A stretch of 64,000 nucleotides of DNA, from the NCBI GenBank assembly GCA_002839675.1, contig PGYM01000003.1, forward strand, positions 248,001 through 312,000. Reading direction: 5' to 3'. Below the pieces are notes generated by a model, which worked only from the letters and a program-made list of their open reading frames with translations, was not told where the DNA came from and did not search any database. This document shows positions 1-64,000 of this stretch, one piece after another (position 1 is the stretch's first letter; each line of letters opens with the position of its first letter). Made by a program: the position numbers and the translations under genes. The stretch comes from Methanomicrobiales archaeon HGW-Methanomicrobiales-1 (lineage in GTDB: Archaea; Halobacteriota; Methanomicrobia; Methanomicrobiales; Methanospirillaceae).

Positions 1-339
1 CAGAAATTCTTCTGGAACGATCCGACTGTTCTTCCGGCACCAGCAGCGCTTGCGATGGCAACGACCAACGGTGCCCGGGCACTGGGCTTTGGCACGGGAA
101 CGTTATCGGTGGGCTCTCCTGCAGATATCGTGCTCGTGTCCGCACGCACCGCATGTAACACACCGTTGCATAATGTCCCCTCCAATCTGGTGTACTCGTG
201 CAATGGTTCAGCGGTTGAGACAACCATCTGCGATGGCAGGATCCTGATGCTGAACCGGGAGATCCCGGGCGAAGACAAGATCCTTGCCGGGGCTGCCCAG
301 GCCGCCCATGAACTTGTCAGCCGTTCACAATCCGAATAA
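1..339 (+). CDS. Amidohydrolase C-terminal fragment (MTA/SAH deaminase-like), 5' truncated
   Basis: The frame is open from base 1 and ends at TAA 337-339, so only the last 112 residues are present. The fragment runs from a helix ending in an AMATTNGARALG-type segment into a GSPADIVLV strand. That is the usual C-terminal layout of the metal-dependent amidohydrolase superfamily, where the final strands close the small beta-sandwich domain. The ATTNGARALG...GxxADIVL arrangement fits the 5-methylthioadenosine/S-adenosylhomocysteine deaminase group common in methanogens. That group deaminates SAH, MTA or adenosine in methyl-cycle salvage. The metal-binding and catalytic residues lie upstream of the window, so the substrate cannot be judged here. 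A T-run follows at 389-395. Confidence 0.75.
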   Translation, partial: QKFFWNDPTVLPAPAALAMATTNGARALGFGTGTLSVGSPADIVLVSARTACNTPLHNVPSNLVYSCNGSAVETTICDGRILMLNREIPGEDKILAGAAQAAHELVSRSQSE

Positions 340-388
340 AACCGGTTAAATCCCTCTGAAAAAATCGGGTACTGTGCGGTTAGTACCC

Positions 389-395
389 TAAGTTT
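389..395 (+). terminator. T-run after the amidohydrolase gene
   Basis: Seven consecutive T, followed by an A/T stretch, lie 50 bp after the stop codon with no gene until about 505. Oligo-T is the usual intrinsic terminator in archaea. Confidence 0.4.
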
Positions 396-513
396 TTTTA
401 ATAAATCCTTTTCTCATGGTGTAGTCAGTCATGCCGGATGGGGTATGGCAGGATCTCAACCCCGGTAATTTATTTCGGTATGTTTTTTCCCTCGCACGAT
501 CAATGTGGAAGAT

Positions 514-705
514 ATGACACATCACCAAGAATTTGAGCGCCACGATCATGCCGGACACACATGTCGTCTTTGCTCATCATCCCATGATCCCGATCACAAG
601 GCATCCGTAGGTGGCATCTGCCACCATTGCGTGTACAAGATCCTCATTATCATTTTTGTTGTGATGATTGCGATCTCGTATGTCGCATGGTTTGGTATTC
701 TGTAA
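514..705 (+). CDS. Small zinc-ribbon membrane protein, unknown function
   Basis: A 63-residue protein (66 if the upstream GTG at 505 is used). The N-terminal half is rich in His and Cys with two CxxC pairs (CRLC and CHHC), spaced like a small zinc ribbon. The C-terminal half is one strongly hydrophobic segment that probably anchors it in the membrane. A TATA-like ATTTATTT at 468-475 predicts a start of transcription near 497, giving a leader of only 8-17 nt. I do not recognise a family. The pairing of a metal-binding head with one membrane helix suggests a small membrane-associated accessory protein, but nothing nearby names its partner. Confidence 0.6.
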   Translation: MTHHQEFERHDHAGHTCRLCSSSHDPDHKASVGGICHHCVYKILIIIFVVMIAISYVAWFGIL

Positions 706-714
706 AGAATCAAT

Positions 715-1686
715 TTATTTTTTAATTTCCCCTTCTTCAGGATCACGTAACCGTGGCAGGATAAGGGCCTTAAAATCATTAAATTCTTCTTCGGTAATCA
801 ACCCGCGCTCTTTTAAGGTTCCTAAGCGCTCCAGCAGTAAAATCCCCGTTTCAGTTTCAAGAGGTTCATGGGATTTCTGCTCTTTCTGCCGCTCCTCCAT
901 AAAACCTGAAGCAAGGATTGCTGAAGGGAGGGCAAGAAGCAAGACTCCCCCGATAGTCACCATGCTGGTGATGGTCTGGCCTAATGGTGTAATGGGGTAG
1001 ATGTCACCATACCCGACGGTAGTCATGGTCATTGCTGCCCACCACATAGCTGCCGGGATACTGGAAAACTTATCCGGCTGGGCAGCGTTCTCGACAAGAT
1101 ACATGATCGTCGAGGAGAACAGGATCTCAAATACCAGAAAAATTACAAGGATTGAGATGATCTCCCTTTTCTTGAAAATGACACGGCTCAGGAGTTGCAG
1201 TGCATCATTGTGGCGGGTGTAGCGCACCAGCTTGAAGATCGAAAGGAGCCGGAATATGTGGAGCAGGGCATAATCCTGAGGGAATACGAAAGGAAAGATG
1301 ATGGGAATGATCGATATGAAATCGATTATCATGTAGATCCCTGTTGCATAATGCAGGCGATCCTTTACCCTGCCCAGAAATGTGGGGCTGTCAGTACATG
1401 ACCAGAGCCGCAGGACATACTCTATTGTAAAAATCGTAAGACTGATTGAAATAATTGCAAAAATCAGGTTGTGGATCGATAGTGGAAGATCCGATATTGT
1501 GGAGAGAACCACCGCGATAGTGTTAGCCAGGATAAATATGGCGAGGAAATACTTTACTCTCCGTGCTGCCCGGTCCTCGTTTGGATAGGTGTTGAGGATT
1601 AAATTGACACGGGTTTTAACCCTGTCATAGCAGGATGGGTCTTTGCAAATTTCCTGTGTATCCTGTGCCGGATTTTCTGTCATCAT
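715..1686 (-). CDS. Six-helix voltage-gated-type potassium channel with C-terminal SHOCT-like tail
   Basis: A 323-residue membrane protein. Hydrophobic segments from about residue 45 to 260 match an S1-S6 channel. An arginine-bearing S4-like segment (FRLLSIFKLVRYTRH) is followed by a pore loop with the TVGYGD K+ selectivity filter. After the last helix comes a short cytoplasmic tail ending in a LERLGTLKERGLITEEEF motif, typical of the SHOCT oligomerisation module. It should conduct K+ across the cytoplasmic membrane and set membrane potential. Two start codons are adjacent (1686 and 1683). The AAGGAG just upstream sits 5 nt from the second ATG and only 2 nt from the first, so 1683 may be the true start. 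It stands alone, convergent with the small gene to its left. Confidence 0.9.
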   Translation of the reverse strand: MMTENPAQDTQEICKDPSCYDRVKTRVNLILNTYPNEDRAARRVKYFLAIFILANTIAVVLSTISDLPLSIHNLIFAIISISLTIFTIEYVLRLWSCTDSPTFLGRVKDRLHYATGIYMIIDFISIIPIIFPFVFPQDYALLHIFRLLSIFKLVRYTRHNDALQLLSRVIFKKREIISILVIFLVFEILFSSTIMYLVENAAQPDKFSSIPAAMWWAAMTMTTVGYGDIYPITPLGQTITSMVTIGGVLLLALPSAILASGFMEERQKEQKSHEPLETETGILLLERLGTLKERGLITEEEFNDFKALILPRLRDPEEGEIKK

Positions 1687-1849
1687 TGCTCCTTTGTGGA
1701 TGGATATTTTTGCAGGATCATACGGTTAATCCCGATTCTTGTATTGTTATATGACGAAATCCGGGTGGATGGTATTTAAAGAGTTCGAGATGAATGAGAT
1801 TCATCTGTTCTGTCAGGCCTTGACGATAAATAAAAAATATCGGACCGTA

Positions 1850-3577
1850 TCACGCGGTCTCGATTTTATCTGCTTCCTGTAAGCCCAGTACCCGTACGGA
1901 TTCTTCGCGCATCCGGAATTTCTGGATCTTGCCGGTGACTCCCATGGGGAAATCGTTCACAAACATCACATACCGGGGAATCTTGTAATGGGCGATCTTT
2001 CCTTTGCAGAAATCCTTTACCTCCTGTTCAGTCATGGTGAGGCCGGGTTTCATCTTCACCCATGCACAGAGTTCTTCGCCATACTTGACATCCGGTACCC
2101 CGACAATGTAAACATCCGCAATCTTCTCATTGTGGTGCAGGAACTCTTCGATCTCCCGTGGGTAGATATTTTCACCACCGCGGATGACCATGTCTTTTAA
2201 CCGCCCGACAATCCTGAAGTAACCTTCCTCGTCCATGGTGCCGAGGTCACCGGTATGGTTCCAGTGGTCCTTGTCAAGGGTGGCATGCGTGGCCGAGGGA
2301 TTGTTGTAGTAACACTTCATGACACAGTAGCCCCGGGCGCAGATCTCCCCAATCTCACCAAGCGGGACGATCTTTCCTGTCTTGGAATCAATGATTTTGA
2401 GTTCGGTGTGGGGGAATGAACGCCCGATCGTGGATACCCGACGGTCAACCGGATCCTTTGTTGTCGTCATGGTAACCCCGGGACTGGTCTCGGTCTGCCC
2501 GTAGACGATGACAATCTCGCTCATGTGCATCAGCGTATTGACCTGTTTCATGACCTCGATGGGGCAGGGAGAACCGGCCATGATACCGGTGCGGAGTGTC
2601 CGCAGATCATATTTTGCAAAGTTCGGGTGGGTGAGCTCTGCGATGAACATCGTGGGAACACCGTGGACGGCAGTGCAGTGCTCCTTTTCAATCGTTTTTA
2701 AGACTTCTTCAGCATCGAATGAAGGGGCTGGCAGCACCATCGTTGAACCGTGGGTGACGCAGGCAAGGTTCGAAAGTACCATGCCGAAACAGTGGTAGAA
2801 AGGGACGGGAATGCAGAGCCGGTCTTTTTCCGTAAAGCCCATGCCTTCGCCGATAATATAGCCATTATTGAGGATGCCGTGGTGGGTGAGGACAACGCCC
2901 TTGGGAAACCCGGTAGTCCCGCTCGTGTACTGGATGTTGATCGCATCATCGAACGTGAGCACTTCGCCCCGCTCAATGAGTTCATCCATCGTGATCTCAT
3001 CGGCTTTCTTGAGGAGATCATCCCACGTGTACATGCCGTTATAGGGAATATCCCCAAGGAATACGGCATTTTTTAAGAACGGGAATTTTTCACTGGATAT
3101 CTTGCCGGGTTTGGATTCGAATGCTTCGGGGCATGCCTCGTAGAACATTCCTACGTAATCGGAAGTCTTGAACCGGCCCTGGATGATGAGTGTCTGTATC
3201 TCGGCCTGCTTGAGCACGTATTCGAGTTCGTAGGTGCGGTACGCCGGGTTGATGTTGACCATGATCGCCCCGATCTTTGCCGTGGCAAACTGTACAACTA
3301 CCCATTCTGCGTAATTCATTGCCCAGATACCGACACGGGCGCCTTTTTCCACCCCAAGACCCATGAGGCTGCGGGCTACCTGGTTTACCTGCGCGATAAA
3401 CTCGCGGTACGTCCAGCGGATATCCTGGTGGGCAGATACCACCGCTTCCGTGTCCGGATATTTTGCCGCAATGCTGTCTACCATTTCACCGATTGTCATT
3501 CCCAGTAAAGGAACGGTCGATGTCCCGCTTGCATAACTCCCCTCAACCATTGATAAAATATGGGTCAGGAATGACAT
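1850..3577 (-). CDS. AMP-forming acyl-CoA synthetase (AMP-dependent synthetase/ligase)
   Basis: A 575-residue member of the ANL adenylate-forming family. The nucleotide-binding loop YTSGTTGFPKG is at about residues 217-227. Later come a YGQTETSPG motif, the HTGDLG segment, the GRLKDMVIRGGENIYPREIE hinge, and the C-terminal TGKIQKF with the catalytic lysine. It should activate a carboxylic acid to acyl-AMP and then acyl-CoA; length and motifs fit the medium/long-chain acyl-CoA synthetase branch rather than classical Acs. The substrate is not fixed by sequence. Upstream on the minus strand, a TATA box (3641-3632) is followed at once by two copies of a GTGCACCAC-type element 21 bp apart. The same element occurs six times before the acetate-transporter-like gene at 25481, so joint control is likely. 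Confidence 0.88.
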   Translation of the reverse strand: MSFLTHILSMVEGSYASGTSTVPLLGMTIGEMVDSIAAKYPDTEAVVSAHQDIRWTYREFIAQVNQVARSLMGLGVEKGARVGIWAMNYAEWVVVQFATAKIGAIMVNINPAYRTYELEYVLKQAEIQTLIIQGRFKTSDYVGMFYEACPEAFESKPGKISSEKFPFLKNAVFLGDIPYNGMYTWDDLLKKADEITMDELIERGEVLTFDDAINIQYTSGTTGFPKGVVLTHHGILNNGYIIGEGMGFTEKDRLCIPVPFYHCFGMVLSNLACVTHGSTMVLPAPSFDAEEVLKTIEKEHCTAVHGVPTMFIAELTHPNFAKYDLRTLRTGIMAGSPCPIEVMKQVNTLMHMSEIVIVYGQTETSPGVTMTTTKDPVDRRVSTIGRSFPHTELKIIDSKTGKIVPLGEIGEICARGYCVMKCYYNNPSATHATLDKDHWNHTGDLGTMDEEGYFRIVGRLKDMVIRGGENIYPREIEEFLHHNEKIADVYIVGVPDVKYGEELCAWVKMKPGLTMTEQEVKDFCKGKIAHYKIPRYVMFVNDFPMGVTGKIQKFRMREESVRVLGLQEADKIETA

Positions 3578-3601
3578 ATATTGATACTGATTTTATGCGG
3601 G

Positions 3602-3641
3602 CTGTGGTGCAATTTGATAAAAGAGTGGTGCACTATATAAA
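3602..3641 (-). promoter_or_regulatory. Promoter and tandem GCACCAC operator of the acyl-CoA synthetase gene
   Basis: Read on the minus strand, ATTTATATAG (3641-3632) is a good archaeal TATA box. It is followed by GCACCAC at 3631-3625 and again at 3610-3604. The two elements are in the same orientation exactly 21 bp apart (two helical turns) and cover the region from the TATA box to the predicted start near 3608. A protein bound there would block the promoter, so repression is the simplest reading. Confidence 0.6.
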
Positions 3642-3832
3642 TCCCTTACCGGTACTTATGGATTAATCTCTCTTTTACTTTCCTGCATTTTCGCTGGGCC
3701 GTCACGCATGCAGTACTTTGATCTTGTTTACGATGCGATTCGTGCTAGAGAACGCAGATAACCAAACTCTTAAGTTTGTGTACTGCGAATTTATTGAGTC
3801 AGCGGCAGGAAAATCCTGTACGCAGGCAGCAT

Positions 3833-4000
3833 GGGGTTGTGGCCTAGCTCGGAATGGCGACGGGCTCCAGCGGTCTTTGCGTTCTTTGTGCTCGCAGATG
3901 ATGAACAATGGGTCTACTGATGAAAAGATGATGACCCGTTGGAGCACTGATGCATGTCGGAGAGACCCGTCGATCGTGAGTTCAAATCTCACCAACCCCA
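3833..4000 (+). tRNA. tRNA-Trp (CCA anticodon) with a 94-nt intron
   Basis: Exon 1 is 3833-3870 and exon 2 is 3965-4000. The acceptor stem GGGGTTG (3833-3839) pairs with CAACCCC (3993-3999), with discriminator A 4000. The D stem is GCC/GGC, the anticodon stem ACGGG (3860-3864) pairs with CCCGT (3966-3970), and the T arm is GTGAG-TTCAAAT-CTCAC. The anticodon CCA at 3867-3869 assigns tryptophan. The 3' CCA end is not encoded. The intron (3871-3964) lies at the canonical 37/38 position. Anticodon-loop bases CTCC (3865-3868) pair with intron GGAG (3959-3962), leaving 3-nt bulges AGC and AGA as in the archaeal bulge-helix-bulge splice site. The intron holds a box C/D RNA. An A/T-rich stretch near 3787-3795 is a plausible TATA region. 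Confidence 0.93.
3898..3950 (+). ncRNA. Box C/D guide RNA inside the tRNA-Trp intron
   Basis: Box C ATGATGA is at 3898-3904, box D' CTGA at 3917-3920, box C' ATGATGA at 3928-3934 and box D CTGA at 3947-3950. The D guide (3936-3945) pairs without interruption, apart from one G-U, with 3864-3873 of the precursor. The fifth base before box D (G3942) faces C34. The D' guide (3908-3915) pairs with 3963-3970, and the fifth base before D' (G3912) faces C39. Both duplexes cross an exon-intron junction, so they form on unspliced RNA. Guidance of 2'-O-methylation at tRNA-Trp positions 34 and 39 by the intron is known from other euryarchaea such as Haloferax. Here position 39 is C. Confidence 0.85.
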
Positions 4001-4203
4001 CATTTTCTTATTCCTTCTTCTACCGTTCGTTTGCGGATCACGATAATTAACCGTACGGTTTTCGTTCCCGCTAATTCACTTATGTACTTTGTACGAGTCA
4101 GGAACGCCGGAACGGGTTGTTCTTCTGAAGTTTTTTTAAGAATCAAATCATCTGTTCCCGGTACCCGATCAGCTATAAGCATCCGGAATGCCATCTCACT
4201 ATC

Positions 4204-4995
4204 ATGAGTCCTGAGCTGCATCTGGTAGATGCCTTTACCGGTACCCCGTTCCGCGGAAACACAGCGGCGGTCTGCATCCTGGATGGGCCGGCCGACCCGG
4301 TCTGGATGCAGCAGGTTGCCAGTGAGATGAAACATTCCGAGACTGCGTTCCTGCATCCCGGCCCGGGCAACTGGAACCTGCGGTGGTTTACTCCGGAACG
4401 TGAGGTGGATCTCTGCGGACATGCAACAATCGCGGCAGCCTTTACCCTCTGGACAACCGGTCGCGAGAGTCCGGGATCAGCGATCGCGTTTGAGACCCTG
4501 TCAGGAACACTCACCGCCAAAAAAGACGGGGACTGGATTACCATTGATTTTCCAGCCGAGCCAGTCACATCTTCAGCATCGGTCCCCGGGCTTGAGCAGG
4601 CACTGGGGGTCTCCCCTACCTTTGTGGGGCGGAACCGGTTCGATATCCTTGCCGAGCTTCCGTCAGCAGCCGAACTCTGCACCCTTGAACCCGATATGGT
4701 TGCACTCGCGGCAATTCCAACGCGGGGGTTCATCGTAACCGCAGCCTCCGATCTCCCGCATTTTGATTTTGTCTCCCGGTTCTTTGCCCCTTCTGTCGGT
4801 GTCCCGGAAGATCCGGTCACCGGTTCAGCCCACTGCTGTCTTGGGCCATACTGGGGAGAGAAACTCAAAAAATCCGAGCTTGACGGGTTTCAGTGCTCAG
4901 TGCGGGGCGGGACGGTGAGGGTTACTCTGAATGGCGATCGGGTCATTCTCTGGGGGCATGCAGTTCACATATTTTCCGGCAAGCTGCTTGTCTGA
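4204..4995 (+). CDS. PhzF family isomerase-like protein
   Basis: A 263-residue protein with the PhzF signature: DAFTGTPFRGN near the N terminus, the SETAF segment containing the conserved glutamate (E46), then TPEREVDLCGHAT, and PEDPVTGSAHC in the second half. PhzF relatives are dimeric two-lobed cytoplasmic enzymes of the diaminopimelate-epimerase fold. They act by acid-base catalysis on small metabolites. Outside phenazine clusters the substrate is generally unknown, and no phenazine genes are seen here. The length is normal for the family. It follows the tRNA-Trp gene in the same direction but has its own spacing, so it is probably a separate unit. Confidence 0.88.
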   Translation: MSPELHLVDAFTGTPFRGNTAAVCILDGPADPVWMQQVASEMKHSETAFLHPGPGNWNLRWFTPEREVDLCGHATIAAAFTLWTTGRESPGSAIAFETLSGTLTAKKDGDWITIDFPAEPVTSSASVPGLEQALGVSPTFVGRNRFDILAELPSAAELCTLEPDMVALAAIPTRGFIVTAASDLPHFDFVSRFFAPSVGVPEDPVTGSAHCCLGPYWGEKLKKSELDGFQCSVRGGTVRVTLNGDRVILWGHAVHIFSGKLLV

Positions 4996-5061
4996 CCCGC
5001 ATCAACGGGCTTATTCCCGGTCCTTTGGCAATAGTAAAAGGGATGATGATTTTTCCGCACG

Positions 5062-5475
5062 TTACCGTTTTACGGGTTTCTTTGCGGGCTTTGGCTTCTT
5101 CGCCGCTGAGCGTGACATTGGGATTTTGCTTTTCATTTTCGTTGCCTCTTCGACTCCTTCAAGCGCAGCTGGCAGGCATTCAAGCACGATGACAAGCCCG
5201 GTCAGGTGCAGGTTCATGACAACGGCCCCGATAATCTCGTCTTTTGTCGCACCGGCCTGATATGCCATAATTGCATGGAATTTCACGCCCCGTGAGTTCT
5301 TTGTCGAGGTCTGGATTGCAATATTGATCAGTTGTTTTGTTTTTGGGTCAAGGCCTTTTAACGAACGTTGCACCTCGACTAAGTTGTTGAACCGTTCGGC
5401 AAGTTCGGGGCATTCCTTCTGGAAGATCTCGTACGGGTTTATCTCTGTCATGATTGTCATCTTCAGGTTTTGCAT
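5062..5475 (-). CDS. Carboxymuconolactone decarboxylase (AhpD-like) family protein lacking the CxxC pair
   Basis: A protein of up to 137 residues. The segment LDPKTKQLINIAIQTSTKNSRGVKFHAIMAYQAGATKDEIIGAV matches the helical core of CMD/AhpD proteins. The redox CxxCxxxH motif usual in AhpD is replaced here by a sequence without cysteine that keeps the histidine, so a peroxidase-partner role is unlikely. The C terminus carries a lysine/proline-rich tail (KKPKPAKKPVK). Three candidate starts exist (5475, 5460, 5451). A TATA-like element around 5491-5500 on the minus strand would start transcription near 5469, which favours 5460 or 5451. The substrate is unknown. It converges with the PhzF gene. 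Confidence 0.8.
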   Translation of the reverse strand: MQNLKMTIMTEINPYEIFQKECPELAERFNNLVEVQRSLKGLDPKTKQLINIAIQTSTKNSRGVKFHAIMAYQAGATKDEIIGAVVMNLHLTGLVIVLECLPAALEGVEEATKMKSKIPMSRSAAKKPKPAKKPVKR

Positions 5476-5606
5476 TGAGCAGGGGATGTGATATATTTTT
5501 CATCACCGGATGTTGCTGGTAATCTTTCTCACGTTCCATTGGGATCGTTTTTTCTTACCGATATCCATGCAACAGACCCGGATGGGTCCGGAAACCGCCG
5601 GACATT

Positions 5607-5733
5607 TCAAATGTACCCACGCGACCCCCCTTCTCCCATTTTACCTGCGCACGTGTAATTCTCCGGTGTGAATTCTGCCAAAATCTGCCAGGATCCTGAT
5701 GATGCCGGGAGGGGGTCGCATGGGTACAAAAGA
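5607..5733. repeat. Inverted pair of a GTACCC..GACCCCC element
   Basis: GTACCCACGCGACCCCC (5613-5629) and, inverted, GGGGGTCGCATGGGTAC (5711-5727) match at all but one position and are separated by about 80 nt, so they could form a long hairpin. Flanks match a little further (A/T-rich next to the GTACCC end). A third copy lies at 5851-5873. No gene is apparent between 5476 and 6070. Confidence 0.65.
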
Positions 5734-5850
5734 TAATTGCTGCATGGGCGTCATGCTGCTCCGGGGAATTAATTTAACCAGACTCTATGAGGTGAATATG
5801 CCGGAAATGAGTGCCCATATTCTTTGTGCCGGGCAGGGTCGTGGCTGGGC

Positions 5851-5873
5851 TTTTGTACCCGCATGACCCCCCC
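5851..5873 (+). repeat. Third copy of the GTACCC..GACCCCC element
   Basis: GTACCCGCATGACCCCC at 5855-5871 differs at about three positions from the two copies at 5613-5629 and 5711-5727 and has the orientation of the first. A GGTGA sequence and a 22-codon open frame (5798-5866) precede it, but that frame ends inside the repeat and is not called as a gene. Confidence 0.55.
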
Positions 5874-6070
5874 TGCACGGATATAATGTGGAATAAAGCG
5901 TATCCTGTCGGGCCGGCTAACTAGAAAAAAACAGAAGCGGTAAAATGGGTATCTCCCAACGGGAATGAGAACGTACGGCGATGATATTTTTTTTGATCTG
6001 CCAACGGGAGCAGCGAATAACTATTGCCTGATTGAATTACCTGATATGGTTGTATGGATAACCGGAATGT

Positions 6071-6403
6071 ATGAAAGAAAAATCCGGCATCCTCTACACA
6101 CTGGCCCTCTTCAAGCAGCGGTACACAAGAGGGACTTCATGGACCCAGATCCTCTTAAATTTCGGTATCATCACTGCCAACGCCAAACTGTTCGAGGACT
6201 TCTTCCTCATCCACTTCGGTCTGACAATCACAATGGTTATCGCACTGGCGGTCCCCTTCTACATCCTCTTCTGCTATATCCTAGGCCATATCGATGAAAA
6301 GAGCGGGTTCTGGCAGATCGAAAATGATCTCGGGTACCGGGTGACCCCGTTATCCGATGAGATGCTCCAGACCATACGGGAAATCAAAAAGAAACTCGAT
6401 TAA
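6071..6403 (+). CDS. Small membrane protein, unknown function
   Basis: A 110-residue protein with one long or two closely spaced hydrophobic segments around residues 42-75 (HFGLTITMVIALAVPFYILFCYILGHI), flanked by charged soluble ends. I do not recognise a family. The C-terminal 35 residues are hydrophilic and helical in character. It stands alone between the repeat-bearing intergenic region and a flavin reductase gene. A second open frame overlaps its 5' end (5965-6297) but lacks the hydrophobic pattern of a coherent protein and is taken as a shadow. Function cannot be assigned. Confidence 0.65.
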   Translation: MKEKSGILYTLALFKQRYTRGTSWTQILLNFGIITANAKLFEDFFLIHFGLTITMVIALAVPFYILFCYILGHIDEKSGFWQIENDLGYRVTPLSDEMLQTIREIKKKLD

Positions 6404-6656
6404 TTTGCTGGGCTAAAAAAAACCAATCCCCCTTTTTTTGGTCACAGGGACTATCAAGACCGGTGAATCGTCCCGTTTTAAAAAAATTCATCCTCTCTAT
6501 CGTTATATCAATGATTGATGGATGATTCATGTTCCATATCCCGATGAATAGTTGCCTGGACAATCCTCGGGTTCGTCTTAAAGCCCATCACTTGAATGCC
6601 ATGCAAAGAAACTCTTAATGTCCTCCCTTACAAACATCATCCCGGAGAAAACCAAC

Positions 6657-7217
6657 ATGGAAAAAATTACCCTCGGCTCGATGCCGTACATGAGTGTCAT
6701 GCCCACCCTGCTCGTTGGGGCAAACGTGAACGGAAAAGCAAACTACATGACCGCTGCGTGGTCTACCGTTGCGTGTATGGCGCCACCCATGGTCTGCGTT
6801 GCAATCAATAAAGCCCGGTACACCGTAAAGGGAATCGAGGAGAACCAGACGTTCAGCCTGAACATACCCTCTGCAAAACACGCAGTCGAGACTGATCACT
6901 GCGGGCTCGTCTCCGGTGCACAGGAAGACAAATCAAAGGTATTCACATCCTTTTACGGCAAGCTGAAGACTGCTCCCCTTGCTGCGGAGTGCCCGGTCAA
7001 TATCGAATGCCGGCTCTTTAAGTCTGTTGACTGCGGGAGTCACCTGCTGTACATTGGCGAGGTCATTGAAATCCATGCTGACAAGGCATGTGTCACTGAT
7101 GGAAAACCGGATGTTGCCAAGTTTGACCCGATTGTGTACGCACAGGCAACCTACTGGCAGATCGGGAAGACCGTTGATAAGGCATTCTCCGCAGGCAGGA
7201 AATACCAGAAGAAGTAG
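6657..7217 (+). CDS. Flavin reductase-like (flavoredoxin family) protein
   Basis: A 186-residue protein of the FMN-binding split-barrel type. PYMSVMPTLLVGANVNGKANYMTAAW near the start, MAPPMVCVAINKARYT, and ENQTFSLNIPS are the typical strand and loop pattern of flavoredoxin/flavin reductase domains. These bind FMN and pass electrons between a cytoplasmic donor and acceptor. The start is set at ATG 6657 because GGAG lies 8-10 nt upstream; an in-frame ATG at 6618 lacks such a site. Cysteines at CPVNIEC and VDCG are notable but not diagnostic. The partner is unknown; none of the neighbouring genes is obviously a redox partner. Confidence 0.88.
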   Translation: MEKITLGSMPYMSVMPTLLVGANVNGKANYMTAAWSTVACMAPPMVCVAINKARYTVKGIEENQTFSLNIPSAKHAVETDHCGLVSGAQEDKSKVFTSFYGKLKTAPLAAECPVNIECRLFKSVDCGSHLLYIGEVIEIHADKACVTDGKPDVAKFDPIVYAQATYWQIGKTVDKAFSAGRKYQKK

Positions 7218-7543
7218 GGTGACTGTGGTCAGGAAATCCCTGTCCCCCCTTTTACGTATCCGAAATTTTCTGTGAATTTTACCGGAAATGGACGGTTTAT
7301 TCCCCTGGCGGTGTCTTTTGGGAACCACGATCCGGTGCTACCCGCAATTGTATCTCCTCCCGCTGATCTCAAGATCTCCGCAAGGGATCAGATTTGTTTA
7401 TTGTCGTAAACGATCATATAAACTTTTATATTTTTAATTTTTATAATAAAAGAAATTTAACTATTTTCTGGATTATTATAACCCCGGATACTATTTTTTC
7501 CCAAAATTAAACCAAAGGAGTTATAAGGGGGATTTCCCACCAC

Positions 7544-7549
7544 TATATA
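7544..7549 (+). promoter_or_regulatory. TATA box upstream of the REC-PAS gene
   Basis: CTATATAC here would start transcription near 7570, giving a leader of about 55 nt before ATG 7629. The rest of 7218-7543 is unusually A/T-rich and shows no gene. A 13-codon frame at 7555-7596 in the leader is noted only as a possibility. Confidence 0.45.
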
Positions 7550-7628
7550 CGGAGATGTCAGGAAATCTGAACCAAATCACAGTCTCTATTCAATAATCGG
7601 CTGAAATTGAGGAGAAATCCGGGTTCTT

Positions 7629-9212
7629 ATGTATTCCGTTCTTTATGTTGACGATGAAGAAGCACTTCTTGGACTCAACAAGATCTATCTTGAAAAGACC
7701 GGGGATTTCTCTGTTGATACGGTTAATTCTGCACAAAAAGCCCTGAGAAAAATCCCGGGACAGTGCTACGATGCAGTCGTCTCGGATTACGATATGCCCC
7801 ACATGGATGGGATCGCTTTTTTGAAACAAGTCCGTTCACAGCATGGCAACCTGCCCTTCCTCCTCTTCACGGGAAAAGGCCGGGAGGAGGTGGTCATCGA
7901 AGCCGTAGACAATGGCGTAGACTATTATATCCAGAAAGGGCAGGACATGCAAAGCATGATCGCCGAGCTCCAGTACAAGATCAAGCGGGCCATTGAACGG
8001 CGCAGGGTCAACGATGAACTGGAACGTTCCCGGCAGCAGATGAATGATATCATCAATTTTTTACCGGATGCAACCTTTGTCCGGGATATCAGCGGGCGGG
8101 TTATTGCCTGGAATCTTGCCATGGAGAGAATGACCGGCGTCAGCAGTGATGAGATGCTTGGGAAATGCGATCACGAGTATGCCCTGCCATTTCATAATAA
8201 GAAATGCCCTCTCCTTGCAGACATGGTTCTTGAAATGAGCCCCTCTTCTGACTCGCGGTACCAGTATTTCAAGCGGTCCGGTGACCGGATAAGTTCCGAG
8301 ATCTTTATCCCCCATTTCAAAGAGGGTGCCGGGGCAAACCTGTGGAGTACCGCAAGCCCCCTGTATGATACCCACGGGACGGTCACCGGCGCCATCGAAT
8401 CGTTCCGGGATATCTCTGATCACTATGCCGTAAAGCGGGACCTCAATATTTCGCAGGAGATGATCCAGGGTTTTGCCGACATTTTCCCGGTCGTGATCTA
8501 CGAGATGGACCTGGATTATGTCCTCACCTTCTGCAACTGTGTGGCTTTTGACTGGTTCGGCATTTCCCGGGATGACTTCGAGAAAGAGATCTCTATCCTT
8601 GATCACATCGCACCCCAAGACCGGGAGCGGGCGATGGCTGACCTGAAAAATTCTGTAGGTGGTAGACCAAGTTCTGGTCATGAGTATCTCCTTACAAGGA
8701 AGGACAAGAGCACCTTCCCTGCGCTGATCTATGGAGCGAAGATTGTTGATCCCGATACCGGCAAACCTGCCGGTGTACGGGGCGTGATTATCGACCTTAC
8801 GGAGCGGAAGAAACAGGCGCAGGAACTCTATGAGAGCCGGGAAAAACTGTATCTTGCCATAAAAGCAGGAGATATCGGGATCTGGGATGTGGATTTGCGA
8901 ACCGATAAAGTGCATAACATCCATCAATGGGCCTACCACACGCTGGGATACCAGCCGGGCGATCTTCCTCCCCTAACAGCAAACGCATGTAAAAGCTTTG
9001 TTCATCCTCTCGATCTTCCCCGTCTTCTCTTTGCATATTTCAAGCACCTGTCAGGAAAAGAACCCCTGTTCGAATCGGAATTCCGTCTGCTCCGTAAAGA
9101 TGGAGACTGGAAGTGGGTGGCTATCCGGGGAAAAGTGCTTGAACGGGATCCTGACAACAAACCCGTCCGGATAACCGGTACGATCAACGCGATCACCTAC
9201 CCGAAAAAATAA
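7629..9212 (+). CDS. Response-regulator receiver protein with multiple PAS domains, no kinase domain
   Basis: A 527-residue cytoplasmic protein. Residues 1-120 are a receiver domain with the acidic pocket at DDE (8-10), phospho-acceptor D53 in SDYDMP, the FTGKG segment and the YYIQKG lysine. A short coiled region (RRVNDELERSRQQMND) leads into three PAS/PAC repeats at about 140-265, 275-395 and 400-520. They carry PAS/PAC signatures such as ITGAIESFRDISD, GVRGVIIDLTERK and RITGTINAI. It ends with the last PAC and has no histidine kinase or output domain. It may relay or integrate signals for a separate kinase, a common arrangement in Methanomicrobiales. The related REC-PAS gene at 10843 and the kinases at 12921 and 41709 are candidates to work with it. 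Confidence 0.88.
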   Translation: MYSVLYVDDEEALLGLNKIYLEKTGDFSVDTVNSAQKALRKIPGQCYDAVVSDYDMPHMDGIAFLKQVRSQHGNLPFLLFTGKGREEVVIEAVDNGVDYYIQKGQDMQSMIAELQYKIKRAIERRRVNDELERSRQQMNDIINFLPDATFVRDISGRVIAWNLAMERMTGVSSDEMLGKCDHEYALPFHNKKCPLLADMVLEMSPSSDSRYQYFKRSGDRISSEIFIPHFKEGAGANLWSTASPLYDTHGTVTGAIESFRDISDHYAVKRDLNISQEMIQGFADIFPVVIYEMDLDYVLTFCNCVAFDWFGISRDDFEKEISILDHIAPQDRERAMADLKNSVGGRPSSGHEYLLTRKDKSTFPALIYGAKIVDPDTGKPAGVRGVIIDLTERKKQAQELYESREKLYLAIKAGDIGIWDVDLRTDKVHNIHQWAYHTLGYQPGDLPPLTANACKSFVHPLDLPRLLFAYFKHLSGKEPLFESEFRLLRKDGDWKWVAIRGKVLERDPDNKPVRITGTINAITYPKK

Positions 9213-9253
9213 GTTTACTGCGAGGATGAAACTGTTTTTTAGTCCTTACTGAA

Positions 9254-9261
9254 TTTTTTTT
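9254..9261 (+). terminator. T-run after the REC-PAS gene
   Basis: Eight T in a row about 40 bp after the stop codon of the receiver-PAS gene, followed by A/T-rich sequence. Confidence 0.45.
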
Positions 9262-9406
9262 AAATAAGGCACACCGGAATTATAACAGGCAATATCCTGT
9301 TCAAGTTGTCTGGCGAATCCAAAACCAGTATTTTCTGATGTGCTTGCAGATACTCTCTCTGCAAATAGCTCTTTTATCCGGACTTTGCCTTAAGCTCATG
9401 ATTTGA

Positions 9407-9415
9407 TATATTTAT
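9407..9415 (+). promoter_or_regulatory. TATA box and ribosome binding site of fae-hps
   Basis: ATATATTTA at 9407-9415 would start transcription near 9437. AAGGAGAG at 9446-9453 is a strong ribosome binding site for ATG 9459. Confidence 0.55.
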
Positions 9416-9458
9416 CATCACTCAGCGTCACATACTATCAGGATTAAGGAGAGTTCCA

Positions 9459-10640
9459 ATGTATTTAGTCGGAGAAGCACTTGTTGGCGATGGCGCGGAA
9501 CTCGCGCACATCGATCTGCTGATGGGCGATAAGGAAGGCCCGATCGGTACGGCGTTTGCAAACGCGATCTCACAGCTTTCAGCCGGGCACACCCCGCTGC
9601 TCGCAGTCGTCCGCCCGAACCTGCTCACAAAACCTGTTACGCTTGTCATCCCGAAGGTAACCCTGAAGGATATGGCGCAGGTAAACGAGATGTTCGGTCC
9701 TGTACAGGCCGCGGTTGCAAAGGCTGTTGCAGACTGTGTTGAAGAAGGCCTTTTTAATGGTATTGACCTCGAGAAGGTAGCGATTCTCGCATCCGTTTTT
9801 GTCCACCCGGATGCCAAGGACTACAACCGGCTTTACCGGTATAATTACGGTGCAACAAAGCTTGCGCTCAACCGTGCGCTTGCGGCGTTCCCCGATGCAA
9901 AGACCCTTGTGTTCGAGAAGGATCGCGCAGCCCATGCAGTCATGGGATTCAAAGTACAGCGCCTCTGGGATGCTCCGTACCTGCAGGTCGCAATGGACCT
10001 TGTGGATATGGGCAAGGTAGCACAAGTGTTAAAGGAGCTTCCTGAGAACGACCACCTCATAATCGAGGCAGGTACCCCGCTTATCAAGAAGTTTGGCCTC
10101 GGTGTCATTTCCGAGATTCGCAAACTCCGCCCCAATGCGTTCATCATCGCGGATATGAAAATCCTCGACACCGGGAATCTTGAAGCCCGCATGGCCGCTG
10201 ATGCAACTGCCGACGCGGTTGTTGTCTCGGGTCTTGCGCCCGCATCAACGATGGAAAAGGCGATTTCCGAAGCCCGCAAGGTTGGCATCTACTCGATTGT
10301 GGACATGCTCAATGTGCAGAACCCGGCCAAGGTTATTGCGAGCCTGAAAGTCAAGCCTGATATCGTGGAACTCCACCGTGCGATTGACACCGAAGAGACC
10401 GCTCATGCATGGGGGGACATCCAGGCGATCAAGAAGGCAGCAGGCGGCAAGCTCCTTGTGGCTACCGCCGGTGGCGTTCGGGTCAATGTTGTCAAGGATG
10501 CCCTCAAGGCTGGTGCAGATATTCTCGTAGTCGGCCGTGCTATTACCGCAAGCAAAGACATCGGTCATGCGGCAGATGAGTTCCTTGAACAACTCGACCG
10601 CGAAGAGATTGACCAGTTCCGTATTATGACGGATTTCTGA
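9459..10640 (+). CDS. fae-hps: Bifunctional formaldehyde-activating enzyme / 3-hexulose-6-phosphate synthase
   Basis: A 393-residue fusion. Residues 1 to about 165 are Fae (5,6,7,8-tetrahydromethanopterin hydro-lyase): GEALVGDGAELAHIDL with the conserved histidine at position 17, KEGPIGTAFANA and the KVTLKDMAQ segment. From about 170 the protein is an orotidine-decarboxylase-fold hexulose-6-phosphate synthase with AMDLVDMG, IEAGTPLIKKFG, ADMKILDTG and VATAGGVRVN. In archaea the pair runs from ribulose-5-phosphate via hexulose phosphate and formaldehyde, providing pentose phosphates while capturing formaldehyde on tetrahydromethanopterin. The fusion is typical of methanogens. A strong ribosome binding site and a TATA box suggest solid expression, and a T-run follows. 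Confidence 0.96.
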   Translation: MYLVGEALVGDGAELAHIDLLMGDKEGPIGTAFANAISQLSAGHTPLLAVVRPNLLTKPVTLVIPKVTLKDMAQVNEMFGPVQAAVAKAVADCVEEGLFNGIDLEKVAILASVFVHPDAKDYNRLYRYNYGATKLALNRALAAFPDAKTLVFEKDRAAHAVMGFKVQRLWDAPYLQVAMDLVDMGKVAQVLKELPENDHLIIEAGTPLIKKFGLGVISEIRKLRPNAFIIADMKILDTGNLEARMAADATADAVVVSGLAPASTMEKAISEARKVGIYSIVDMLNVQNPAKVIASLKVKPDIVELHRAIDTEETAHAWGDIQAIKKAAGGKLLVATAGGVRVNVVKDALKAGADILVVGRAITASKDIGHAADEFLEQLDREEIDQFRIMTDF

Positions 10641-10647
10641 AATACTA

Positions 10648-10656
10648 TTTTTTTTT
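10648..10656 (+). terminator. Oligo-T terminator of fae-hps
   Basis: Nine consecutive T begin 8 nt after the TGA stop. Confidence 0.55.
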
Positions 10657-10842
10657 AATTTTCAAAATTCTCTGACACCGTTGTCAATGGCCATTGAGTT
10701 GGTAATGTTTTACTTTGCTTTATTGGCGCTGCCTGCCCGACTGATAATCAATAGCAGTAAACTTTCATCATCCGTAACGCAAGGCAAACCCTTTTTACGT
10801 TTTTACAGCTTATGACCTTGATATAAGGTAAATACGTTCATT

Positions 10843-11607
10843 ATGGCGTCGTCTCCCCGGATTCTTATTGTTGATGATGACAGTGTTATCACGCATCTCA
10901 TCACCCTGATGCTGCAAAAAAAGGGCTATAATATTATTGGAAAATTTTCCACCGGCGAAGAAGCGCTTTTAAAATCCGCGGAACTGAACCCGGATCTCGT
11001 GATCATGGATATCCGGTTAACCGGACATCTGGATGGCATAGCGACTGCACGATATATTTTCAAGATTTTCCAGTTCCCCGTTATTTTTATTGCCGGTAAG
11101 GAAGATGAAAATCTCCTTGATAATGCCCTGTACTCAGAACCGTATGGGATTCTCTTTAAGCCGTTTATGGATCTTGAGCTGAAATCCAATGTAGATCTTG
11201 CCATCTACAACCATAGTATCAGGAAAAAATCTCTTGGCAGTTATCTTTTGGGAGAACCGAACAAGGTCGTAGAAGTAAATGAAGTCATCATTGTCATGGA
11301 TCCAAAAGGCAGGATCATTTTTTTCAATCATTATGCTGCCTGGTTTATCGATCTTCCGGGACCAGAAATCCTGATGAGTTACTGGAGAGATGTCCTCATG
11401 CTCATCGACGACCTGACCGGTGAAGAACTAAAAGATCCAATCAATGATGTTGCAAAGCATGGTGCGGTGGTTATACACGATACTAATACTGCCATTGTTA
11501 CAAAATCCGGCAAGCGCCGGAAAATCAGTATTCTGGTGCAGCCCCTCCTGGACGAACGGGGGAAGCTTCTGGTGCTTACCATGAAAATCAGAGAAAAAAA
11601 ACTCTGA
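10843..11607 (+). CDS. Response-regulator receiver protein with a PAS-like C-terminal domain
   Basis: A 254-residue protein. A receiver domain occupies residues 1-125: acidic VDDDS pocket, phospho-acceptor in VIMDIRL, IAGKEDE, and GILFKPF with the conserved lysine. The rest resembles a single PAS domain (EVIIVMDPKGRIIFFNHYAAWF, ending in LVLTMKIREK). There is no DNA-binding or enzymatic output domain. As with the larger REC-PAS protein at 7629, it probably works as an intermediate in a multi-component signalling network. The gene is monocistronic, with its own upstream spacer of 200 bp. Confidence 0.85.
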   Translation: MASSPRILIVDDDSVITHLITLMLQKKGYNIIGKFSTGEEALLKSAELNPDLVIMDIRLTGHLDGIATARYIFKIFQFPVIFIAGKEDENLLDNALYSEPYGILFKPFMDLELKSNVDLAIYNHSIRKKSLGSYLLGEPNKVVEVNEVIIVMDPKGRIIFFNHYAAWFIDLPGPEILMSYWRDVLMLIDDLTGEELKDPINDVAKHGAVVIHDTNTAIVTKSGKRRKISILVQPLLDERGKLLVLTMKIREKKL

Positions 11608-11893
11608 TTATTCCTCTCTTTTGCGATTCAGTTCTTCATGTGACCCCTGACATTTTTTGCACGTCCAAACCGGTGCAGCAGGTGAGTTATTGAGATTGCC
11701 TGGGCGTGAGCACTCACTTCCCCCATTTTAAAAATCATCTGGAAATCTGCGGCTGATATATCCATTTGGTAAAAACCGGCATTGCTGCTGGAGGAACATA
11801 CGCTCCCCTGTTCCTCCTTCCCCCTTCCCGCAAGTTAATATCCTGCTCCTTTCTCTTCTGTGACCTGATTAATGATCGCAGAACCTATCGTAT

Positions 11894-12724
11894 ATGGGTG
11901 CCAACCATTCTGTAATGAATAGTGAACCGTACCCGGTTATCCTTGTTCATGGATGGAACAGCCATCCCGGGATCTGGAACCGTCTCGTACCCCGGCTTTC
12001 TGATGCGGCAATTCCTTTCTGGAAGTTCGATCACGCCGGGATGAATGGTGCGGATATACCGGAGCTGGCAGCAGTACTGGCATCCTTTATTGGTGAGATG
12101 CGGGATGAGAATGGATATACAGGACCCGTAGACATTGTCTGCCATTCGATAGGCACCTGTATAGCCCGGTTCCTTCTCGAAGTGATGGACGGGACTGACC
12201 GACACCAGAAGGTCAGGCAGCTGATCGGTCTTGGCCCGCCCAACAATGGTTCAGCGCTTGCAGAACTGTTCCATGATCCGCTGATGGGAGGAGAGATCAT
12301 CAACCAACTCACGGGTGTTTTTGTCCCCCGGGGATTCGATCCTTCTGCCGATCCCCTCGTGCAGGATGTCCGTCCCGCCAGCCCGGCCATGCATACCCTT
12401 CGTTCAGCAGGAATCCGCTCCGATATCACCTATCGTATCATCGTAACGGCAAATCCCGGTGGCAGACCAGATTTCTTCCCCTTGTTCAAGGGAAATACCT
12501 GGGATCTTGATCCTGACGGAAAGTGGCAGCAGACCTGGGAAGGTGACGGGATTGTCTCGCACAGTGAATCCCGGCTCCCGGGAATCTCCCTTGATATTTT
12601 ACCATCGGATATGGATGATGCAGTGCCATTCCTTCCTCCAGACCAGTACTGCCACATCAACCTGCCGAGAAACCCGGTTGTCATCGAACGGATCATGCAG
12701 TACCTGACACATCCTGCTCTGTAA
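11894..12724 (+). CDS. Alpha/beta hydrolase, lipase/PGAP1-like
   Basis: A 276-residue hydrolase. VILVHGWNSHPGIWNRL near the N terminus is the oxyanion-hole HG segment. CHSIGTC is a variant of the GxSxG nucleophile elbow with Cys in the first position, and LGPPNNGS follows as in lipases of the triacylglycerol/PGAP1 type. There is no signal peptide, so it probably acts in the cytoplasm on an ester or lipid-like substrate. The start may be ATG 11894 or 11915; neither has a clear ribosome binding site. The gene stands alone, so context does not narrow its substrate. Confidence 0.8.
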   Translation: MGANHSVMNSEPYPVILVHGWNSHPGIWNRLVPRLSDAAIPFWKFDHAGMNGADIPELAAVLASFIGEMRDENGYTGPVDIVCHSIGTCIARFLLEVMDGTDRHQKVRQLIGLGPPNNGSALAELFHDPLMGGEIINQLTGVFVPRGFDPSADPLVQDVRPASPAMHTLRSAGIRSDITYRIIVTANPGGRPDFFPLFKGNTWDLDPDGKWQQTWEGDGIVSHSESRLPGISLDILPSDMDDAVPFLPPDQYCHINLPRNPVVIERIMQYLTHPAL

Positions 12725-12920
12725 TCAGGGGGCATGAGGGGAAAGGATTCACTTTTCACACCCCATGGTTCAATAAAAAAGTACCTTTGATGATCCTGCC
12801 CTGCATCTTACGAAGATCAATTCCCCGAAGTCCGTTGGTAAAGTGAGTCAAAACCGCACCAACTATTAAAAGGAACCGGATAAACACTGTGTACGTAAAA
12901 AATAAAGAGGGACTTACGTC

Positions 12921-14678
12921 ATGGATTATTTATATTTTGATCAGGTATACAAACGCCCCCTCCTGATCCCGGTGCTCATTGGAATCAGTGCAGCAGTGAC
13001 ACTTTTCCTCAATATATTTGGGCTGCTCCATGGTTTTACCAATGTTCTTCCCCATCTTCTCTACGTTCCGATTATCCTTGCAGCATATTACTATCCCCGT
13101 CGGGGCGTGCCGTTTACCCTCGTGCTTTCGGCACTTTATTCAGCCGCAGTCTTTGTCCTGTATCCTGCAAATATGGATGCACTGGCAGCAGCTCTTGCAC
13201 GGGTTGTTGTCTTCATAACAATTGCTGCCGTTATTTCCTACCTGAGTGCAAGGATGCACCATGACACCCAGATGTGCCGGCGACTGGTTTCCATCGTAGC
13301 ATCATCAAGCGATGCAATAGTTGCAGAAACCTTTGACGGAATTATCACCGACTTAAATACCAGTGCTGAGAATCTCTTCGGGTATACATCAAAAGAGATT
13401 AAAGGAAAATCAGCTGCTCTTCTCCTTCCTCCTGATAAGCTGGATGAATCCAAAAATCTCTTAAAAAGTATCAAGAATGGTACACCGGTTGACCGGTATG
13501 AGACCGAGCGACTGACCAAAACCGGCAAAAGGATCCAGGTATCCCTGTCGCTCTCCCCGATAAAAAATGCAAAAGGGGAACTGGTTGGTGCCTCAGTCAG
13601 TGCGCATGATATATCTGATAAAAAGCAGCTGCAGGACGAGATCCTGCGGGCAAAAGTAGAATGGGAACGCACCTTTGATGCAGTTCCCGATATGATTGCA
13701 ATTATCGGACGGGATTTCCGGATTATCCGCGTGAATATGGCAATGGCCGACCGGTTGGGAATAAGCCCGGAAGATGCGGTGGGAAAACCGTGTTATAATC
13801 TGTATCACCGCAGTAATAATCCTCCAGGTTACTGTCCGCTTACCCGCCTGCTGGAAGATGGCCAGGAGCATGCACAGGAATTTCATGAAGATACCCTGAA
13901 TGCAGATTTCCTTGCAACCGTTTCACCTCTCTATAATGAAGAGGGAGATATTATCGCCAGCGTCCATGTGATGCGGGACATAACTGAGCGTAAAAACGTA
14001 GAAAATGCGCTGATAATAGCGAATAAAAAACTGACAATGCTTTCGTCCATTACCCGGCATGATATCTTAAATAAACTCACCGGACTGAAGATGTACCTTG
14101 AACTCTCGAGAGAGAGTGTGAAAGACCCGGTCTTCCTTGATTATATTGCAAAGGAGATAGATGTTGCAGGGGCGATCGAACGCCAGATCGAATTCACACG
14201 ATATTACGAAAGTATTGGAGTGAATGCCCCGCAATGGCAGGATCTGATTGAGCGGATACGTTCCTCGGCATCGCAACTCTCGCTCGAAGGGATCACCTTC
14301 GATATTCTGCTGCCGCCTGTCTTTGTATATGCCGATGCACTAATAGAAAAAGTGTTTTATAACCTTATAGAGAACTCACTTCGCCATGGGGGCGGGGTAA
14401 CCAGCATATCCTTCACTTTCGAAGAAACGGATGATGGTGCAGTGATCACGTACCGCGATAACGGTGCCGGAATTCCCCTTGCAGACAAGGACAAACTGTT
14501 CCGGCGCGGTTTTGGCAAACATACCGGTCTCGGTCTTTTCCTGTCCCGGGAAATCCTCTCCATTACCGGAATCACGATAACAGAAAACGGTACCCCGGGA
14601 AAAGGCGTCCGGTTTGAGATCCGGGTGCCAAAAGCCAGTTACCGATTGAATTCAGCTCATCCGGTTAATCCCGTGTAA
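12921..14678 (+). CDS. Membrane sensor histidine kinase (4-helix input, two PAS domains)
   Basis: A 585-residue kinase. Residues 15-115 hold about four membrane helices including the NVLPHLLYVPIILAAYYYPRRG block, which is nearly repeated in the kinase at 41709. Two PAS/PAC domains follow (about 125-240 and 250-370). The phospho-acceptor box is ITRHDILNKLTGL, with N box NLIENSLRHGG, DNGAGIP and FGKHTGLGLFLSREI G-box motifs. The HDxxN-type H-box and compact ATPase domain are typical of archaeal kinases. It should autophosphorylate in response to a membrane or PAS-ligand signal and pass phosphate to a receiver, possibly one of the REC-PAS proteins encoded upstream. Confidence 0.92.
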   Translation: MDYLYFDQVYKRPLLIPVLIGISAAVTLFLNIFGLLHGFTNVLPHLLYVPIILAAYYYPRRGVPFTLVLSALYSAAVFVLYPANMDALAAALARVVVFITIAAVISYLSARMHHDTQMCRRLVSIVASSSDAIVAETFDGIITDLNTSAENLFGYTSKEIKGKSAALLLPPDKLDESKNLLKSIKNGTPVDRYETERLTKTGKRIQVSLSLSPIKNAKGELVGASVSAHDISDKKQLQDEILRAKVEWERTFDAVPDMIAIIGRDFRIIRVNMAMADRLGISPEDAVGKPCYNLYHRSNNPPGYCPLTRLLEDGQEHAQEFHEDTLNADFLATVSPLYNEEGDIIASVHVMRDITERKNVENALIIANKKLTMLSSITRHDILNKLTGLKMYLELSRESVKDPVFLDYIAKEIDVAGAIERQIEFTRYYESIGVNAPQWQDLIERIRSSASQLSLEGITFDILLPPVFVYADALIEKVFYNLIENSLRHGGGVTSISFTFEETDDGAVITYRDNGAGIPLADKDKLFRRGFGKHTGLGLFLSREILSITGITITENGTPGKGVRFEIRVPKASYRLNSAHPVNPV

Positions 14679-14734
14679 CAATCGCAGTGAATGGTGCAGG
14701 GAAATTTCCGGTAAAACTGCCAGAGTGATTGATT

Positions 14735-15616
14735 ATGTCAGGAATTACCACCGATCAGAAAAATCTTGCCCTCATCTTCGCTATGCAAAAGGGCGAGATC
14801 ACCGAATACCTGATCTATACAAAGATTGCAGCCACAACGAAAGATCCTCATAACCACGAAGTACTGGTAAGGATTGCAGCTGAAGAGCTCACTCACTACG
14901 GGATCTGGAAACGATACACAAAAAGAGATGTTGCTCCTGATATGCTGCGGGTCTGGTATTACTATCTGATCGCCCGGCTGCTGGGGATGACATTTGCTAT
15001 AAAACTCATGGAGGGTATTGAGAAGCGGGCACAATCGGCCGACCGGGCCCTCCCATTTACGGTTCCGGAAATAGATGAGATCTTAAAAAATGAAGAAATT
15101 CATGAACGCGAGCTGATCGCCCTCATCGATGAAGAGCGCCTGAAGTATGTAGGTTCAGTAGTACTCGGGTTGAATGATGCGCTCGTGGAATTTACCGGAA
15201 CCCTTGCCGGTCTTACGTTTGCTCTCCAGAACACCCAGATCATTGCGGTTGTCGGGCTCGTGATGGGTGTGGCTGCATCTCTCTCCATGGGAGCATCCGA
15301 GTACCTCTCGCAGCGTTCCGATGGGGGACCAACCGACCCGGTCAAGGCCTCGGTGTATACCGGTTTTACGTATATTGTAACCGTTGCCCTGCTGATCCTG
15401 CCGTTCCTGCTCTTCTCCAGTCCCTTTATTGCCCTGATGCTCACCTTGTTGGCCGCAGTAATGGTGATCTTTGTCTTTACCTTCTACGTTTCCGTGGCAA
15501 AAGATCTCCCGTTTTACCGGCGCTTTGTCGAGATGGCAGCCATCAGTCTGGGCATTGCAGCGATATCCTTCCTGATAGGAATTGCCATACGAACCGTTCT
15601 GAATGTAAACGTATGA
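14735..15616 (+). CDS. VIT1/CCC1 family metal transporter with N-terminal ferritin-like domain
   Basis: A 293-residue fusion. Residues 1 to about 125 form a ferritin-like/rubrerythrin four-helix domain with carboxylate and histidine motifs (EITEYLIY, AAEELTHYG, EEIHERELI). Residues 135-293 form a VIT1/CCC1 membrane domain (GLNDALVEFTGTLAGLTFAL, MGVAASLSMGASEYLS and three further helices). In bacteria this architecture exports iron, with the ferritin-like part sensing or oxidising Fe(II); manganese transport is an alternative. The start is ATG 14735; a TTG two codons upstream is in frame. It follows the kinase gene by about 56 bp and may share its transcript. Confidence 0.9.
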   Translation: MSGITTDQKNLALIFAMQKGEITEYLIYTKIAATTKDPHNHEVLVRIAAEELTHYGIWKRYTKRDVAPDMLRVWYYYLIARLLGMTFAIKLMEGIEKRAQSADRALPFTVPEIDEILKNEEIHERELIALIDEERLKYVGSVVLGLNDALVEFTGTLAGLTFALQNTQIIAVVGLVMGVAASLSMGASEYLSQRSDGGPTDPVKASVYTGFTYIVTVALLILPFLLFSSPFIALMLTLLAAVMVIFVFTFYVSVAKDLPFYRRFVEMAAISLGIAAISFLIGIAIRTVLNVNV

Positions 15617-15702
15617 ACTGGAGTTCCGGTACTAAGATATTATTTTAGCCAGTTTTCCCCCTACAAAAAATAATATTGCCGATTACCTTCAATCCTCTGG
15701 TA

Positions 15703-17142
15703 ATGACTGCCATAATTACAGATGCCCGTCAGCAGCGAATCGTTTTGTTTATTATCGCATTTGCTGCGTTCATGGCATCGCTGGATTCTACCATCGTTAA
15801 CATTTCTTTACCGGTAATTTCGGAATACTATCATGTTGAGTTTTCGCTCGTCTCCTGGATCGTCATGGCATACCTGCTCGTTGAAGCGAGTTTTCTCCTT
15901 GTCTTTGGAAAGCTTGGGGATATTCACGGGTTCCGGCGGATATTTATCGCCGGGTTTGCTGTTTTTACACTGGGATCCCTTCTTTGCGGGCTTTCCGACA
16001 CGATCTACCATCTCATTGCATTCCGTGTGCTCCAGGGCATTGGTGGTGCGGCACTGGTTGCTGTTGGTCCTGCGATGGTGGCCGTGTTCCTCCCTGCTGA
16101 TAAACGGGGATGGGCGTTTGGCATTATCGCTACGGTTGTTTCGCTGGGCATTGCCGCCGGGCCGATTCTCGGGGGATTTTTAACAGAATACTTAAGCTGG
16201 CACTGGATCTTCTTTATCAACGTCCCGTTTGGCATAGCAGCAGTCTGTGCGGCATTTTATCTCTTTCCAAAAGACCGGATCGTCCGGTCAGGCAGTAAAT
16301 TTGATATCGCCGGTTCAGTCCTGATCTGCGCAGCCCTTACAACCCTTTTGTATCCGCTCAACCAGGGACTCGCTCTTGGCTGGACGTCGCCGGCCATCCT
16401 TGGCCTGTTTGTCCTCTCACTTGTCCTTTGGATCAGTTTCTTTGTGCATGAGCGCCGCTGTCCTAACCCTCTCGTTGACCTGACGTTGTTTAACAACCGG
16501 AATTTCAATCTGGGAAATTGTGCCGGGTTATTACTGATGCTCTGTTACGCGGGTTCTGAATTTTTATTGCCGTTTTTCTTTGAAAATATCCACGGTTATA
16601 CCCCATCCATTGCAGGTCTGTTACTTGCGGTCCCTGCAGTTGCTCTTATGGTTGTTGGCCCGGTTGCAGGAGCATTTTCTGACAAATATGGATCCCGTCT
16701 TATCACATCAATTGCTTCCCTTCTTGCCGTGATCAGTTTTATTCTTTTCAGCATGTTCACCGTAACGACGGGTGTTGGTTTCATAATTGCAGCGCTCATC
16801 CTTTTTGGGATCGCAGTTGGCCTGTTCTTCCCGCCGAATATGAGCCAGATACTCACGGATGGAGGAGCAGAAGGTGAAGGGGTTGTATCGAGCGTGATGA
16901 TGACAATACGGAATACCGGCTCGGTTCTCGGCGTGGCCTTGTTCAGTACCATTGTTGTGCAGGTCATTCTCGGGTTATCTCCACACGCAGCGGATGCAAC
17001 GGCTAATGCGATTCCCATGCAGGTATTCGTTGCCGGTTTCCATGCAGCCTTTATCGTTGCGATCGTTCTCAGTATCGTGACACTGGGGCTGTCTCTCCTG
17101 ATTGTAAAACGGAAGAGGGTAACTCTCGGGGAGAAATCATAA
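15703..17142 (+). CDS. MFS exporter, DHA2 (14-helix drug/proton antiporter) type
   Basis: A 479-residue membrane protein with about 14 hydrophobic segments. MASLDSTIVNISLPVI in the first helix and LGDIHGFRRIF in loop 2-3 are the classic DHA2/EmrB-QacA signatures. GPILGGFLTEYLSWHWIFFINVPFG is the motif C region. It should export drugs or metabolites in exchange for protons. The ATG at 15703 is taken as start; an in-frame TTG lies at 15676. No regulator gene is adjacent, and the substrate cannot be predicted from sequence. Confidence 0.92.
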   Translation: MTAIITDARQQRIVLFIIAFAAFMASLDSTIVNISLPVISEYYHVEFSLVSWIVMAYLLVEASFLLVFGKLGDIHGFRRIFIAGFAVFTLGSLLCGLSDTIYHLIAFRVLQGIGGAALVAVGPAMVAVFLPADKRGWAFGIIATVVSLGIAAGPILGGFLTEYLSWHWIFFINVPFGIAAVCAAFYLFPKDRIVRSGSKFDIAGSVLICAALTTLLYPLNQGLALGWTSPAILGLFVLSLVLWISFFVHERRCPNPLVDLTLFNNRNFNLGNCAGLLLMLCYAGSEFLLPFFFENIHGYTPSIAGLLLAVPAVALMVVGPVAGAFSDKYGSRLITSIASLLAVISFILFSMFTVTTGVGFIIAALILFGIAVGLFFPPNMSQILTDGGAEGEGVVSSVMMTIRNTGSVLGVALFSTIVVQVILGLSPHAADATANAIPMQVFVAGFHAAFIVAIVLSIVTLGLSLLIVKRKRVTLGEKS

Positions 17143-17304
17143 ACATCTCTCCTTATCCGGTCAACCTGCTGGTGAATCCTGCCATTTTAATATTCCCAAA
17201 AGAGAAAAGGTAGTATCCGGATATTCCTTATGCAAGGTTTGCTTATGATTCATAAGCGTGCATAACGGCCGCCACCATTACTATTGAACAAGCTGTCTGA
17301 TACC

Positions 17305-19434
17305 ATGACTCCTGCACATTCCTGTTTTAAATCGATGAGTGTCCGGCAGAAGATCCTTCTCATTTTCCTGATTCTGTCTGTGATCTCACTGCTCATCACG
17401 GGTATTGTGGCATTTGTTACGATATGGGGTATCGGTGATCTTGCAGAAAAGAGCAGTCTGACCCTCGGTGGGACTGCAATACACCAAAGCAAGGTCTCTC
17501 TCCAGCAAGAAGCAGAGAAAGATCTACAAAGGATTGCATCCGATCAGGCAGAGATCACTGATGTCATCTTTTTTGATACCAATAGTGAGATGGAGATCCT
17601 TGCAGCGCAGGCAGCATCCCTGCAGAATAATACTCCTCTGATACCCAGCGTACCTTCTTTTACAACAAGTGCCTCTCCCCGGGATCCCTTCAATAGTACC
17701 GTAATTCTCCTTGCTCCCGGGTCCACCGCGATACCCCCGTCTGATGAATACCGCACTCTTGCGGGAATGGATGATCTGCTGATGGCGGTGCAGCACGCAG
17801 ATACGGATATGGCCTCCGTCTACGTAGCCACTGATTCAGGAATTCTGCGGTCAAATCCCTGGTGTACTTTTGAACCCGGTTATGATCCAAGGGACAGGGA
17901 CTGGTTTACCCGGGCAAAATCATCTTCGTCTGTGGCCTGGTCCAAACCGTATGTAGATGCAAGCGGCAATGGACTGATGATTACGGGTTCGCATGCGGTG
18001 CCGACGAAATACGGAACATGGGTAATTGCTTCAGATATTACCATCGAAACCATTAAACAGGAGATTCTCAACCTCGCACTTAGAGGGACCGGCTATGCGT
18101 TGCTGATCGATAATGAGGGAAATGTGATCAGCAGCCCGAACCAGACTGCAGGAAATACGACCTGGGATGAGGCTTTTGCCTCTCATAATATTTTTGACAG
18201 TTCTGATCCGGACCTGGTGAAAACCGGCAGGAATATGGTTGCGGGAAAGACGGGGATGGAGCATATCTGGATCGATGGCCAGGAGACCTATATTGCCTAT
18301 GCCCCGGTACCGTCCATGAACTGGAGTTTTGCCATAGCAAAGCCCGCATCACAGGTTATGGCCCCTTCGATGGAGACGGAAGGAGCGATCCTTTCAGCAA
18401 CACAGAGTACCAGCAAAAATATCGATGCCCAGACCACTCGTATCCTGGGTATTTTTGTGGGGCTTTTCTGTATTCTGTTAATTATTGTGATAGTGCTCTC
18501 GGTCATGCTGTCGAAGATCATTACCCGGCCTGTTGAGATACTCAAACAGGGTACGGTGGCAATCGGTAACGGTGATCTGGATTATCACTTAACGATCGAG
18601 ACAGGAGATGAATTCGAAGCACTTGCCCACTCGTTCAATACTATGGCCGGTGATCTCAAAAAGAATATTGAGCATCTCCGGCGCACCACTGCGGAGAAGG
18701 AACGCTATGCCAAGGAGATGGAGATTGCAAAGGAGATCCAGGATAATTTCCTGCCGGAGTCTGCCCCTGCAATTCCCGGTATTGAACTGGCTGCTGCAAC
18801 CCTTCCAGCAATGGAAATTGGCGGCGACCTGTATGATTTTATCCCGGTAAAAGGCAATCGCTGGGGCATTGCCATTGCTGATGTGTCCGGCAAAGGGGTC
18901 AGTGCTGCGCTGTTCATGGCGCTCAGCCGCACCCTGATCCGGATTACCGGCAGTGCCGAGGCCGATCCGTCTGTTGTCCTGCAGCAGGCAAACCGTCTGA
19001 TATTCGAAGACGGCCGGTCAAGCATGTTCATCACGGTATTCTACGGTGTTCTGGATCCGGAGAAGATGACGTTTACCTATGGGAATGCCGGTCACAATCT
19101 CCCCCTGCTCGTACGAGGAAACCCGCCGGAAATCCGGATTCTGGAAGATGGCCGGTGTATTGCACTGGGGGTTGTTCCTGAAGTAACAATCACCCCGGGG
19201 GAACTGGCACTTCAACCCGGTGATCTGATTGTGATGTATACCGACGGGGTAACCGAGGCGTTCAATCCCCGGGATGAGGAATTTGGTGAAGAGCGACTGG
19301 CTGACTTTATCAGGGATCACCGGGATGCACCTGTTCAGCAAATTATTGATGATCTCCTCGAAGAACTTAAAAGATTTTTCGACAATGCCCCGCAATCCGA
19401 TGATATTACCCTTGTTGTGATACGGGTAAAATGA
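17305..19434 (+). CDS. Membrane Cache-HAMP-PP2C (SpoIIE-type) serine phosphatase
   Basis: A 709-residue receptor phosphatase. An N-terminal membrane helix (ILLIFLILSVISLLITGIV) is followed by a large extracytoplasmic dCache-like region to about residue 385 (GYDPRDRDWFTRAKS is a Cache hallmark). A second membrane helix, a HAMP domain (ITRPVEILKQGTVAIGNGDL) and a SpoIIE/PP2C phosphatase come next. The phosphatase shows KEIQDNFLP, GGDLYDF, IADVSGKGVSAALFMA, GNAGHNLP, YTDGVTEA and SDDITLVV, including the metal-binding aspartates. It should dephosphorylate serine or threonine in a partner in response to an external ligand. No anti-sigma or STAS partner is visible nearby. In-frame alternatives are TTG 17284 and ATG 17335. 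Confidence 0.92.
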   Translation: MTPAHSCFKSMSVRQKILLIFLILSVISLLITGIVAFVTIWGIGDLAEKSSLTLGGTAIHQSKVSLQQEAEKDLQRIASDQAEITDVIFFDTNSEMEILAAQAASLQNNTPLIPSVPSFTTSASPRDPFNSTVILLAPGSTAIPPSDEYRTLAGMDDLLMAVQHADTDMASVYVATDSGILRSNPWCTFEPGYDPRDRDWFTRAKSSSSVAWSKPYVDASGNGLMITGSHAVPTKYGTWVIASDITIETIKQEILNLALRGTGYALLIDNEGNVISSPNQTAGNTTWDEAFASHNIFDSSDPDLVKTGRNMVAGKTGMEHIWIDGQETYIAYAPVPSMNWSFAIAKPASQVMAPSMETEGAILSATQSTSKNIDAQTTRILGIFVGLFCILLIIVIVLSVMLSKIITRPVEILKQGTVAIGNGDLDYHLTIETGDEFEALAHSFNTMAGDLKKNIEHLRRTTAEKERYAKEMEIAKEIQDNFLPESAPAIPGIELAAATLPAMEIGGDLYDFIPVKGNRWGIAIADVSGKGVSAALFMALSRTLIRITGSAEADPSVVLQQANRLIFEDGRSSMFITVFYGVLDPEKMTFTYGNAGHNLPLLVRGNPPEIRILEDGRCIALGVVPEVTITPGELALQPGDLIVMYTDGVTEAFNPRDEEFGEERLADFIRDHRDAPVQQIIDDLLEELKRFFDNAPQSDDITLVVIRVK

Positions 19435-19528
19435 GCGGTTGTGTGGCCCGACTAAAAAAAATCCGGGTACGATGTCTGCTGGCTCTCTCACCAACACTAA
19501 AAAAAATGTTCGCAAATCCTGGAAAAAA

Positions 19529-20131
19529 TCAGATCTGTCGTTTCGGGTCATTCTCCCCACAAACGGAGAACGGTTTTTTCCTGGTGATGGGTGCCATTAT
19601 GCTTGGATGTGCAGGAACCTGCGATTTTTTTAAGCACGTCCCCTCGGTTGTCTCTTTCATGCGCAGAAATGATTCATCCAGTGCAGTTACGAGGATTTCA
19701 ATATCCCTCGTGTCATAGTCACCATGCAACTCTGCGATCAATGCCCGGATTGCCTCCCGGTTAAATAAATCGTGATCGGATTCGAGCGTAATCATGTTCA
19801 GGTCTGCATAACAGAGTGCTGAATGATATGCGGCAACATAATTTTTCAGATCCGCATAGAGCATATCGCGGTAGATCTGACCTTTTGACGTAGTAAATGC
19901 AGCAAGTTTGCCGGAGATCCGATCGTATTCCTGCCAGAATGTTTCTTCCATGCCATTGCTGTTTTTTAACGCCTCGATAAGGTGGGGAATGCCGAATTTT
20001 TCATAACAGGGAGCACAGGCCCGGTAGCTGCCAAAACTTTCCAGATGGTCGAAATGGTCTTGTGTCTCCCTGATGCTCTCTTCATATCTCTGCAATCGGT
20101 GCCGGATGTAGTTTGCCTGATCGTTGTCCAT
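19529..20131 (-). CDS. Conserved-looking hypothetical protein with CxxC motif
   Basis: About 200 residues, mostly helical and hydrophilic, with a single CAPC pair near residue 39 and scattered acidic clusters. I do not recognise the family. The start is set at ATG 20131, not the GTG at 20167: a TTTATAAC box at about 20176-20184 on the minus strand would start transcription near 20155, past the GTG. It is divergent from the CDF transporter gene, with about 200 bp between the two starts. The long C-terminal tail is low in complexity and may be poorly conserved. Function unknown. Confidence 0.65.
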   Translation of the reverse strand: MDNDQANYIRHRLQRYEESIRETQDHFDHLESFGSYRACAPCYEKFGIPHLIEALKNSNGMEETFWQEYDRISGKLAAFTTSKGQIYRDMLYADLKNYVAAYHSALCYADLNMITLESDHDLFNREAIRALIAELHGDYDTRDIEILVTALDESFLRMKETTEGTCLKKSQVPAHPSIMAPITRKKPFSVCGENDPKRQI

Positions 20132-20328
20132 GGGTATGCCCTGTATCAGTGATGGTGAGAAATCCACATCGGGATCGTTATAAAAATGCCTACCTTTATT
20201 GCCGTGATATCTTTAAATTTTTTTCTTTAATCATCATAAAAAATACAATCCGGAACATTCCCGCTATTGTACGGGAATTAATTCCTACGGTCTTTTTACC
20301 CGGAAAAACGCAGTACAGGATACATTTC

Positions 20329-21285
20329 ATGTCGCATGCATTACCTGTCGAGAGTGGGGAGGGGCCGGGTTCCTATGCCACGAAACAACGGACCGTCCTG
20401 ATCAGCCTGGTTATTGACTTCATCCTGTGGATCCCGGATATTATCGCCGCCATCCTCTCCGGCTCGATCGTCCTGTTTGCTGATGCTATCAAATGCGGCA
20501 ACGAGATTATTGCAACCTTCTTTGCATACCTGACAATTCGCAAGATGGCAAAAGGCGGTGCCGGGGCGTATGATTATGGTATGGGCAAGTTTGAGACAAT
20601 AACATCGGTCATCACTGGTGGTGTGATGTTTGTCTCGCTGGCAATCGTCTTTGTGATTGCCCTCTACCGTATCGCTGTTCCTGCAGAGCTTGTTCACGAG
20701 GGTGTGCTTCTTGGTATCATTCTTATGGTGATTGGTGTTAGCATGAATTCGTATCTCTGGCTGAAGAACTACCGGTTCAACCAGAAGGAGCCTTCACCTA
20801 TCATGGACTCGCAGTGGCGGTTGTTCCGTGCAAAGGCATTTTCAGATTTCACGGTACTTGTTTCCCTGGTTGCATCCCTGGAGTTCTCCGCTTTCAGCTG
20901 GTCTCTCTATATCGACCCGCTTGCTTCGTTTGTCATCGCCGGGTTCCTCCTCTTCTCGGGATACCGGGTCATCACCTCATCCTTACCGGATCTGCTCGAT
21001 AAAACCCTTGATGAAGAACTCCAGATGGTGATCGTCCGGCACCTTGCTGTTTTCTTCAATGATTATACCGCCCTGCATGGTGTGCGCTCACGCCGTTCAG
21101 GAAGCAACGTGTATATTGAGATTTTTTTGGAGTTTGATGGCGAGAAGAAGATGTGCGATGTGCAGGAGGTCATCAACCGGATCAAAGTGTCGCTTGAAAC
21201 CCACATTCCCAAAAGTTCGGTGAGCGTGGTGCCGACCTGTCCGGCTTCAAGTGACGGAACTTCTCTCCCGCCCCCCGGTCCCTGA
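20329..21285 (+). CDS. Cation diffusion facilitator (CDF) family protein with atypical metal site
   Basis: A 318-residue CDF-type membrane protein. It has six hydrophobic segments between residues 20 and 215 (SLVIDFILWIPDIIAAILSGSIVLFADAIK is the TM1-TM2 block), followed by a cytoplasmic C-terminal domain (LDKTLDEELQMVIVRHL...VYIEIFLEFDG). Classical CDF exporters use DxxxD in helix 2 and HxxxD in helix 5. Here the helix 2 site reads DAIKC and helix 5 reads KAFSD, so two of four ligands are replaced. It may transport another ion or act without the usual zinc/iron site. ATG 20329 is taken as start because sequence upstream of it has no family character. Confidence 0.85.
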   Translation: MSHALPVESGEGPGSYATKQRTVLISLVIDFILWIPDIIAAILSGSIVLFADAIKCGNEIIATFFAYLTIRKMAKGGAGAYDYGMGKFETITSVITGGVMFVSLAIVFVIALYRIAVPAELVHEGVLLGIILMVIGVSMNSYLWLKNYRFNQKEPSPIMDSQWRLFRAKAFSDFTVLVSLVASLEFSAFSWSLYIDPLASFVIAGFLLFSGYRVITSSLPDLLDKTLDEELQMVIVRHLAVFFNDYTALHGVRSRRSGSNVYIEIFLEFDGEKKMCDVQEVINRIKVSLETHIPKSSVSVVPTCPASSDGTSLPPPGP

Positions 21286-21431
21286 TTTTTCATTGCCTGC
21301 CTTTTTTCATATTTTCCAGGATTTCCGGTAAACACGTGCATGATCAACACTGGTTTTTAACAATAACCGTACTTTTTTGTTCTTAAAATCCAATAACTGG
21401 ATAGAATAATCTAAAAAAAGGAAAACCCGCA

Positions 21432-22226
21432 ATGAAAACGATTATTTATTATTTTACCGGTACCGGAAACTCGCTGGCAACTGCAAAGACACTCTGTGCC
21501 CGTCTCGGGGACTGCGAACTCGTATCGATACCCACGCTTGCGGGATCAACCGCAGAGATCGTTCCGGTTGCAGATCGTGTTGGCATTGTTGGTCCAGTCT
21601 ATGACTTTGGCCTCCCCTCCATTGTCGCAACGTTTGCAGAACGTCTCAATCTCTCCGGCACCGGCTATTGCTTTGCCGTGCTCACCATGGGTGGCATGGG
21701 TGGTTCTGCCCTCCACCAGCTGGATGGTATCATCCAGCACCATGGTGGCAGGCAGCTGGACGCAGCCTTTACCGTCAGGATGCCGGGCAACTTCGTCCCC
21801 CTCTACGCGCCGCCTCAGGGAAAAAAACAGGAGGATATGCTTGTGCAGGCCGAAGCACGTATCGGAGAAATTGCAGGAATGATCGATAAGGGATTAATAG
21901 TCCGGCCGGGAATGTCGCCCATGACGTCATTACTCAGGCATTTCATGTATCCGGGCTTTATTGGACAGGTACATGATGCTGACAGGAATTTCACGGTCAA
22001 TGAAAAATGCACCTCCTGTGGGATCTGCTCCCAGGTATGTCCTGTCCAGAATATCGTCATGGAGAACGAAAAGCCATCCTGGAAACATCATTGCGAGCTC
22101 TGTTTAGCCTGCCTGCATTTCTGCCCGGTTGCCGCGATCCAGTGGGGGCCAAAGACTGCAAAACGGGGACGGTATAAAAATCCGGCCGTCACCATTGCAG
22201 ATATGAAAAAACAGCGCGGCGAATAA
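21432..22226 (+). CDS. EFR1-type flavodoxin/ferredoxin fusion
   Basis: A 264-residue protein. Residues 1-170 form a flavodoxin-like domain beginning YYFTGTGNSLATAKTL (FMN phosphate loop). Residues 190-235 carry two 4Fe-4S cluster motifs, CTSCGICSQVCP and CELCLACLHFCP. The architecture matches the EFR1 family of electron carriers found in anaerobes. It should shuttle low-potential electrons in the cytoplasm, but partners are not defined by the context. AAAGGAAAA upstream serves as ribosome binding site. The gene is convergent with the agmatine-pathway fusion gene downstream. Confidence 0.92.
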   Translation: MKTIIYYFTGTGNSLATAKTLCARLGDCELVSIPTLAGSTAEIVPVADRVGIVGPVYDFGLPSIVATFAERLNLSGTGYCFAVLTMGGMGGSALHQLDGIIQHHGGRQLDAAFTVRMPGNFVPLYAPPQGKKQEDMLVQAEARIGEIAGMIDKGLIVRPGMSPMTSLLRHFMYPGFIGQVHDADRNFTVNEKCTSCGICSQVCPVQNIVMENEKPSWKHHCELCLACLHFCPVAAIQWGPKTAKRGRYKNPAVTIADMKKQRGE

Positions 22227-22263
22227 CCGGTTCATTATCTTTTTTATCGTGGCTATGCTCGGA

Positions 22264-24186
22264 TTATAACCGTGGCTGCTGCTGGGTTCCGCAGTGGAAG
22301 GTACCGAATCCTTCGATCATTGCCCGGGCATTGATCCCCACCACTTTCCGATCGGGGAAAAGATCCTGGATGATCTGCAACGCTTCGGCATCATGTGGAT
22401 CCTTGAAAACCGGAACGATTACCACCGAATTCCCGATATAGAAATTGGTATAACTTGCCGGGTATTGCTCGTCGCCATCCCGGACGGGAGCCGGCATGGG
22501 CAGTTTAATGACCGTGAGGGGTTTGCCGCTCTGGTCAGAGGACTGCCGGAGTATCTCATAATTGTCATGCAGGGTCGGGTAATTTGCATCGGTGATATCC
22601 GTTTCATAGGCGCAGACTACCGTTGACGGGCCGACAAACCGGGCAATATCATCGATATGCCCATCGGTATCGTCACCGACAACCCCTTCATTGAGCCATA
22701 TCACCCTCTCGACCCCGAGATACTCTTTGAGCCGCTCTTCGATCTGGTCGGCTGATAAGCCGGGGTTACGATTGATGTTGAGGAGGCAGGCACGGGTTGT
22801 CAGTAACGTTCCCTTGCCATTTACATCAATCGAACCTCCCTCAAGCACAATCCCCGGGGTGAACAGTGGCAGGCTGAGCCGGCGGTTGATCGCGAGCGGG
22901 ATCCTGCCATCCTGGATCTGGTCTTCGTATTTCCCTCCCCAGGCATTGAAGTCCCAGTGGACCATGGCGGTTTTCTGCAGGGTACGGTTCACCAGGAACG
23001 TAGGGCCGTAATCCCGGATCCAGACATCGGAATATTCGCTGGTATGGAGGGTGATGAGGGACAGGTCTGCTCCGGCCTCCCGGAGCCTTCCCCGGACTTT
23101 GCGGTGGATAACGGCAGAAGGGACAAAGAGTTCAACCTGTTCGGATGTATGGACTGCGAGGATAAACTCATAATATGCTTCTTCTACTGCACTGAGATGG
23201 GGAAATGTATTGGTGTTGTGCGGCCAGGAGAGCCAGACTGCATCATGGGGTTCCCATTCTGCTGGCATATGGAACCCGCGGTTCCGGGGAGTATCTCCCT
23301 GCCGCAGTGCGGGAAACACTCCGCTCTCCCCAGGAAAACCAACGCCGATCCGGCCATACGTTTCAGGACGGCGGTTCCTGAAAAATCCCCATGATTGCTG
23401 GACCGTCTGGTTCATGGAGAGATCGAGCGGAACTATCAACGTCTCCTCGCCGTCACCTGCTTTTACCATGACCTTACCGAAAGCATCGCAGACAAAGGAT
23501 CCCCCGAAGAACCGGCAGGTCTCCTCCAAGCCTACCCTGTTCACTGCGGCAATATGGATGCTGTTTGCCACGGCATGGCTCCGCTGGATCAACTCCCATG
23601 CCTCCTGCCAGTCTCCTTCAACCGGCTCATCGCCACCGGGATGTCCGATGGCAGTCGGGTAAAAGATGATCTCTGCCCCGTCAAGTGCCACACACCGTGC
23701 TGCCTCCGGGAACCACTGGTCAAAACAGATCAGGACCGCAATACGTCCATACCGGGTATCAACAACCCGGTAACCCTCGCCGGGGTAGAAATATCCCTTC
23801 TCATAGAACCCGGGATCCTGGGGGATGTGTACCTTATGGTAGGGAGCCGAAACTGTGCCATCGGCATCGATCACGACCGCTGAATTATAGTAGTGGCCAT
23901 CAGGTGCTTTTTCGTAGAGCGGGACGATGATCACGACATTATGTGCCCGGGCAATTCCTGAAAATAGTTGCGTGGATGCACCGGGAATGGTTTCGGCAGA
24001 TGCTGCTGCATCGACACCGATATGCTGCGGGAAGTAGCGGGTTTTGAACAGTTCCGGAAGGCAGATGATCTGTGCACCAGCCTTTGCTGCCAGCTCTACT
24101 TTCTCCTGCGCCTTTTTTAGCATCTCATCCGGGTCATTTCCGACAGCCATCTGGATGAGCCCGATTATTACTGGTCCCTGCTGCAT
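22264..24186 (-). CDS. Fused N-carbamoylputrescine amidase - agmatine deiminase
   Basis: A 640-residue fusion of two polyamine enzymes. Residues 1 to about 290 are a nitrilase-fold amidase with the Glu-Lys-Cys triad at E45 (CLPELF), K118 (YHKVHIP) and C154 (ICFDQWFPE), resembling N-carbamoylputrescine amidohydrolase. Residues from about 300 are an agmatine deiminase (PAD-type) with WIRDYGPTF, EGGSIDVNGKG, DDTDGHIDD and the C-terminal catalytic cysteine C632 in FHCGTQQQP. Together they would convert agmatine to N-carbamoylputrescine and then to putrescine, CO2 and ammonia. The catalytic order is inverted in the polypeptide: the second enzyme comes first. Both sets of active-site residues are intact. 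Confidence 0.93.
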   Translation of the reverse strand: MQQGPVIIGLIQMAVGNDPDEMLKKAQEKVELAAKAGAQIICLPELFKTRYFPQHIGVDAAASAETIPGASTQLFSGIARAHNVVIIVPLYEKAPDGHYYNSAVVIDADGTVSAPYHKVHIPQDPGFYEKGYFYPGEGYRVVDTRYGRIAVLICFDQWFPEAARCVALDGAEIIFYPTAIGHPGGDEPVEGDWQEAWELIQRSHAVANSIHIAAVNRVGLEETCRFFGGSFVCDAFGKVMVKAGDGEETLIVPLDLSMNQTVQQSWGFFRNRRPETYGRIGVGFPGESGVFPALRQGDTPRNRGFHMPAEWEPHDAVWLSWPHNTNTFPHLSAVEEAYYEFILAVHTSEQVELFVPSAVIHRKVRGRLREAGADLSLITLHTSEYSDVWIRDYGPTFLVNRTLQKTAMVHWDFNAWGGKYEDQIQDGRIPLAINRRLSLPLFTPGIVLEGGSIDVNGKGTLLTTRACLLNINRNPGLSADQIEERLKEYLGVERVIWLNEGVVGDDTDGHIDDIARFVGPSTVVCAYETDITDANYPTLHDNYEILRQSSDQSGKPLTVIKLPMPAPVRDGDEQYPASYTNFYIGNSVVIVPVFKDPHDAEALQIIQDLFPDRKVVGINARAMIEGFGTFHCGTQQQPRL

Positions 24187-24405
24187 ACTCTTTGTGGTAT
24201 ACGGGTTTTTCTTACTGGGATATCATGCTATCCAAATATCACGCACGAATACCGGTACACTATCAACCTTTTTTCCTGAACTCCAGGTGTTCCATTTTTT
24301 TTACTTTTTCCAAAATGAGTAAAATATATATTCCAAAAAGTTAAAGATACTTTTTAAAATGTAAAGTATTATTTACATTATTGATCATTTCCTGGAGTTG
24401 CGAGT

Positions 24406-24750
24406 ATGATAAAGCGAATCTGTTCATCATCGGTTCACCTGTTCTCCCCGGATCATGAAAAAAAGGAACCGGGTATCAGTCACAATCTTGGAGACGGGAG
24501 AATACGTTTTGCCTTCACTGCGGGGGCCTGTCTTTTAGCCCTGGTAATCGTGTTGAAAAATATCCTTTATGTTCCTGAAAGCCGGCTGGTACCTGACATT
24601 ATCGTCTACATCGGTATCTACACCGGTTTTTCCCTGGTGTATCCTTTGACGATTCACGAGCGGCATTCCCGGGCCCTCAACAACCCGGCGCTCTGGAGTG
24701 CCCTCATTGTAATCATGACGCTTGCAATCATTGTCTTCTACGCAATCTGA
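24406..24750 (+). CDS. Three-helix membrane protein next to an HTH regulator
   Basis: A 114-residue protein with three hydrophobic segments (about 38-53, 65-80 and 95-113) after a hydrophilic N terminus. I do not recognise a named family. Small membrane proteins of this shape are often encoded directly upstream of a YozG-like HTH regulator in archaea and bacteria, as seen here with the gene at 24877. The two are probably co-transcribed. The sequence before it (24300-24400) is very A/T-rich, as expected of a promoter. Confidence 0.65.
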   Translation: MIKRICSSSVHLFSPDHEKKEPGISHNLGDGRIRFAFTAGACLLALVIVLKNILYVPESRLVPDIIVYIGIYTGFSLVYPLTIHERHSRALNNPALWSALIVIMTLAIIVFYAI

Positions 24751-24876
24751 AATGAGTGGGATTACTGCAAACCCGAATCCTGTCATTATCACAGTACGGC
24801 ATCGCCCGGAAACAATTCGCAACTCCATAATAGCGGTATCATCAGCGACAATCACTAACCCGAGGTACAGGAAAGG

Positions 24877-25101
24877 ATGAAAAACCGGATCAAGGTCTAC
24901 CGGGCATTACACGATCTCACGCAGGAAGCCCTGGCTGACAAACTGGCGGTAACCCGGCAGACCATCCTTGCCATAGAGAAAGGAAAATACGATCCTTCCC
25001 TTGACCTCGCATTCCGGATCTCGGAATTATTCGGTATTCCGGTAGAAAAATTATTTATCCGCAGTGCTGAGGGCGAGGATACACCGCAGTTTGAGGATTG
25101 A
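24877..25101 (+). CDS. Small HTH transcriptional regulator (Cro/CI, YozG-like)
   Basis: A 74-residue XRE-family protein that is almost entirely one helix-turn-helix: [60 protein letters not shown] precedes ATG 24877. Proteins of this type usually act as dimers on the promoter of a neighbouring membrane-protein gene. Its gene ends about 100 bp before the cluster of GTGGTGC/GCACCAC elements that precede the acetate-transporter-like gene, so it is one candidate to bind them. The evidence is position only. Confidence 0.9.
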
Positions 25102-25206
25102 CTGCGGTTTTTTTACCTATCTTCTTCGCATGCTGGTAAGAACAGATAAAATCTTTTTTTTTGAGTTGCCTTTGTCTGCTGATGAATTCCCTTTGATGCA
25201 ACGGGG

Positions 25207-25465
25207 TTGTGGTGTAATAAATGCCCCTTTGTAACAGAATGTGGTGCATAATCTAGTGGCGACTTGAAAATTATGGTGCTAATTATTAATAATGTGCACC
25301 ACAATTGTACCTAGTAGTACACGTTTTACCCGGATGTGTGCACCACATTGGCTGCTGTATCACCTCTTTCTGACGGTGCACTGGGAACCGTGGTTGCAGG
25401 ATAATTCATTGCCGGCATCCATGTCCTGTGTGTAATCAGAAAATGGGATCTGCACCACAGAATTC
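25207..25465. promoter_or_regulatory. Cluster of six TGTGCACCACA-type operator elements
   Basis: Plus-strand GTGGTGY-type copies at 25209-25215 and 25241-25247 and a near copy (ATGGTGC) at 25273-25279 are spaced exactly 32 bp apart (three helical turns). Inverted copies GCACCAC follow at 25296-25302, 25340-25346 and 25452-25458; the last is 23 bp before the start of the acetate transporter gene. An A/T-rich TTATTAATAAT lies between the two orientations. The same element occurs twice at the acyl-CoA synthetase promoter (3604-3631). This 380-bp spacer shows no gene. Confidence 0.65.
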
Positions 25466-25480
25466 AAAAGAGCTGATTCA

Positions 25481-26071
25481 ATGGAACATATCGAAGAAAA
25501 AAGCAGGAATAATCTCTTCCTGATGGACAACTCGGCTAACCCGGCACCGCTGGGACTGTGTGCTTTTGGCATGACCACTATCTTACTCAGTCTCCACAAT
25601 GCCGGGTTCACTCCTCTTGGCAGTCCCATCCTTGCGATGGCGATCTTCTACGGCGGGCTTGCACAGGTTATTGTCGGGCTTATGGAGTGGAAGAAGAACA
25701 ACACATTTGGCATGCTCACGTTTGGCAGCTTCGGATTTTTCTGGATCTCGTTTGCCGCGCTCCTGATGCTTCCCGCACTGGGCCTCGCAAAAGCGCCCGG
25801 TCCGGTTGATCTCGCAGCATTCCTCGGGGTCTGGACGCTTCTTATCTTTGGCCTGTTTATCTGCACGTTAAAGATGCACCGCCTTCTCGCATTTACTCTC
25901 TTCATGGTCCTGCTCCTGGCTCTTTTGCTGGTTGCAGCACAACTCACGGGAAGCGAACTTGTCCTCCACCTTGGAGGATTTGCCGGTCTTATTGCCGGTT
26001 TACTTGCGCTTTACATGGGCGTAGGCCAGGTAATCAATGAAATTTATGGCAGCCGGGTCCTTCCGGTATAA
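25481..26071 (+). CDS. GPR1/FUN34/YaaH family transporter (acetate/succinate permease-like, SatP-type)
   Basis: A 196-residue membrane protein with six hydrophobic segments. The family hallmark NPAPLGLCAFGMTT is at about residues 18-31, followed by GGLAQVIVGLMEWKKNNTFGMLTFGSFGFFW. Members form hexameric channels or symporters for acetate and related acids. In this hydrogen/formate-type methanogen setting it would bring acetate in for assimilation or release it. The promoter region is packed with TGTGCACCACA elements also found at the acyl-CoA synthetase gene, tying uptake to activation. Confidence 0.93.
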   Translation: MEHIEEKSRNNLFLMDNSANPAPLGLCAFGMTTILLSLHNAGFTPLGSPILAMAIFYGGLAQVIVGLMEWKKNNTFGMLTFGSFGFFWISFAALLMLPALGLAKAPGPVDLAAFLGVWTLLIFGLFICTLKMHRLLAFTLFMVLLLALLLVAAQLTGSELVLHLGGFAGLIAGLLALYMGVGQVINEIYGSRVLPV

Positions 26072-26168
26072 TTCTCTTTTTTATCCGACACTGTCCTCTC
26101 ATCGATCAAGGATATTTCTTCTGACGTATGACAGGTGTTAAATTATCCTATGGCAAAAGATCCGTATC

Positions 26169-26681
26169 ATGAGTCTTATGGAAATTCTCTGGCCGTTCCT
26201 CTTCCCGCTTCTGGGAGCTCTCGTTGCCCTTGTACAAATAAATCATGAGAAAAAAACCGCTGATACCCACCGCAAACTGGAAATTATCCTGATGTGGCAG
26301 CTTGCCATCGGGCTGGGGCTGTCCCTGCTCTGGGGTGGCATCGGACACCTGTTCTTTGCAGATCAGGTCGCTGAATCGATCGGGTGGCCAACCGGCAGTC
26401 CCTTCCAGCGCGAGGTCGGCATGTGGGATGCAGCAATCGGCATTGTGGGTCTCCTGTGCCTGAAGTACCGGGATCATTTCTGGCTTGCAACAATTATCGG
26501 CGGGGGACTGTTCCTGTTCGGTGCCGGTCTTGGCCATGTATACGAGTTCGTTGCGCATGGGGACATCTCGCCCAATAATATCGGCGGGGTACTGTGGGTT
26601 GATCTCCTGCTCCCGGTTTTCCTTGTTGTGCTGTACCTGCTCTATCATAAAGAGAAGGCGGATATTCACACCCTGAAATAA
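26169..26681 (+). CDS. DUF6790-like four-helix membrane protein
   Basis: A 170-residue membrane protein with four hydrophobic segments. The stretch FFADQVAESIGWPTGSPFQREVG between helices 2 and 3 is the conserved signature I associate with the DUF6790 family; the family name is from memory. No function is established. It lies 97 bp after the acetate transporter and may be read through from it, but the spacing allows its own promoter. It is convergent with the Trm5-like gene. Confidence 0.75.
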   Translation: MSLMEILWPFLFPLLGALVALVQINHEKKTADTHRKLEIILMWQLAIGLGLSLLWGGIGHLFFADQVAESIGWPTGSPFQREVGMWDAAIGIVGLLCLKYRDHFWLATIIGGGLFLFGAGLGHVYEFVAHGDISPNNIGGVLWVDLLLPVFLVVLYLLYHKEKADIHTLK

Positions 26682-26725
26682 AACCATTTTTCTGATGATG
26701 GATACATGGCCCTGTTTACCCTGCA

Positions 26726-27532
26726 TTACGGGCGGGGCGAATAAACCAGATCGAATACCCAGCGGCTTACGCCGGGTGCGACATTGCCGCAGGTATTGTA
26801 ATAGGTGATCCCGAATCCTTTCTGTGTATATCCTTCGATGAGTGCAGGGATCTCGTTCCGGGTTTTGAAGGTATAGAAATGCAGCATTCCGCCTCGTTCC
26901 ACGAACGGTAAAAGGAGGTCAAGAACCCTGTCCATGCCATAGGGTGCCGGAATAATGATCCGGTCGAACTTCTGGAGCGGGAGAAGACGGGTATCGCAGG
27001 CATCCCCGTGGATGGCCGTGAGATTTTTCCGTACCTTGTTGAGGCTGATATTTTCCTCAAGCCAGAAAAATGCATCCGGATTCTGTTCAACTGCAATGAC
27101 CTGTGCACCTTTGGCTGCGGCAGGAATGGCAAACGGCCCCACGCCGCAGAACGGTACCAGGACCCGTTCACCATCCTCTACCTGGTCGATGACCCGCATC
27201 CGCTCATAGGCAAGACGGGTATTGAAAAATACCCGGCTCACATCAAGACGGTACTCAAAACCGAATTCATGGTGCAGTGTTACAGTTGTATCCCCGGCAA
27301 GAATCTCATAGCTCGCGGTTCTTTTATCCCCGGCTACCTTGGCCACTTTGTTGAGCACCGTGTAGATGTTCCTTCTCCGGGAGACAATCTCCTGTGCAAT
27401 GACCGGCTTATAACCGGAGAGTTCCTGCGGGATTGAAATGACAGCGATATCCCCGATCACGTCAAAATGATCCGACAGGTGGGATAGTGCCTGTTCCGGA
27501 ATGATCCCTCGCAGATGTTCTTTAAGTCCCAT
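26726..27532 (-). CDS. Trm5-like class I SAM-dependent tRNA methyltransferase
   Basis: A 268-residue Rossmann-fold methyltransferase related to archaeal Trm5/TYW2, which methylate or modify G37 next to the anticodon. SRVFFNTRLAYERMR, VLVPFCGVGPFAIPAA (SAM-binding motif I), VIAVEQNP and the C-terminal CGNVAPGVSRWVFDL region fit the family. The loop that usually holds Asn-Leu/Pro-Pro reads IIIPAPYGMD here, without the asparagine that supports catalysis in Trm5. It may therefore be a variant clade. ATG 27532 with GGAAA upstream is preferred to a TTG at 27562. It is divergent from the pirin gene across a shared palindromic TATA. Confidence 0.82.
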   Translation of the reverse strand: MGLKEHLRGIIPEQALSHLSDHFDVIGDIAVISIPQELSGYKPVIAQEIVSRRRNIYTVLNKVAKVAGDKRTASYEILAGDTTVTLHHEFGFEYRLDVSRVFFNTRLAYERMRVIDQVEDGERVLVPFCGVGPFAIPAAAKGAQVIAVEQNPDAFFWLEENISLNKVRKNLTAIHGDACDTRLLPLQKFDRIIIPAPYGMDRVLDLLLPFVERGGMLHFYTFKTRNEIPALIEGYTQKGFGITYYNTCGNVAPGVSRWVFDLVYSPRP

Positions 27533-27588
27533 GATTTCCGGACTGTTTGCGTGCTGTATCAATAAACGCGATCGTTTTTTTGTTGTAC

Positions 27589-27598
27589 TTTTATAAAA
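27589..27598. promoter_or_regulatory. Palindromic TATA box shared by two divergent genes
   Basis: TTTTATAAAA reads the same on both strands. It lies 40 bp from the pirin start (27638, plus) and 57 bp from the Trm5-like start (27532, minus). Either direction would start transcription about 25 bp away and give a short leader. Confidence 0.5.
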
Positions 27599-27637
27599 AC
27601 CATAGATTAATGCTCCATCACTTCCAGTCTCTCTTTT

Positions 27638-28519
27638 ATGACTAGGGTGCGGAAGGTTGAGAGGATCCTTTCAGCGTATGCAACCGTGGAAGGAGCGGGG
27701 GTCCGGCTACACCGGGCGTTCGGGTATTACGAAGTCCCGCAGTTTGACCCATTCCTGATGCTGGATGACTTCCGTTCGCCGCGCACTGAAGATTACCTTG
27801 CCGGGTTTCCCTCCCACCCGCACCGCGGCATTGAAACGGTCACCTATATGCTCAACGGCAGTATTGAACATGCGGACAGCATGGGAAATGCGGGCAGTGT
27901 CAACGCCGGCGATGTCCAGTGGATGACCGCGGGATCGGGGATCATCCATTCAGAGATGCCAATACCGGTTAATGGCCGGATGGGCGGGTTCCAGCTCTGG
28001 GTGAACCTGCCCCGGGCAAACAAGATGATGAAACCCCGGTACCAGGAAATAAAGAGTGAGGATATTCCCACGGTGTCCTCACACCGCGGTGTCAGCATTA
28101 AAGTGATCTGCGGGCAGGTTGACGGGGTAAAAGGGCCAGTGAAAGATATTGTGGCAGACCCCCAGTATCTTGATGTAACTCTTGCCCCGGACACTACCTT
28201 TATCCATCCGGTAAAGGAGGGTTACGCCGCCTTGGCGTACGTGATCGGTGGTGAAGGCACCTTTGATGCTGAAGAAGGATACCATATCGGCAATCGTGAC
28301 CTGGTACTGTTCGGTGACGGGAGCTCGATCTGGGCCCGGTCCCTTGACAAAGGTTTCCGTTTTCTCTTCATAAGCGGAAAACCCATCCGTGAGCCGGTTG
28401 CCTGGCGTGGACCGATCGTGATGAATACGAAAGAGGAGCTCCGGCAGGCATTCAAAGACTATGAAGAAGGGACTTTTATCAAAAAGGCACGCGTACCATC
28501 AAAGACTAAAACGCGATGA
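27638..28519 (+). CDS. Pirin family protein
   Basis: A 293-residue two-barrel cupin. The N-terminal half shows the pirin signatures FDPFLMLDDF, FPSHPHRGIETVTYMLNGSIEHADS and MTAGSGIIHSEMP, with the clustered histidines and glutamate that bind a metal. The C-terminal half (AYVIGGEGTFDAEEGYHIGNRDLVLFGDG) is the second barrel. Pirins are cytoplasmic; quercetinase and redox-sensor roles are known, but the archaeal role is not. Its stop overlaps the next start in an ATGA, so it is co-translated with the FkbM-like methyltransferase. Confidence 0.93.
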   Translation: MTRVRKVERILSAYATVEGAGVRLHRAFGYYEVPQFDPFLMLDDFRSPRTEDYLAGFPSHPHRGIETVTYMLNGSIEHADSMGNAGSVNAGDVQWMTAGSGIIHSEMPIPVNGRMGGFQLWVNLPRANKMMKPRYQEIKSEDIPTVSSHRGVSIKVICGQVDGVKGPVKDIVADPQYLDVTLAPDTTFIHPVKEGYAALAYVIGGEGTFDAEEGYHIGNRDLVLFGDGSSIWARSLDKGFRFLFISGKPIREPVAWRGPIVMNTKEELRQAFKDYEEGTFIKKARVPSKTKTR

Positions 28520-29112
28520 GTCCCTCCCTGATTCTGCCTGAAGATGAACCGGTGACCTTTCTCTCACGGGACGCACCGTTCCGCCAGATCACCGATGTTT
28601 TTGAGTACCGGTTCAATGATATCTTACCTGATGATGTCGTGGTGGACATCGGAGCCAATGTCGGAGCGTTCTGCATCCGCGCTGCCCGCAGAGCCCGCAG
28701 GGTGATCGCTGTTGAGCCGGTGACTGCGGCCCTGCTCACCAATAATATCCGGGCAAATGATGTTTCCGTCAAGGTGATCGACGGGGCTCTTGGCGATGGA
28801 AAACCTGCGGAGATCTGCTGGGATGATCGTCGGGTTTTCGCGTCAACCCACACGCTCCGCACGATCAAGGAACTGGCTGGCGGCTGTGATTTTTTAAAAT
28901 GCGATTGCGAGGGTGCCGAGTGGCTGATCAACCCTCCTGAACTCACGGGCATCAGGAGGTTAGAGATGGAACTGCACCAGCCTCCGATAGGGGGGCGCCC
29001 GAACCCGGTGCTTCTTGATTATATCGGGGAACACTATGATTTTGAGATTGAGAGAAAACCCGTGCATGCTGCGCTTGGCGTGATGGGCGTGCTCCATGCG
29101 GTGCTCCGATAA
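28516..29112 (+). CDS. FkbM family methyltransferase
   Basis: A 198-residue SAM-dependent methyltransferase of FkbM type. VVDIGANVGAFCIRAARRARRVIAVEPV is motif I and the adenosine-binding acidic loop. NNIRAND, FLKCDCEGAEW and RRLEMELHQ follow in the family order. FkbM members O-methylate sugars or small molecules. The gene begins inside the stop of the pirin gene (ATGA overlap), so the two are translationally coupled, though no shared pathway is obvious. The start was chosen for this overlap. Confidence 0.9.
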   Translation: MSPSLILPEDEPVTFLSRDAPFRQITDVFEYRFNDILPDDVVVDIGANVGAFCIRAARRARRVIAVEPVTAALLTNNIRANDVSVKVIDGALGDGKPAEICWDDRRVFASTHTLRTIKELAGGCDFLKCDCEGAEWLINPPELTGIRRLEMELHQPPIGGRPNPVLLDYIGEHYDFEIERKPVHAALGVMGVLHAVLR

Positions 29113-29195
29113 ATGCAGGGCAGGAATCCCCCCGTGTTTCCTCATCGGCAACATTCAATAGCCCTCTCTGCAAACACCTTTGAAAGGAAATTTCC

Positions 29196-29861
29196 ATGAG
29201 CGATGATATTTTCGAACAGAAAAACATGCATCTCGACCAGATCCTCGCTGATCGCCGGTCCTACCGGATGTTCAGGCCAGAGTTTCCAAAAGAGGATGAC
29301 ATCCGCCGAATCCTTCATGCAGGACTGCTTGCTCCCTATGCTGCAGCGGCTGTAGGGGGATCGAAGGATTACTTCCGGCGTTTCTTTGCGATGAAGAAGG
29401 GATCGGTAAGCCTGAATGCGGCAGTTCCCCTTGTCATGGAACAGGCAAACGTCATGGCGCAGGGACTGGAAAAGGAGATGGAAACAAACCCGGTGCTCCG
29501 GGAAAAGGCAGTCACCTTTGTCCAGCGCCTTGGCATGATCCGGAAGATGGGAAGAGTCCCCGGTGTAGGCAATGCCCCGTATTTCATCGTGGTTGCTGAG
29601 CGAAAGGGATTCCCTCCGGTAGAACTCCAGTCGCTTGCGCACTGCCTCGAGAATATGTGGCTGAAAGCAACCGCCCTCGAACTGGGATTCCAGATCGTCT
29701 CCATTACATCGCAGATGTCGGGCAATGCGGCGTTCTGCAACATACTGGGAATTCCTGTTGGAGAATGGGAACTGATGGGGTGCGCTGTCGGGTACCCGGC
29801 AGACGAACTCTCCCCCTCCATCCGCCCGCCGGTGGAAGATGTGACCCGGTGGCTGGAATAA
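29196..29861 (+). CDS. Nitroreductase family protein
   Basis: A 221-residue FMN-dependent oxidoreductase-like protein. It starts with ILADRRSYRMFRPEFPKEDDIRRILHAGLLAPYA, the conserved N-terminal FMN-phosphate-binding RRS/R pattern and AP(Y/S) segment. It ends with the typical GIPVGEWELMGCAVGYPAD motif. It probably reduces a quinone- or nitro-like substrate with NAD(P)H in the cytoplasm. A CLENMWLKATALELG helix is the usual dimer-interface segment. It lies 84 bp after the FkbM gene and may be part of the same transcript. A T-run follows at 29870-29876. Confidence 0.9.
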   Translation: MSDDIFEQKNMHLDQILADRRSYRMFRPEFPKEDDIRRILHAGLLAPYAAAAVGGSKDYFRRFFAMKKGSVSLNAAVPLVMEQANVMAQGLEKEMETNPVLREKAVTFVQRLGMIRKMGRVPGVGNAPYFIVVAERKGFPPVELQSLAHCLENMWLKATALELGFQIVSITSQMSGNAAFCNILGIPVGEWELMGCAVGYPADELSPSIRPPVEDVTRWLE

Positions 29862-29869
29862 TCCACCTC

Positions 29870-29876
29870 TTTTTTT
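29870..29876 (+). terminator. T-run after the nitroreductase gene
   Basis: Seven T within 10 bp of the stop codon. Confidence 0.45.
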
Positions 29877-29966
29877 AAACAATTTTTGCCCTGAAAAATC
29901 GTTCATGTCTGGTAAAACAGAACATTCCTGCAAAAAAAGCAATGGAATTTTTTCTGGTAACCCGGT

Positions 29967-30176
29967 TCAAGCAAACATGTACCATGCCAGCCCGGCAATA
30001 CACGCAGCAGAAAAAAAGAGCACCAGTCCAATATTGATGCTTTTTTCCTTTCGGGTCATGGCTGACCATTCACGTTTCTGTTGTCCTGCCACAAACCCGA
30101 TGAACAGGCCAATTCCCGTCCCGAACAAAGCACCGAGCCCTACTGCCATCAGGATATCAAACAAACTCGCACTCAT
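29967..30176 (-). CDS. Small two-helix membrane protein
   Basis: A 69-residue protein with two hydrophobic segments (about 6-29, glycine-rich ILMAVGLGALFGTGIGLFIGFVAG, and 47-66) separated by a positively charged loop. The start is ATG 30176, because GGAG lies 8 nt upstream; the reading frame extends further but lacks such a site. No family is recognised. It precedes no gene in an obvious operon, but the PEGA-protein gene on the same strand lies upstream of it. Confidence 0.65.
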   Translation of the reverse strand: MSASLFDILMAVGLGALFGTGIGLFIGFVAGQQKREWSAMTRKEKSINIGLVLFFSAACIAGLAWYMFA

Positions 30177-30270
30177 ACAGACTCTCCATTCCGGTTGCCC
30201 ATCCCCCAATATAAATTCCTGCATGCAAGGGACCCCGGTTCAACCTGTTTACCGGGGTATCCTGTGCACT

Positions 30271-31233
30271 CTATTTTCTGCGTATGTAATGTATGAGGAA
30301 CAGGATCGCCACAAACCCTGCAACCAGGGGGGCAGTGGCCATTGCTGCGGCGGGTGTTGTTACGGTTGTCCGCAGGGGTACCGGCGAAAGTCCGATAGTG
30401 ACCGGCAGGGTCTGGCCCGGGATGACTGCGACCGTCTGCTCTCCTGATAGGTAGCCATCCAAAGATACCGCGACGGTGTGATTCCCCCCGGTCAGGTTCA
30501 CTGCCAGGACCGGCGCAGTTCCGGCAATCTGTCCATCCACCAGTACCGTTGCATTGGCAGGAACCGAGGAAATCGCTATTGCACCCGTATCCGGAGCCAG
30601 TGTTGCGGTCACTTCTGAGATCCTGCCCGCTTCCACCGGGACCCGGGTGGAAAATTTCTGGTACCCGAACTGCGAGAAGACCACATCATAGGTGCCGGGC
30701 GTGAGATCGGAAATGGTCATCGGGGTCTTTCCTTTGTATTGTTCACCCATCATCACGGAGGCGCCATCGGGAACAGAGCGGAGGTCCATGGAACCGGGCA
30801 CCAGGGGAGTATCGATCGAGATTGAAGGTTTTCCCAGAGTAACCGATATCGTACTGAAATCAGCCTCGCTCAGCCGGGACCGGTCATTCGGGCCGTTTAC
30901 CACCCAGATTGTATAGGTCCCTTCATCGAGCCGTCCCCCAAGACTCCCCGTTCCCCACTTGTAGCTCCAGTGGTCATCGCTGTCCACCTGAACAATGGTA
31001 AACCCTCCCTGGTCTGCACGTTTCGAAATATCATTCAGCGCAACCCCGTTGACCGGGAGATTTGGCCCGGTTAAGAAGAGATACACGTTATAACTTCCAT
31101 AGGAATAACCCGAGAGCGGGACGATATCTCCGACGGATGCCTGTATTGACGGTGCAGCCGATGCCCCGGCAATGAGCAGGATACATGCAAGGGCAAGCAA
31201 GCAGGATCTGAAAGCGGGATGATGAGTCTGCAT
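30271..31233 (-). CDS. Secreted/membrane-anchored PEGA-domain protein
   Basis: A 320-residue cell-surface protein. A signal peptide (LLALACILLIAGASA) is followed by an N-terminal beta domain to about residue 160. Two PEGA repeats come next, about 160-225 (MDLRSVPDGASVMMGEQYKG...) and 226-290 (GAIAISSVPANATVLVDGQ...). A C-terminal membrane helix before an IRRK stop anchors the protein. PEGA domains are beta-sandwich modules common in surface proteins of Methanomicrobiales. The function is probably structural or adhesive. The N-terminal domain (YNVYLFLTGPNLPVNG...) resembles modules seen beside PEGA repeats in methanogens. Confidence 0.88.
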   Translation of the reverse strand: MQTHHPAFRSCLLALACILLIAGASAAPSIQASVGDIVPLSGYSYGSYNVYLFLTGPNLPVNGVALNDISKRADQGGFTIVQVDSDDHWSYKWGTGSLGGRLDEGTYTIWVVNGPNDRSRLSEADFSTISVTLGKPSISIDTPLVPGSMDLRSVPDGASVMMGEQYKGKTPMTISDLTPGTYDVVFSQFGYQKFSTRVPVEAGRISEVTATLAPDTGAIAISSVPANATVLVDGQIAGTAPVLAVNLTGGNHTVAVSLDGYLSGEQTVAVIPGQTLPVTIGLSPVPLRTTVTTPAAAMATAPLVAGFVAILFLIHYIRRK

Positions 31234-31284
31234 ATGTACTGCCGTTTATGTCACGGAACCTCTTTTAGTCTTTGGGTTATGCTC

Positions 31285-31623
31285 CTATCCTGATGATTCC
31301 GGGCTTATAACCATGAGGCCGATAATACCGGAAACGATCAACAGGATGCACAATACCCTCAACACATCCCGCGACTCCCCGAGCACCAGTATACCGATAA
31401 CTACCGTACCAACCGCCCCGATCCCTGTCCAGACCGCGTATGCAGTCCCGATGGGAAGATCTTCTAAAGATTTGGAGAGCAGGTAAAAACTCCCGGCCAT
31501 GAAAAGGAGGGTTACTGCAGATGGCAGAATCTTTGTCCACCCTTCAGTGTATTTGAGCCCGACAGCCCATCCGGTCTCAAGCAGCCCGGCGATGAAAAGG
31601 ATTACCCATGCAGTTGCGACCAT
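31285..31623 (-). CDS. Small multidrug resistance (SMR) exporter, SugE/Gdx-like
   Basis: A 112-residue four-helix membrane protein. AGLLETGWAVGLKYTEG contains the conserved membrane glutamate of SMR transporters, and SLEDLPIGTAYAVWTGIGAVG is the sequence typical of the SugE/Gdx branch, which exports guanidinium. No guanidine riboswitch is visible, as expected in an archaeon. The start is placed at ATG 31623, preceded by AGGAT; the frame extends 23 codons upstream without family character. It is divergent from the TMEM175 gene. Confidence 0.9.
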   Translation of the reverse strand: MVATAWVILFIAGLLETGWAVGLKYTEGWTKILPSAVTLLFMAGSFYLLSKSLEDLPIGTAYAVWTGIGAVGTVVIGILVLGESRDVLRVLCILLIVSGIIGLMVISPESSG

Positions 31624-31745
31624 GATTTTATCCTGCATTACTGTTTCTTTCAGGATGGCGATATTGGTTGTTGTTGCGGGAGTGATACCCAATCCTCACA
31701 GTTTATACCATCCGAAGTTCAAGCGCTGATAAGGAAAACCAAACT

Positions 31746-32402
31746 ATGAGCGAACAAGAGGCAGATACTTCTCATTACCTGGGGAAGAACCGGATCGAGG
31801 CCCTGACCGACGGGGTCTTTGCGTTTGCCATGACCCTGCTCGTCACCAGCATGATCCTGCCCCGCGGCGCTGATTCGTCCGCTCTTACCGCGGCTGGAGC
31901 CTTGACCCTGCTGATCCCGGATTTCATTCACTACGTGATTGCGTTTTTTGTTCTTGCCGCATTCTGGACCGCTCACCATCTCCAGTTCAGCCAGATCCGG
32001 TTCATCACCCGTCCTTTTCTCCTGCTCAATATCATCGGCCTCTTTTTTGTCACGCTCGTCCCGTTCACTACCAGTTTTGTAGGGGATTACCCGGATGCCC
32101 TTGCATCCATTGTCTTTGAACTCAATCTCATGATGCTTGGCCTGATGATGGTTGTGCAATGGTACTATGCAGCCGGTAACTACCGGCTGATCTCGCCAAA
32201 ATATCCCGAATTAAAAGTACAGGAATCACTGTTGCGGGCTCTTGTAATCCCATTTTTATCGTTTGTGGGAGTGATTCTCGCACTTTCAGGTTCACGGGAC
32301 AGTACTCTGATCTACCTCCTGTCACCTCTCCTGTCGTACGCCGTGTCGAGATATAGTGCGGGAAAACAAAGCCGTAAGGGAACGAATGAAAAAACTAATT
32401 AA
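31746..32402 (+). CDS. TMEM175/DUF1211 family potassium channel-like protein (copy 1)
   Basis: A 218-residue protein with about six hydrophobic segments. RIEALTDGVFAFAMTLLV in the first helix is the TMEM175 signature (the FSDG motif region that lines the pore). Prokaryotic members form tetrameric K+-selective leak channels. A second copy is encoded at 45594 with the same LSDGIFAFAMTLLV block, and a voltage-gated-type channel lies at 715. This makes three possible K+ pathways in 64 kb. The frame begins at ATG 31746, a few bases after the divergent promoter region of the SMR gene. Confidence 0.9.
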   Translation: MSEQEADTSHYLGKNRIEALTDGVFAFAMTLLVTSMILPRGADSSALTAAGALTLLIPDFIHYVIAFFVLAAFWTAHHLQFSQIRFITRPFLLLNIIGLFFVTLVPFTTSFVGDYPDALASIVFELNLMMLGLMMVVQWYYAAGNYRLISPKYPELKVQESLLRALVIPFLSFVGVILALSGSRDSTLIYLLSPLLSYAVSRYSAGKQSRKGTNEKTN

Positions 32403-32429
32403 AAACTGGGATTTCTGTTACCGGCAGGA

Positions 32430-32555
32430 CTAAAGTTTCTGCTCCCACGTATGCTTACAGTCATTGCAGATGCAGACAACAATCGTCTTATTCTCAACTG
32501 TCTTGCAGTCGGTCCACTCGGTATTTTTGGATCCACATTTCGGACAGTTTGACAT
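32430..32555 (-). CDS. 41-residue zinc-ribbon protein
   Basis: A short frame starts with ATG 32555 and stops with TAG at 32432-32430. It encodes a 41-residue protein with C4-x2-C7 near the start (NCPKCG) and C30-x2-C33 later (CICNDCKH), plus an aromatic, charged end (HTWEQKL). The spacing is that of a complete small zinc ribbon like those in TFIIS/RPB9-type or ribosomal proteins. It probably binds nucleic acid or a protein partner. It lies between TMEM175 and the UPF0173 gene. Confidence 0.7.
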   Translation of the reverse strand: MSNCPKCGSKNTEWTDCKTVENKTIVVCICNDCKHTWEQKL

Positions 32556-32653
32556 GGTAATTCAAACCCTGATAAAAGACTGGTCAAATACTCTTTCTGA
32601 AAGTTAATAAAATTATCAGCGGAAATTTCCCCGGTAGTAAAAAGAATATAAAA

Positions 32654-33316
32654 TCAGGAACTCACGTCCAGGCTCTCACCCGGCGTTAATATTTGAACTT
32701 TAATGTCAGTTGTCCGCTCAATTGCTGTTTTGAACTGCAGGGTATCGGCAGTGATTTTTTCCCAGGTATTGTAATGGATCGGGATGACGGTCTTTGCGCC
32801 GATAAAATTCGCCGCCATCATCGCTTCGGCTGTTCCCATGGTGTAGCGCCCGCCGATCGGGAGCAGAGCGATGTCCGGGTGATAGAGTTCCCCGATGAGT
32901 TTCATATCCGAAAAGAGTGCGGTATCCCCTGCATGGTAGATCTTCATGCCATCCATACCGATGACAAATCCCGCGGCAGCCCCGCCGGAAAAACCCGGTC
33001 CTGCCTCTTCAATTACATTCGAATGCACCGCGGCAGTCATGGTAAATGATACCCCATCGACCATCATTGTTCCACCGATATTCATGCTCTCTGTCGTCAG
33101 ACCTTTTGCTTTGAGGTACTTGGCGATCTCGGTTATCGCAACCGTCTTCCGGTTGAGGGCTACGGTCTCTCCCATATGATCCGCATGACCATGTGTAACA
33201 GCGACAATATCCGGGTTCGTGCCCAGCACGCTGCCGCCTTCAATAAAGGGATCGATGAGCACTTTTTTTGTGCCGGTGAGCAGCACGCACGAATGTCCGA
33301 GCCAGGTAAGTTGCAT
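32654..33316 (-). CDS. Metallo-beta-lactamase fold metal-dependent hydrolase (UPF0173)
   Basis: A 220-residue hydrolase. LTWLGHSCVLL opens the protein, then THGHADHMGE (the HxHxDH zinc motif), with IYHAGDTALF and PIHYNTWE further on. This is the UPF0173/UlaG-like layout. It should be a zinc- or manganese-dependent hydrolase in the cytoplasm; the natural substrate is unknown. The length matches the family. The start is ATG 33316. It lies on the same strand as the Cmi4-like regulator upstream (33426-34034), with 109 bp between. Confidence 0.93.
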   Translation of the reverse strand: MQLTWLGHSCVLLTGTKKVLIDPFIEGGSVLGTNPDIVAVTHGHADHMGETVALNRKTVAITEIAKYLKAKGLTTESMNIGGTMMVDGVSFTMTAAVHSNVIEEAGPGFSGGAAAGFVIGMDGMKIYHAGDTALFSDMKLIGELYHPDIALLPIGGRYTMGTAEAMMAANFIGAKTVIPIHYNTWEKITADTLQFKTAIERTTDIKVQILTPGESLDVSS

Positions 33317-33425
33317 ATATGCAGATCTGCTGCTTATCGGATGAAATTTGCCATTGGCATATGGCAGGAAAGCGTGCGCACCATGGCTAAAAAAAAGGTC
33401 TGATGGGAGTAAAGGGGTGATTCCT

Positions 33426-34034
33426 TTACGTTACATCAATCAGTTCAGCTTCGGTGATATCGATGGAGTCGCCAAGACTGTCCGCAGTTGCGCTCCGGGT
33501 CATCTGTTCGGAAAGATCGCGGTCTTCCATGACATCCCGGATGCGGTCGATATACGGATCAATCGTCGGGTCTTCCTGCTCTTCGATCACATGGCGGTAT
33601 TCGCGGAGCGTCGAGGGACTGACTCCCAGTTCCTCCGAAACCTCCTTCATGGTCTTGCCGGACGTGATCAGTTCTTCCATCTTCACTTTATCAAAGGGCA
33701 TCTTGAAGTCAAGTTCGCGGAAGAGCTTGAGCCGGACCCTTGCCCGAGCCACTGTCTTTGACAGCTTCTCGTCACCCAGTTCCCTGGCAATCTCGGTGTC
33801 GTTCTTTCCTGCATAGAACAACGTGACGAGCTTGGCGAGCTGGATCGGCTTTAATGAGGTCTTGAAGATTCCCTGTTCTGTTATCTCTCTCATCACGAGA
33901 GCGACCTCGCGTTCGATCGCGTCGCTGTCTCTCAAGGTACCATGGATATTTTTCATCGGCTCGACGATCTTGGTCTTGCCTGACATGGAGCTGAAGAGTT
34001 TTAAGAGCTGTGCCTTGCGTTTGTCTTCGGTCAT
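33426..34034 (-). CDS. Cmi4-like regulator (conditioned-medium-induced protein 4 family) with HTH
   Basis: A 202-residue protein with two helical DNA-binding-like regions: KLVTLFYAGKNDTEIARELGDEKLSKTVARARVRLKLF (about residues 60-100) and KMEELITSGKTMKEVSEELGVSPSTLREYRHVIEEQ (about 115-150). The arrangement resembles proteins annotated in haloarchaea and Methanosarcina as conditioned-medium-induced protein 4, a name I recall and cannot check. It is likely a transcription regulator, perhaps linked to population density. The start is ATG 34034: TTAAATAG lies about 45 bp upstream on the minus strand, and longer in-frame starts lie upstream of that promoter. Confidence 0.75.
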   Translation of the reverse strand: MTEDKRKAQLLKLFSSMSGKTKIVEPMKNIHGTLRDSDAIEREVALVMREITEQGIFKTSLKPIQLAKLVTLFYAGKNDTEIARELGDEKLSKTVARARVRLKLFRELDFKMPFDKVKMEELITSGKTMKEVSEELGVSPSTLREYRHVIEEQEDPTIDPYIDRIRDVMEDRDLSEQMTRSATADSLGDSIDITEAELIDVT

Positions 34035-34362
34035 TGCATACCCCGTATTGGGATTAGGATATACAATACTTCGTGAACTATTTAATCCTATCTTAATGGG
34101 TTGTTTGACCAAAAGACCTTTAAATTGGTGTTTAAATGTGCATAATAGGAAGTGCCATTTCGCGTGCAAATCGTCCAAACTGGCGCGCATTTTTTTATTT
34201 GCTTTTTTCATATAAATCCGCAAAGCCGGGTAAGGCCTGCTGATTGCCTGCTTGGACCATCGTTCCTGCAGTGACCGGTCCTGCCCGGGAATGGGAGTAA
34301 ATAATGAGAGTCTTTTTGTCGTCAGTTGTGCAATGCTAGTGAGATATTGATCAGGGATCACC

Positions 34363-36084
34363 ATGAGCGACGTATTCGAAAAAGTGATGGATCTTGCCAA
34401 ACGCCGCGGTTTTATCTGGCCTACGTCCGAATGCTACGGGGCAGTGGCGGGGTTCATCGATTATGGCCCGCTGGGCGCAATGATGAAGCGGCGGGTCGAG
34501 AATATCTGGCGGGATTTTTACGTTATCCAGGAAGGCTACTACGAGATCGAGTGCCCGACGATTGCCCAGGAATCTGTTTTTATCGCTTCCGGGCATGTGA
34601 AGGGATTTTCCGATAAGATGTGCCAGTGCCCGCACTGCAAGGAATTCCTCCGGGCAGATCACGTGGCAGAAGGCGGCGGTGTGAAGAACCCGTCCATCAT
34701 GAAGAACGAGGAGCTGGCAGCGGCAATTGCGAGCTGCACATGCATGGCCTGCGAAGAAGTGCTCGGCACTGTCGAGGTCTTCAACTTCAACCTCATGTTC
34801 CAGACTACGATCGGTCCGGGGTCCCAGCGGGTCGGCTACCTGCGTCCTGAGACCGCACAGGGTATGTTTGTGGATTTCTCCCGGCTCCTCCGGTTCTACC
34901 GGGACAAGCTGCCGTTTGGTGCAGTCCAGATCGGTAAGTCCTACCGTAACGAGATCTCCCCCCGGCAGGGCATGATCCGGCTCCGCGAGTTCACCCAGGC
35001 AGAAGCCGAGATCTTTGTCCACCCGAACGAGAAGAACCATCACCCGTCGTTCAAGCGATACGCGGACTATACGATGCCGCTCCTCACCTACACCCAGCAG
35101 GAGAAGTGCGAGGATGCGGTCTCGATGTCTATGCGGGAGGCTGTGGATAAAGGGGTAATCGCCAATGAGTATCTCGCCTACTACGTGGCCCTCACCCACA
35201 AGCTCCTTGTCACCATCGGCATCAAGCCCGACCGGCTCCGCTTCCGGCAACACCTGCCCGATGAGCGGGCCCATTATGCCACCGACTGCTGGGATGCCGA
35301 GATCCGGTCCGACCGGTTCGGCTGGGTCGAGACCGTGGGTCTTGCCGACCGCACGGACTATGACCTGAACGCCCATGCCAAAGAGAGCGGCACGCCGATG
35401 ACGGTCTTCATCCAGTACGAGGAGCCAAAGAAGGTCCCCCGCCGGCGGATCATCCCGAACATGAGCGTGCTGGGAAAGCAGTACCGCACGAAAGCCAAGG
35501 CGATCTTCGAGGCGCTGGCGGTTGCCACCCCGACCGCCGATGGCGCCGATGTGGAAGTCGATGGCGAGAAGATCCATATTCCCGCTGACCTGTTCGAGGT
35601 CCGCGACGAGATTGTCGACATCCGCGGCGAGGATATCGTTCCGCACGTGATCGAACCCTCGTATGGTATCGACCGCATGTGTTACGCGGTGCTCGAAGGA
35701 GCCTATGATGAGGACACTGCCGACGGGGAAGCCCGCACGGTGATGCGCTTCTCCCCCAACGTGGCCCCCATCCAGGTCGCCGTCTTCCCGCTCATGACCC
35801 GGGACGGCCTCGAGGAGATTGCCGACATGATCACCCGCTCACTCCACAAGGCCGGCATCCTTGCCGAGTACGATGACAGCGGGGCAATCGGCCGGCGCTA
35901 CCGGCGGCAGGATGAGATCGGAACGCCGTTTGCGATCACGGTCGATTACGACACGAAAGAGAACCAGACCGTTACCCTCCGCGACCGGGACAGCATGAAG
36001 CAGGTCCGGATTGCGATCGACAAGGTCCCCGCCACGGTCTGCGCCCTTGTGGAAGGCAGCCTGAAGTTTGCAGAACTGGAATAA
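34363..36084 (+). CDS. glyS: Glycyl-tRNA synthetase, archaeal class II type
   Basis: A 573-residue enzyme of the archaeal/eukaryotic dimeric class. ECYGAVAGFIDYGPLGAMMKRRVENIW (motif 1 region), QIGKSYRNEISPRQGMIRLREFTQAEAEIF (motif 2) and GIDRMCYAVLEGA (motif 3) are all present. A zinc-site insertion has CQCPHC and CTCMAC. The C-terminal anticodon-binding domain starts at about residue 460 (VAVFPLMTRDGLEEIADMI...). It attaches glycine to tRNA-Gly. The coding strand is so strongly biased that a 431-codon frame is open on the opposite strand; that is an artefact of codon choice. A T-run follows the stop. Confidence 0.97.
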   Translation: MSDVFEKVMDLAKRRGFIWPTSECYGAVAGFIDYGPLGAMMKRRVENIWRDFYVIQEGYYEIECPTIAQESVFIASGHVKGFSDKMCQCPHCKEFLRADHVAEGGGVKNPSIMKNEELAAAIASCTCMACEEVLGTVEVFNFNLMFQTTIGPGSQRVGYLRPETAQGMFVDFSRLLRFYRDKLPFGAVQIGKSYRNEISPRQGMIRLREFTQAEAEIFVHPNEKNHHPSFKRYADYTMPLLTYTQQEKCEDAVSMSMREAVDKGVIANEYLAYYVALTHKLLVTIGIKPDRLRFRQHLPDERAHYATDCWDAEIRSDRFGWVETVGLADRTDYDLNAHAKESGTPMTVFIQYEEPKKVPRRRIIPNMSVLGKQYRTKAKAIFEALAVATPTADGADVEVDGEKIHIPADLFEVRDEIVDIRGEDIVPHVIEPSYGIDRMCYAVLEGAYDEDTADGEARTVMRFSPNVAPIQVAVFPLMTRDGLEEIADMITRSLHKAGILAEYDDSGAIGRRYRRQDEIGTPFAITVDYDTKENQTVTLRDRDSMKQVRIAIDKVPATVCALVEGSLKFAELE

Positions 36085-36093
36085 CCGGTTCAC

Positions 36094-36100
36094 TTTTTTT
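36094..36100 (+). terminator. T-run after glyS
   Basis: Seven T directly after the glyS stop region (stop at 36082-36084). Confidence 0.5.
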
Positions 36101-36248
36101 AAAATAATTCCCTGTTGACTGTGAAAATGCACGAATCGTGCAAGCGTGTTTCTGGTGTGGAGAACCGGATTATACGTCAGCGTCATCCACGTCTTAAAAA
36201 TTCTATAATGAGAGTATAACTTGGAAAAAAAATGGGGGGTGTATCAGG

Positions 36249-36467
36249 TTAAAATATGAAGATACTGGGGAGGTCATGATTCATAGATTGATCTATATGT
36301 ACAGGTGGAGCATCATTTTCCGGTGCCAGTTCTTCTTCTTCTTCCTGTGCAGGCAGATCCACTGCAAAGTAGTGTGCTCCTGCAACAACAGTTCCCGCAA
36401 GCGACAAACAGATCATAAACAGTACGAGCCAGGTAAGCGGTGATTTATCGGATTGTGATGATGTCAT
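36249..36467 (-). CDS. Small single-helix membrane protein with acidic tail
   Basis: A 72-residue protein. A short polar N terminus (MTSSQSDKSP) is followed by one membrane helix (LTWLVLFMICLSLAGTVVAGAHYFAV) and an acidic tail with EEEEE. The start is ATG 36467 because GAGGTTGG lies about 8 nt upstream. No family is recognised. The design suggests a tail facing outside or inside the membrane that may bind cations. It stands alone beside a long intergenic stretch with GC-rich repeats. Confidence 0.6.
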   Translation of the reverse strand: MTSSQSDKSPLTWLVLFMICLSLAGTVVAGAHYFAVDLPAQEEEEELAPENDAPPVHIDQSMNHDLPSIFIF

Positions 36468-36765
36468 TTGTTCCAACCTCAAGAAAAACTCGAAGACCAA
36501 TTATAATTACAAAATATTAACAGATAAACAATGGTTTTTTTATTCCGGGCAGCCATCAGGAGCAAGGACGAGAATCATGCATCTGCGTTCTTGATACAAG
36601 ACGCTATTCATGGCGCTCCTTATGAGATGAATGCAAAAACAACGTCAACTGGCTTTTGCTTTTAGTTTTAAAAAAAAAATTGCTCTGTAAAAATTCTCTA
36701 TATTAATAATGGGGGCTGATGCCCCCATACCCCCGCGAATGAGTGTGTGCCGCCGCCCCGAAGGG

Positions 36766-36856
36766 CGCCCCGCGGCGGCCTCAGGAACGTTTTTCATTTT
36801 TTATAAAACGGTAATCCGTCCCGCCGTGGCCCGTGAGGGGCCCTGAGGCGGGGGTG
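36766..36856. repeat. GC-rich two-part intergenic repeat, copy 1
   Basis: CCCCGCGGCGG followed by an A/T-rich spacer and CCCGCCGTGGCCCG...GGCCCTGAGGCGGGG. The same pair of GC-rich blocks recurs at 39785-39861 on the far side of hef. Just upstream are a perfect hairpin GGGGGCTGATGCCCCC (36711-36726) and a GCCGCCGC/GCGGCGGC hairpin around 36751-36779. No gene is seen between 36501 and 36981. Confidence 0.6.
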
Positions 36857-36981
36857 CTCGTTCGGGGTTTGGGGCGGAGCCTCATAATATCTTTTACAGA
36901 AAACAGTCGAGCCAGAGACGAACTTTCACACTCTCCCCCATCCCCTTATTACCCCCTGCAACCTAACCTCTCACCAACCAA

Positions 36982-39228
36982 ATGAGCGAATACATCAGCC
37001 ACCCCCTGGTCAGGCCGGACAGCATCGAGAAACGGGAGTACCAGCTCTCGATTGCGATGAAGGCACTGGATGCCAATACCATGGTCATCCTGCCCACCGG
37101 CCTTGGCAAGACGGCTGTTGCACTCCTTGTTGCCGCATCCCGGCTCTATAACGAGGGGGGCAGGATCCTGATGCTTGCCCCCACCAAGCCGCTCGTGGAG
37201 CAGCACCTCCGTTATTTTGAAAAATACCTGCTGGCAAAACCGCAGGAAGGCAGTTCCGCATCCCCGTTTGTTATGTTCACCGGGGAAGCCCCCCCATCCG
37301 AGCGCACCGAGGACTGGAACCGGGCCACCGTGATCCTTGCCACCCCGCAGGTGGTGAAAAACGATCTTCTTGCCGGCCGCTACACGCTTGCGGATGTCTC
37401 TTTGCTGATCGTGGACGAATGCCACCGGGCCGTGGGCAATTACGCGTATGTCTTTTTAGCCCAGCGCTACATGGGCACCGCGGACAAACCGCTGCTCCTC
37501 GCGATGACGGCATCGCCCGGCGGCGTGCAGGAGAAGGTGCAGGATGTCTGCTCGAATCTCGGCATTGCCCATATCGAGAACCGGACCGAGACCGACCCGG
37601 ATGTCCGCCCGTACGTGTTCGAGCGCGAGCTGGAGTACGTCTCCGTTGACCTCCCCACCGATCTCAAGGCAGCGATCCACGCCCTCGATGCGCTTATCGG
37701 GGACCGGCTCGCCCTGCTCACCTCGCTGAACTTCACCGTGCCCAAGCGCGACAAGCTCTCGATGAAGGAGCTCAACGGGATCAATGCCCAGATCCAGCAG
37801 CGGATCCAGAACCAGGACCCGGCCGCCTACTCGGGAGCATCGCTCTATGCGGAACTGATGAAACTCCGGCACGCGATCACCCTTGCCGAATCGCAGGGCA
37901 GTGAGGTGCTCAAAGGGTACCTTGCAAAGCTTGTCGCTGAAGGCACCGGGTCCGGGGGAAGCAAGGCGAGCCAGCGCTTAGTAAAAGACCCGATCTTTCA
38001 GGAACTCTTCGAACGCACGCTCGGGTGGACAAGAGAACTGCACCCGAAACCCGATATCGCCCTGAAACTCGTGCAGGACCAGCTGGTCTCCCACCCCGAC
38101 AGCCGGATCATTGTCTTTGCCACGTACCGCGACACCGTGCAACTTCTCGTGGATCACTTCACCAGTCACGGCATCTCCTGCGAACGCTTCGTGGGGCAGG
38201 CAACGAAGGACGCCGAGAAAGGGCTCTCGCAGAAGAAGCAGATCGCGGCCCTGACCCGGTTCCGCGAAGGTGAGTTCAAGGTGCTGATCGCAACATCGGT
38301 TGGCGAGGAAGGCCTAGACGTCCCGGCGACCGACATGGTGATCTTCTACGAGGCGGTTCCCTCCGAGATCCGGTCCATCCAGCGCCGGGGCCGGACGGGA
38401 AGGTCCGGGGCAGGAAAGATCGTGGTCATGGTCACGAAGGGAACCTCGGACGAGGTCTTCCGCCATGTCAGTGCATCGAAAGAGAAACAGATGCACAAGA
38501 GCATGCGGACGATGGGCGGCTATACCTCATCCGCCGCACCGCAGCAGCCCCTCGTTGTCGAACAGGAGACCCTCGATGAATTCACCCCGCAGGGACCCAA
38601 GATCATCATCGATGACCGCGAGACTTCCTCAAAAGTGGTTGAAGTCCTCTCGAACATGGGCGCCGTGATCCGGATCGAGCGCCTCCCCCACGGCGATTAC
38701 GCGATTGGCGACCGCATCCTCGTCGAGCGCAAGACCGCGAGGGACTTCGTCGATACGCTGATCAACCGCGACCTGCTCGGGCAGGTAAAGGCGATGGCGG
38801 AATCGGTGACCCGCCCGGTGATGATCATCGAAGGCGGGGACCTCTATGCCCAGCGGGACATGCACCCGAACGCGATCAAGGGCGTGCTTGCGGCCCTGAC
38901 GGTGGATATGGGTGTCTCAATCCTCTTCACCCGCGACGAGCAGGACACCGCCCAGATGCTCTTTGTGCTCTCGAAGCGCGAGGACGGGGAGCGGGGCGAG
39001 CGCAAGGTGCACCCGCACAAGTCCCATCACTCACAGAAGGAGGAGCAGGAGTATATCATCTCGGCGTTTCCGGAGATTGGTCTCCGGAATTCCCGGTTAT
39101 TGTTAGCTCACTTCGGGTCTATCCAGGGGATTGTGAATGCTTCTGTTGAAGAGCTGGCAGCGGTGAAGGGGATTGGGGAGAAGACGGCTCAGAAGATTTT
39201 TGATTTGTGCCGGAGGGTGTACGGGTAG
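36982..39228 (+). CDS. hef: Hef-type helicase-nuclease (FANCM/XPF-like)
   Basis: A 748-residue protein. The N-terminal SF2 helicase has Walker A PTGLGKT at 38-44 and a DECH box at 145-148. A helical insertion (about 230-300) and the second RecA domain with RRGRTGR follow. From about residue 530 an XPF/ERCC4 nuclease begins (IIIDDRETSSKVVEVL), with the ERKxxxD active site in VERKTARDF near 580. Tandem helix-hairpin-helix motifs (AAVKGIGEKTAQKI) close the protein. Hef processes stalled replication forks and branched DNA. The active sites look intact. It lies between two GC-rich repeats and close to the palindrome array, which may be coincidence. Confidence 0.96.
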   Translation: MSEYISHPLVRPDSIEKREYQLSIAMKALDANTMVILPTGLGKTAVALLVAASRLYNEGGRILMLAPTKPLVEQHLRYFEKYLLAKPQEGSSASPFVMFTGEAPPSERTEDWNRATVILATPQVVKNDLLAGRYTLADVSLLIVDECHRAVGNYAYVFLAQRYMGTADKPLLLAMTASPGGVQEKVQDVCSNLGIAHIENRTETDPDVRPYVFERELEYVSVDLPTDLKAAIHALDALIGDRLALLTSLNFTVPKRDKLSMKELNGINAQIQQRIQNQDPAAYSGASLYAELMKLRHAITLAESQGSEVLKGYLAKLVAEGTGSGGSKASQRLVKDPIFQELFERTLGWTRELHPKPDIALKLVQDQLVSHPDSRIIVFATYRDTVQLLVDHFTSHGISCERFVGQATKDAEKGLSQKKQIAALTRFREGEFKVLIATSVGEEGLDVPATDMVIFYEAVPSEIRSIQRRGRTGRSGAGKIVVMVTKGTSDEVFRHVSASKEKQMHKSMRTMGGYTSSAAPQQPLVVEQETLDEFTPQGPKIIIDDRETSSKVVEVLSNMGAVIRIERLPHGDYAIGDRILVERKTARDFVDTLINRDLLGQVKAMAESVTRPVMIIEGGDLYAQRDMHPNAIKGVLAALTVDMGVSILFTRDEQDTAQMLFVLSKREDGERGERKVHPHKSHHSQKEEQEYIISAFPEIGLRNSRLLLAHFGSIQGIVNASVEELAAVKGIGEKTAQKIFDLCRRVYG

Positions 39229-39281
39229 GGATTTTTCTTTCAAACCAAGAGGAATGATATTTTCTAAAAAAAAAGAAATTT

Positions 39282-39440
39282 TCAATGTGGAATTGATAGG
39301 ACTGCACTCAGCACAACCAATAGAAGTGCCAGAACAATTGCTCCAGCTACTAATCTGATTGCTGAACTCATTCCTTCCTCTAGTGAAGTCAATACATCTA
39401 TTAGCAAAACTTCCTCACGTTTACGTACTGATAGTCTCAT
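39282..39440 (-). CDS. Tiny single-helix membrane protein, probably leaderless
   Basis: A 52-residue protein: a charged N terminus (RLSVRKREE), a short acidic stretch and a C-terminal membrane helix (SAIRLVAGAIVLALLLVVLSAVLSI). A TTAAATAAAC box at about 39458-39467 on the minus strand places the transcription start at or just beside ATG 39440, so the message would be leaderless. The upstream in-frame extension to 39554 lacks a start signal. No family is recognised. Confidence 0.55.
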   Translation of the reverse strand: MRLSVRKREEVLLIDVLTSLEEGMSSAIRLVAGAIVLALLLVVLSAVLSIPH

Positions 39441-39537
39441 CGTCAAGTGGCAAAGTTTATTTAATGGAAAACAGAAACGTAAGCGTTCAACTTTAGGTTC
39501 TGTATTCTCATGAATACTGAGTCCGAAAGGATGTGCC

Positions 39538-39732
39538 ATGCATCCTTTCATCATCCTCCTGATTATTGCTGATATTTTTATTATTATATCATACTGTATT
39601 TTTGATGGTTATACTCATTCTCATACATGGGGAAAACAATCTATCCTTTTTATGAATGTCATAATGTTTATCATAATGGTTTTGAAATTACTTTCATGCA
39701 AGGAAAAATATTTTTACAAATTTTTTAATTGA
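39538..39732 (+). CDS. Possible small hydrophobic protein in A/T-rich stretch
   Basis: A 64-codon frame, mostly hydrophobic (IILLIIADIFIIISYCIF and ILFMNVIMFIIMVLKLL), with an AAAGGATG site upstream. Base composition is far more A/T-rich than the rest of the window. It could encode a two-helix membrane protein or be chance coding in A/T-rich DNA. It partly overlaps the in-frame extension of the opposite-strand frame, not the 52-residue protein itself. Confidence 0.35.
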   Translation: MHPFIILLIIADIFIIISYCIFDGYTHSHTWGKQSILFMNVIMFIIMVLKLLSCKEKYFYKFFN

Positions 39733-39784
39733 AAATTTTTTATTTGATAATCAAAATTTTCTCTTAATTATGATGAACCCCTCC

Positions 39785-39861
39785 GCCCCCGCGGCGGTTT
39801 CAACGACTAAGAATAAAATCTCCCTGCCCCGCCGTGCCCTGAAGCGGCCCTGAAGCGGGGA
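39785..39861. repeat. GC-rich two-part intergenic repeat, copy 2
   Basis: CCCCGCGGCGG then an A/T-rich spacer and CCCGCCGTGCCCTGAAG...GGCCCTGAAGCGGGG. The order and sequence of the two GC blocks match copy 1 at 36766-36856, in the same orientation, with a spacer of different length. Confidence 0.6.
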
Positions 39862-39933
39862 GCCCTCCTTAGTATTCCACCATTTCAACCATTCTTATGA
39901 TTATATTAGATCATATCCGGTTCACAGCAGGAC

Positions 39934-40533
39934 ACCCCCCCTCCAATCTAAGAGGGGTACCCCCCTCTCAAAAGTACGAGGGGGGGATACCCACCCCCCT
40001 CTCCAAAAACCGGGAGGGGGACCCCCTCCCCCCCTGTCTTGGACAAGAGGGGGTACCCCCCCATTTCCGGCATCCGCATGGCCCCCGCTTCCCGTGGAGT
40101 CCCGTCTGAAAACCCGGTTACCGGTCCGCGCCGGGAAGGGGGGTACCCCCCACTCAAAAGTTCGAGAGGGGGTACCCTACCCCCCTGTCCAAAAAATGAG
40201 GGGGGGTATACCCACCCCCTCTCCAAAAAGCGAGGGGGGGACCCCCTCCCCCCTTGTCTCGCGCAAGACAGGGTACCTCCCCCCCCTCCGGGTGCTTGTA
40301 CCGGGCTATTGCTTCGCGTGGAGTCACGCCGGAGAGAGGTTTTTGTGAGGGGGGGTCATGAGGGTGGGATACCCCCTCTCTTCCGTACGAGTGGGGGGGA
40401 CCCCCTCCCCCTCTCAAAAAATGAGGGGGGGTCCCCTGCCTGCCCTACCCCCCCTCTTGCCCGGGACAGGGTACCACCCCCTCCCCCCCTCTGAAATTTG
40501 AGAGGGGGTACCTATCCCCCCCGCTTTTGGATT
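39934..40533. repeat. Array of tandem G/C-tract palindromes (GGTACC-joined hairpins)
   Basis: About ten imperfect hairpins of roughly 30 bp follow each other. Each has the form of a C-tract, CTCTCAAAAA or CTGTCCAAAAA loop, then GAG and a G-tract, and they are joined by GGTACC, GGTATACC or GGGACCC. A longer period of about 200 bp is visible: ACCCCCTCCCCCC followed by TGTCT occurs at 40021 and 40241, and CGTGGAGTC at 40093 and 40317. Frames are open on both strands only because stop codons are rare in this composition. No protein is called. The array ends about 145 bp before the siroheme reductase-like gene. Confidence 0.85.
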
Positions 40534-40677
40534 GGGTACGCTTTCCGGAAATTTTTGAGCACAGTGATCACAGGAAATTGAATCCTTTGAACTTGCCCGG
40601 GTCGTTACCTATGCAAACCGTTAATGTGTCTGTAGTGAATCATGCATAGAACTTCAATTAAAAACGCGTGTGTTATC

Positions 40678-41337
40678 ATGACAAAGACAAACATCGCTGA
40701 AAAAGGAGCCATCATCCAGAGAGACCTTGAGACATTCTCCATCTCCCCTCACATCCCCGGCGGCTTTGCCGACCCGGCCCAGCTGAGGAAGATCGCGGAC
40801 GTGGCAGAGAAATATAACGCGAAATTCGTCAAGCTCACCGGTTCCCAGCGCATAGCCATCATCGGCATAAAGGAAGATGACCTGGACAAGGCCTGGGCTG
40901 AGTTTACCGATCAGTCAAAGGCCATCGGCCAGACCATACGCAGCATTAAGATCTGCCCCGGCACGCGGGCCTGCAAGAAAGCCCGGCAGGACAGCCCCGC
41001 TCTCGGGTTTGCCCTTGACAAAGAGTTCTATGGCAAGTCCGCGCCGGCCAAGTTCAAGATGGGCGTCTCGGGATGTCCCAACTGCTGCAGCGATTCGTGG
41101 ATGAAAGATATCGGGTTTTTCGGCACCGATACCGGGTATACAGTAATCGCTGGCGGCAAAGGTGGAGGCAAGCCGAAAGTGGGCCGGGTAGTAGCAGAAG
41201 GCCTGACTGAAGACCAGGCATTAATACTGGCAAGGAAGGCGATCGCATTCCACCAGGCGAATGGCAAGTTCCGCGAGCGCCTGGGTGATACGATCGACCG
41301 GGTCGGTTTCGACACGTTTGCAAAAGCCGTGCAGTGA
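40678..41337 (+). CDS. Small siroheme/4Fe-4S reductase-like protein (Dsr-LP type)
   Basis: A 219-residue protein made of one sulfite/nitrite-reductase half. The N-terminal ferredoxin-like part (HIPGGFADPAQLRKIADVAEKYNAKFVKLTGSQRIAIIGI) is followed by the cluster motif CPGTRAC and the second Cys pair in GCPNCC. Together these bind a 4Fe-4S cluster coupled to siroheme. Such short proteins occur in many methanogens as dissimilatory sulfite reductase-like proteins. Their substrate is uncertain (sulfite or another small oxyanion, or an assimilatory role). ATG 40678 is preferred, though ATG 40642 is in frame. There is no obvious reductase partner nearby. A T-run follows at 41370-41378. Confidence 0.88.
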   Translation: MTKTNIAEKGAIIQRDLETFSISPHIPGGFADPAQLRKIADVAEKYNAKFVKLTGSQRIAIIGIKEDDLDKAWAEFTDQSKAIGQTIRSIKICPGTRACKKARQDSPALGFALDKEFYGKSAPAKFKMGVSGCPNCCSDSWMKDIGFFGTDTGYTVIAGGKGGGKPKVGRVVAEGLTEDQALILARKAIAFHQANGKFRERLGDTIDRVGFDTFAKAVQ

Positions 41338-41369
41338 GACGTCCTGCGGGATGTCCCGGTCACCTGACC

Positions 41370-41378
41370 TTTTTTTTT
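41370..41378 (+). terminator. Oligo-T terminator after the siroheme reductase-like gene
   Basis: Nine T, 33 bp after the stop codon. Confidence 0.55.
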
Positions 41379-41428
41379 AACCGTGACAGGGTGGTGAACA
41401 ATGATCCCGGTACGGGCAAACAGTCCCC

Positions 41429-41510
41429 GATGAGATCATAACATCGTTTATCCGTGGTAACACCACCTGGATAATCATTCACCCGTGCCCCTGTCGATAA
41501 CGATCTCATG
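41429..41510. other. Structured intergenic region, possible RNA element
   Basis: ATGAGATC (41430-41437) pairs with GATCTCAT (41502-41509). Inside them lies a hairpin in which TTATCC and GTGGT pair with ACCAC and GGATAA around an AAC loop, with a 2-nt bulge. It lies in a 370-bp gene-free spacer between the siroheme protein and the kinase gene. Whether it is transcribed is unknown. Confidence 0.35.
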
Positions 41511-41708
41511 ACCCGTTGCTCAATCACCGGCCGCGTCGCACACATCGCACCCCACCATCGGGCTCACCGCTCAGCGACAGGCAATTGCTCCATCCGGTTG
41601 AAAAAAGTTTTATCCCTTCGGCGGGTTTTGGGGCCGTAACCACGAGAAGTATTATTTACTCCCCCTCATGAATAGTCTCCTTATACATAACCGGCGGAGT
41701 CTGCCTGC

Positions 41709-43874
41709 ATGAATCGTTCCTTCCTGTCTGACCTGCAAAAAAGGCCGCATATACTTGTAGTAATTATTGCCGCCATTTCCATCACCGTCCTGATCCTGAA
41801 CGGTTACGGGCTCATGATGGGAATAACCAATGTTCTCCCGCACCTGTTTTACATCCCGATTATTCTCACATCCTACTTCTTTCCCCGCCGGGGGATACTC
41901 TTCTCGGTTATCATTTCGGCAATCTATTGCAGTATGGTATTCATCATCAATCCCGTCATTTCCGGGGAACTGTTATCCGCAGGGGGGCGGGTCATACTGT
42001 TTGTCCTGATTGCTGCCGTTGTCTCGTTACTGACCATCCGCCTGCAGGAGAGTGCGATGCAGTTCCAGGGCGTAGCTGAGCGGAGTTCCGATATTATTAT
42101 TCTCACGGATACAACCGGAACCGCGACGTATGTATCCCCCTCGGTTAAGAGAATCCTGGGCTGGGAACCTGCTGAAATGATCGGGAAACAACCCCTGGAT
42201 TTTATCCCCCCCGATAATCTCAGCCAGTTACTGGCATCCGTCTCGGATATTACCGGAGATAGATCTTCGGTTGAGATTACGGTCCCGTTCCAGAAAAAAA
42301 ATGGGGAATATTCGTTCCTGGAATTTTTTGGAGCACCGATCATTAAGGATGGATCGGTTGCGGGAATCCAGGTGATTGGGAGAGATGTCACGGAACGCAG
42401 TCGGATAGAAGAAGTTCACCGCGAAACCAACCGGCGTCTTGCAGAGATCATTGATTTCCTTCCGGACCCGACGGTTGTAATCAACAAGGCGGGCATTGTT
42501 GTTGCATGGAACCGCGCCATGGAGCAGATGAGCGGGATTCCGGCATTGGATATGATCGGCAAGGGAGGACATTCGTATACGGCATGGATTTCCGGGGACA
42601 CGGGTTCTATCATCCTCGATTATGTCCTGCGACAGGATATTGAAGGAATTAAAACTGCGTATAAGAATGTCCATTTCGAAGGGAATACGGTCAAGACCGA
42701 GAAGGATATTACCCGTGTGGATGGCACTCACTTCTCGCTCTGGATAAGTGCAACCCCGCTGATTGACCAGAATGGAGAGATTACCGGTGCGATCGAGTCT
42801 GTGCGGGATGTTACGGACCAGAAAAAGATCCAGCGTGCATTGCAGGAATCGAATGCGTACCTGGATACGGTAATCAATACTCTTGCCGATCCCCTTTTCA
42901 TCAAGGATCGCAGGCACCGGTTCGTCAAACTCAACAACAGTTTCTGCCAGTTTTTCGGGCATACCCGCGAGGAATTGCTGGGAAAAACCGATTACGATTT
43001 TTTCAAAAAAGAAGAGGCGGATATTTTCTGGGAGAAAGACGAGGAGGTCTTCCTGACCCATAGTGAGAATGAAAATGAGGAGGATGTCACTGATTCGCTG
43101 GGAATCACCCGCACGATCATTACCAAAAAGACCCTTTACTCCAATACCGCCGGCGAGGAGTTTATTGTCGGGATCATCAGGGACATCACCGAACGCAAAC
43201 GGGCAGAAGCCGCTCTTCGCATCACCAATAAAAAACTCAACCTGCTCTCCGGTATCACTCGCCACGATATCAAAAATCAGCTGATGGCATTGAATTCCTA
43301 CATCTATCTCAGCGAAGAGTCGGTTAATGATCCGGATGAACTGAAGAAAATTTTTGCAAAGGAGGAGATGATCGCAGAAGCCATTGCCCACCAGATCAGT
43401 TTCACCAAAGATTATGAGGACCTGGGGGTCAAAGATCCCGTATGGCAGAATGTAAGCACGCTTATCACGAGAGTGATCCCCCGGCTTCCGGTGCGGAATA
43501 TCCGGATTGATGCCGGAGATCCGCATCTGGAGATTTTTGCTGATCCACTGCTCGAAAAAGTATTCTACAATCTTGTCGATAATGCCCTCCGGTACGGGGG
43601 AGAGCAGATGACTTCCATCCGGCTGATGAACCGGGAGGACAACGGGGTCCTGATCCTTACGGTCGAAGATGACGGGACGGGCATTTCTGCCGGGGATAAA
43701 ACGCAGTTGTTTACCCGGGGTTTTGGCAAACACACCGGTCTTGGTCTTTACCTTTCCCGGGAGATCCTTGCACTGACTGATATCACCATAAGAGAGACCG
43801 GCACACCGGGTTCAGGTGCACGGTTCGAGATCACGGTGCCGAAAGGTACCTATAAATTCACACCGGCACCGTGA
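41709..43874 (+). CDS. Membrane sensor histidine kinase with three PAS domains, paralogue of the 12921 kinase
   Basis: A 721-residue kinase. The four-helix input (ITNVLPHLFYIPIILTSYFFPRRGI) closely matches that of the kinase at 12921. Three PAS/PAC domains follow at about residues 115-235, 240-365 and 375-495, with PAC ends such as IQVIGRDVTERS, TGAIESVRDVTDQ and VGIIRDITERK. The kinase core has H box ITRHDIKNQLMALNSYIYLS, N box NLVDNALRYGG, DDGTGIS and FGKHTGLGLYLSREI. GGAG about 10 nt upstream supports ATG 41709. The two kinases probably arose by duplication and differ mainly by one PAS domain. Confidence 0.93.
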   Translation: MNRSFLSDLQKRPHILVVIIAAISITVLILNGYGLMMGITNVLPHLFYIPIILTSYFFPRRGILFSVIISAIYCSMVFIINPVISGELLSAGGRVILFVLIAAVVSLLTIRLQESAMQFQGVAERSSDIIILTDTTGTATYVSPSVKRILGWEPAEMIGKQPLDFIPPDNLSQLLASVSDITGDRSSVEITVPFQKKNGEYSFLEFFGAPIIKDGSVAGIQVIGRDVTERSRIEEVHRETNRRLAEIIDFLPDPTVVINKAGIVVAWNRAMEQMSGIPALDMIGKGGHSYTAWISGDTGSIILDYVLRQDIEGIKTAYKNVHFEGNTVKTEKDITRVDGTHFSLWISATPLIDQNGEITGAIESVRDVTDQKKIQRALQESNAYLDTVINTLADPLFIKDRRHRFVKLNNSFCQFFGHTREELLGKTDYDFFKKEEADIFWEKDEEVFLTHSENENEEDVTDSLGITRTIITKKTLYSNTAGEEFIVGIIRDITERKRAEAALRITNKKLNLLSGITRHDIKNQLMALNSYIYLSEESVNDPDELKKIFAKEEMIAEAIAHQISFTKDYEDLGVKDPVWQNVSTLITRVIPRLPVRNIRIDAGDPHLEIFADPLLEKVFYNLVDNALRYGGEQMTSIRLMNREDNGVLILTVEDDGTGISAGDKTQLFTRGFGKHTGLGLYLSREILALTDITIRETGTPGSGARFEITVPKGTYKFTPAP

Positions 43875-43896
43875 TGTGAACCGGCAGAGATCCAGA

Positions 43897-43903
43897 TTTT
43901 TTT
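43897..43903 (+). terminator. T-run after the kinase gene
   Basis: Seven T, 23 bp after the stop. The spacer 43875-44151 shows no gene. Confidence 0.4.
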
Positions 43904-44151
43904 ACAAACTCCGGCACAGGGATCTTTCAGGAATAATCCCTGTAGTGGAGAAGGGACCCGATTCCCTGCTCCTGATGCAAATCACCACCGGTGTTGATAG
44001 TAGAGTTGACACGGAGAGCCTCGTATTGCAGCATTGAGGTGATTCACGATGCGGGTATCAGCAATGCTGCATCAGATCCCTGCATGAGCGTGTTCCCCAG
44101 GACGCTTGGGGATGTTGAAAATCTAAAATGTCCAAAAAGAGTGGAGAAAAT

Positions 44152-44595
44152 TTACAGCCTGCAAAGAATCTCTAACGATTCCGTGCCGGCTTTTACCGCG
44201 TTCATCAGGAGAAGCACATTCTCGGGGTCCTTCTCGTTCTGGATGCGCTCGCAGAGGGAAAGGACTGTCATTGCCAGTTCATCGGTCAGCAATCCTCCCT
44301 CCTCATTGCAGGTGCAGGAATCCTCGTCGTGATCCCCTCCACAGCCACAGGTTTCGCCCTGTTCGTGGTGATGGGCATGGTGCGCATGGTGCGCTCCGGC
44401 CTGTTCAGCGGAAACCTTTGCATCGGAAATCATTGCGGACTTTTCGGCAGGTGCGTTCTCCGCACAGACGACACAGAGTGTCTTTCCCTTCACTTCAAAG
44501 AGCGGGCAGCCGCAGGTTTTGCAGGTCTTTTCGAGCATTTTACCCCCTTTGAGGAGGTATTCAGCCATAATTTCATCTTCTTTGCGCACTGGCAT
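44152..44595 (-). CDS. Autoantigen p27 (SSSCA1)-type protein with His/Cys-rich insert
   Basis: A 147-residue protein. An N-terminal zinc ribbon (CKTCGCPLFEVKGKTLCVVC) matches the Sjogren/scleroderma autoantigen p27 family. A middle stretch is extremely rich in His and Cys (HHAHHAHHH, CGCGGDHDEDSCTC). The rest is a helical C-terminal domain. The insert looks like a metal-binding segment beyond what the family needs. GGTGA upstream of ATG 44595 and TTAAATATC about 25 bp before the expected start support this frame. It is divergent from the UPF0147 gene. The family's function is unknown in archaea. Confidence 0.85.
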   Translation of the reverse strand: MPVRKEDEIMAEYLLKGGKMLEKTCKTCGCPLFEVKGKTLCVVCAENAPAEKSAMISDAKVSAEQAGAHHAHHAHHHEQGETCGCGGDHDEDSCTCNEEGGLLTDELAMTVLSLCERIQNEKDPENVLLLMNAVKAGTESLEILCRL

Positions 44596-44674
44596 ACAGT
44601 CACCGTCGATTTGATATTTAACCTATATATGCCGGTCCCACATATTAACTACAGGTACACAGGTAGGTGTTCCC

Positions 44675-44938
44675 ATGCCAAACCCTGAAAAAACTATGGA
44701 AAACTGTATCCTGATGTTGCAGCACATACAGGAGGACAGCTCGATCCCCAGAAATATCCGGCGCGTAGCTGACGAGACCCGGACGCTGCTAATGAACAAT
44801 ACCAAGGCGATGGGCCTGCGCGCAGCCGAAGCCATTTCAAAAGTTGATGAAATCTCCAATGATCCCAACATGCCGATCCACGCCAGGACCCGTATCTGGG
44901 AACTGGTGTCCCAGCTCGAAACAATCCCGCTGGATTAA
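44675..44938 (+). CDS. UPF0147 family protein
   Basis: An 87-residue, fully helical soluble protein, whose sequence ([25 protein letters not shown] ... [25 protein letters not shown]) matches the archaeal UPF0147 family. Members are widespread in Euryarchaeota and have no proven function. AGGTAGGTG precedes the ATG. A TATATAT box near 44624 serves this strand and lies next to the promoter of the divergent p27-like gene, so the two may be co-regulated. Confidence 0.92.
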
Positions 44939-45057
44939 AAAAATCTCTTCTATTGTCTTTCTTTTTTCAGATTCATTTGCCATCGTCTTAACGTGTACCG
45001 GGTCATTATCGTAAAACCGATATACGGGCGGACCATACATCGTTATGAGTATGGCTT

Positions 45058-45414
45058 ATGGCATTTGAATGGGATCCGATCCTCTTTGTCAACCTAGTAT
45101 TGTGCATCATCATCGTACTGCTCGGTCTGCTCTGCTACCGGAGAAATCCCGAACCCCTTCCCTTGTATATCGGTGCCGCGTTCGGCCTTTTTGGCATCTC
45201 GCATGCCGCAACCCTGCTCGGGTTTAAGGTAGCGCTTACCCTCCCGCTCATCGTGATCCGGACCCTTGCGTATATCCTGGTAATCTATGCACTCTGGACC
45301 CACCTCCAGACCAGTCTCATTATCAAAGAGGGGCAGCAGGCCTGGGCTGAGTACTTCAAAGATGAGCTCCGCCAGCCTTCCGAAGATGCGAATGTTCCGG
45401 AACAGAAAAAGTAA
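45058..45414 (+). CDS. Three-helix membrane protein, unknown function
   Basis: A 118-residue protein with three hydrophobic segments (residues 8-25, 34-54, 60-80; FVNLVLCIIIVLLGLLCY, LYIGAAFGLFGISHAATLLGF, LPLIVIRTLAYILVIYAL) and a charged C-terminal tail of about 35 residues. Such proteins recur in Methanomicrobiales, sometimes next to sensors. I do not recognise a named family. It lies between UPF0147 and the second TMEM175 gene, same strand, without overlap. Confidence 0.7.
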   Translation: MAFEWDPILFVNLVLCIIIVLLGLLCYRRNPEPLPLYIGAAFGLFGISHAATLLGFKVALTLPLIVIRTLAYILVIYALWTHLQTSLIIKEGQQAWAEYFKDELRQPSEDANVPEQKK

Positions 45415-45593
45415 CGTCTTTGTTTAAATCCGGTATTCACGAAAAAGACCGTTTTTTTGCAGCGGGTGGAATGCCTCGTCCCGCATTCCCCGGGCCATGA
45501 TCTCTCCTGTGCAGGATAAAATTACCCCCACTTCCTGAGATAAAAACCCAAGCACATAAATCCATTCTCTTCCCAGTACGGAACAGGAAGATT

Positions 45594-46223
45594 ATGACGG
45601 GAGAAATTAACGGAAGTAACGGATCCCATCTCCTGAAAGGCAGGTTGGAAGCGTTATCGGATGGTATCTTTGCGTTTGCGATGACGCTCCTTGTCATCGG
45701 CCTGAGCGTGCCGGATAAGGCGACACTGGTATCCTCAAATGCCTATGCGCTTCAGGTTCTCCTCAACCTCTATTCCGGTTTCGTGCACTATGCTATGGCG
45801 TTTCTTATCCTCGGGGCGTTCTGGCTCAGCCAACACATGCAATTCCATTCCGTAAGGACTCTCGACAAGAGATTCATCTGGATTAACCTCGTGACGCTCA
45901 TGTTCGTTGCCAGCCTCCCCTTTTCATCATCCTTTTCCGGTGCTTTTTCCGGTGTCACGGTTGGTGCAATGGTCTTTGAGTTGAATCTCCTCCTTATCGG
46001 TATGGGCATGTCCCTCCAGTGGTGGTACGCCACGGATGGCAACCGGTTGACAGAATCCACGCTGACACCGGCCTACATCCGGAAAATTCGTTTCCGGAAC
46101 CTCGTTGTCCCCGCGGTTTCATTTGTAGGCATCCTGTTCGCACTGGCGGGAAACACCTGGAGTACAGCAATATATATGACGCTTCCTTTCGTCTTTTATG
46201 GTGTGGAGTACATTTCCGGGTGA
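45594..46223 (+). CDS. TMEM175/DUF1211 family potassium channel-like protein (copy 2)
   Basis: A 209-residue, six-helix protein with GRLEALSDGIFAFAMTLLVIGLSVP at the N terminus and FWLSQHMQFHSVRTLDKRFIWINLVTLMFVASLPFSSSF in the middle. Both are conserved with the copy at 31746, though the overall similarity is moderate. It is expected to be a K+ leak channel. Spacing of about 180 bp from the preceding gene and 150 bp to the next suggests separate promoters. Confidence 0.9.
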   Translation: MTGEINGSNGSHLLKGRLEALSDGIFAFAMTLLVIGLSVPDKATLVSSNAYALQVLLNLYSGFVHYAMAFLILGAFWLSQHMQFHSVRTLDKRFIWINLVTLMFVASLPFSSSFSGAFSGVTVGAMVFELNLLLIGMGMSLQWWYATDGNRLTESTLTPAYIRKIRFRNLVVPAVSFVGILFALAGNTWSTAIYMTLPFVFYGVEYISG

Positions 46224-46373
46224 CGGGAGGGACGGGAGAACTCCGGGCCCGGATCCTCAGGAATTCCTGTGGGGCCCTCTGGGAACGGTATGCACCGGTG
46301 ACTCCGGCAGAATGGTGAACCTGCGTATGAAACAAAAGAATTATTCACCCGCAAATCCTTGTTTCCTTCCACA

Positions 46374-46970
46374 ATGAACGTTATCACACTTATTACCGCA
46401 TTTGTGCCATGGATTGCGTTCAGCCTTATTGCTGATGCTCCCCTCGGTAATCCGCTGACGAGTCTGACCCTTGCCTTTATCATCGGTATTGTGCTTACCC
46501 TTCTGACGAGTTACCAGCAACTGCGACGGGGCTACATCCTCTCCGTTGTCACTATCGTGTTCTTTGTCGTGTTTTTCCTCCTTATTATCGGATTAAAACA
46601 ATACTGGCTTGCGAACTACATCTCGGTACTCTCGATGCTGCTGCTTACGGTCATCTGCTGGGCAACGATGCTGTTCCATTTCCCCTTCACCCTCCAGTAT
46701 TCAAGGGAAGGTGTGGAACCCGAGCGTGCCAAAAGTGCACCATTCATGCGGGTAAATTATATCATCACCGCGGTATGGGGAATTGCATTCACGCTCAGCT
46801 TTGCGATAGATGCCTTCCTGATGTTCCGACCTGATCCGGGTCTTATGTTCTGGGACAACCTGAAATGGGTCTTTATGGTAATTGCGATCGTCTTTACCAT
46901 GTGGTATCCGGATTATGTCCATAAACAGAGGGCATTGAAGCTGGCTTCGGATATCAAAAAGACCGAATAA
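46374..46970 (+). CDS. Multi-pass membrane protein, unknown function
   Basis: A 198-residue protein with about six hydrophobic segments (VITLITAFVPWIAFSLIADAPLG, LTLAFIIGIVLTLLTSY, SVVTIVFFVVFFLLIIG, SVLSMLLLTVICW, IITAVWGIAFTLSFAIDAFL, WVFMVIAIVFTMW). The internal ATG at 46374 gives a more usual N terminus than ATG 46359. No family is recognised. It follows TMEM175 copy 2 on the same strand. Confidence 0.72.
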   Translation: MNVITLITAFVPWIAFSLIADAPLGNPLTSLTLAFIIGIVLTLLTSYQQLRRGYILSVVTIVFFVVFFLLIIGLKQYWLANYISVLSMLLLTVICWATMLFHFPFTLQYSREGVEPERAKSAPFMRVNYIITAVWGIAFTLSFAIDAFLMFRPDPGLMFWDNLKWVFMVIAIVFTMWYPDYVHKQRALKLASDIKKTE

Positions 46971-47158
46971 AAAAAGGGACTCATCTCATCCCCCATACCT
47001 TTTTTTGGCAGACTCAGGAATAATAAAAACGAAAAGTGTGCGGTCAACTCTGTGGTTTTAATCCCGCAAACCTCTCTTGAAAATTATCCTGTTTTTGTTT
47101 TTTTCCCGTTAACAATAGAATATTAAAAAAATCTTACCGCACTTCTGTTTTTTTGGAT

Positions 47159-47734
47159 TTACCAGCTTTTCTTGAATGTCCCGTCACAGGTCCATGTCCG
47201 TCGCCACGACCGGGAACAGCCGGTGCGGATCTCCCGGAGCCCGGCATCCCGCATCAGGGTCCGGATCTCGGATAGGGGCATCCCATGCCAGGGGTTTGCC
47301 GGTTCGCGGATGATGAGCGTGCCTTCCGGCCGCAGGCATTTTGCGAGCGCACTGACGATATCTATCCTCTCCGTGGGCGCGATATCGTGGAGGACAAAGT
47401 GGATGATGACGGTGTCGAAATGGTTTTCGGGAACCGGCATCCGCGTGATATCGCCCTGCAGGTATTCGATGTTGGGAAAATCCTTCAGCCTTTGCCGGGC
47501 TTTTTCCATCCAGTACGATGAAATTTCCACACAGGTCAGGGCACCATCCGGGGTGAGCATGCTGGCGAGAGCACGGGACAGGCATCCCCCGCCGCTCCCG
47601 AACTCGAGTACCCGCTCCGAGCCGGAAAGTCCCAGATTTTTTACATACTTTGGGTGGTAAAACCGGGAACGGATCCGGTAATCGATCAGCTCTTCTTCGA
47701 TGATCCTCAGGAGTGGGAAGTGAACGGGATCCAT
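47159..47734 (-). CDS. Class I SAM-dependent methyltransferase
   Basis: A 191-residue methyltransferase: ERVLEFGSGGGCLSRALA (motif I), ALTCVEIS (acidic loop), YLQGDITRMPVPENHFDTVIIHFVLHDI (motif IV region) and LRPEGTLIIREPA follow the type 11/25 order. The substrate is not defined. The C-terminal end is short and rich in Arg/Trp. The gene lies on the opposite strand to the membrane-protein cluster and upstream of a META-domain lipoprotein gene on the same strand, with no obvious functional link. Confidence 0.88.
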   Translation of the reverse strand: MDPVHFPLLRIIEEELIDYRIRSRFYHPKYVKNLGLSGSERVLEFGSGGGCLSRALASMLTPDGALTCVEISSYWMEKARQRLKDFPNIEYLQGDITRMPVPENHFDTVIIHFVLHDIAPTERIDIVSALAKCLRPEGTLIIREPANPWHGMPLSEIRTLMRDAGLREIRTGCSRSWRRTWTCDGTFKKSW

Positions 47735-47816
47735 GGTGGTACCTTTATTCGCGTGATAATGCTTGGATTCACCCGGTTAAAAACCTGATGAACCGATAAG
47801 GAAAAAAGAGGTGTTG

Positions 47817-48359
47817 TTATGCTGGTTGGGGGAACTGCTCCGGAGTCACGAGCGAAACCGGTCGCTGGTAAATCAGGACATCCCCGGTTGAAGCGGTCAT
47901 CGAGAGCTGTACGCCATCCACATTGTAGGCCATGATGTTTCCCAGGATATTCAGGTACATGGTTTCCTGGTTTGCAAGCGTTGAGCAGTACTTTTTACTG
48001 GAGGATACGTTGCTGATGCTTATCCCCAGCCCTTTCGGTGTTGTCTGGCCGGTGAAGGCGTACGATGCATAGTAGTTGTTGCAGCCATCATATCCTGTCA
48101 GGGTCCCGTCTGGCATGAATGTCAGGGAGATCTGTGTAATAGGCGTGGTCACTGCGGTACCGTCCTGGACTCCCATCCGGGTGACAATCCAGTCCCCTGC
48201 CAGATCGGCAGGTACTGCGGGTGTTGCCGGGGTAGTTACAACCATTGTCGGGGGCAGCGTAGCAGGAGTGGGTTGTGCTGCGGGCTGGGTGCTTGTGCAA
48301 CCGGTAATCATAATGGCTGCAATCACTAAAAATGCCAGTAATACGACGAATTTTCTCAT
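47817..48359 (-). CDS. META-domain lipoprotein
   Basis: A 180-residue protein. A signal peptide ending in ITGC (lipobox, Cys 21) is followed by a Pro/Thr linker (residues 22-50) and a META/HslJ-type beta domain (LAGDWIVTRMGVQDG, SLTFMPDGTLTGYDGCNNYYASY, TCSTLANQETMYLNIL-like core). The protein should be anchored on the outer face of the membrane. META domains are linked to stress or adhesion; the function in archaea is unknown. A TATTTAAAT box upstream suggests its own promoter. Confidence 0.87.
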   Translation of the reverse strand: MRKFVVLLAFLVIAAIMITGCTSTQPAAQPTPATLPPTMVVTTPATPAVPADLAGDWIVTRMGVQDGTAVTTPITQISLTFMPDGTLTGYDGCNNYYASYAFTGQTTPKGLGISISNVSSSKKYCSTLANQETMYLNILGNIMAYNVDGVQLSMTASTGDVLIYQRPVSLVTPEQFPQPA

Positions 48360-48438
48360 ACGTGAAATGGGTATTTCCTCATATTTAAATTATCATCAGG
48401 AGCCACTCGTTCCGGGAGTTTTGAAGGGGAAAAAAGAT

Positions 48439-49140
48439 TCAGAGATCCTTTACCATCAGGCAGATCTCACCCTCAAGCCCTTCAAAGACGGCACTTTCCC
48501 CCATGAGGAACGATGCATACGGGATCGAACCTGCCCGGGTAAATCCGCACTGCGAAAATGATCGGCAGGACCGGGGTCCGGTGCAATCGGCAACGACCGT
48601 CCGGAACCCCCGGTCCCGGGCGAAAGCAACCACGTGGCGGATGAGGGCAGTTGAGACCGAACGGTTCCTGAATTCGCGCCGGGTGCCCAGCTGGTAGACA
48701 TGCAGGGCCATGCCGGGTGCAATGGATTCAACGTCCAGGAATTTTTCTTCCAGTGCACTGATGAGCTGTATGGTTGCATCAAACCGGGAGAGATACCCCT
48801 GCATCTCCGGCCCGAGTGCACTGAGTTCCATCGTGAGATCGTGACAGAAGATAAACCCGATCACGTCACCGCTCTTCTCGTCGCGTGCAATGAAACTCAG
48901 TCCCTCAGTCTCACAGAATTGCACATAGGTACGGGCAAATGGCAGGAAGTCCTTCTCAATAATCCTGTGCCAGCGGGTCGTGGGTTCGTCCCGGACAAAG
49001 ACTTCCGTGTAGAGACGGGCCGCTGCTTCGACCGTGTCCGGGCCGAGAGGAATACAGGTGAATGGTGCCGGATCTTCCCGGGCGTTTTGCTGCCGGTGCG
49101 GCAGAATGTTGTCAGGACATATTCGGGTTTGATCGGCCAT
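48439..49140 (-). CDS. GNAT family N-acetyltransferase
   Basis: A 233-residue protein with a GNAT fold. LYTEVFVRDEPTTRW and VQFCETEGLSFIARDEKSGDVIGFIFCHDL form the N-terminal part. The acetyl-CoA motif follows in HVYQLGTRREFRNRSVSTALIRHVVAFARDRGFRTVVADCTGP. It should transfer an acetyl group from acetyl-CoA to an amine; the acceptor is not known. The ATG at 49140 is preferred to the longer frame at 49173. No operon partner is evident. Confidence 0.85.
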   Translation of the reverse strand: MADQTRICPDNILPHRQQNAREDPAPFTCIPLGPDTVEAAARLYTEVFVRDEPTTRWHRIIEKDFLPFARTYVQFCETEGLSFIARDEKSGDVIGFIFCHDLTMELSALGPEMQGYLSRFDATIQLISALEEKFLDVESIAPGMALHVYQLGTRREFRNRSVSTALIRHVVAFARDRGFRTVVADCTGPRSCRSFSQCGFTRAGSIPYASFLMGESAVFEGLEGEICLMVKDL

Positions 49141-49346
49141 CTGTGTTTTAGTCTTTGAGCCGGCACTTTGCATAGTTTTCGGGGTTTCGTGCAGGGGGGT
49201 CCGTTTATGATCTGGTTCGCCACAGCGGGGAAGTAGAGTGACGGTTCAAAACCGCACGTATGGTCAGGAGATGGGTTTTTCCTCTCCCGATGACCCCCGG
49301 CACGCGGGAAAAATAGTTTTCATCTGAAGGGAATCTATAAAAAAAG

Positions 49347-50594
49347 TTAGAAGTTCGGTTCGCCCGAGGAGGCGGGATTATAGCGCCCTGCCGGTACCGG
49401 AGTCTGGGCGGGTAACGGGGTTGACGTGGGTACTGGTGTCACAACGGGTGTTGGAGTGGGCTGGATTTCGGATATGTGCATATGGTCGGTGCGTCCCGGC
49501 AGGTTGATGCGGTCAGGTTCATTATCCCCGCAGAACGTCACCATGTAGGAAGTCAGGGTATTTTCGTCTGCATTCTTGCACTGGAAGGTCGAGGCATCGT
49601 CATCATAGGCATAGCTGTACGATCCGATCAGATACTCGTGGAAGAACTGGGCAGTCTGCATATCCTTGGGCCATGTCGTAGGATCGCACTTGGTATTTCC
49701 GTTAATACTGTAATCCTGTGCTGATCCATAGGGTGGTTTACAGCAGTATTCTTTCCACCGGGGATCGAGGGGGTTTGGTGGCGAGGCCGCGGAACAGGCA
49801 CTCCATATCGCCTTCATCGTGCCATCAGAAATCTTGGCAAGCCGGGAATAGCTCAGGCCGGTTGAGTTAAACAATGGGATCAGGTCAGTCTTTGTCCCGG
49901 CCTGCCCGCAGTCAAATTTCGCATGGTTTGCATCCAGGGGAATCTTCTGGCCGGTTCCCGGTACGAGTTCGATGAGCATGGGGACATTGAAGCCATCGAC
50001 AATACTCACATCGTATGTGTCATGCCCATTCTCGTCAAAATTGATCTCCCCTTTCGTTGCCGGGGGGGTGACACCCTGTCCTGCGCACTGGGTCTTGCCC
50101 TTGCCATCGGTATATACTCGGCAGGTTTGCCAGCCGCAGTCCAGATCATCATCACTGCCCGTGCAGCCCGTGCGTCCCCAGAATGCTCCCTGCCAGTTCC
50201 TGACTACTGTGGAGGTATGCGTTCCGGTTTTTGCATCAAGTTTGAATCCTCCTCCGTCAACAAGAGGTGTTCCCTGATCGCATTTGAAAAAATTACCCTC
50301 GCCCTTTGGACCTGCACAGGCAAGTCCATCGCACTTGGTTGTCGGGTTGCAGCCAATAGCTGTTGTTCCGGTCCCGTCAAACATGCAACTGCACCCGCCA
50401 TAGACCTTGTCTTTTCCTACAGGGTCTGGTCCGGGAGGTACACCAATAACTTTGTATTGTTCGCCACCTTGGATTGCAACCCAGACGGGATACGAACAAT
50501 GGTTCTGCCACTGGATACTGTGATCCGCCGCACTGGCCGGGGTGACCAGAAGTGCTGCCAGGAACACGAGACAGAGAATTAGCATTTTCCTCAT
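49347..50594 (-). CDS. Secreted thaumatin-like protein
   Basis: A 415-residue exported protein. A signal peptide (MLILCLVFLAALLVTPASA) is followed by WQNHCSYPVWVAIQGG, then a cysteine-rich core: GRTGCTGS, DCGWQTCRVYTDGKGKTQC, DTYDVSIVDGFNVPMLIELVPG and YSYAYDDDASTFQC. These match the thaumatin/PR-5 family, including the acidic cleft residues around VDGFN and YAYDDD. More than 20 cysteines suggest extensive disulfides outside the cell. A Pro/Thr-rich tail (TPTPVVTPVPTSTPLP) forms a stalk without a C-terminal membrane helix. AAAAGGTAAGG precedes ATG 50594. Plant and fungal members bind or cut beta-glucans; a role in the archaeon (glycan binding, defence) is open. Confidence 0.87.
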   Translation of the reverse strand: MRKMLILCLVFLAALLVTPASAADHSIQWQNHCSYPVWVAIQGGEQYKVIGVPPGPDPVGKDKVYGGCSCMFDGTGTTAIGCNPTTKCDGLACAGPKGEGNFFKCDQGTPLVDGGGFKLDAKTGTHTSTVVRNWQGAFWGRTGCTGSDDDLDCGWQTCRVYTDGKGKTQCAGQGVTPPATKGEINFDENGHDTYDVSIVDGFNVPMLIELVPGTGQKIPLDANHAKFDCGQAGTKTDLIPLFNSTGLSYSRLAKISDGTMKAIWSACSAASPPNPLDPRWKEYCCKPPYGSAQDYSINGNTKCDPTTWPKDMQTAQFFHEYLIGSYSYAYDDDASTFQCKNADENTLTSYMVTFCGDNEPDRINLPGRTDHMHISEIQPTPTPVVTPVPTSTPLPAQTPVPAGRYNPASSGEPNF

Positions 50595-50715
50595 TTTTAA
50601 AAACCTTACCTTTTGAGATTGGCACCTGCCTTTTTGAGCATTTCGTTTTTTAATTGAAATGCCGTGGAAAAATGCCAAGAATGAAATATGGGAAGGGAAA
50701 ATATCAACAGATCCT

Positions 50716-51792
50716 ATGAAAAGAGCCGGTTTATCTGCTGTTGTTCTTCTTTGCGTTCTCCTCTTCCTCGGGGGGTGTATACAGGTGATTATCAATCCTC
50801 CCGGAACACCGGGTGTCGTGGCGCCGGTGGTCACAACAACTACGCAACTGCCCGTTGCCGACGATACACCACTACCGGTAGCAACAACAAATCAGAAAGA
50901 TGCCTCCGTTGCTACCTCAACGCACGATCCCCGGTTCATTGTCCCGGTCGGCGATACCAGCCGGGTCGGGCACCGGATTTTCACTTTTAATTATGCTTCG
51001 GAATATGGCGGTTCACACGAGTATAACCTTAAGGTACCCATCAATATGTCGGTATACTATGGCGCAAAACAGATGAAGATCGGCTTGCCGGCCAACTCCA
51101 TGAATCCTGAGGAGATCAAAGCCTACATCAACTCGTTTGAGTCTGACCCGGCAATGAATGAGGTCTATGATGATGTTTTAAAGGAGCTGCGGAATGCGCG
51201 CTACCGTGATGGGGGATATCTGTCGGACGATGAGTACCTGGAGCTCATCGTAGCTTTTGTCCAGCAGATACCTTTGGTGGAAAACCCATCTCCCTATCGC
51301 AAGTACCCTGTCGAGGTTATTTATGACAAATCGGGCGATTCAGATGAAAAAAGCCTGCTCCTGGTTAACCTGCTCGCCCGTGAAGGCTATGATGTCTCCC
51401 TGATGGTTTTTGAAGATGAGGGGTACGAGACCACCGGTATACGAGTCCTTGAACAGGTCCCCGATTCCTCTTTAAAGTTATTTTCCAACGGTAAAAAAGA
51501 TTATATTTTCATTGACGCGAGCCTGCCTGCGTTTATCGGAAGCGTGCCGAGAAAACCGGTAGATTTTGAGAATGTCGATGACCCGACGATTTACCCTGTA
51601 GGGAATGGAACGAAGAGCTATGGTCCGGTGAATTATGTCTGGAAGGTTGTAGCAGATCTCCACCGCATGGCCGAGCTTGGCAAGATCGATAAAACCACGG
51701 TCATCAACCGCTGGGACAGGACCGGAACCTGCTCGTGGATCAAGAACTCCAAGTTGCTCAAGGACACCACGTGTTACTGCTGCGATATGTAA
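50716..51792 (+). CDS. Lipoprotein with transglutaminase-like domain lacking the catalytic cysteine
   Basis: A 358-residue lipoprotein. The signal sequence VVLLCVLLFLGGC has its lipobox cysteine at about residue 21, followed by a Pro/Thr linker. The main domain has IVAFVQQIPLVENPSPYRKYPVEVIYDKSGDSDEKSLLLVNLLAREGYDVSLMVFEDEGYETTGIRVLEQ, the layout of transglutaminase-like domains (GxCxxxAxLLxxLLR). Where such proteins have Cys, this one has Ser in GDSDEKS. The domain may be catalytically dead or use a different chemistry. A CCYCC-type cysteine cluster is at the very C terminus. The start is ATG 50716; a longer frame begins at 50659. It is divergent from the thaumatin-like gene. Confidence 0.75.
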   Translation: MKRAGLSAVVLLCVLLFLGGCIQVIINPPGTPGVVAPVVTTTTQLPVADDTPLPVATTNQKDASVATSTHDPRFIVPVGDTSRVGHRIFTFNYASEYGGSHEYNLKVPINMSVYYGAKQMKIGLPANSMNPEEIKAYINSFESDPAMNEVYDDVLKELRNARYRDGGYLSDDEYLELIVAFVQQIPLVENPSPYRKYPVEVIYDKSGDSDEKSLLLVNLLAREGYDVSLMVFEDEGYETTGIRVLEQVPDSSLKLFSNGKKDYIFIDASLPAFIGSVPRKPVDFENVDDPTIYPVGNGTKSYGPVNYVWKVVADLHRMAELGKIDKTTVINRWDRTGTCSWIKNSKLLKDTTCYCCDM

Positions 51793-51828
51793 AAACTCTT
51801 TTTTAAAATCAATATCCCTGTTTCGTAA

Positions 51829-52635
51829 TCATCTGCTTCCGTAGGACCGAACATGTTTCCATGCTGCGTGATAGTTGTCGAACCCGGTTTTATCCTCATC
51901 ATATATGCCCATATCCTCGCGGTGGAACGGTATACGATCCTCTCCCACCGGACAGACTTTGAGGCAGATTCCGCAGGGAGAAATGGAGCGTTTGTGCAGG
52001 GCTTCGGATCGGGTGGCACACGTAATCTTGTCAGTAATTCCCTCCGGGTATTCCGGCCCCGGGATCGCGTTGACCGGGCAGGCATGGACACACCGCATGC
52101 ATTGTGTGCAGAGTGATTCTTCCATGATGGGATCAGGAGTGATCTCTGCGGTCGTGAAGACGGAGGTGAACCGGACCCGGGGACCGAACTGCGGGGTCAG
52201 CAGCACATTATTGATCCCGAATGTTCCCAGGCCGGCGAGGTAGGCTGCATGGCGGTGGGAAAAGAAGACAACCGGTTTTTCCTTCAGTATCCCGATCGAT
52301 CCGTACCCGTCCCGGGGGAGGCTGACCGAGGGAATACCCTGTGCGTTTAAGGATGCAGCAATACGGAACGCACTGGTGTCCAGCAGCGTATTGACTGTAT
52401 GGTACAGTTCATGGTACCAGATGGAAGGAGCCGTCTCGACAATGGGAAGGCTGACCGGGATGCCGATGACAATCACGGTCTTTACTTCCGGCCAGATTGC
52501 CTGGGGCCGGAACTCGCGGGGAACCCAGGGTTCGAAGGGTAGTGTATCCCAGCGCTGGGCAGAAGCAAATCCCACGACTGGGATATCCAGTTCAGCACAT
52601 TTGCCGCAGACCTGCTCCCTGATTATATTGCTCAT
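51829..52635 (-). CDS. 4Fe-4S double-cluster protein, epoxyqueuosine reductase-like
   Basis: A 268-residue iron-sulfur protein. CTQCMRCVHACPVNAIPGPEYPEG and CGICLKVCPVG are the two 4Fe-4S motifs, with an earlier Cys in CATRSEALHK. HRHAAYLAGLGTFGINNVLLTPQFGPRVRFTSVFT is the QueG-like core preceding the clusters. In bacteria QueG makes queuosine in tRNA, but archaea lack that step, so this relative probably serves another corrinoid- or Fe-S-dependent reduction. The start is ATG 52635; a longer frame lacks support. It lies between the transglutaminase-like gene and the YjbQ-like gene. Confidence 0.82.
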   Translation of the reverse strand: MSNIIREQVCGKCAELDIPVVGFASAQRWDTLPFEPWVPREFRPQAIWPEVKTVIVIGIPVSLPIVETAPSIWYHELYHTVNTLLDTSAFRIAASLNAQGIPSVSLPRDGYGSIGILKEKPVVFFSHRHAAYLAGLGTFGINNVLLTPQFGPRVRFTSVFTTAEITPDPIMEESLCTQCMRCVHACPVNAIPGPEYPEGITDKITCATRSEALHKRSISPCGICLKVCPVGEDRIPFHREDMGIYDEDKTGFDNYHAAWKHVRSYGSR

Positions 52636-52690
52636 TATTTTACTGTGCGTGGCGGGCGGGGATAATAACTTGTGCCGGATGAAATCTGCG

Positions 52691-53107
52691 TTATTCTCCG
52701 GTAACGGTGCAGATGACTGTTCTCTCCCGCCCGGCATTGACATCCAGTTCCAGCAGCACGATCTGTTGCCAGGTGCCGCATAACAGGTTACCGTTCTCAA
52801 TAGGAATCGTCAGTGATGGTCCCACCAGTGCTGCCTTTACATGCGAGCGGCCGTTGCCGTCACCCCAGCGGGTATTATGGGCATAGTCTGCATTATCCGG
52901 AGCAAGAACGGACAGGGCTCGTTTGAGATCCTGCAGTACCCCGGGTTCGAACTCGATCGTGGTCAGTGCCGCTGTCGAGTGCTGCACAAAGAGATGGACC
53001 AGCCCCGTGCTGATCCCGCTCTCCGTCACGATTTTTTTCACCTGGTCCGATAGATCGATCACATCGCCTTCACGGTGTGTTGTTACGTGCAGGGTTCTGG
53101 TAAACAT
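52691..53107 (-). CDS. YjbQ/UPF0047 family (secondary thiamine-phosphate synthase-like)
   Basis: A 138-residue single-domain protein. GLVHLFVQHSTAALTTIEFEPGVLQDLK, DNADYAHNTRWGDGNGRSHVKAALVGPSLTIPIENGNLLCGTWQQIVLLELD, and the conserved H..H and GTWQ motifs define the family. E. coli YjbQ has weak thiamine-phosphate synthase activity; its natural role is uncertain. It precedes the Fe-S gene on the same strand with 55 bp between, so the two may form one transcript. Confidence 0.93.
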   Translation of the reverse strand: MFTRTLHVTTHREGDVIDLSDQVKKIVTESGISTGLVHLFVQHSTAALTTIEFEPGVLQDLKRALSVLAPDNADYAHNTRWGDGNGRSHVKAALVGPSLTIPIENGNLLCGTWQQIVLLELDVNAGRERTVICTVTGE

Positions 53108-53290
53108 GGATACATCCCAACAGATCCTCTTTTCTCATCGGACAAAATTATTCCCCTTGTCCAAAGGAGATCCGCGTGTTCCTCTGGCAGGTGCCCACTC
53201 GCCAAACCACCGGTGCTCAAACAAGTATGCAGACCGTTCACTGCATGCCAGCAACCGGCTGCACCAAAAAGATCACGAAAAACTGATACG

Positions 53291-53298
53291 AAAAAAAA
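53291..53298 (-). terminator. Oligo-T terminator of the gyrBA operon
   Basis: Eight A on the plus strand (T on the coding strand) lie just after the gyrA stop at 53303-53305. Confidence 0.5.
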
Positions 53299-53302
53299 GA
53301 GA

Positions 53303-57911
<4,609 letters not shown>

Positions 57912-58020
57912 TTAAAAAAATGAAAAAAATAGTGTTGAAAATTCACAATAAATATTGGCTGTTCAATGACTTAAAGGATAGGCGTAAAAATAGGTTTCTT
58001 CTATATAAATGCTGCCCCCA

Positions 58021-58329
58021 TTACCGGAACTGCCCGATTTCGGCATCCTTAATCCCCAGTTCACGGTCGATTGCAACGACGAGCCGGTTGAGGGTGAGGA
58101 TCACTTCTTTTGCATCTTCCTTGTCCATATTGCCCGGCTGGTGCCAGATCACTTTCTTCCGGAGCAGCGTGGTGAGTTCTTCAACTTCGGTTCCCCGGAA
58201 CTTCTCCGGAAGCGTGAGTCCCTCGACGTGATCCCCCACACCGTGCCATGCCTGTTCAGGAGGCAGGGCGAAGTGTTCTGCGATCAGCATGATGCTGGTG
58301 ATAAATCCGTGCCCGAACTGGTTTGCCAT
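58021..58329 (-). CDS. Conserved hypothetical protein near the nickel transporter
   Basis: A 102-residue helical, acidic protein beginning MANQFGHGFITSIMLIAEHFALPPEQAWHGVGDHVEGL. It has histidines (H7, H19, H29, H34) but no CxxC. I do not recognise a family, though it looks well-structured. It lies between gyrB and cbiQ on the same strand, 47 bp after the end of cbiQ (which is transcribed towards it), so it could be the last gene of the cbi operon. Confidence 0.72.
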   Translation of the reverse strand: MANQFGHGFITSIMLIAEHFALPPEQAWHGVGDHVEGLTLPEKFRGTEVEELTTLLRKKVIWHQPGNMDKEDAKEVILTLNRLVVAIDRELGIKDAEIGQFR

Positions 58330-58376
58330 GCAGAGATGATGGAAGGGAATAGTAAAAAAGATGACTTAGCACCGGC

Positions 58377-59204
58377 TCAGAAAAGGCTGGTTGCGGTCAG
58401 CCAGATGGTGAGCGGGACTGCGATGATGAATATTAGGGAGAGGGTGAGGAAGGCCCATTCGATCTGACGGAGCGGTTTTTTTGCAACAAAGAGATAACTG
58501 TCACGCCCGTAGCCCCGGCAGAGCATACTGGTGTATACCCGCTCTCCCTGCTCGTAGGAGCGGATGAACATGGTACCCATGGTATACCCGAGTTGTTGGA
58601 GCCGGTAGCGGTACGGGAGATGGCGATCGAACGCATCGAAACATTTGGTCTTTAAGGTCTCGTTGATCTTGCGGAACATGTAGGCAAAGACGAACAGGTA
58701 CCGGATCATCATCCCGAGTGCAAGGGCAAACTCCGCGGGCAGTCCCAAACGGGCAGCCCCTTCGAGCATATCGTGCATCTTTGTTGTAGATGAGAGCAGG
58801 ATAATAAACGATATACAGATAACGAATTTAACCAGCAGGATGAACGCAAACTCGATTGACTGGGCGTAGATATTGATCCCGAAAGGAAGGCTCATTACTA
58901 CGGTGTAATCAGTGTAATATTTATTTTTTAAAAAGATCTGAAAGAAGATGATCATACCCCAGAGCGGGACAATGGTCATTAAGCGTTTTGCATAGACAAC
59001 CGGAGACAACCGGGTGCAGCACCAGAGCACCAGGAAAAAAAGAAAGAAGATCGCCCCTACGGTATAGATCATGGTAGAGTAGGGCACCGCAACCAGTGCA
59101 ATGATCGCGGCAAATGCGATGGCGATCTTCACGCGTGCGTCGAGCCGGTGGATCATACTGTCCTTGTAGGCATCCCGTTCTATCTGGAACAGCTCTTCGA
59201 TCAT
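58377..59204 (-). CDS. cbiQ: CbiQ, ECF-type cobalt/nickel transporter transmembrane subunit
   Basis: A 275-residue membrane protein with about six hydrophobic segments and the CbiQ/EcfT motifs: HRLDARVKIAIAFAAIIALVAVP near the start and AARLGLPAEFALALGMMIRYLFVFAYMFRKI. A cytoplasmic coupling helix region with SYEQGERVYTSMLCRGYGRD follows (the Ala-Arg-Gly motifs contact the ATPase). It couples the S-unit CbiM to the CbiO ATPase. The gene overlaps cbiO by an ATGA, so the subunits are translated together. Confidence 0.93.
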   Translation of the reverse strand: MIEELFQIERDAYKDSMIHRLDARVKIAIAFAAIIALVAVPYSTMIYTVGAIFFLFFLVLWCCTRLSPVVYAKRLMTIVPLWGMIIFFQIFLKNKYYTDYTVVMSLPFGINIYAQSIEFAFILLVKFVICISFIILLSSTTKMHDMLEGAARLGLPAEFALALGMMIRYLFVFAYMFRKINETLKTKCFDAFDRHLPYRYRLQQLGYTMGTMFIRSYEQGERVYTSMLCRGYGRDSYLFVAKKPLRQIEWAFLTLSLIFIIAVPLTIWLTATSLF

Positions 59205-60034
59205 GATCGCTTGCCAAAGGCGCGAAGCAGGGATTCTTCTGCTTCTGCATAAGTATATGCCATCGATACTTCGATACCGTTTTCTTTGAGGCTGCTGAGC
59301 AATCGGGGAATGACCGGTACATCGAGCCGGACTGACTGGAGCATTTCCGGCTGCACGAAGATCTCATCTACCGTACCGCTTGCAACGATCCGTCCTTTGT
59401 CCATCACATAGATGTAATCTGCAATTTCGGGAACAAGTCCGACATCATGGGTGGAGAAGATAACGGTCATCCCGTATTTTGAAGAGAGGGTGTTGATGAA
59501 TTTGTTGAGATCCGCGACACCCCGGGGATCGAGGCCGGCGGTCGGTTCATCGAGCACGAGCACTTCCGGTTCCATTGCAATCACGCCGGCAATGGCAACC
59601 CGCTTTTTCTCGCCTCCGCTGAGGTGATGCGGCACCCGGTTTGCCAGGTGTTCAATGCCTACTACCTGCAGGGCTTCATGCACCCGGTGGTGAATGGTCT
59701 CGGCATCGAGCCCGAGATTCGTGGGGCCGAATGCTACATCCTGCTCAACGGTTGGGGAGAATATCTGGTCGTCTGGGTTCTGGAAGACGATACCAACAAA
59801 TTTCCTTATCTCCCGGCTGTTCTGTTTTGTTATGGGTTCGCCACGGATAAGCACGGAACCGGATGTGGGTTTGAAAATACCGTTGAAATGCTTGAACAGC
59901 GTGCTCTTTCCTGCACCATTCGATCCGATCACTGCGATGCGGGCCTTTCGCGGGGCTATGAAATTGATGTTGTTTAATGCGGTGACTTTGCCGGGATAGA
60001 CGTAGCAGAGATCGCGGGTCTCGATAAGGTGCAT
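59201..60034 (-). CDS. cbiO: CbiO, ECF-type cobalt/nickel transporter ATP-binding subunit
   Basis: A 277-residue ABC ATPase with Walker A IGSNGAGKSTLF, Q-loop GIVFQNPDDQIFSP, signature HLSGGEKKRVAIAGV, Walker B VLVLDEPTAGLDP and switch STHDVGLV. Start is ATG 60034 (MHLIETRDLCYVYPGK); the longer frame lacks family sequence. It powers the metal transporter from the cytoplasmic face. It starts 43 bp after the PDGLE/cbiN gene and ends in an ATGA with cbiQ. Confidence 0.95.
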   Translation of the reverse strand: MHLIETRDLCYVYPGKVTALNNINFIAPRKARIAVIGSNGAGKSTLFKHFNGIFKPTSGSVLIRGEPITKQNSREIRKFVGIVFQNPDDQIFSPTVEQDVAFGPTNLGLDAETIHHRVHEALQVVGIEHLANRVPHHLSGGEKKRVAIAGVIAMEPEVLVLDEPTAGLDPRGVADLNKFINTLSSKYGMTVIFSTHDVGLVPEIADYIYVMDKGRIVASGTVDEIFVQPEMLQSVRLDVPVIPRLLSSLKENGIEVSMAYTYAEAEESLLRAFGKRS

Positions 60035-60077
60035 GAGTATAGGAAATAGGTTGAAAAATGGTAAAGTTCTGTTGGTT

Positions 60078-60422
60078 TTATTTTGCTGGTTTACCGGCAA
60101 GTTTGATGCCGTAGGCAAGGCCAAGCACCACGAGGAACGCAAGGATCGTGCCGACAATTATTGCAACCATGCCTCCCATCGATCCCATGGATTCACCCAG
60201 CGAGTAATCGGGCATCGGCGAAGAATACGAGAACTTTCCGGTCATGTCTTCTGCGATCTCAGCATCGGGAGGAGTGGGGCCGGTAAGGGTCTTCTGGCCC
60301 TGTACAATCAGGGCTGTACTCTCAAGACCATCCGGATCCCCGGATGCCATGAACACGGCTACAACTCCTATCAGGAGTGCAATGACAATACCTACGATAA
60401 TGAATGTCTTGTTGTCCATCAT
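60078..60422 (-). CDS. CbiN/NikN-like PDGLE-domain component
   Basis: A 114-residue protein with two membrane helices (FIIVGIVIALLIGVVAVFM and VAIIVGTILAFLVVLGLAYGI). The loop has the PDGLE motif (SGDPDGLEST) characteristic of CbiN/NikN components. These assist the S-unit in cobalt/nickel uptake. The start ATG 60422 overlaps the cbiM stop in ATGA; a second ATG follows at 60419. It lies between cbiM and cbiO in the operon. Confidence 0.88.
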   Translation of the reverse strand: MMDNKTFIIVGIVIALLIGVVAVFMASGDPDGLESTALIVQGQKTLTGPTPPDAEIAEDMTGKFSYSSPMPDYSLGESMGSMGGMVAIIVGTILAFLVVLGLAYGIKLAGKPAK

Positions 60423-61072
60423 GATGCGCCAGCCCCCCGGGCATCCTTTACTCCCGTATCCACCAGATCCGGCCTTGCCTTGGTTACCAGGTAGATAACC
60501 GCAACGGTTACTATACCCTCGATAACGCCGATCGCTGCATGGTACAGTCCCATGGCAATCAGGCCCTCTTTGAGGGGGAACGTTCCTGCAAGGAACATCT
60601 CAACTGCACATGCGAGTGAGGGGATCAGGCAGGCAAGCCATGCTGCTACGAACGCGGAGACGGGCATGCTCTTTGTTGCAGTCATTAGGCCTTTGAATGT
60701 ATAGAACCCGACAAAACCGCCAATGACCCCCATGTTGATGATGTTGGCACCCATGGTTGTGATACCGCCATCGCCAAACAGGACTGCCTGGACGATCAAT
60801 ACGAGGGTAAGAATGAATACTGCAGCAAACGGCGAGCCGAGGATGATTGCGGCAAGCGCTCCGCCAACCAGGTGTCCGCTGGTCCCCATGGAGACCGGGA
60901 GGTTGAAGGACTGGAGGGCAAAGATGCCGGCTGCAAGCACGGCAATGAGCGGGAGTTTCTCCTCATTGAGATCTTTTCGTGCCCAACGGAGGGCGAGCGC
61001 TACAAAAACAAGGGCGATAATCCAGTAGATTGCGCCCTGCCAGATGGGAATGAATGCGTCAGGTATGTGCAT
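60419..61072 (-). CDS. cbiM: CbiM, ECF-type cobalt/nickel substrate-binding membrane subunit
   Basis: A 217-residue membrane protein starting MHIPDAFIPIWQGAIYW; the N-terminal Met-His-Ile provides the metal ligands in CbiM/NikM. VSMGTSGHLVGGALAAIILGSPFAAVFILTLVLIVQAVLFGDGGITTMGANIINMG is the highly conserved core with the histidine. The adjacent NikR and candidate operators make nickel the more likely substrate. The start is ATG 61072; the upstream extension lacks family character. It is the first gene of the operon. Confidence 0.95.
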   Translation of the reverse strand: MHIPDAFIPIWQGAIYWIIALVFVALALRWARKDLNEEKLPLIAVLAAGIFALQSFNLPVSMGTSGHLVGGALAAIILGSPFAAVFILTLVLIVQAVLFGDGGITTMGANIINMGVIGGFVGFYTFKGLMTATKSMPVSAFVAAWLACLIPSLACAVEMFLAGTFPLKEGLIAMGLYHAAIGVIEGIVTVAVIYLVTKARPDLVDTGVKDARGAGAS

Positions 61073-61110
61073 GGGTTCACCGTGATTTGGTATTACGTTT
61101 CTAAAATATT

Positions 61111-61140
61111 GTAACACTCGGTAGTTAAAAAGTGTTGTTA
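61111..61140. promoter_or_regulatory. Inverted repeat, candidate NikR operator at the cbiM promoter
   Basis: GTAACACT (61111-61118) and AGTGTTGTTA (61131-61140) form an inverted repeat with a 12-nt spacer, 40-70 bp upstream of cbiM and overlapping A/T-rich promoter sequence. Half-sites of the GTAACAC/GTGTTAC type are known for NikR in Geobacter, but there in the opposite arrangement. Confidence 0.4.
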
Positions 61141-61189
61141 TTTGATATTTTATCGCACTCATGTTTTCTTTCATTTGAATAAAATGGTG

Positions 61190-61205
61190 AGAATGCCGGC
61201 ATTCT
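61190..61205. promoter_or_regulatory. 16-bp perfect palindrome between cbiM and nikR
   Basis: AGAATGCCGGCATTCT is a perfect palindrome near the middle of the 305-bp divergent spacer between cbiM (61072) and nikR (61378). No gene is present; it could bind a dimeric regulator. Confidence 0.4.
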
Positions 61206-61377
61206 TTTCATACAATAGAATTCGTGCCGCTCACATTTTTTTATCCGCTTTCATAATTGATGGTGCAGTGCCTGATTATTCCCATGCTGTTTTGTCTCAC
61301 TGCTTCACACTTTCCTGAACATTTTTCAAAACCTTAAAAAGCTATACGCTAAGATATACACATCACTGAGGCTTTTT

Positions 61378-61800
61378 ATGACAATGGACTCTGATCTCTC
61401 CCGCATCGGCATATCGCTACCCAGCAACCTGCTCGACAAGTTTGATGAGATTATCAACCAGCGCGGATATTCCTCCCGTTCAGAGGGTATCCGCGATGCG
61501 ATCCGCACGTACATCACCTACTACAAGTGGATGTCGGATGTCAAAGGGGAACGTGAAGGGGTCATCACGATGGTATACGATCATGACCAGCGGGGATTGT
61601 TAGTCACGCTGACCGATATCCAGCACGAGTACCACAAACTTATCAAGGCCTCATTGCACTCGCATGTCACCCACAACCGTTGTCTCGAAGTGATTCTCGT
61701 GCACGGTGATGGATCCGATCTGAAGTTGTTTGCCGAGCGACTCATGTCGCAGAAAGGTGTCGAGTCGGTCAAGCTGACGACCATAACGGTGGATGAATAA
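61378..61800 (+). CDS. nikR: Nickel-responsive regulator NikR
   Basis: A 140-residue ribbon-helix-helix regulator: RIGISLPSNLLDKFDEIINQRGYSSRSEGIRDAIRTYI forms the DNA-binding domain (residues 9-48). The C-terminal ACT-like domain has HxH...C (H94, H96, C102), with H83 or H86 nearby, matching the square-planar Ni ligands of NikR. It should repress the divergent nickel uptake genes when nickel is sufficient. GAGGC lies upstream of the ATG. Its position next to cbiMNQO points to nickel as the transported metal. Confidence 0.96.
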   Translation: MTMDSDLSRIGISLPSNLLDKFDEIINQRGYSSRSEGIRDAIRTYITYYKWMSDVKGEREGVITMVYDHDQRGLLVTLTDIQHEYHKLIKASLHSHVTHNRCLEVILVHGDGSDLKLFAERLMSQKGVESVKLTTITVDE

Positions 61801-61963
61801 CTTTTTTTGTTCTTTTTACTTTTTTCCTTATTTTCCCAGACTCTGTGTTTCTGCCTCTAATTTTAAAAATCCAAATGTATTATAAAATTTTTCATTTTCG
61901 TAACTTTTAATGTTAAATGAAAATTTTTTTATAAGATTTAGTGCTACTTAGATCGAAATTCGT

Positions 61964-63121
61964 ATGAAAAAAATTATGGTAAGCACCCTGATTATCGCGG
62001 CAATTCTAGTTGCCTTTCTCGTATCTGCGGGATGTGCAGCACAGAGCACCCCGCAAAACACTGCATTGACCACTCCTCAAAATACATTTCAGACAAATCC
62101 CGGGAAAATTACCGTCACCGATATGGCTAACCGGACCGTGGAAGTGAAAAAAGATCCCCAGAGGATAATTGGCGTGGGAGCCGGTGCCCTGCGGATGATA
62201 TGCTACCTCCAGGCCGCCGATCTTGTGGTGGGAGTCGATGATCGCGAACAATTGAAGTACAATACCTCCGGATTCGGGATGCCATCCGGTATCGATAAAC
62301 CCTACGATCTAGCAAATCCGGACATCGCAACAAAACCTTTCATTGGCGGAAGGGCCGGTGACCCGGAACTGATCGCGGCACAGAACCCGGACGTGGTCTT
62401 CTTTACATTCACCACCGGTAAGGATGCACAGACATTGCAGGAAAAAAGCGGCCGTCCGGTTATTGCCCTGACAACCGGTGATCTCGGCAAGAACAAGGAT
62501 GTCTTCTACCAGTCGCTGAGGCTGATGGCTAAAATCCTCGGTAAAGAGGGGCGGGCAGAGTCGATTACATCGTACATTGACGGGACAATAAAAGATCTCA
62601 ACGATCGGACTAAGAATATCCCGGCAGACAAACGTCCGCGAGTGTACGTGGGTGGTATCGCATATAACGGAGCACACGGCTTTCTCTCTACTGAACCCGC
62701 GTATGCACCGCTGCTCATGGTAAACGGCAACAATGTTGCATCTTCTGCAAGTGGCGGCGGACAGATGATGATCGACAAGGAAAAACTGCTGGACTGGAAA
62801 CCCGATGTCATCTTTGTCGATGAAGCGAGTTATGCACTCATCAAAGAGGATCTCAAAGACCCGGTCTACCAGTCGCTCCCGGCAGTGAAGAGCGGCCGTG
62901 TGTACGGTGTCATGCCCTACAACTGGTACGCCAACAATTACGACACCGTTCTCGCTGATGCCTATTATATCGGAAAGACGCTTTACCCTGAACAGTTTGC
63001 CGACGTGGACCCTGCACAGAAAGCCGATGAGATCTACACGATGCTTGACGGAAAACCGGTGTACGGCGATATGAAGACGCTCTTTGGCGGCTTTGTGCCG
63101 TTCTCAACACTGGTGAAATGA
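61964..63121 (+). CDS. ABC transporter substrate-binding lipoprotein (iron/corrinoid type)
   Basis: A 385-residue lipoprotein. A signal peptide ends in LVSAGC (lipobox). KITVTDMANRTVEVKKDPQRIIGVGAGALRMICYLQAADLVVGVDD and NPDVVFFTF are typical of BtuF/FecB-like cluster A-II proteins. ARPVVALTTGD-like and DVIFVDEASY motifs follow. It probably delivers an iron complex, corrinoid or related metal chelate to a permease not visible in the window. A/T-rich DNA and a TATA-like stretch precede the ATG. Ten bp separate its stop from the next start. Confidence 0.9.
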   Translation: MKKIMVSTLIIAAILVAFLVSAGCAAQSTPQNTALTTPQNTFQTNPGKITVTDMANRTVEVKKDPQRIIGVGAGALRMICYLQAADLVVGVDDREQLKYNTSGFGMPSGIDKPYDLANPDIATKPFIGGRAGDPELIAAQNPDVVFFTFTTGKDAQTLQEKSGRPVIALTTGDLGKNKDVFYQSLRLMAKILGKEGRAESITSYIDGTIKDLNDRTKNIPADKRPRVYVGGIAYNGAHGFLSTEPAYAPLLMVNGNNVASSASGGGQMMIDKEKLLDWKPDVIFVDEASYALIKEDLKDPVYQSLPAVKSGRVYGVMPYNWYANNYDTVLADAYYIGKTLYPEQFADVDPAQKADEIYTMLDGKPVYGDMKTLFGGFVPFSTLVK

Positions 63122-63131
63122 GGATGCGGCG

Positions 63132-64000
63132 ATGTGCGATAATACGCCCCCGGTTTCTGATCCTGCGGCAGTGCCGGGTCTATTCCCGGCAAACCCGCTC
63201 TCCTTTCTCGACAATGCGCTTACGGGATTACGGCAGTATCATGCGGTGATGACAGCCCTCGATCTCGGGTTGTTCGAAATTCTCCGTGAGCCAAAGACCG
63301 GGACGGAATGTGCCTTTGAACTGGGATGCAAACAGGAGATCATCACCCTCCTGTGCGAAGGGCTGGCCACGTTTGGCCTGCTGGAAAAGACAGGAGATAA
63401 ATTCCGTAACAGTGAGATAACGCAGCAGTGTCTTATCAGGGATGCCCCACTTCCGCAGCAGCATGCCATTGCCTTCCAGAAAAAACTGGCGGGCTTCTGG
63501 TCAGATCTCCCCCGTATTGCAAAAGAGGGTCCGGTCACCTGTGACCGTGCGCAGATGTTCCGGGATGTGATCATCCCCTCCATGGCGGAGAACTGCCGGT
63601 GCGGACTTCTCCAGCAGGTGACTGCAAGCGTTGCAGCGATTCCGGAATTTCCTGCTGCCCGACAGCTGCTTGACCTGGGCGGGGGGCACGGCCTGTACTC
63701 GATTGCGTTCTGCCAGAAAAACCCCGGGCTGAATGCGATAGTCTTCGATCTGCCTCCCGTAACCGGTGCCACGCGGGACTTCATCAACCGGTACCATGCC
63801 GATCGGGTGAGTGTCATGCCCGGGGATTTCTTCATAGATCCCATCGGCAGCGGGTATGATATCATCTTCTCATCGTCCAATCCCGGCGGAAAGGTACCGG
63901 GGCTGATCCCAAAGATTGCCGGAGCACTCAACCCGGGTGGCCTGTTCATCAACAAACAGGCCATCGATGATGCACCGTATGATCCATGGCTCAGCCTCGA
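63132..64000 (+). CDS. SAM-dependent O-methyltransferase-like protein, 3' end beyond window
   Basis: The frame begins at ATG 63132 with GAGG upstream and stays open to the window end (289 codons seen). The N-terminal part is a winged-helix dimerisation domain (LTGLRQYHAVMTALDLGLFEILREP...LLCEGLATFGLLEK). The catalytic part has LLDLGGGHGLYSIAF (motif I) and VFDLPPVT, as in hydroxyneurospore/acetylserotonin O-methyltransferase-type enzymes. In methanogens such genes often sit next to metal-chelate uptake genes, as here. The substrate is unknown. Confidence 0.87.
   Translation, partial: MCDNTPPVSDPAAVPGLFPANPLSFLDNALTGLRQYHAVMTALDLGLFEILREPKTGTECAFELGCKQEIITLLCEGLATFGLLEKTGDKFRNSEITQQCLIRDAPLPQQHAIAFQKKLAGFWSDLPRIAKEGPVTCDRAQMFRDVIIPSMAENCRCGLLQQVTASVAAIPEFPAARQLLDLGGGHGLYSIAFCQKNPGLNAIVFDLPPVTGATRDFINRYHADRVSVMPGDFFIDPIGSGYDIIFSSSNPGGKVPGLIPKIAGALNPGGLFINKQAIDDAPYDPWLSL

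Follow-up and report, generated by a model that had tools for sequence, protein, structure and literature searches.

A previously undescribed two-core hairpin repeat dispersed between genes of a Methanoregula-type archaeon

Introduction

The genome of Methanomicrobiales archaeon HGW-Methanomicrobiales-1 carries approximately 600 bp of G/C-tract hairpins, with a Hef-type helicase gene (ERCC4, DEAD; 36982-39228) on one side and a nitrite/sulfite reductase-like gene (40642-41337) on the other. The locus raises the question of whether this array is a local curiosity or a member of a family and, if the latter, what the members share and how they came to be where they are. The window, meaning the whole stretch of DNA analysed, comprises 64,000 nucleotides of contig PGYM01000003.1; positions refer to the window unless a contig (C1-C4) is named. 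Good descriptions of dispersed modular repeats exist for bacteria, but those for methanogenic archaea are poor. The array is one copy of a dispersed intergenic element, and this two-core hairpin repeat is previously undescribed.

Results and Discussion

Architecture of the window copy

A sequence-only reading had reported consecutive units of C-tract, loop and G-tract with the joints GGTACC, GGTATACC or GGGACCC, and such units are present at 39934-40540. The landmarks said to recur were likewise located, ACCCCCTCCCCCC..TGTCT at 40021 and 40241 and CGTGGAGTC at 40093 and 40317, at distances of 220-224 bp. The tandem hairpin array is thus real; its count of ten requires revision to approximately 12-13 units, arranged in three blocks around two cores that had earlier been taken merely for landmarks (Table 1). 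The order of approximately 220 bp in the window copy is the core-to-core distance. Tandem Repeats Finder detected pieces of the hairpin units, with a period of 26-34.

Table 1. Parts of the element copy in the window.
Feature	Position	Strand	Description
Whole element	39934..40540	+	One of 14 copies in its own genome; ragged ends, limits approximate
Module A	39934..40055	+	G/C-tract hairpin units, approximately four
Core 1	40056..40143	+	Closed by a C-tract (40056-40062) and a G-tract (40138-40143); 40089-40108 is the conserved block TTCCCGTGGAGTCCCGTCTG; profile match C3:288038-288151
Module B	40138..40286	+	Four hairpin units; last unit CCCCCCTTGTC..AAGACAGGGTACC
Module B, first unit	40146-40172	+	CCCCCCACTC..GAGAGGGGG, A.A mismatch
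Core 2	40279..40355	+	With a C-tract (40279-40286) and a G-tract (40349-40355); 40313-40334 is the conserved block TTCGCGTGGAGTCACGCCGGAG; profile match C3:288258-288379
Module C	40349..40540	+	Hairpin units, approximately five
Module C, first unit	40372-40399	+	CCCCCTCTC..GAGTGGGG, T.T mismatch; arms are the reverse complement of those of the first unit of module B

Distribution of the family

A BLAST search of the own genome with this region returned about twelve additional copies, 68-86% identical. A sequence profile built from the conserved core (R1) located 26 cores at 13 loci, exactly two at each, together with one single core (C2:209806-209913); the copy counts for this genome are based on these searches. 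The copies are scattered over contigs C1-C4. A full copy has the order module A, core 1, module B, core 2, module C and a length of 430-670 bp, and the closest pair of full-length copies is approximately 89% identical, with no young, identical copies.

BLAST matches were obtained in nine of 60 genomes, the own genome included, and R1 matched 19 of the 39 genomes of the genus. When the profile search was extended to 232 genomes of the order, 21 matched, all belonging to the genus of the window or to one other genus of its family; no match occurred in any further genus searched. At the sensitivity of one profile, no core is detectable in about half of the genus, and the genomes that lack it include complete or near-complete ones (e.g. 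G011, G018, G030 and G062). The relatives are mostly draft or metagenome assemblies. Related loci were found by a contig scan in Methanoregula, uncultured Methanomicrobiales and Methanoregulaceae. The sequence GAGGGGGTACCCCCC was discarded as a specific probe, being too short: the contig scan with it gave mainly unrelated G/C-rich genomes in addition to Methanoregula.

A dispersed, REP-like family in this and related genomes, one of the options raised by the sequence-only reading, is therefore borne out. The refuting condition set for the array, that related genomes would contain nothing similar, did not hold, and an assembly artefact can be discounted since diverged copies of identical layout exist in independent genomes. 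The statement that no described element has such a layout also stands, as no matching described family was found, nor was a description of the element found in open-licence papers.

Two classes of core

The cores are approximately 75 nt long and are conserved both in sequence (TGCA..TTCnnnTGGA..CGnCGGAG) and in geometry. Each comprises a C-tract, 25-26 nt that include TGCA, the block TTCnnnTGGAnnnn..CGnCGGAG, usually a further 25-30 nt, and a G-tract; of 61 cores, 47 have TTC at a distance of 25-26 nt from the C-tract. Cores are spaced 185-192 bp apart in 12 of the 18 copies scored by motif scan, and exactly 189 bp apart in seven copies from five genomes. The remaining spacings in that scan were 156, 179 and 222-224 bp, and copies that it missed gave 233 and 255 bp from landmark anchors. 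Shifts in spacing occur mainly in steps of approximately 33 bp, the length of one hairpin unit. As in other diverged genomes, the cores and their spacing are kept in G017, where the module sequences differ (e.g. GGTAGTCC/GGACTACC arms); one G017 copy has three cores.

In a tree of the cores, core 1 groups with core 1 of other copies and species, and core 2 with core 2. The nearest neighbour in another copy was of the same class for 31 of 32 cores (maximum of 26 after shuffling of labels), and for 28 of 32 when neighbours were restricted to other genomes (shuffled maximum of 24). The two cores within one copy are 52% alike, similar to the 51% for core 1 against core 2 across copies. This separation into classes across species indicates that the two-core unit is what moves or descends, and that the order of approximately 220 bp is inherited architecture. 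The earlier explanation of this order, that units had been amplified in blocks, is not supported by the same figures.

A shortened second core was observed at L253 (G178) and at L196/L197 (G023, G035), where TGCAC joins CTTCCGACGGAG directly, the TTCnnnTGGA part is deleted, and a matching GTGCAAA stands just before the G-tract. The TTCnnnTGGA motif bears a limited resemblance to archaeal origin recognition boxes, with agreement at seven positions only and a different G-string.

Genomic sites

The neighbouring genes that were checked are mutually unrelated, the orientation of the element relative to them is mixed, and no protein recurs beside the copies apart from orthologous sites. A common neighbouring gene was rejected on this basis. 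The element has thus come to occupy many unrelated positions between genes.

Several copies have, in addition, been inherited at the same site through speciation. The site C2:293758 (G000) has counterparts in G022, G008 and G006: G000 and G022 each have two cores there, G008 has one, and G006 has a single short module lacking a core, while G012 and G001 have a short G-tract only. Since core number differs at one orthologous site, gain and loss in place are real, and both hairpin units of approximately 33 bp and whole core-module blocks have been gained or lost in this manner. The site C2:548116 in the own genome matches one in G004, and the window copy has a counterpart in G006, where the element lies 1.9 kb downstream of the same helicase gene (0.7 kb in the window). 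Persistence of several copies at orthologous positions suggests little recent mobility. At G008:C8 (L010) and G006:C22 (L017), the copies in the two species adjoin the same gene yet belong to different subtypes of the element, a pattern suggestive of gene conversion or of independent arrival.

Folding and base pairing

The window copy is predicted to fold far more strongly than its shuffled counterparts, with minimum free energy z-scores of -6.6 for the sense and -7.1 for the antisense strand (25 dinucleotide shuffles); nine other copies gave -3.6 to -10.5 (25 shuffles each). The two main types of inner hairpin have mutually reverse complementary arms, so that units occur in both orientations: among 31 comparable units, 13 read CACTC..GAGAG and 13 read CTCTC..GAGTG. 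An A.A or T.T mismatch is systematic, and a single unit of the 31 is fully matched. Perfect local pairing is not under selection in the inner hairpins. Compensatory changes were not found in inner hairpins or cores, and the core alignment shows conserved sequence with no covarying helix, so inner hairpins and cores gave none of the conserved compensatory changes that had been sought as support for a real element.

These results bear on the strongest rival explanation, a multicopy structured RNA in which a transcript would carry the two cores as domains closed by C/G-tract stems and either serve as a non-coding RNA or affect the processing or stability of adjacent transcripts. The strength of predicted folding on both strands is consistent with such an RNA, as is the closure of each core by a C-tract and a G-tract at a nearly constant distance. 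Some paired changes were seen in outer module arms: in the copy at C1:27296, both arms of module B carry GGGAGC/GCTCCC in place of GGTACC. The arms flanking the core also match their own partners better than shuffled ones, although the effect is modest (permutation z of -3.9) and carries little weight, relatedness not being controlled. However, inverted repeats in DNA would look identical, the mismatch is kept in the inner hairpins, the core has no covarying helix, copies face adjacent genes in either direction and no promoter could be established. A known RNA was rejected, Rfam 15 giving no match above gathering score (best E of 0.03, far below gathering). A structured RNA is accordingly regarded as a rather unlikely source of these features, if the most credible of the rivals.

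Other classes of array were rejected. Open frames exist, yet hairpin insertions of approximately 33 bp separate the copies, which would mean that a reading frame is not kept, and a protein-coding array was discarded. Identical repeats with unique spacers, as in CRISPR, are lacking on reading of the sequence.

Comparison with known repeats and signs of mobility

In design, the nearest known system is the BOX element of Streptococcus, a modular dispersed intergenic repeat of the form boxA-boxB(n)-boxC (PMC3049150), with the same principle in another layout. Shared with BOX are constant parts combined with a variable number of inner parts, strong stem-loops, frames left open by composition and ragged evidence of mobility (PMC3049150). 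The present element differs in being archaeal and longer, with two paralogous cores at fixed spacing and G/C-tract hairpins of approximately 33 bp, and it has no known sequence relation to boxA, boxB or boxC. The boxA and boxC ends that define BOX are absent; here the termini are ragged, and it is the internal cores that stay constant.

REP/BIME systems similarly consist of short extragenic palindromes that form composite arrays and face both ways (PMC2817692), and alternating orientation is found here too (13 units per orientation class). REP systems, however, use REP-associated tyrosine (Y1) transposases (RAYT) and reach hundreds of copies, whereas the two-core element has 14 copies and two long, non-palindromic cores. 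In a genome-wide search for the Y1 transposase family (PF01797), the gene was absent from the element-rich genomes G000, G006, G008 and G022, and a REP mobilised by such an enzyme was therefore rejected.

MITEs are likewise short, non-coding, dispersed and rich in inverted repeats, and the module arms GGGGGGTGGTACCCTGTC/GACAGGGTACCACCCCCC resemble terminal inverted repeats. Many copies begin with GGGGGGTGGTACCCTGTC or end with GACAGGGTACCACCCCCC, while others do neither; copy ends are ragged and no constant terminal sequence was found. Unlike MITEs, the element showed no target-site duplication, either at boundaries read by eye or against near-empty sites at one locus, and no autonomous partner or parent transposon was found among recurrent neighbouring proteins, of which there were none, or in the genome-wide search for the Y1 family. 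A viral or plasmid origin was rejected: BLAST against phages and plasmids found no carrier, a 23-mer scan of viral contigs found no core, and seven arm matches were coincidences lacking a core.

In fungal mitochondrial DNA, GC clusters and double-hairpin elements are G/C-rich palindromes with restriction-site-like palindromic joints, optional and scattered in the manner of the two-core element. They belong to another type of genome and are not known to have conserved paired cores.

Interpretation

The most economical reading, to which we assign about an even chance, is an old non-autonomous modular repeat of BOX/MITE-like kind whose cores serve as protein-recognition sites. Paired cores conserved in sequence at fixed spacing suggest recognition by a protein, and the palindromic modules suggest folding as single strands. 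The cores would be putative recognition sites for a protein acting on both sites of one element, a candidate mobilising or recombining enzyme supplied in trans. The modules, folding as single strands or cruciforms, might help copying or capture and might also produce the stepwise changes in length. Established copies would be mostly passengers between genes. No candidate core-binding protein was found in the analysis. More speculatively, and with a rather low probability, the paired cores may be bound by a nucleoprotein machine dedicated to them in archaea, either a site-specific recombinase or an anchor of chromosome loops. It would engage two sites 189 bp apart, approximately 18 helical turns, which foldable G/C modules separate and flank.

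A second rival gives the cores a resident role, as a chromosome-organising or partition-type site at which core pairs would bind a nucleoid protein at fixed spacing and some 14 sites would anchor loops. The paired cores conserved in sequence, the modal spacing of 189 bp retained in diverged genomes, the copies retained at orthologous positions and their spread over contigs C1-C4 all agree with such a role. It is nevertheless doubtful, slightly more so than a structured RNA, given that roughly half of the genus, including G011, G018, G030 and G062, has no detectable core, that copy number is variable and core number differs between species at an orthologous site, and that spacings of 156, 222-224, 233 and 255 bp are out of helical phase. 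Neutral growth of simple sequence, in which G/C palindromes expand by slippage with neither selected function nor mobilising factor, would account for steps of approximately 33 bp in hairpin number and for the short G-tracts at near-empty sites, but it is already disfavoured by the conservation of two distinct cores across species, leaves the constant core geometry and the presence of the two-core unit at 13 unrelated sites unexplained, and is highly improbable.

With its dozens of copies, its strongly conserved core and the several size states found at orthologous sites, the family may be used to ask how palindromic repeats spread with no obvious transposase and which protein reads the core. 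Should the core prove to be a chromosome-organising or recombination site, a new archaeal system would be opened.

Neighbouring and other sequences

Just upstream of the window copy, at 39784-39867, lies a REP-like hairpin repeat (AACCCCTCCGCCCCCGCGGCGGTT...) with many copies across the genus; it also occurs upstream of the copies L026a, L026b, L032 and L034. An AT-rich stretch at 39557-39725 has matches of 81-94% in most genomes of the genus.

A second dispersed element was observed in the own genome at C2:518155, C2:574413, C3:32375 and C4:158246 (L246-L249). In it, a short block of G/C palindrome precedes a series of palindromes (such as CACATGTACATGTG, GCATGTACATGC or CAATTGTACA-like units), after which comes a gene; it resembles an operator-like array or a different family of repeats. 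Two further sites, C2:293511-293530 (L036:1312) and C2:505308-505327 (L271), resemble archaeal origin recognition boxes (TTCCACTGGAAATGAAGGGG). The latter is upstream of an Orc1/Cdc6 gene and probably marks the origin; the former adjoins a copy of the two-core element and is retained in four species.
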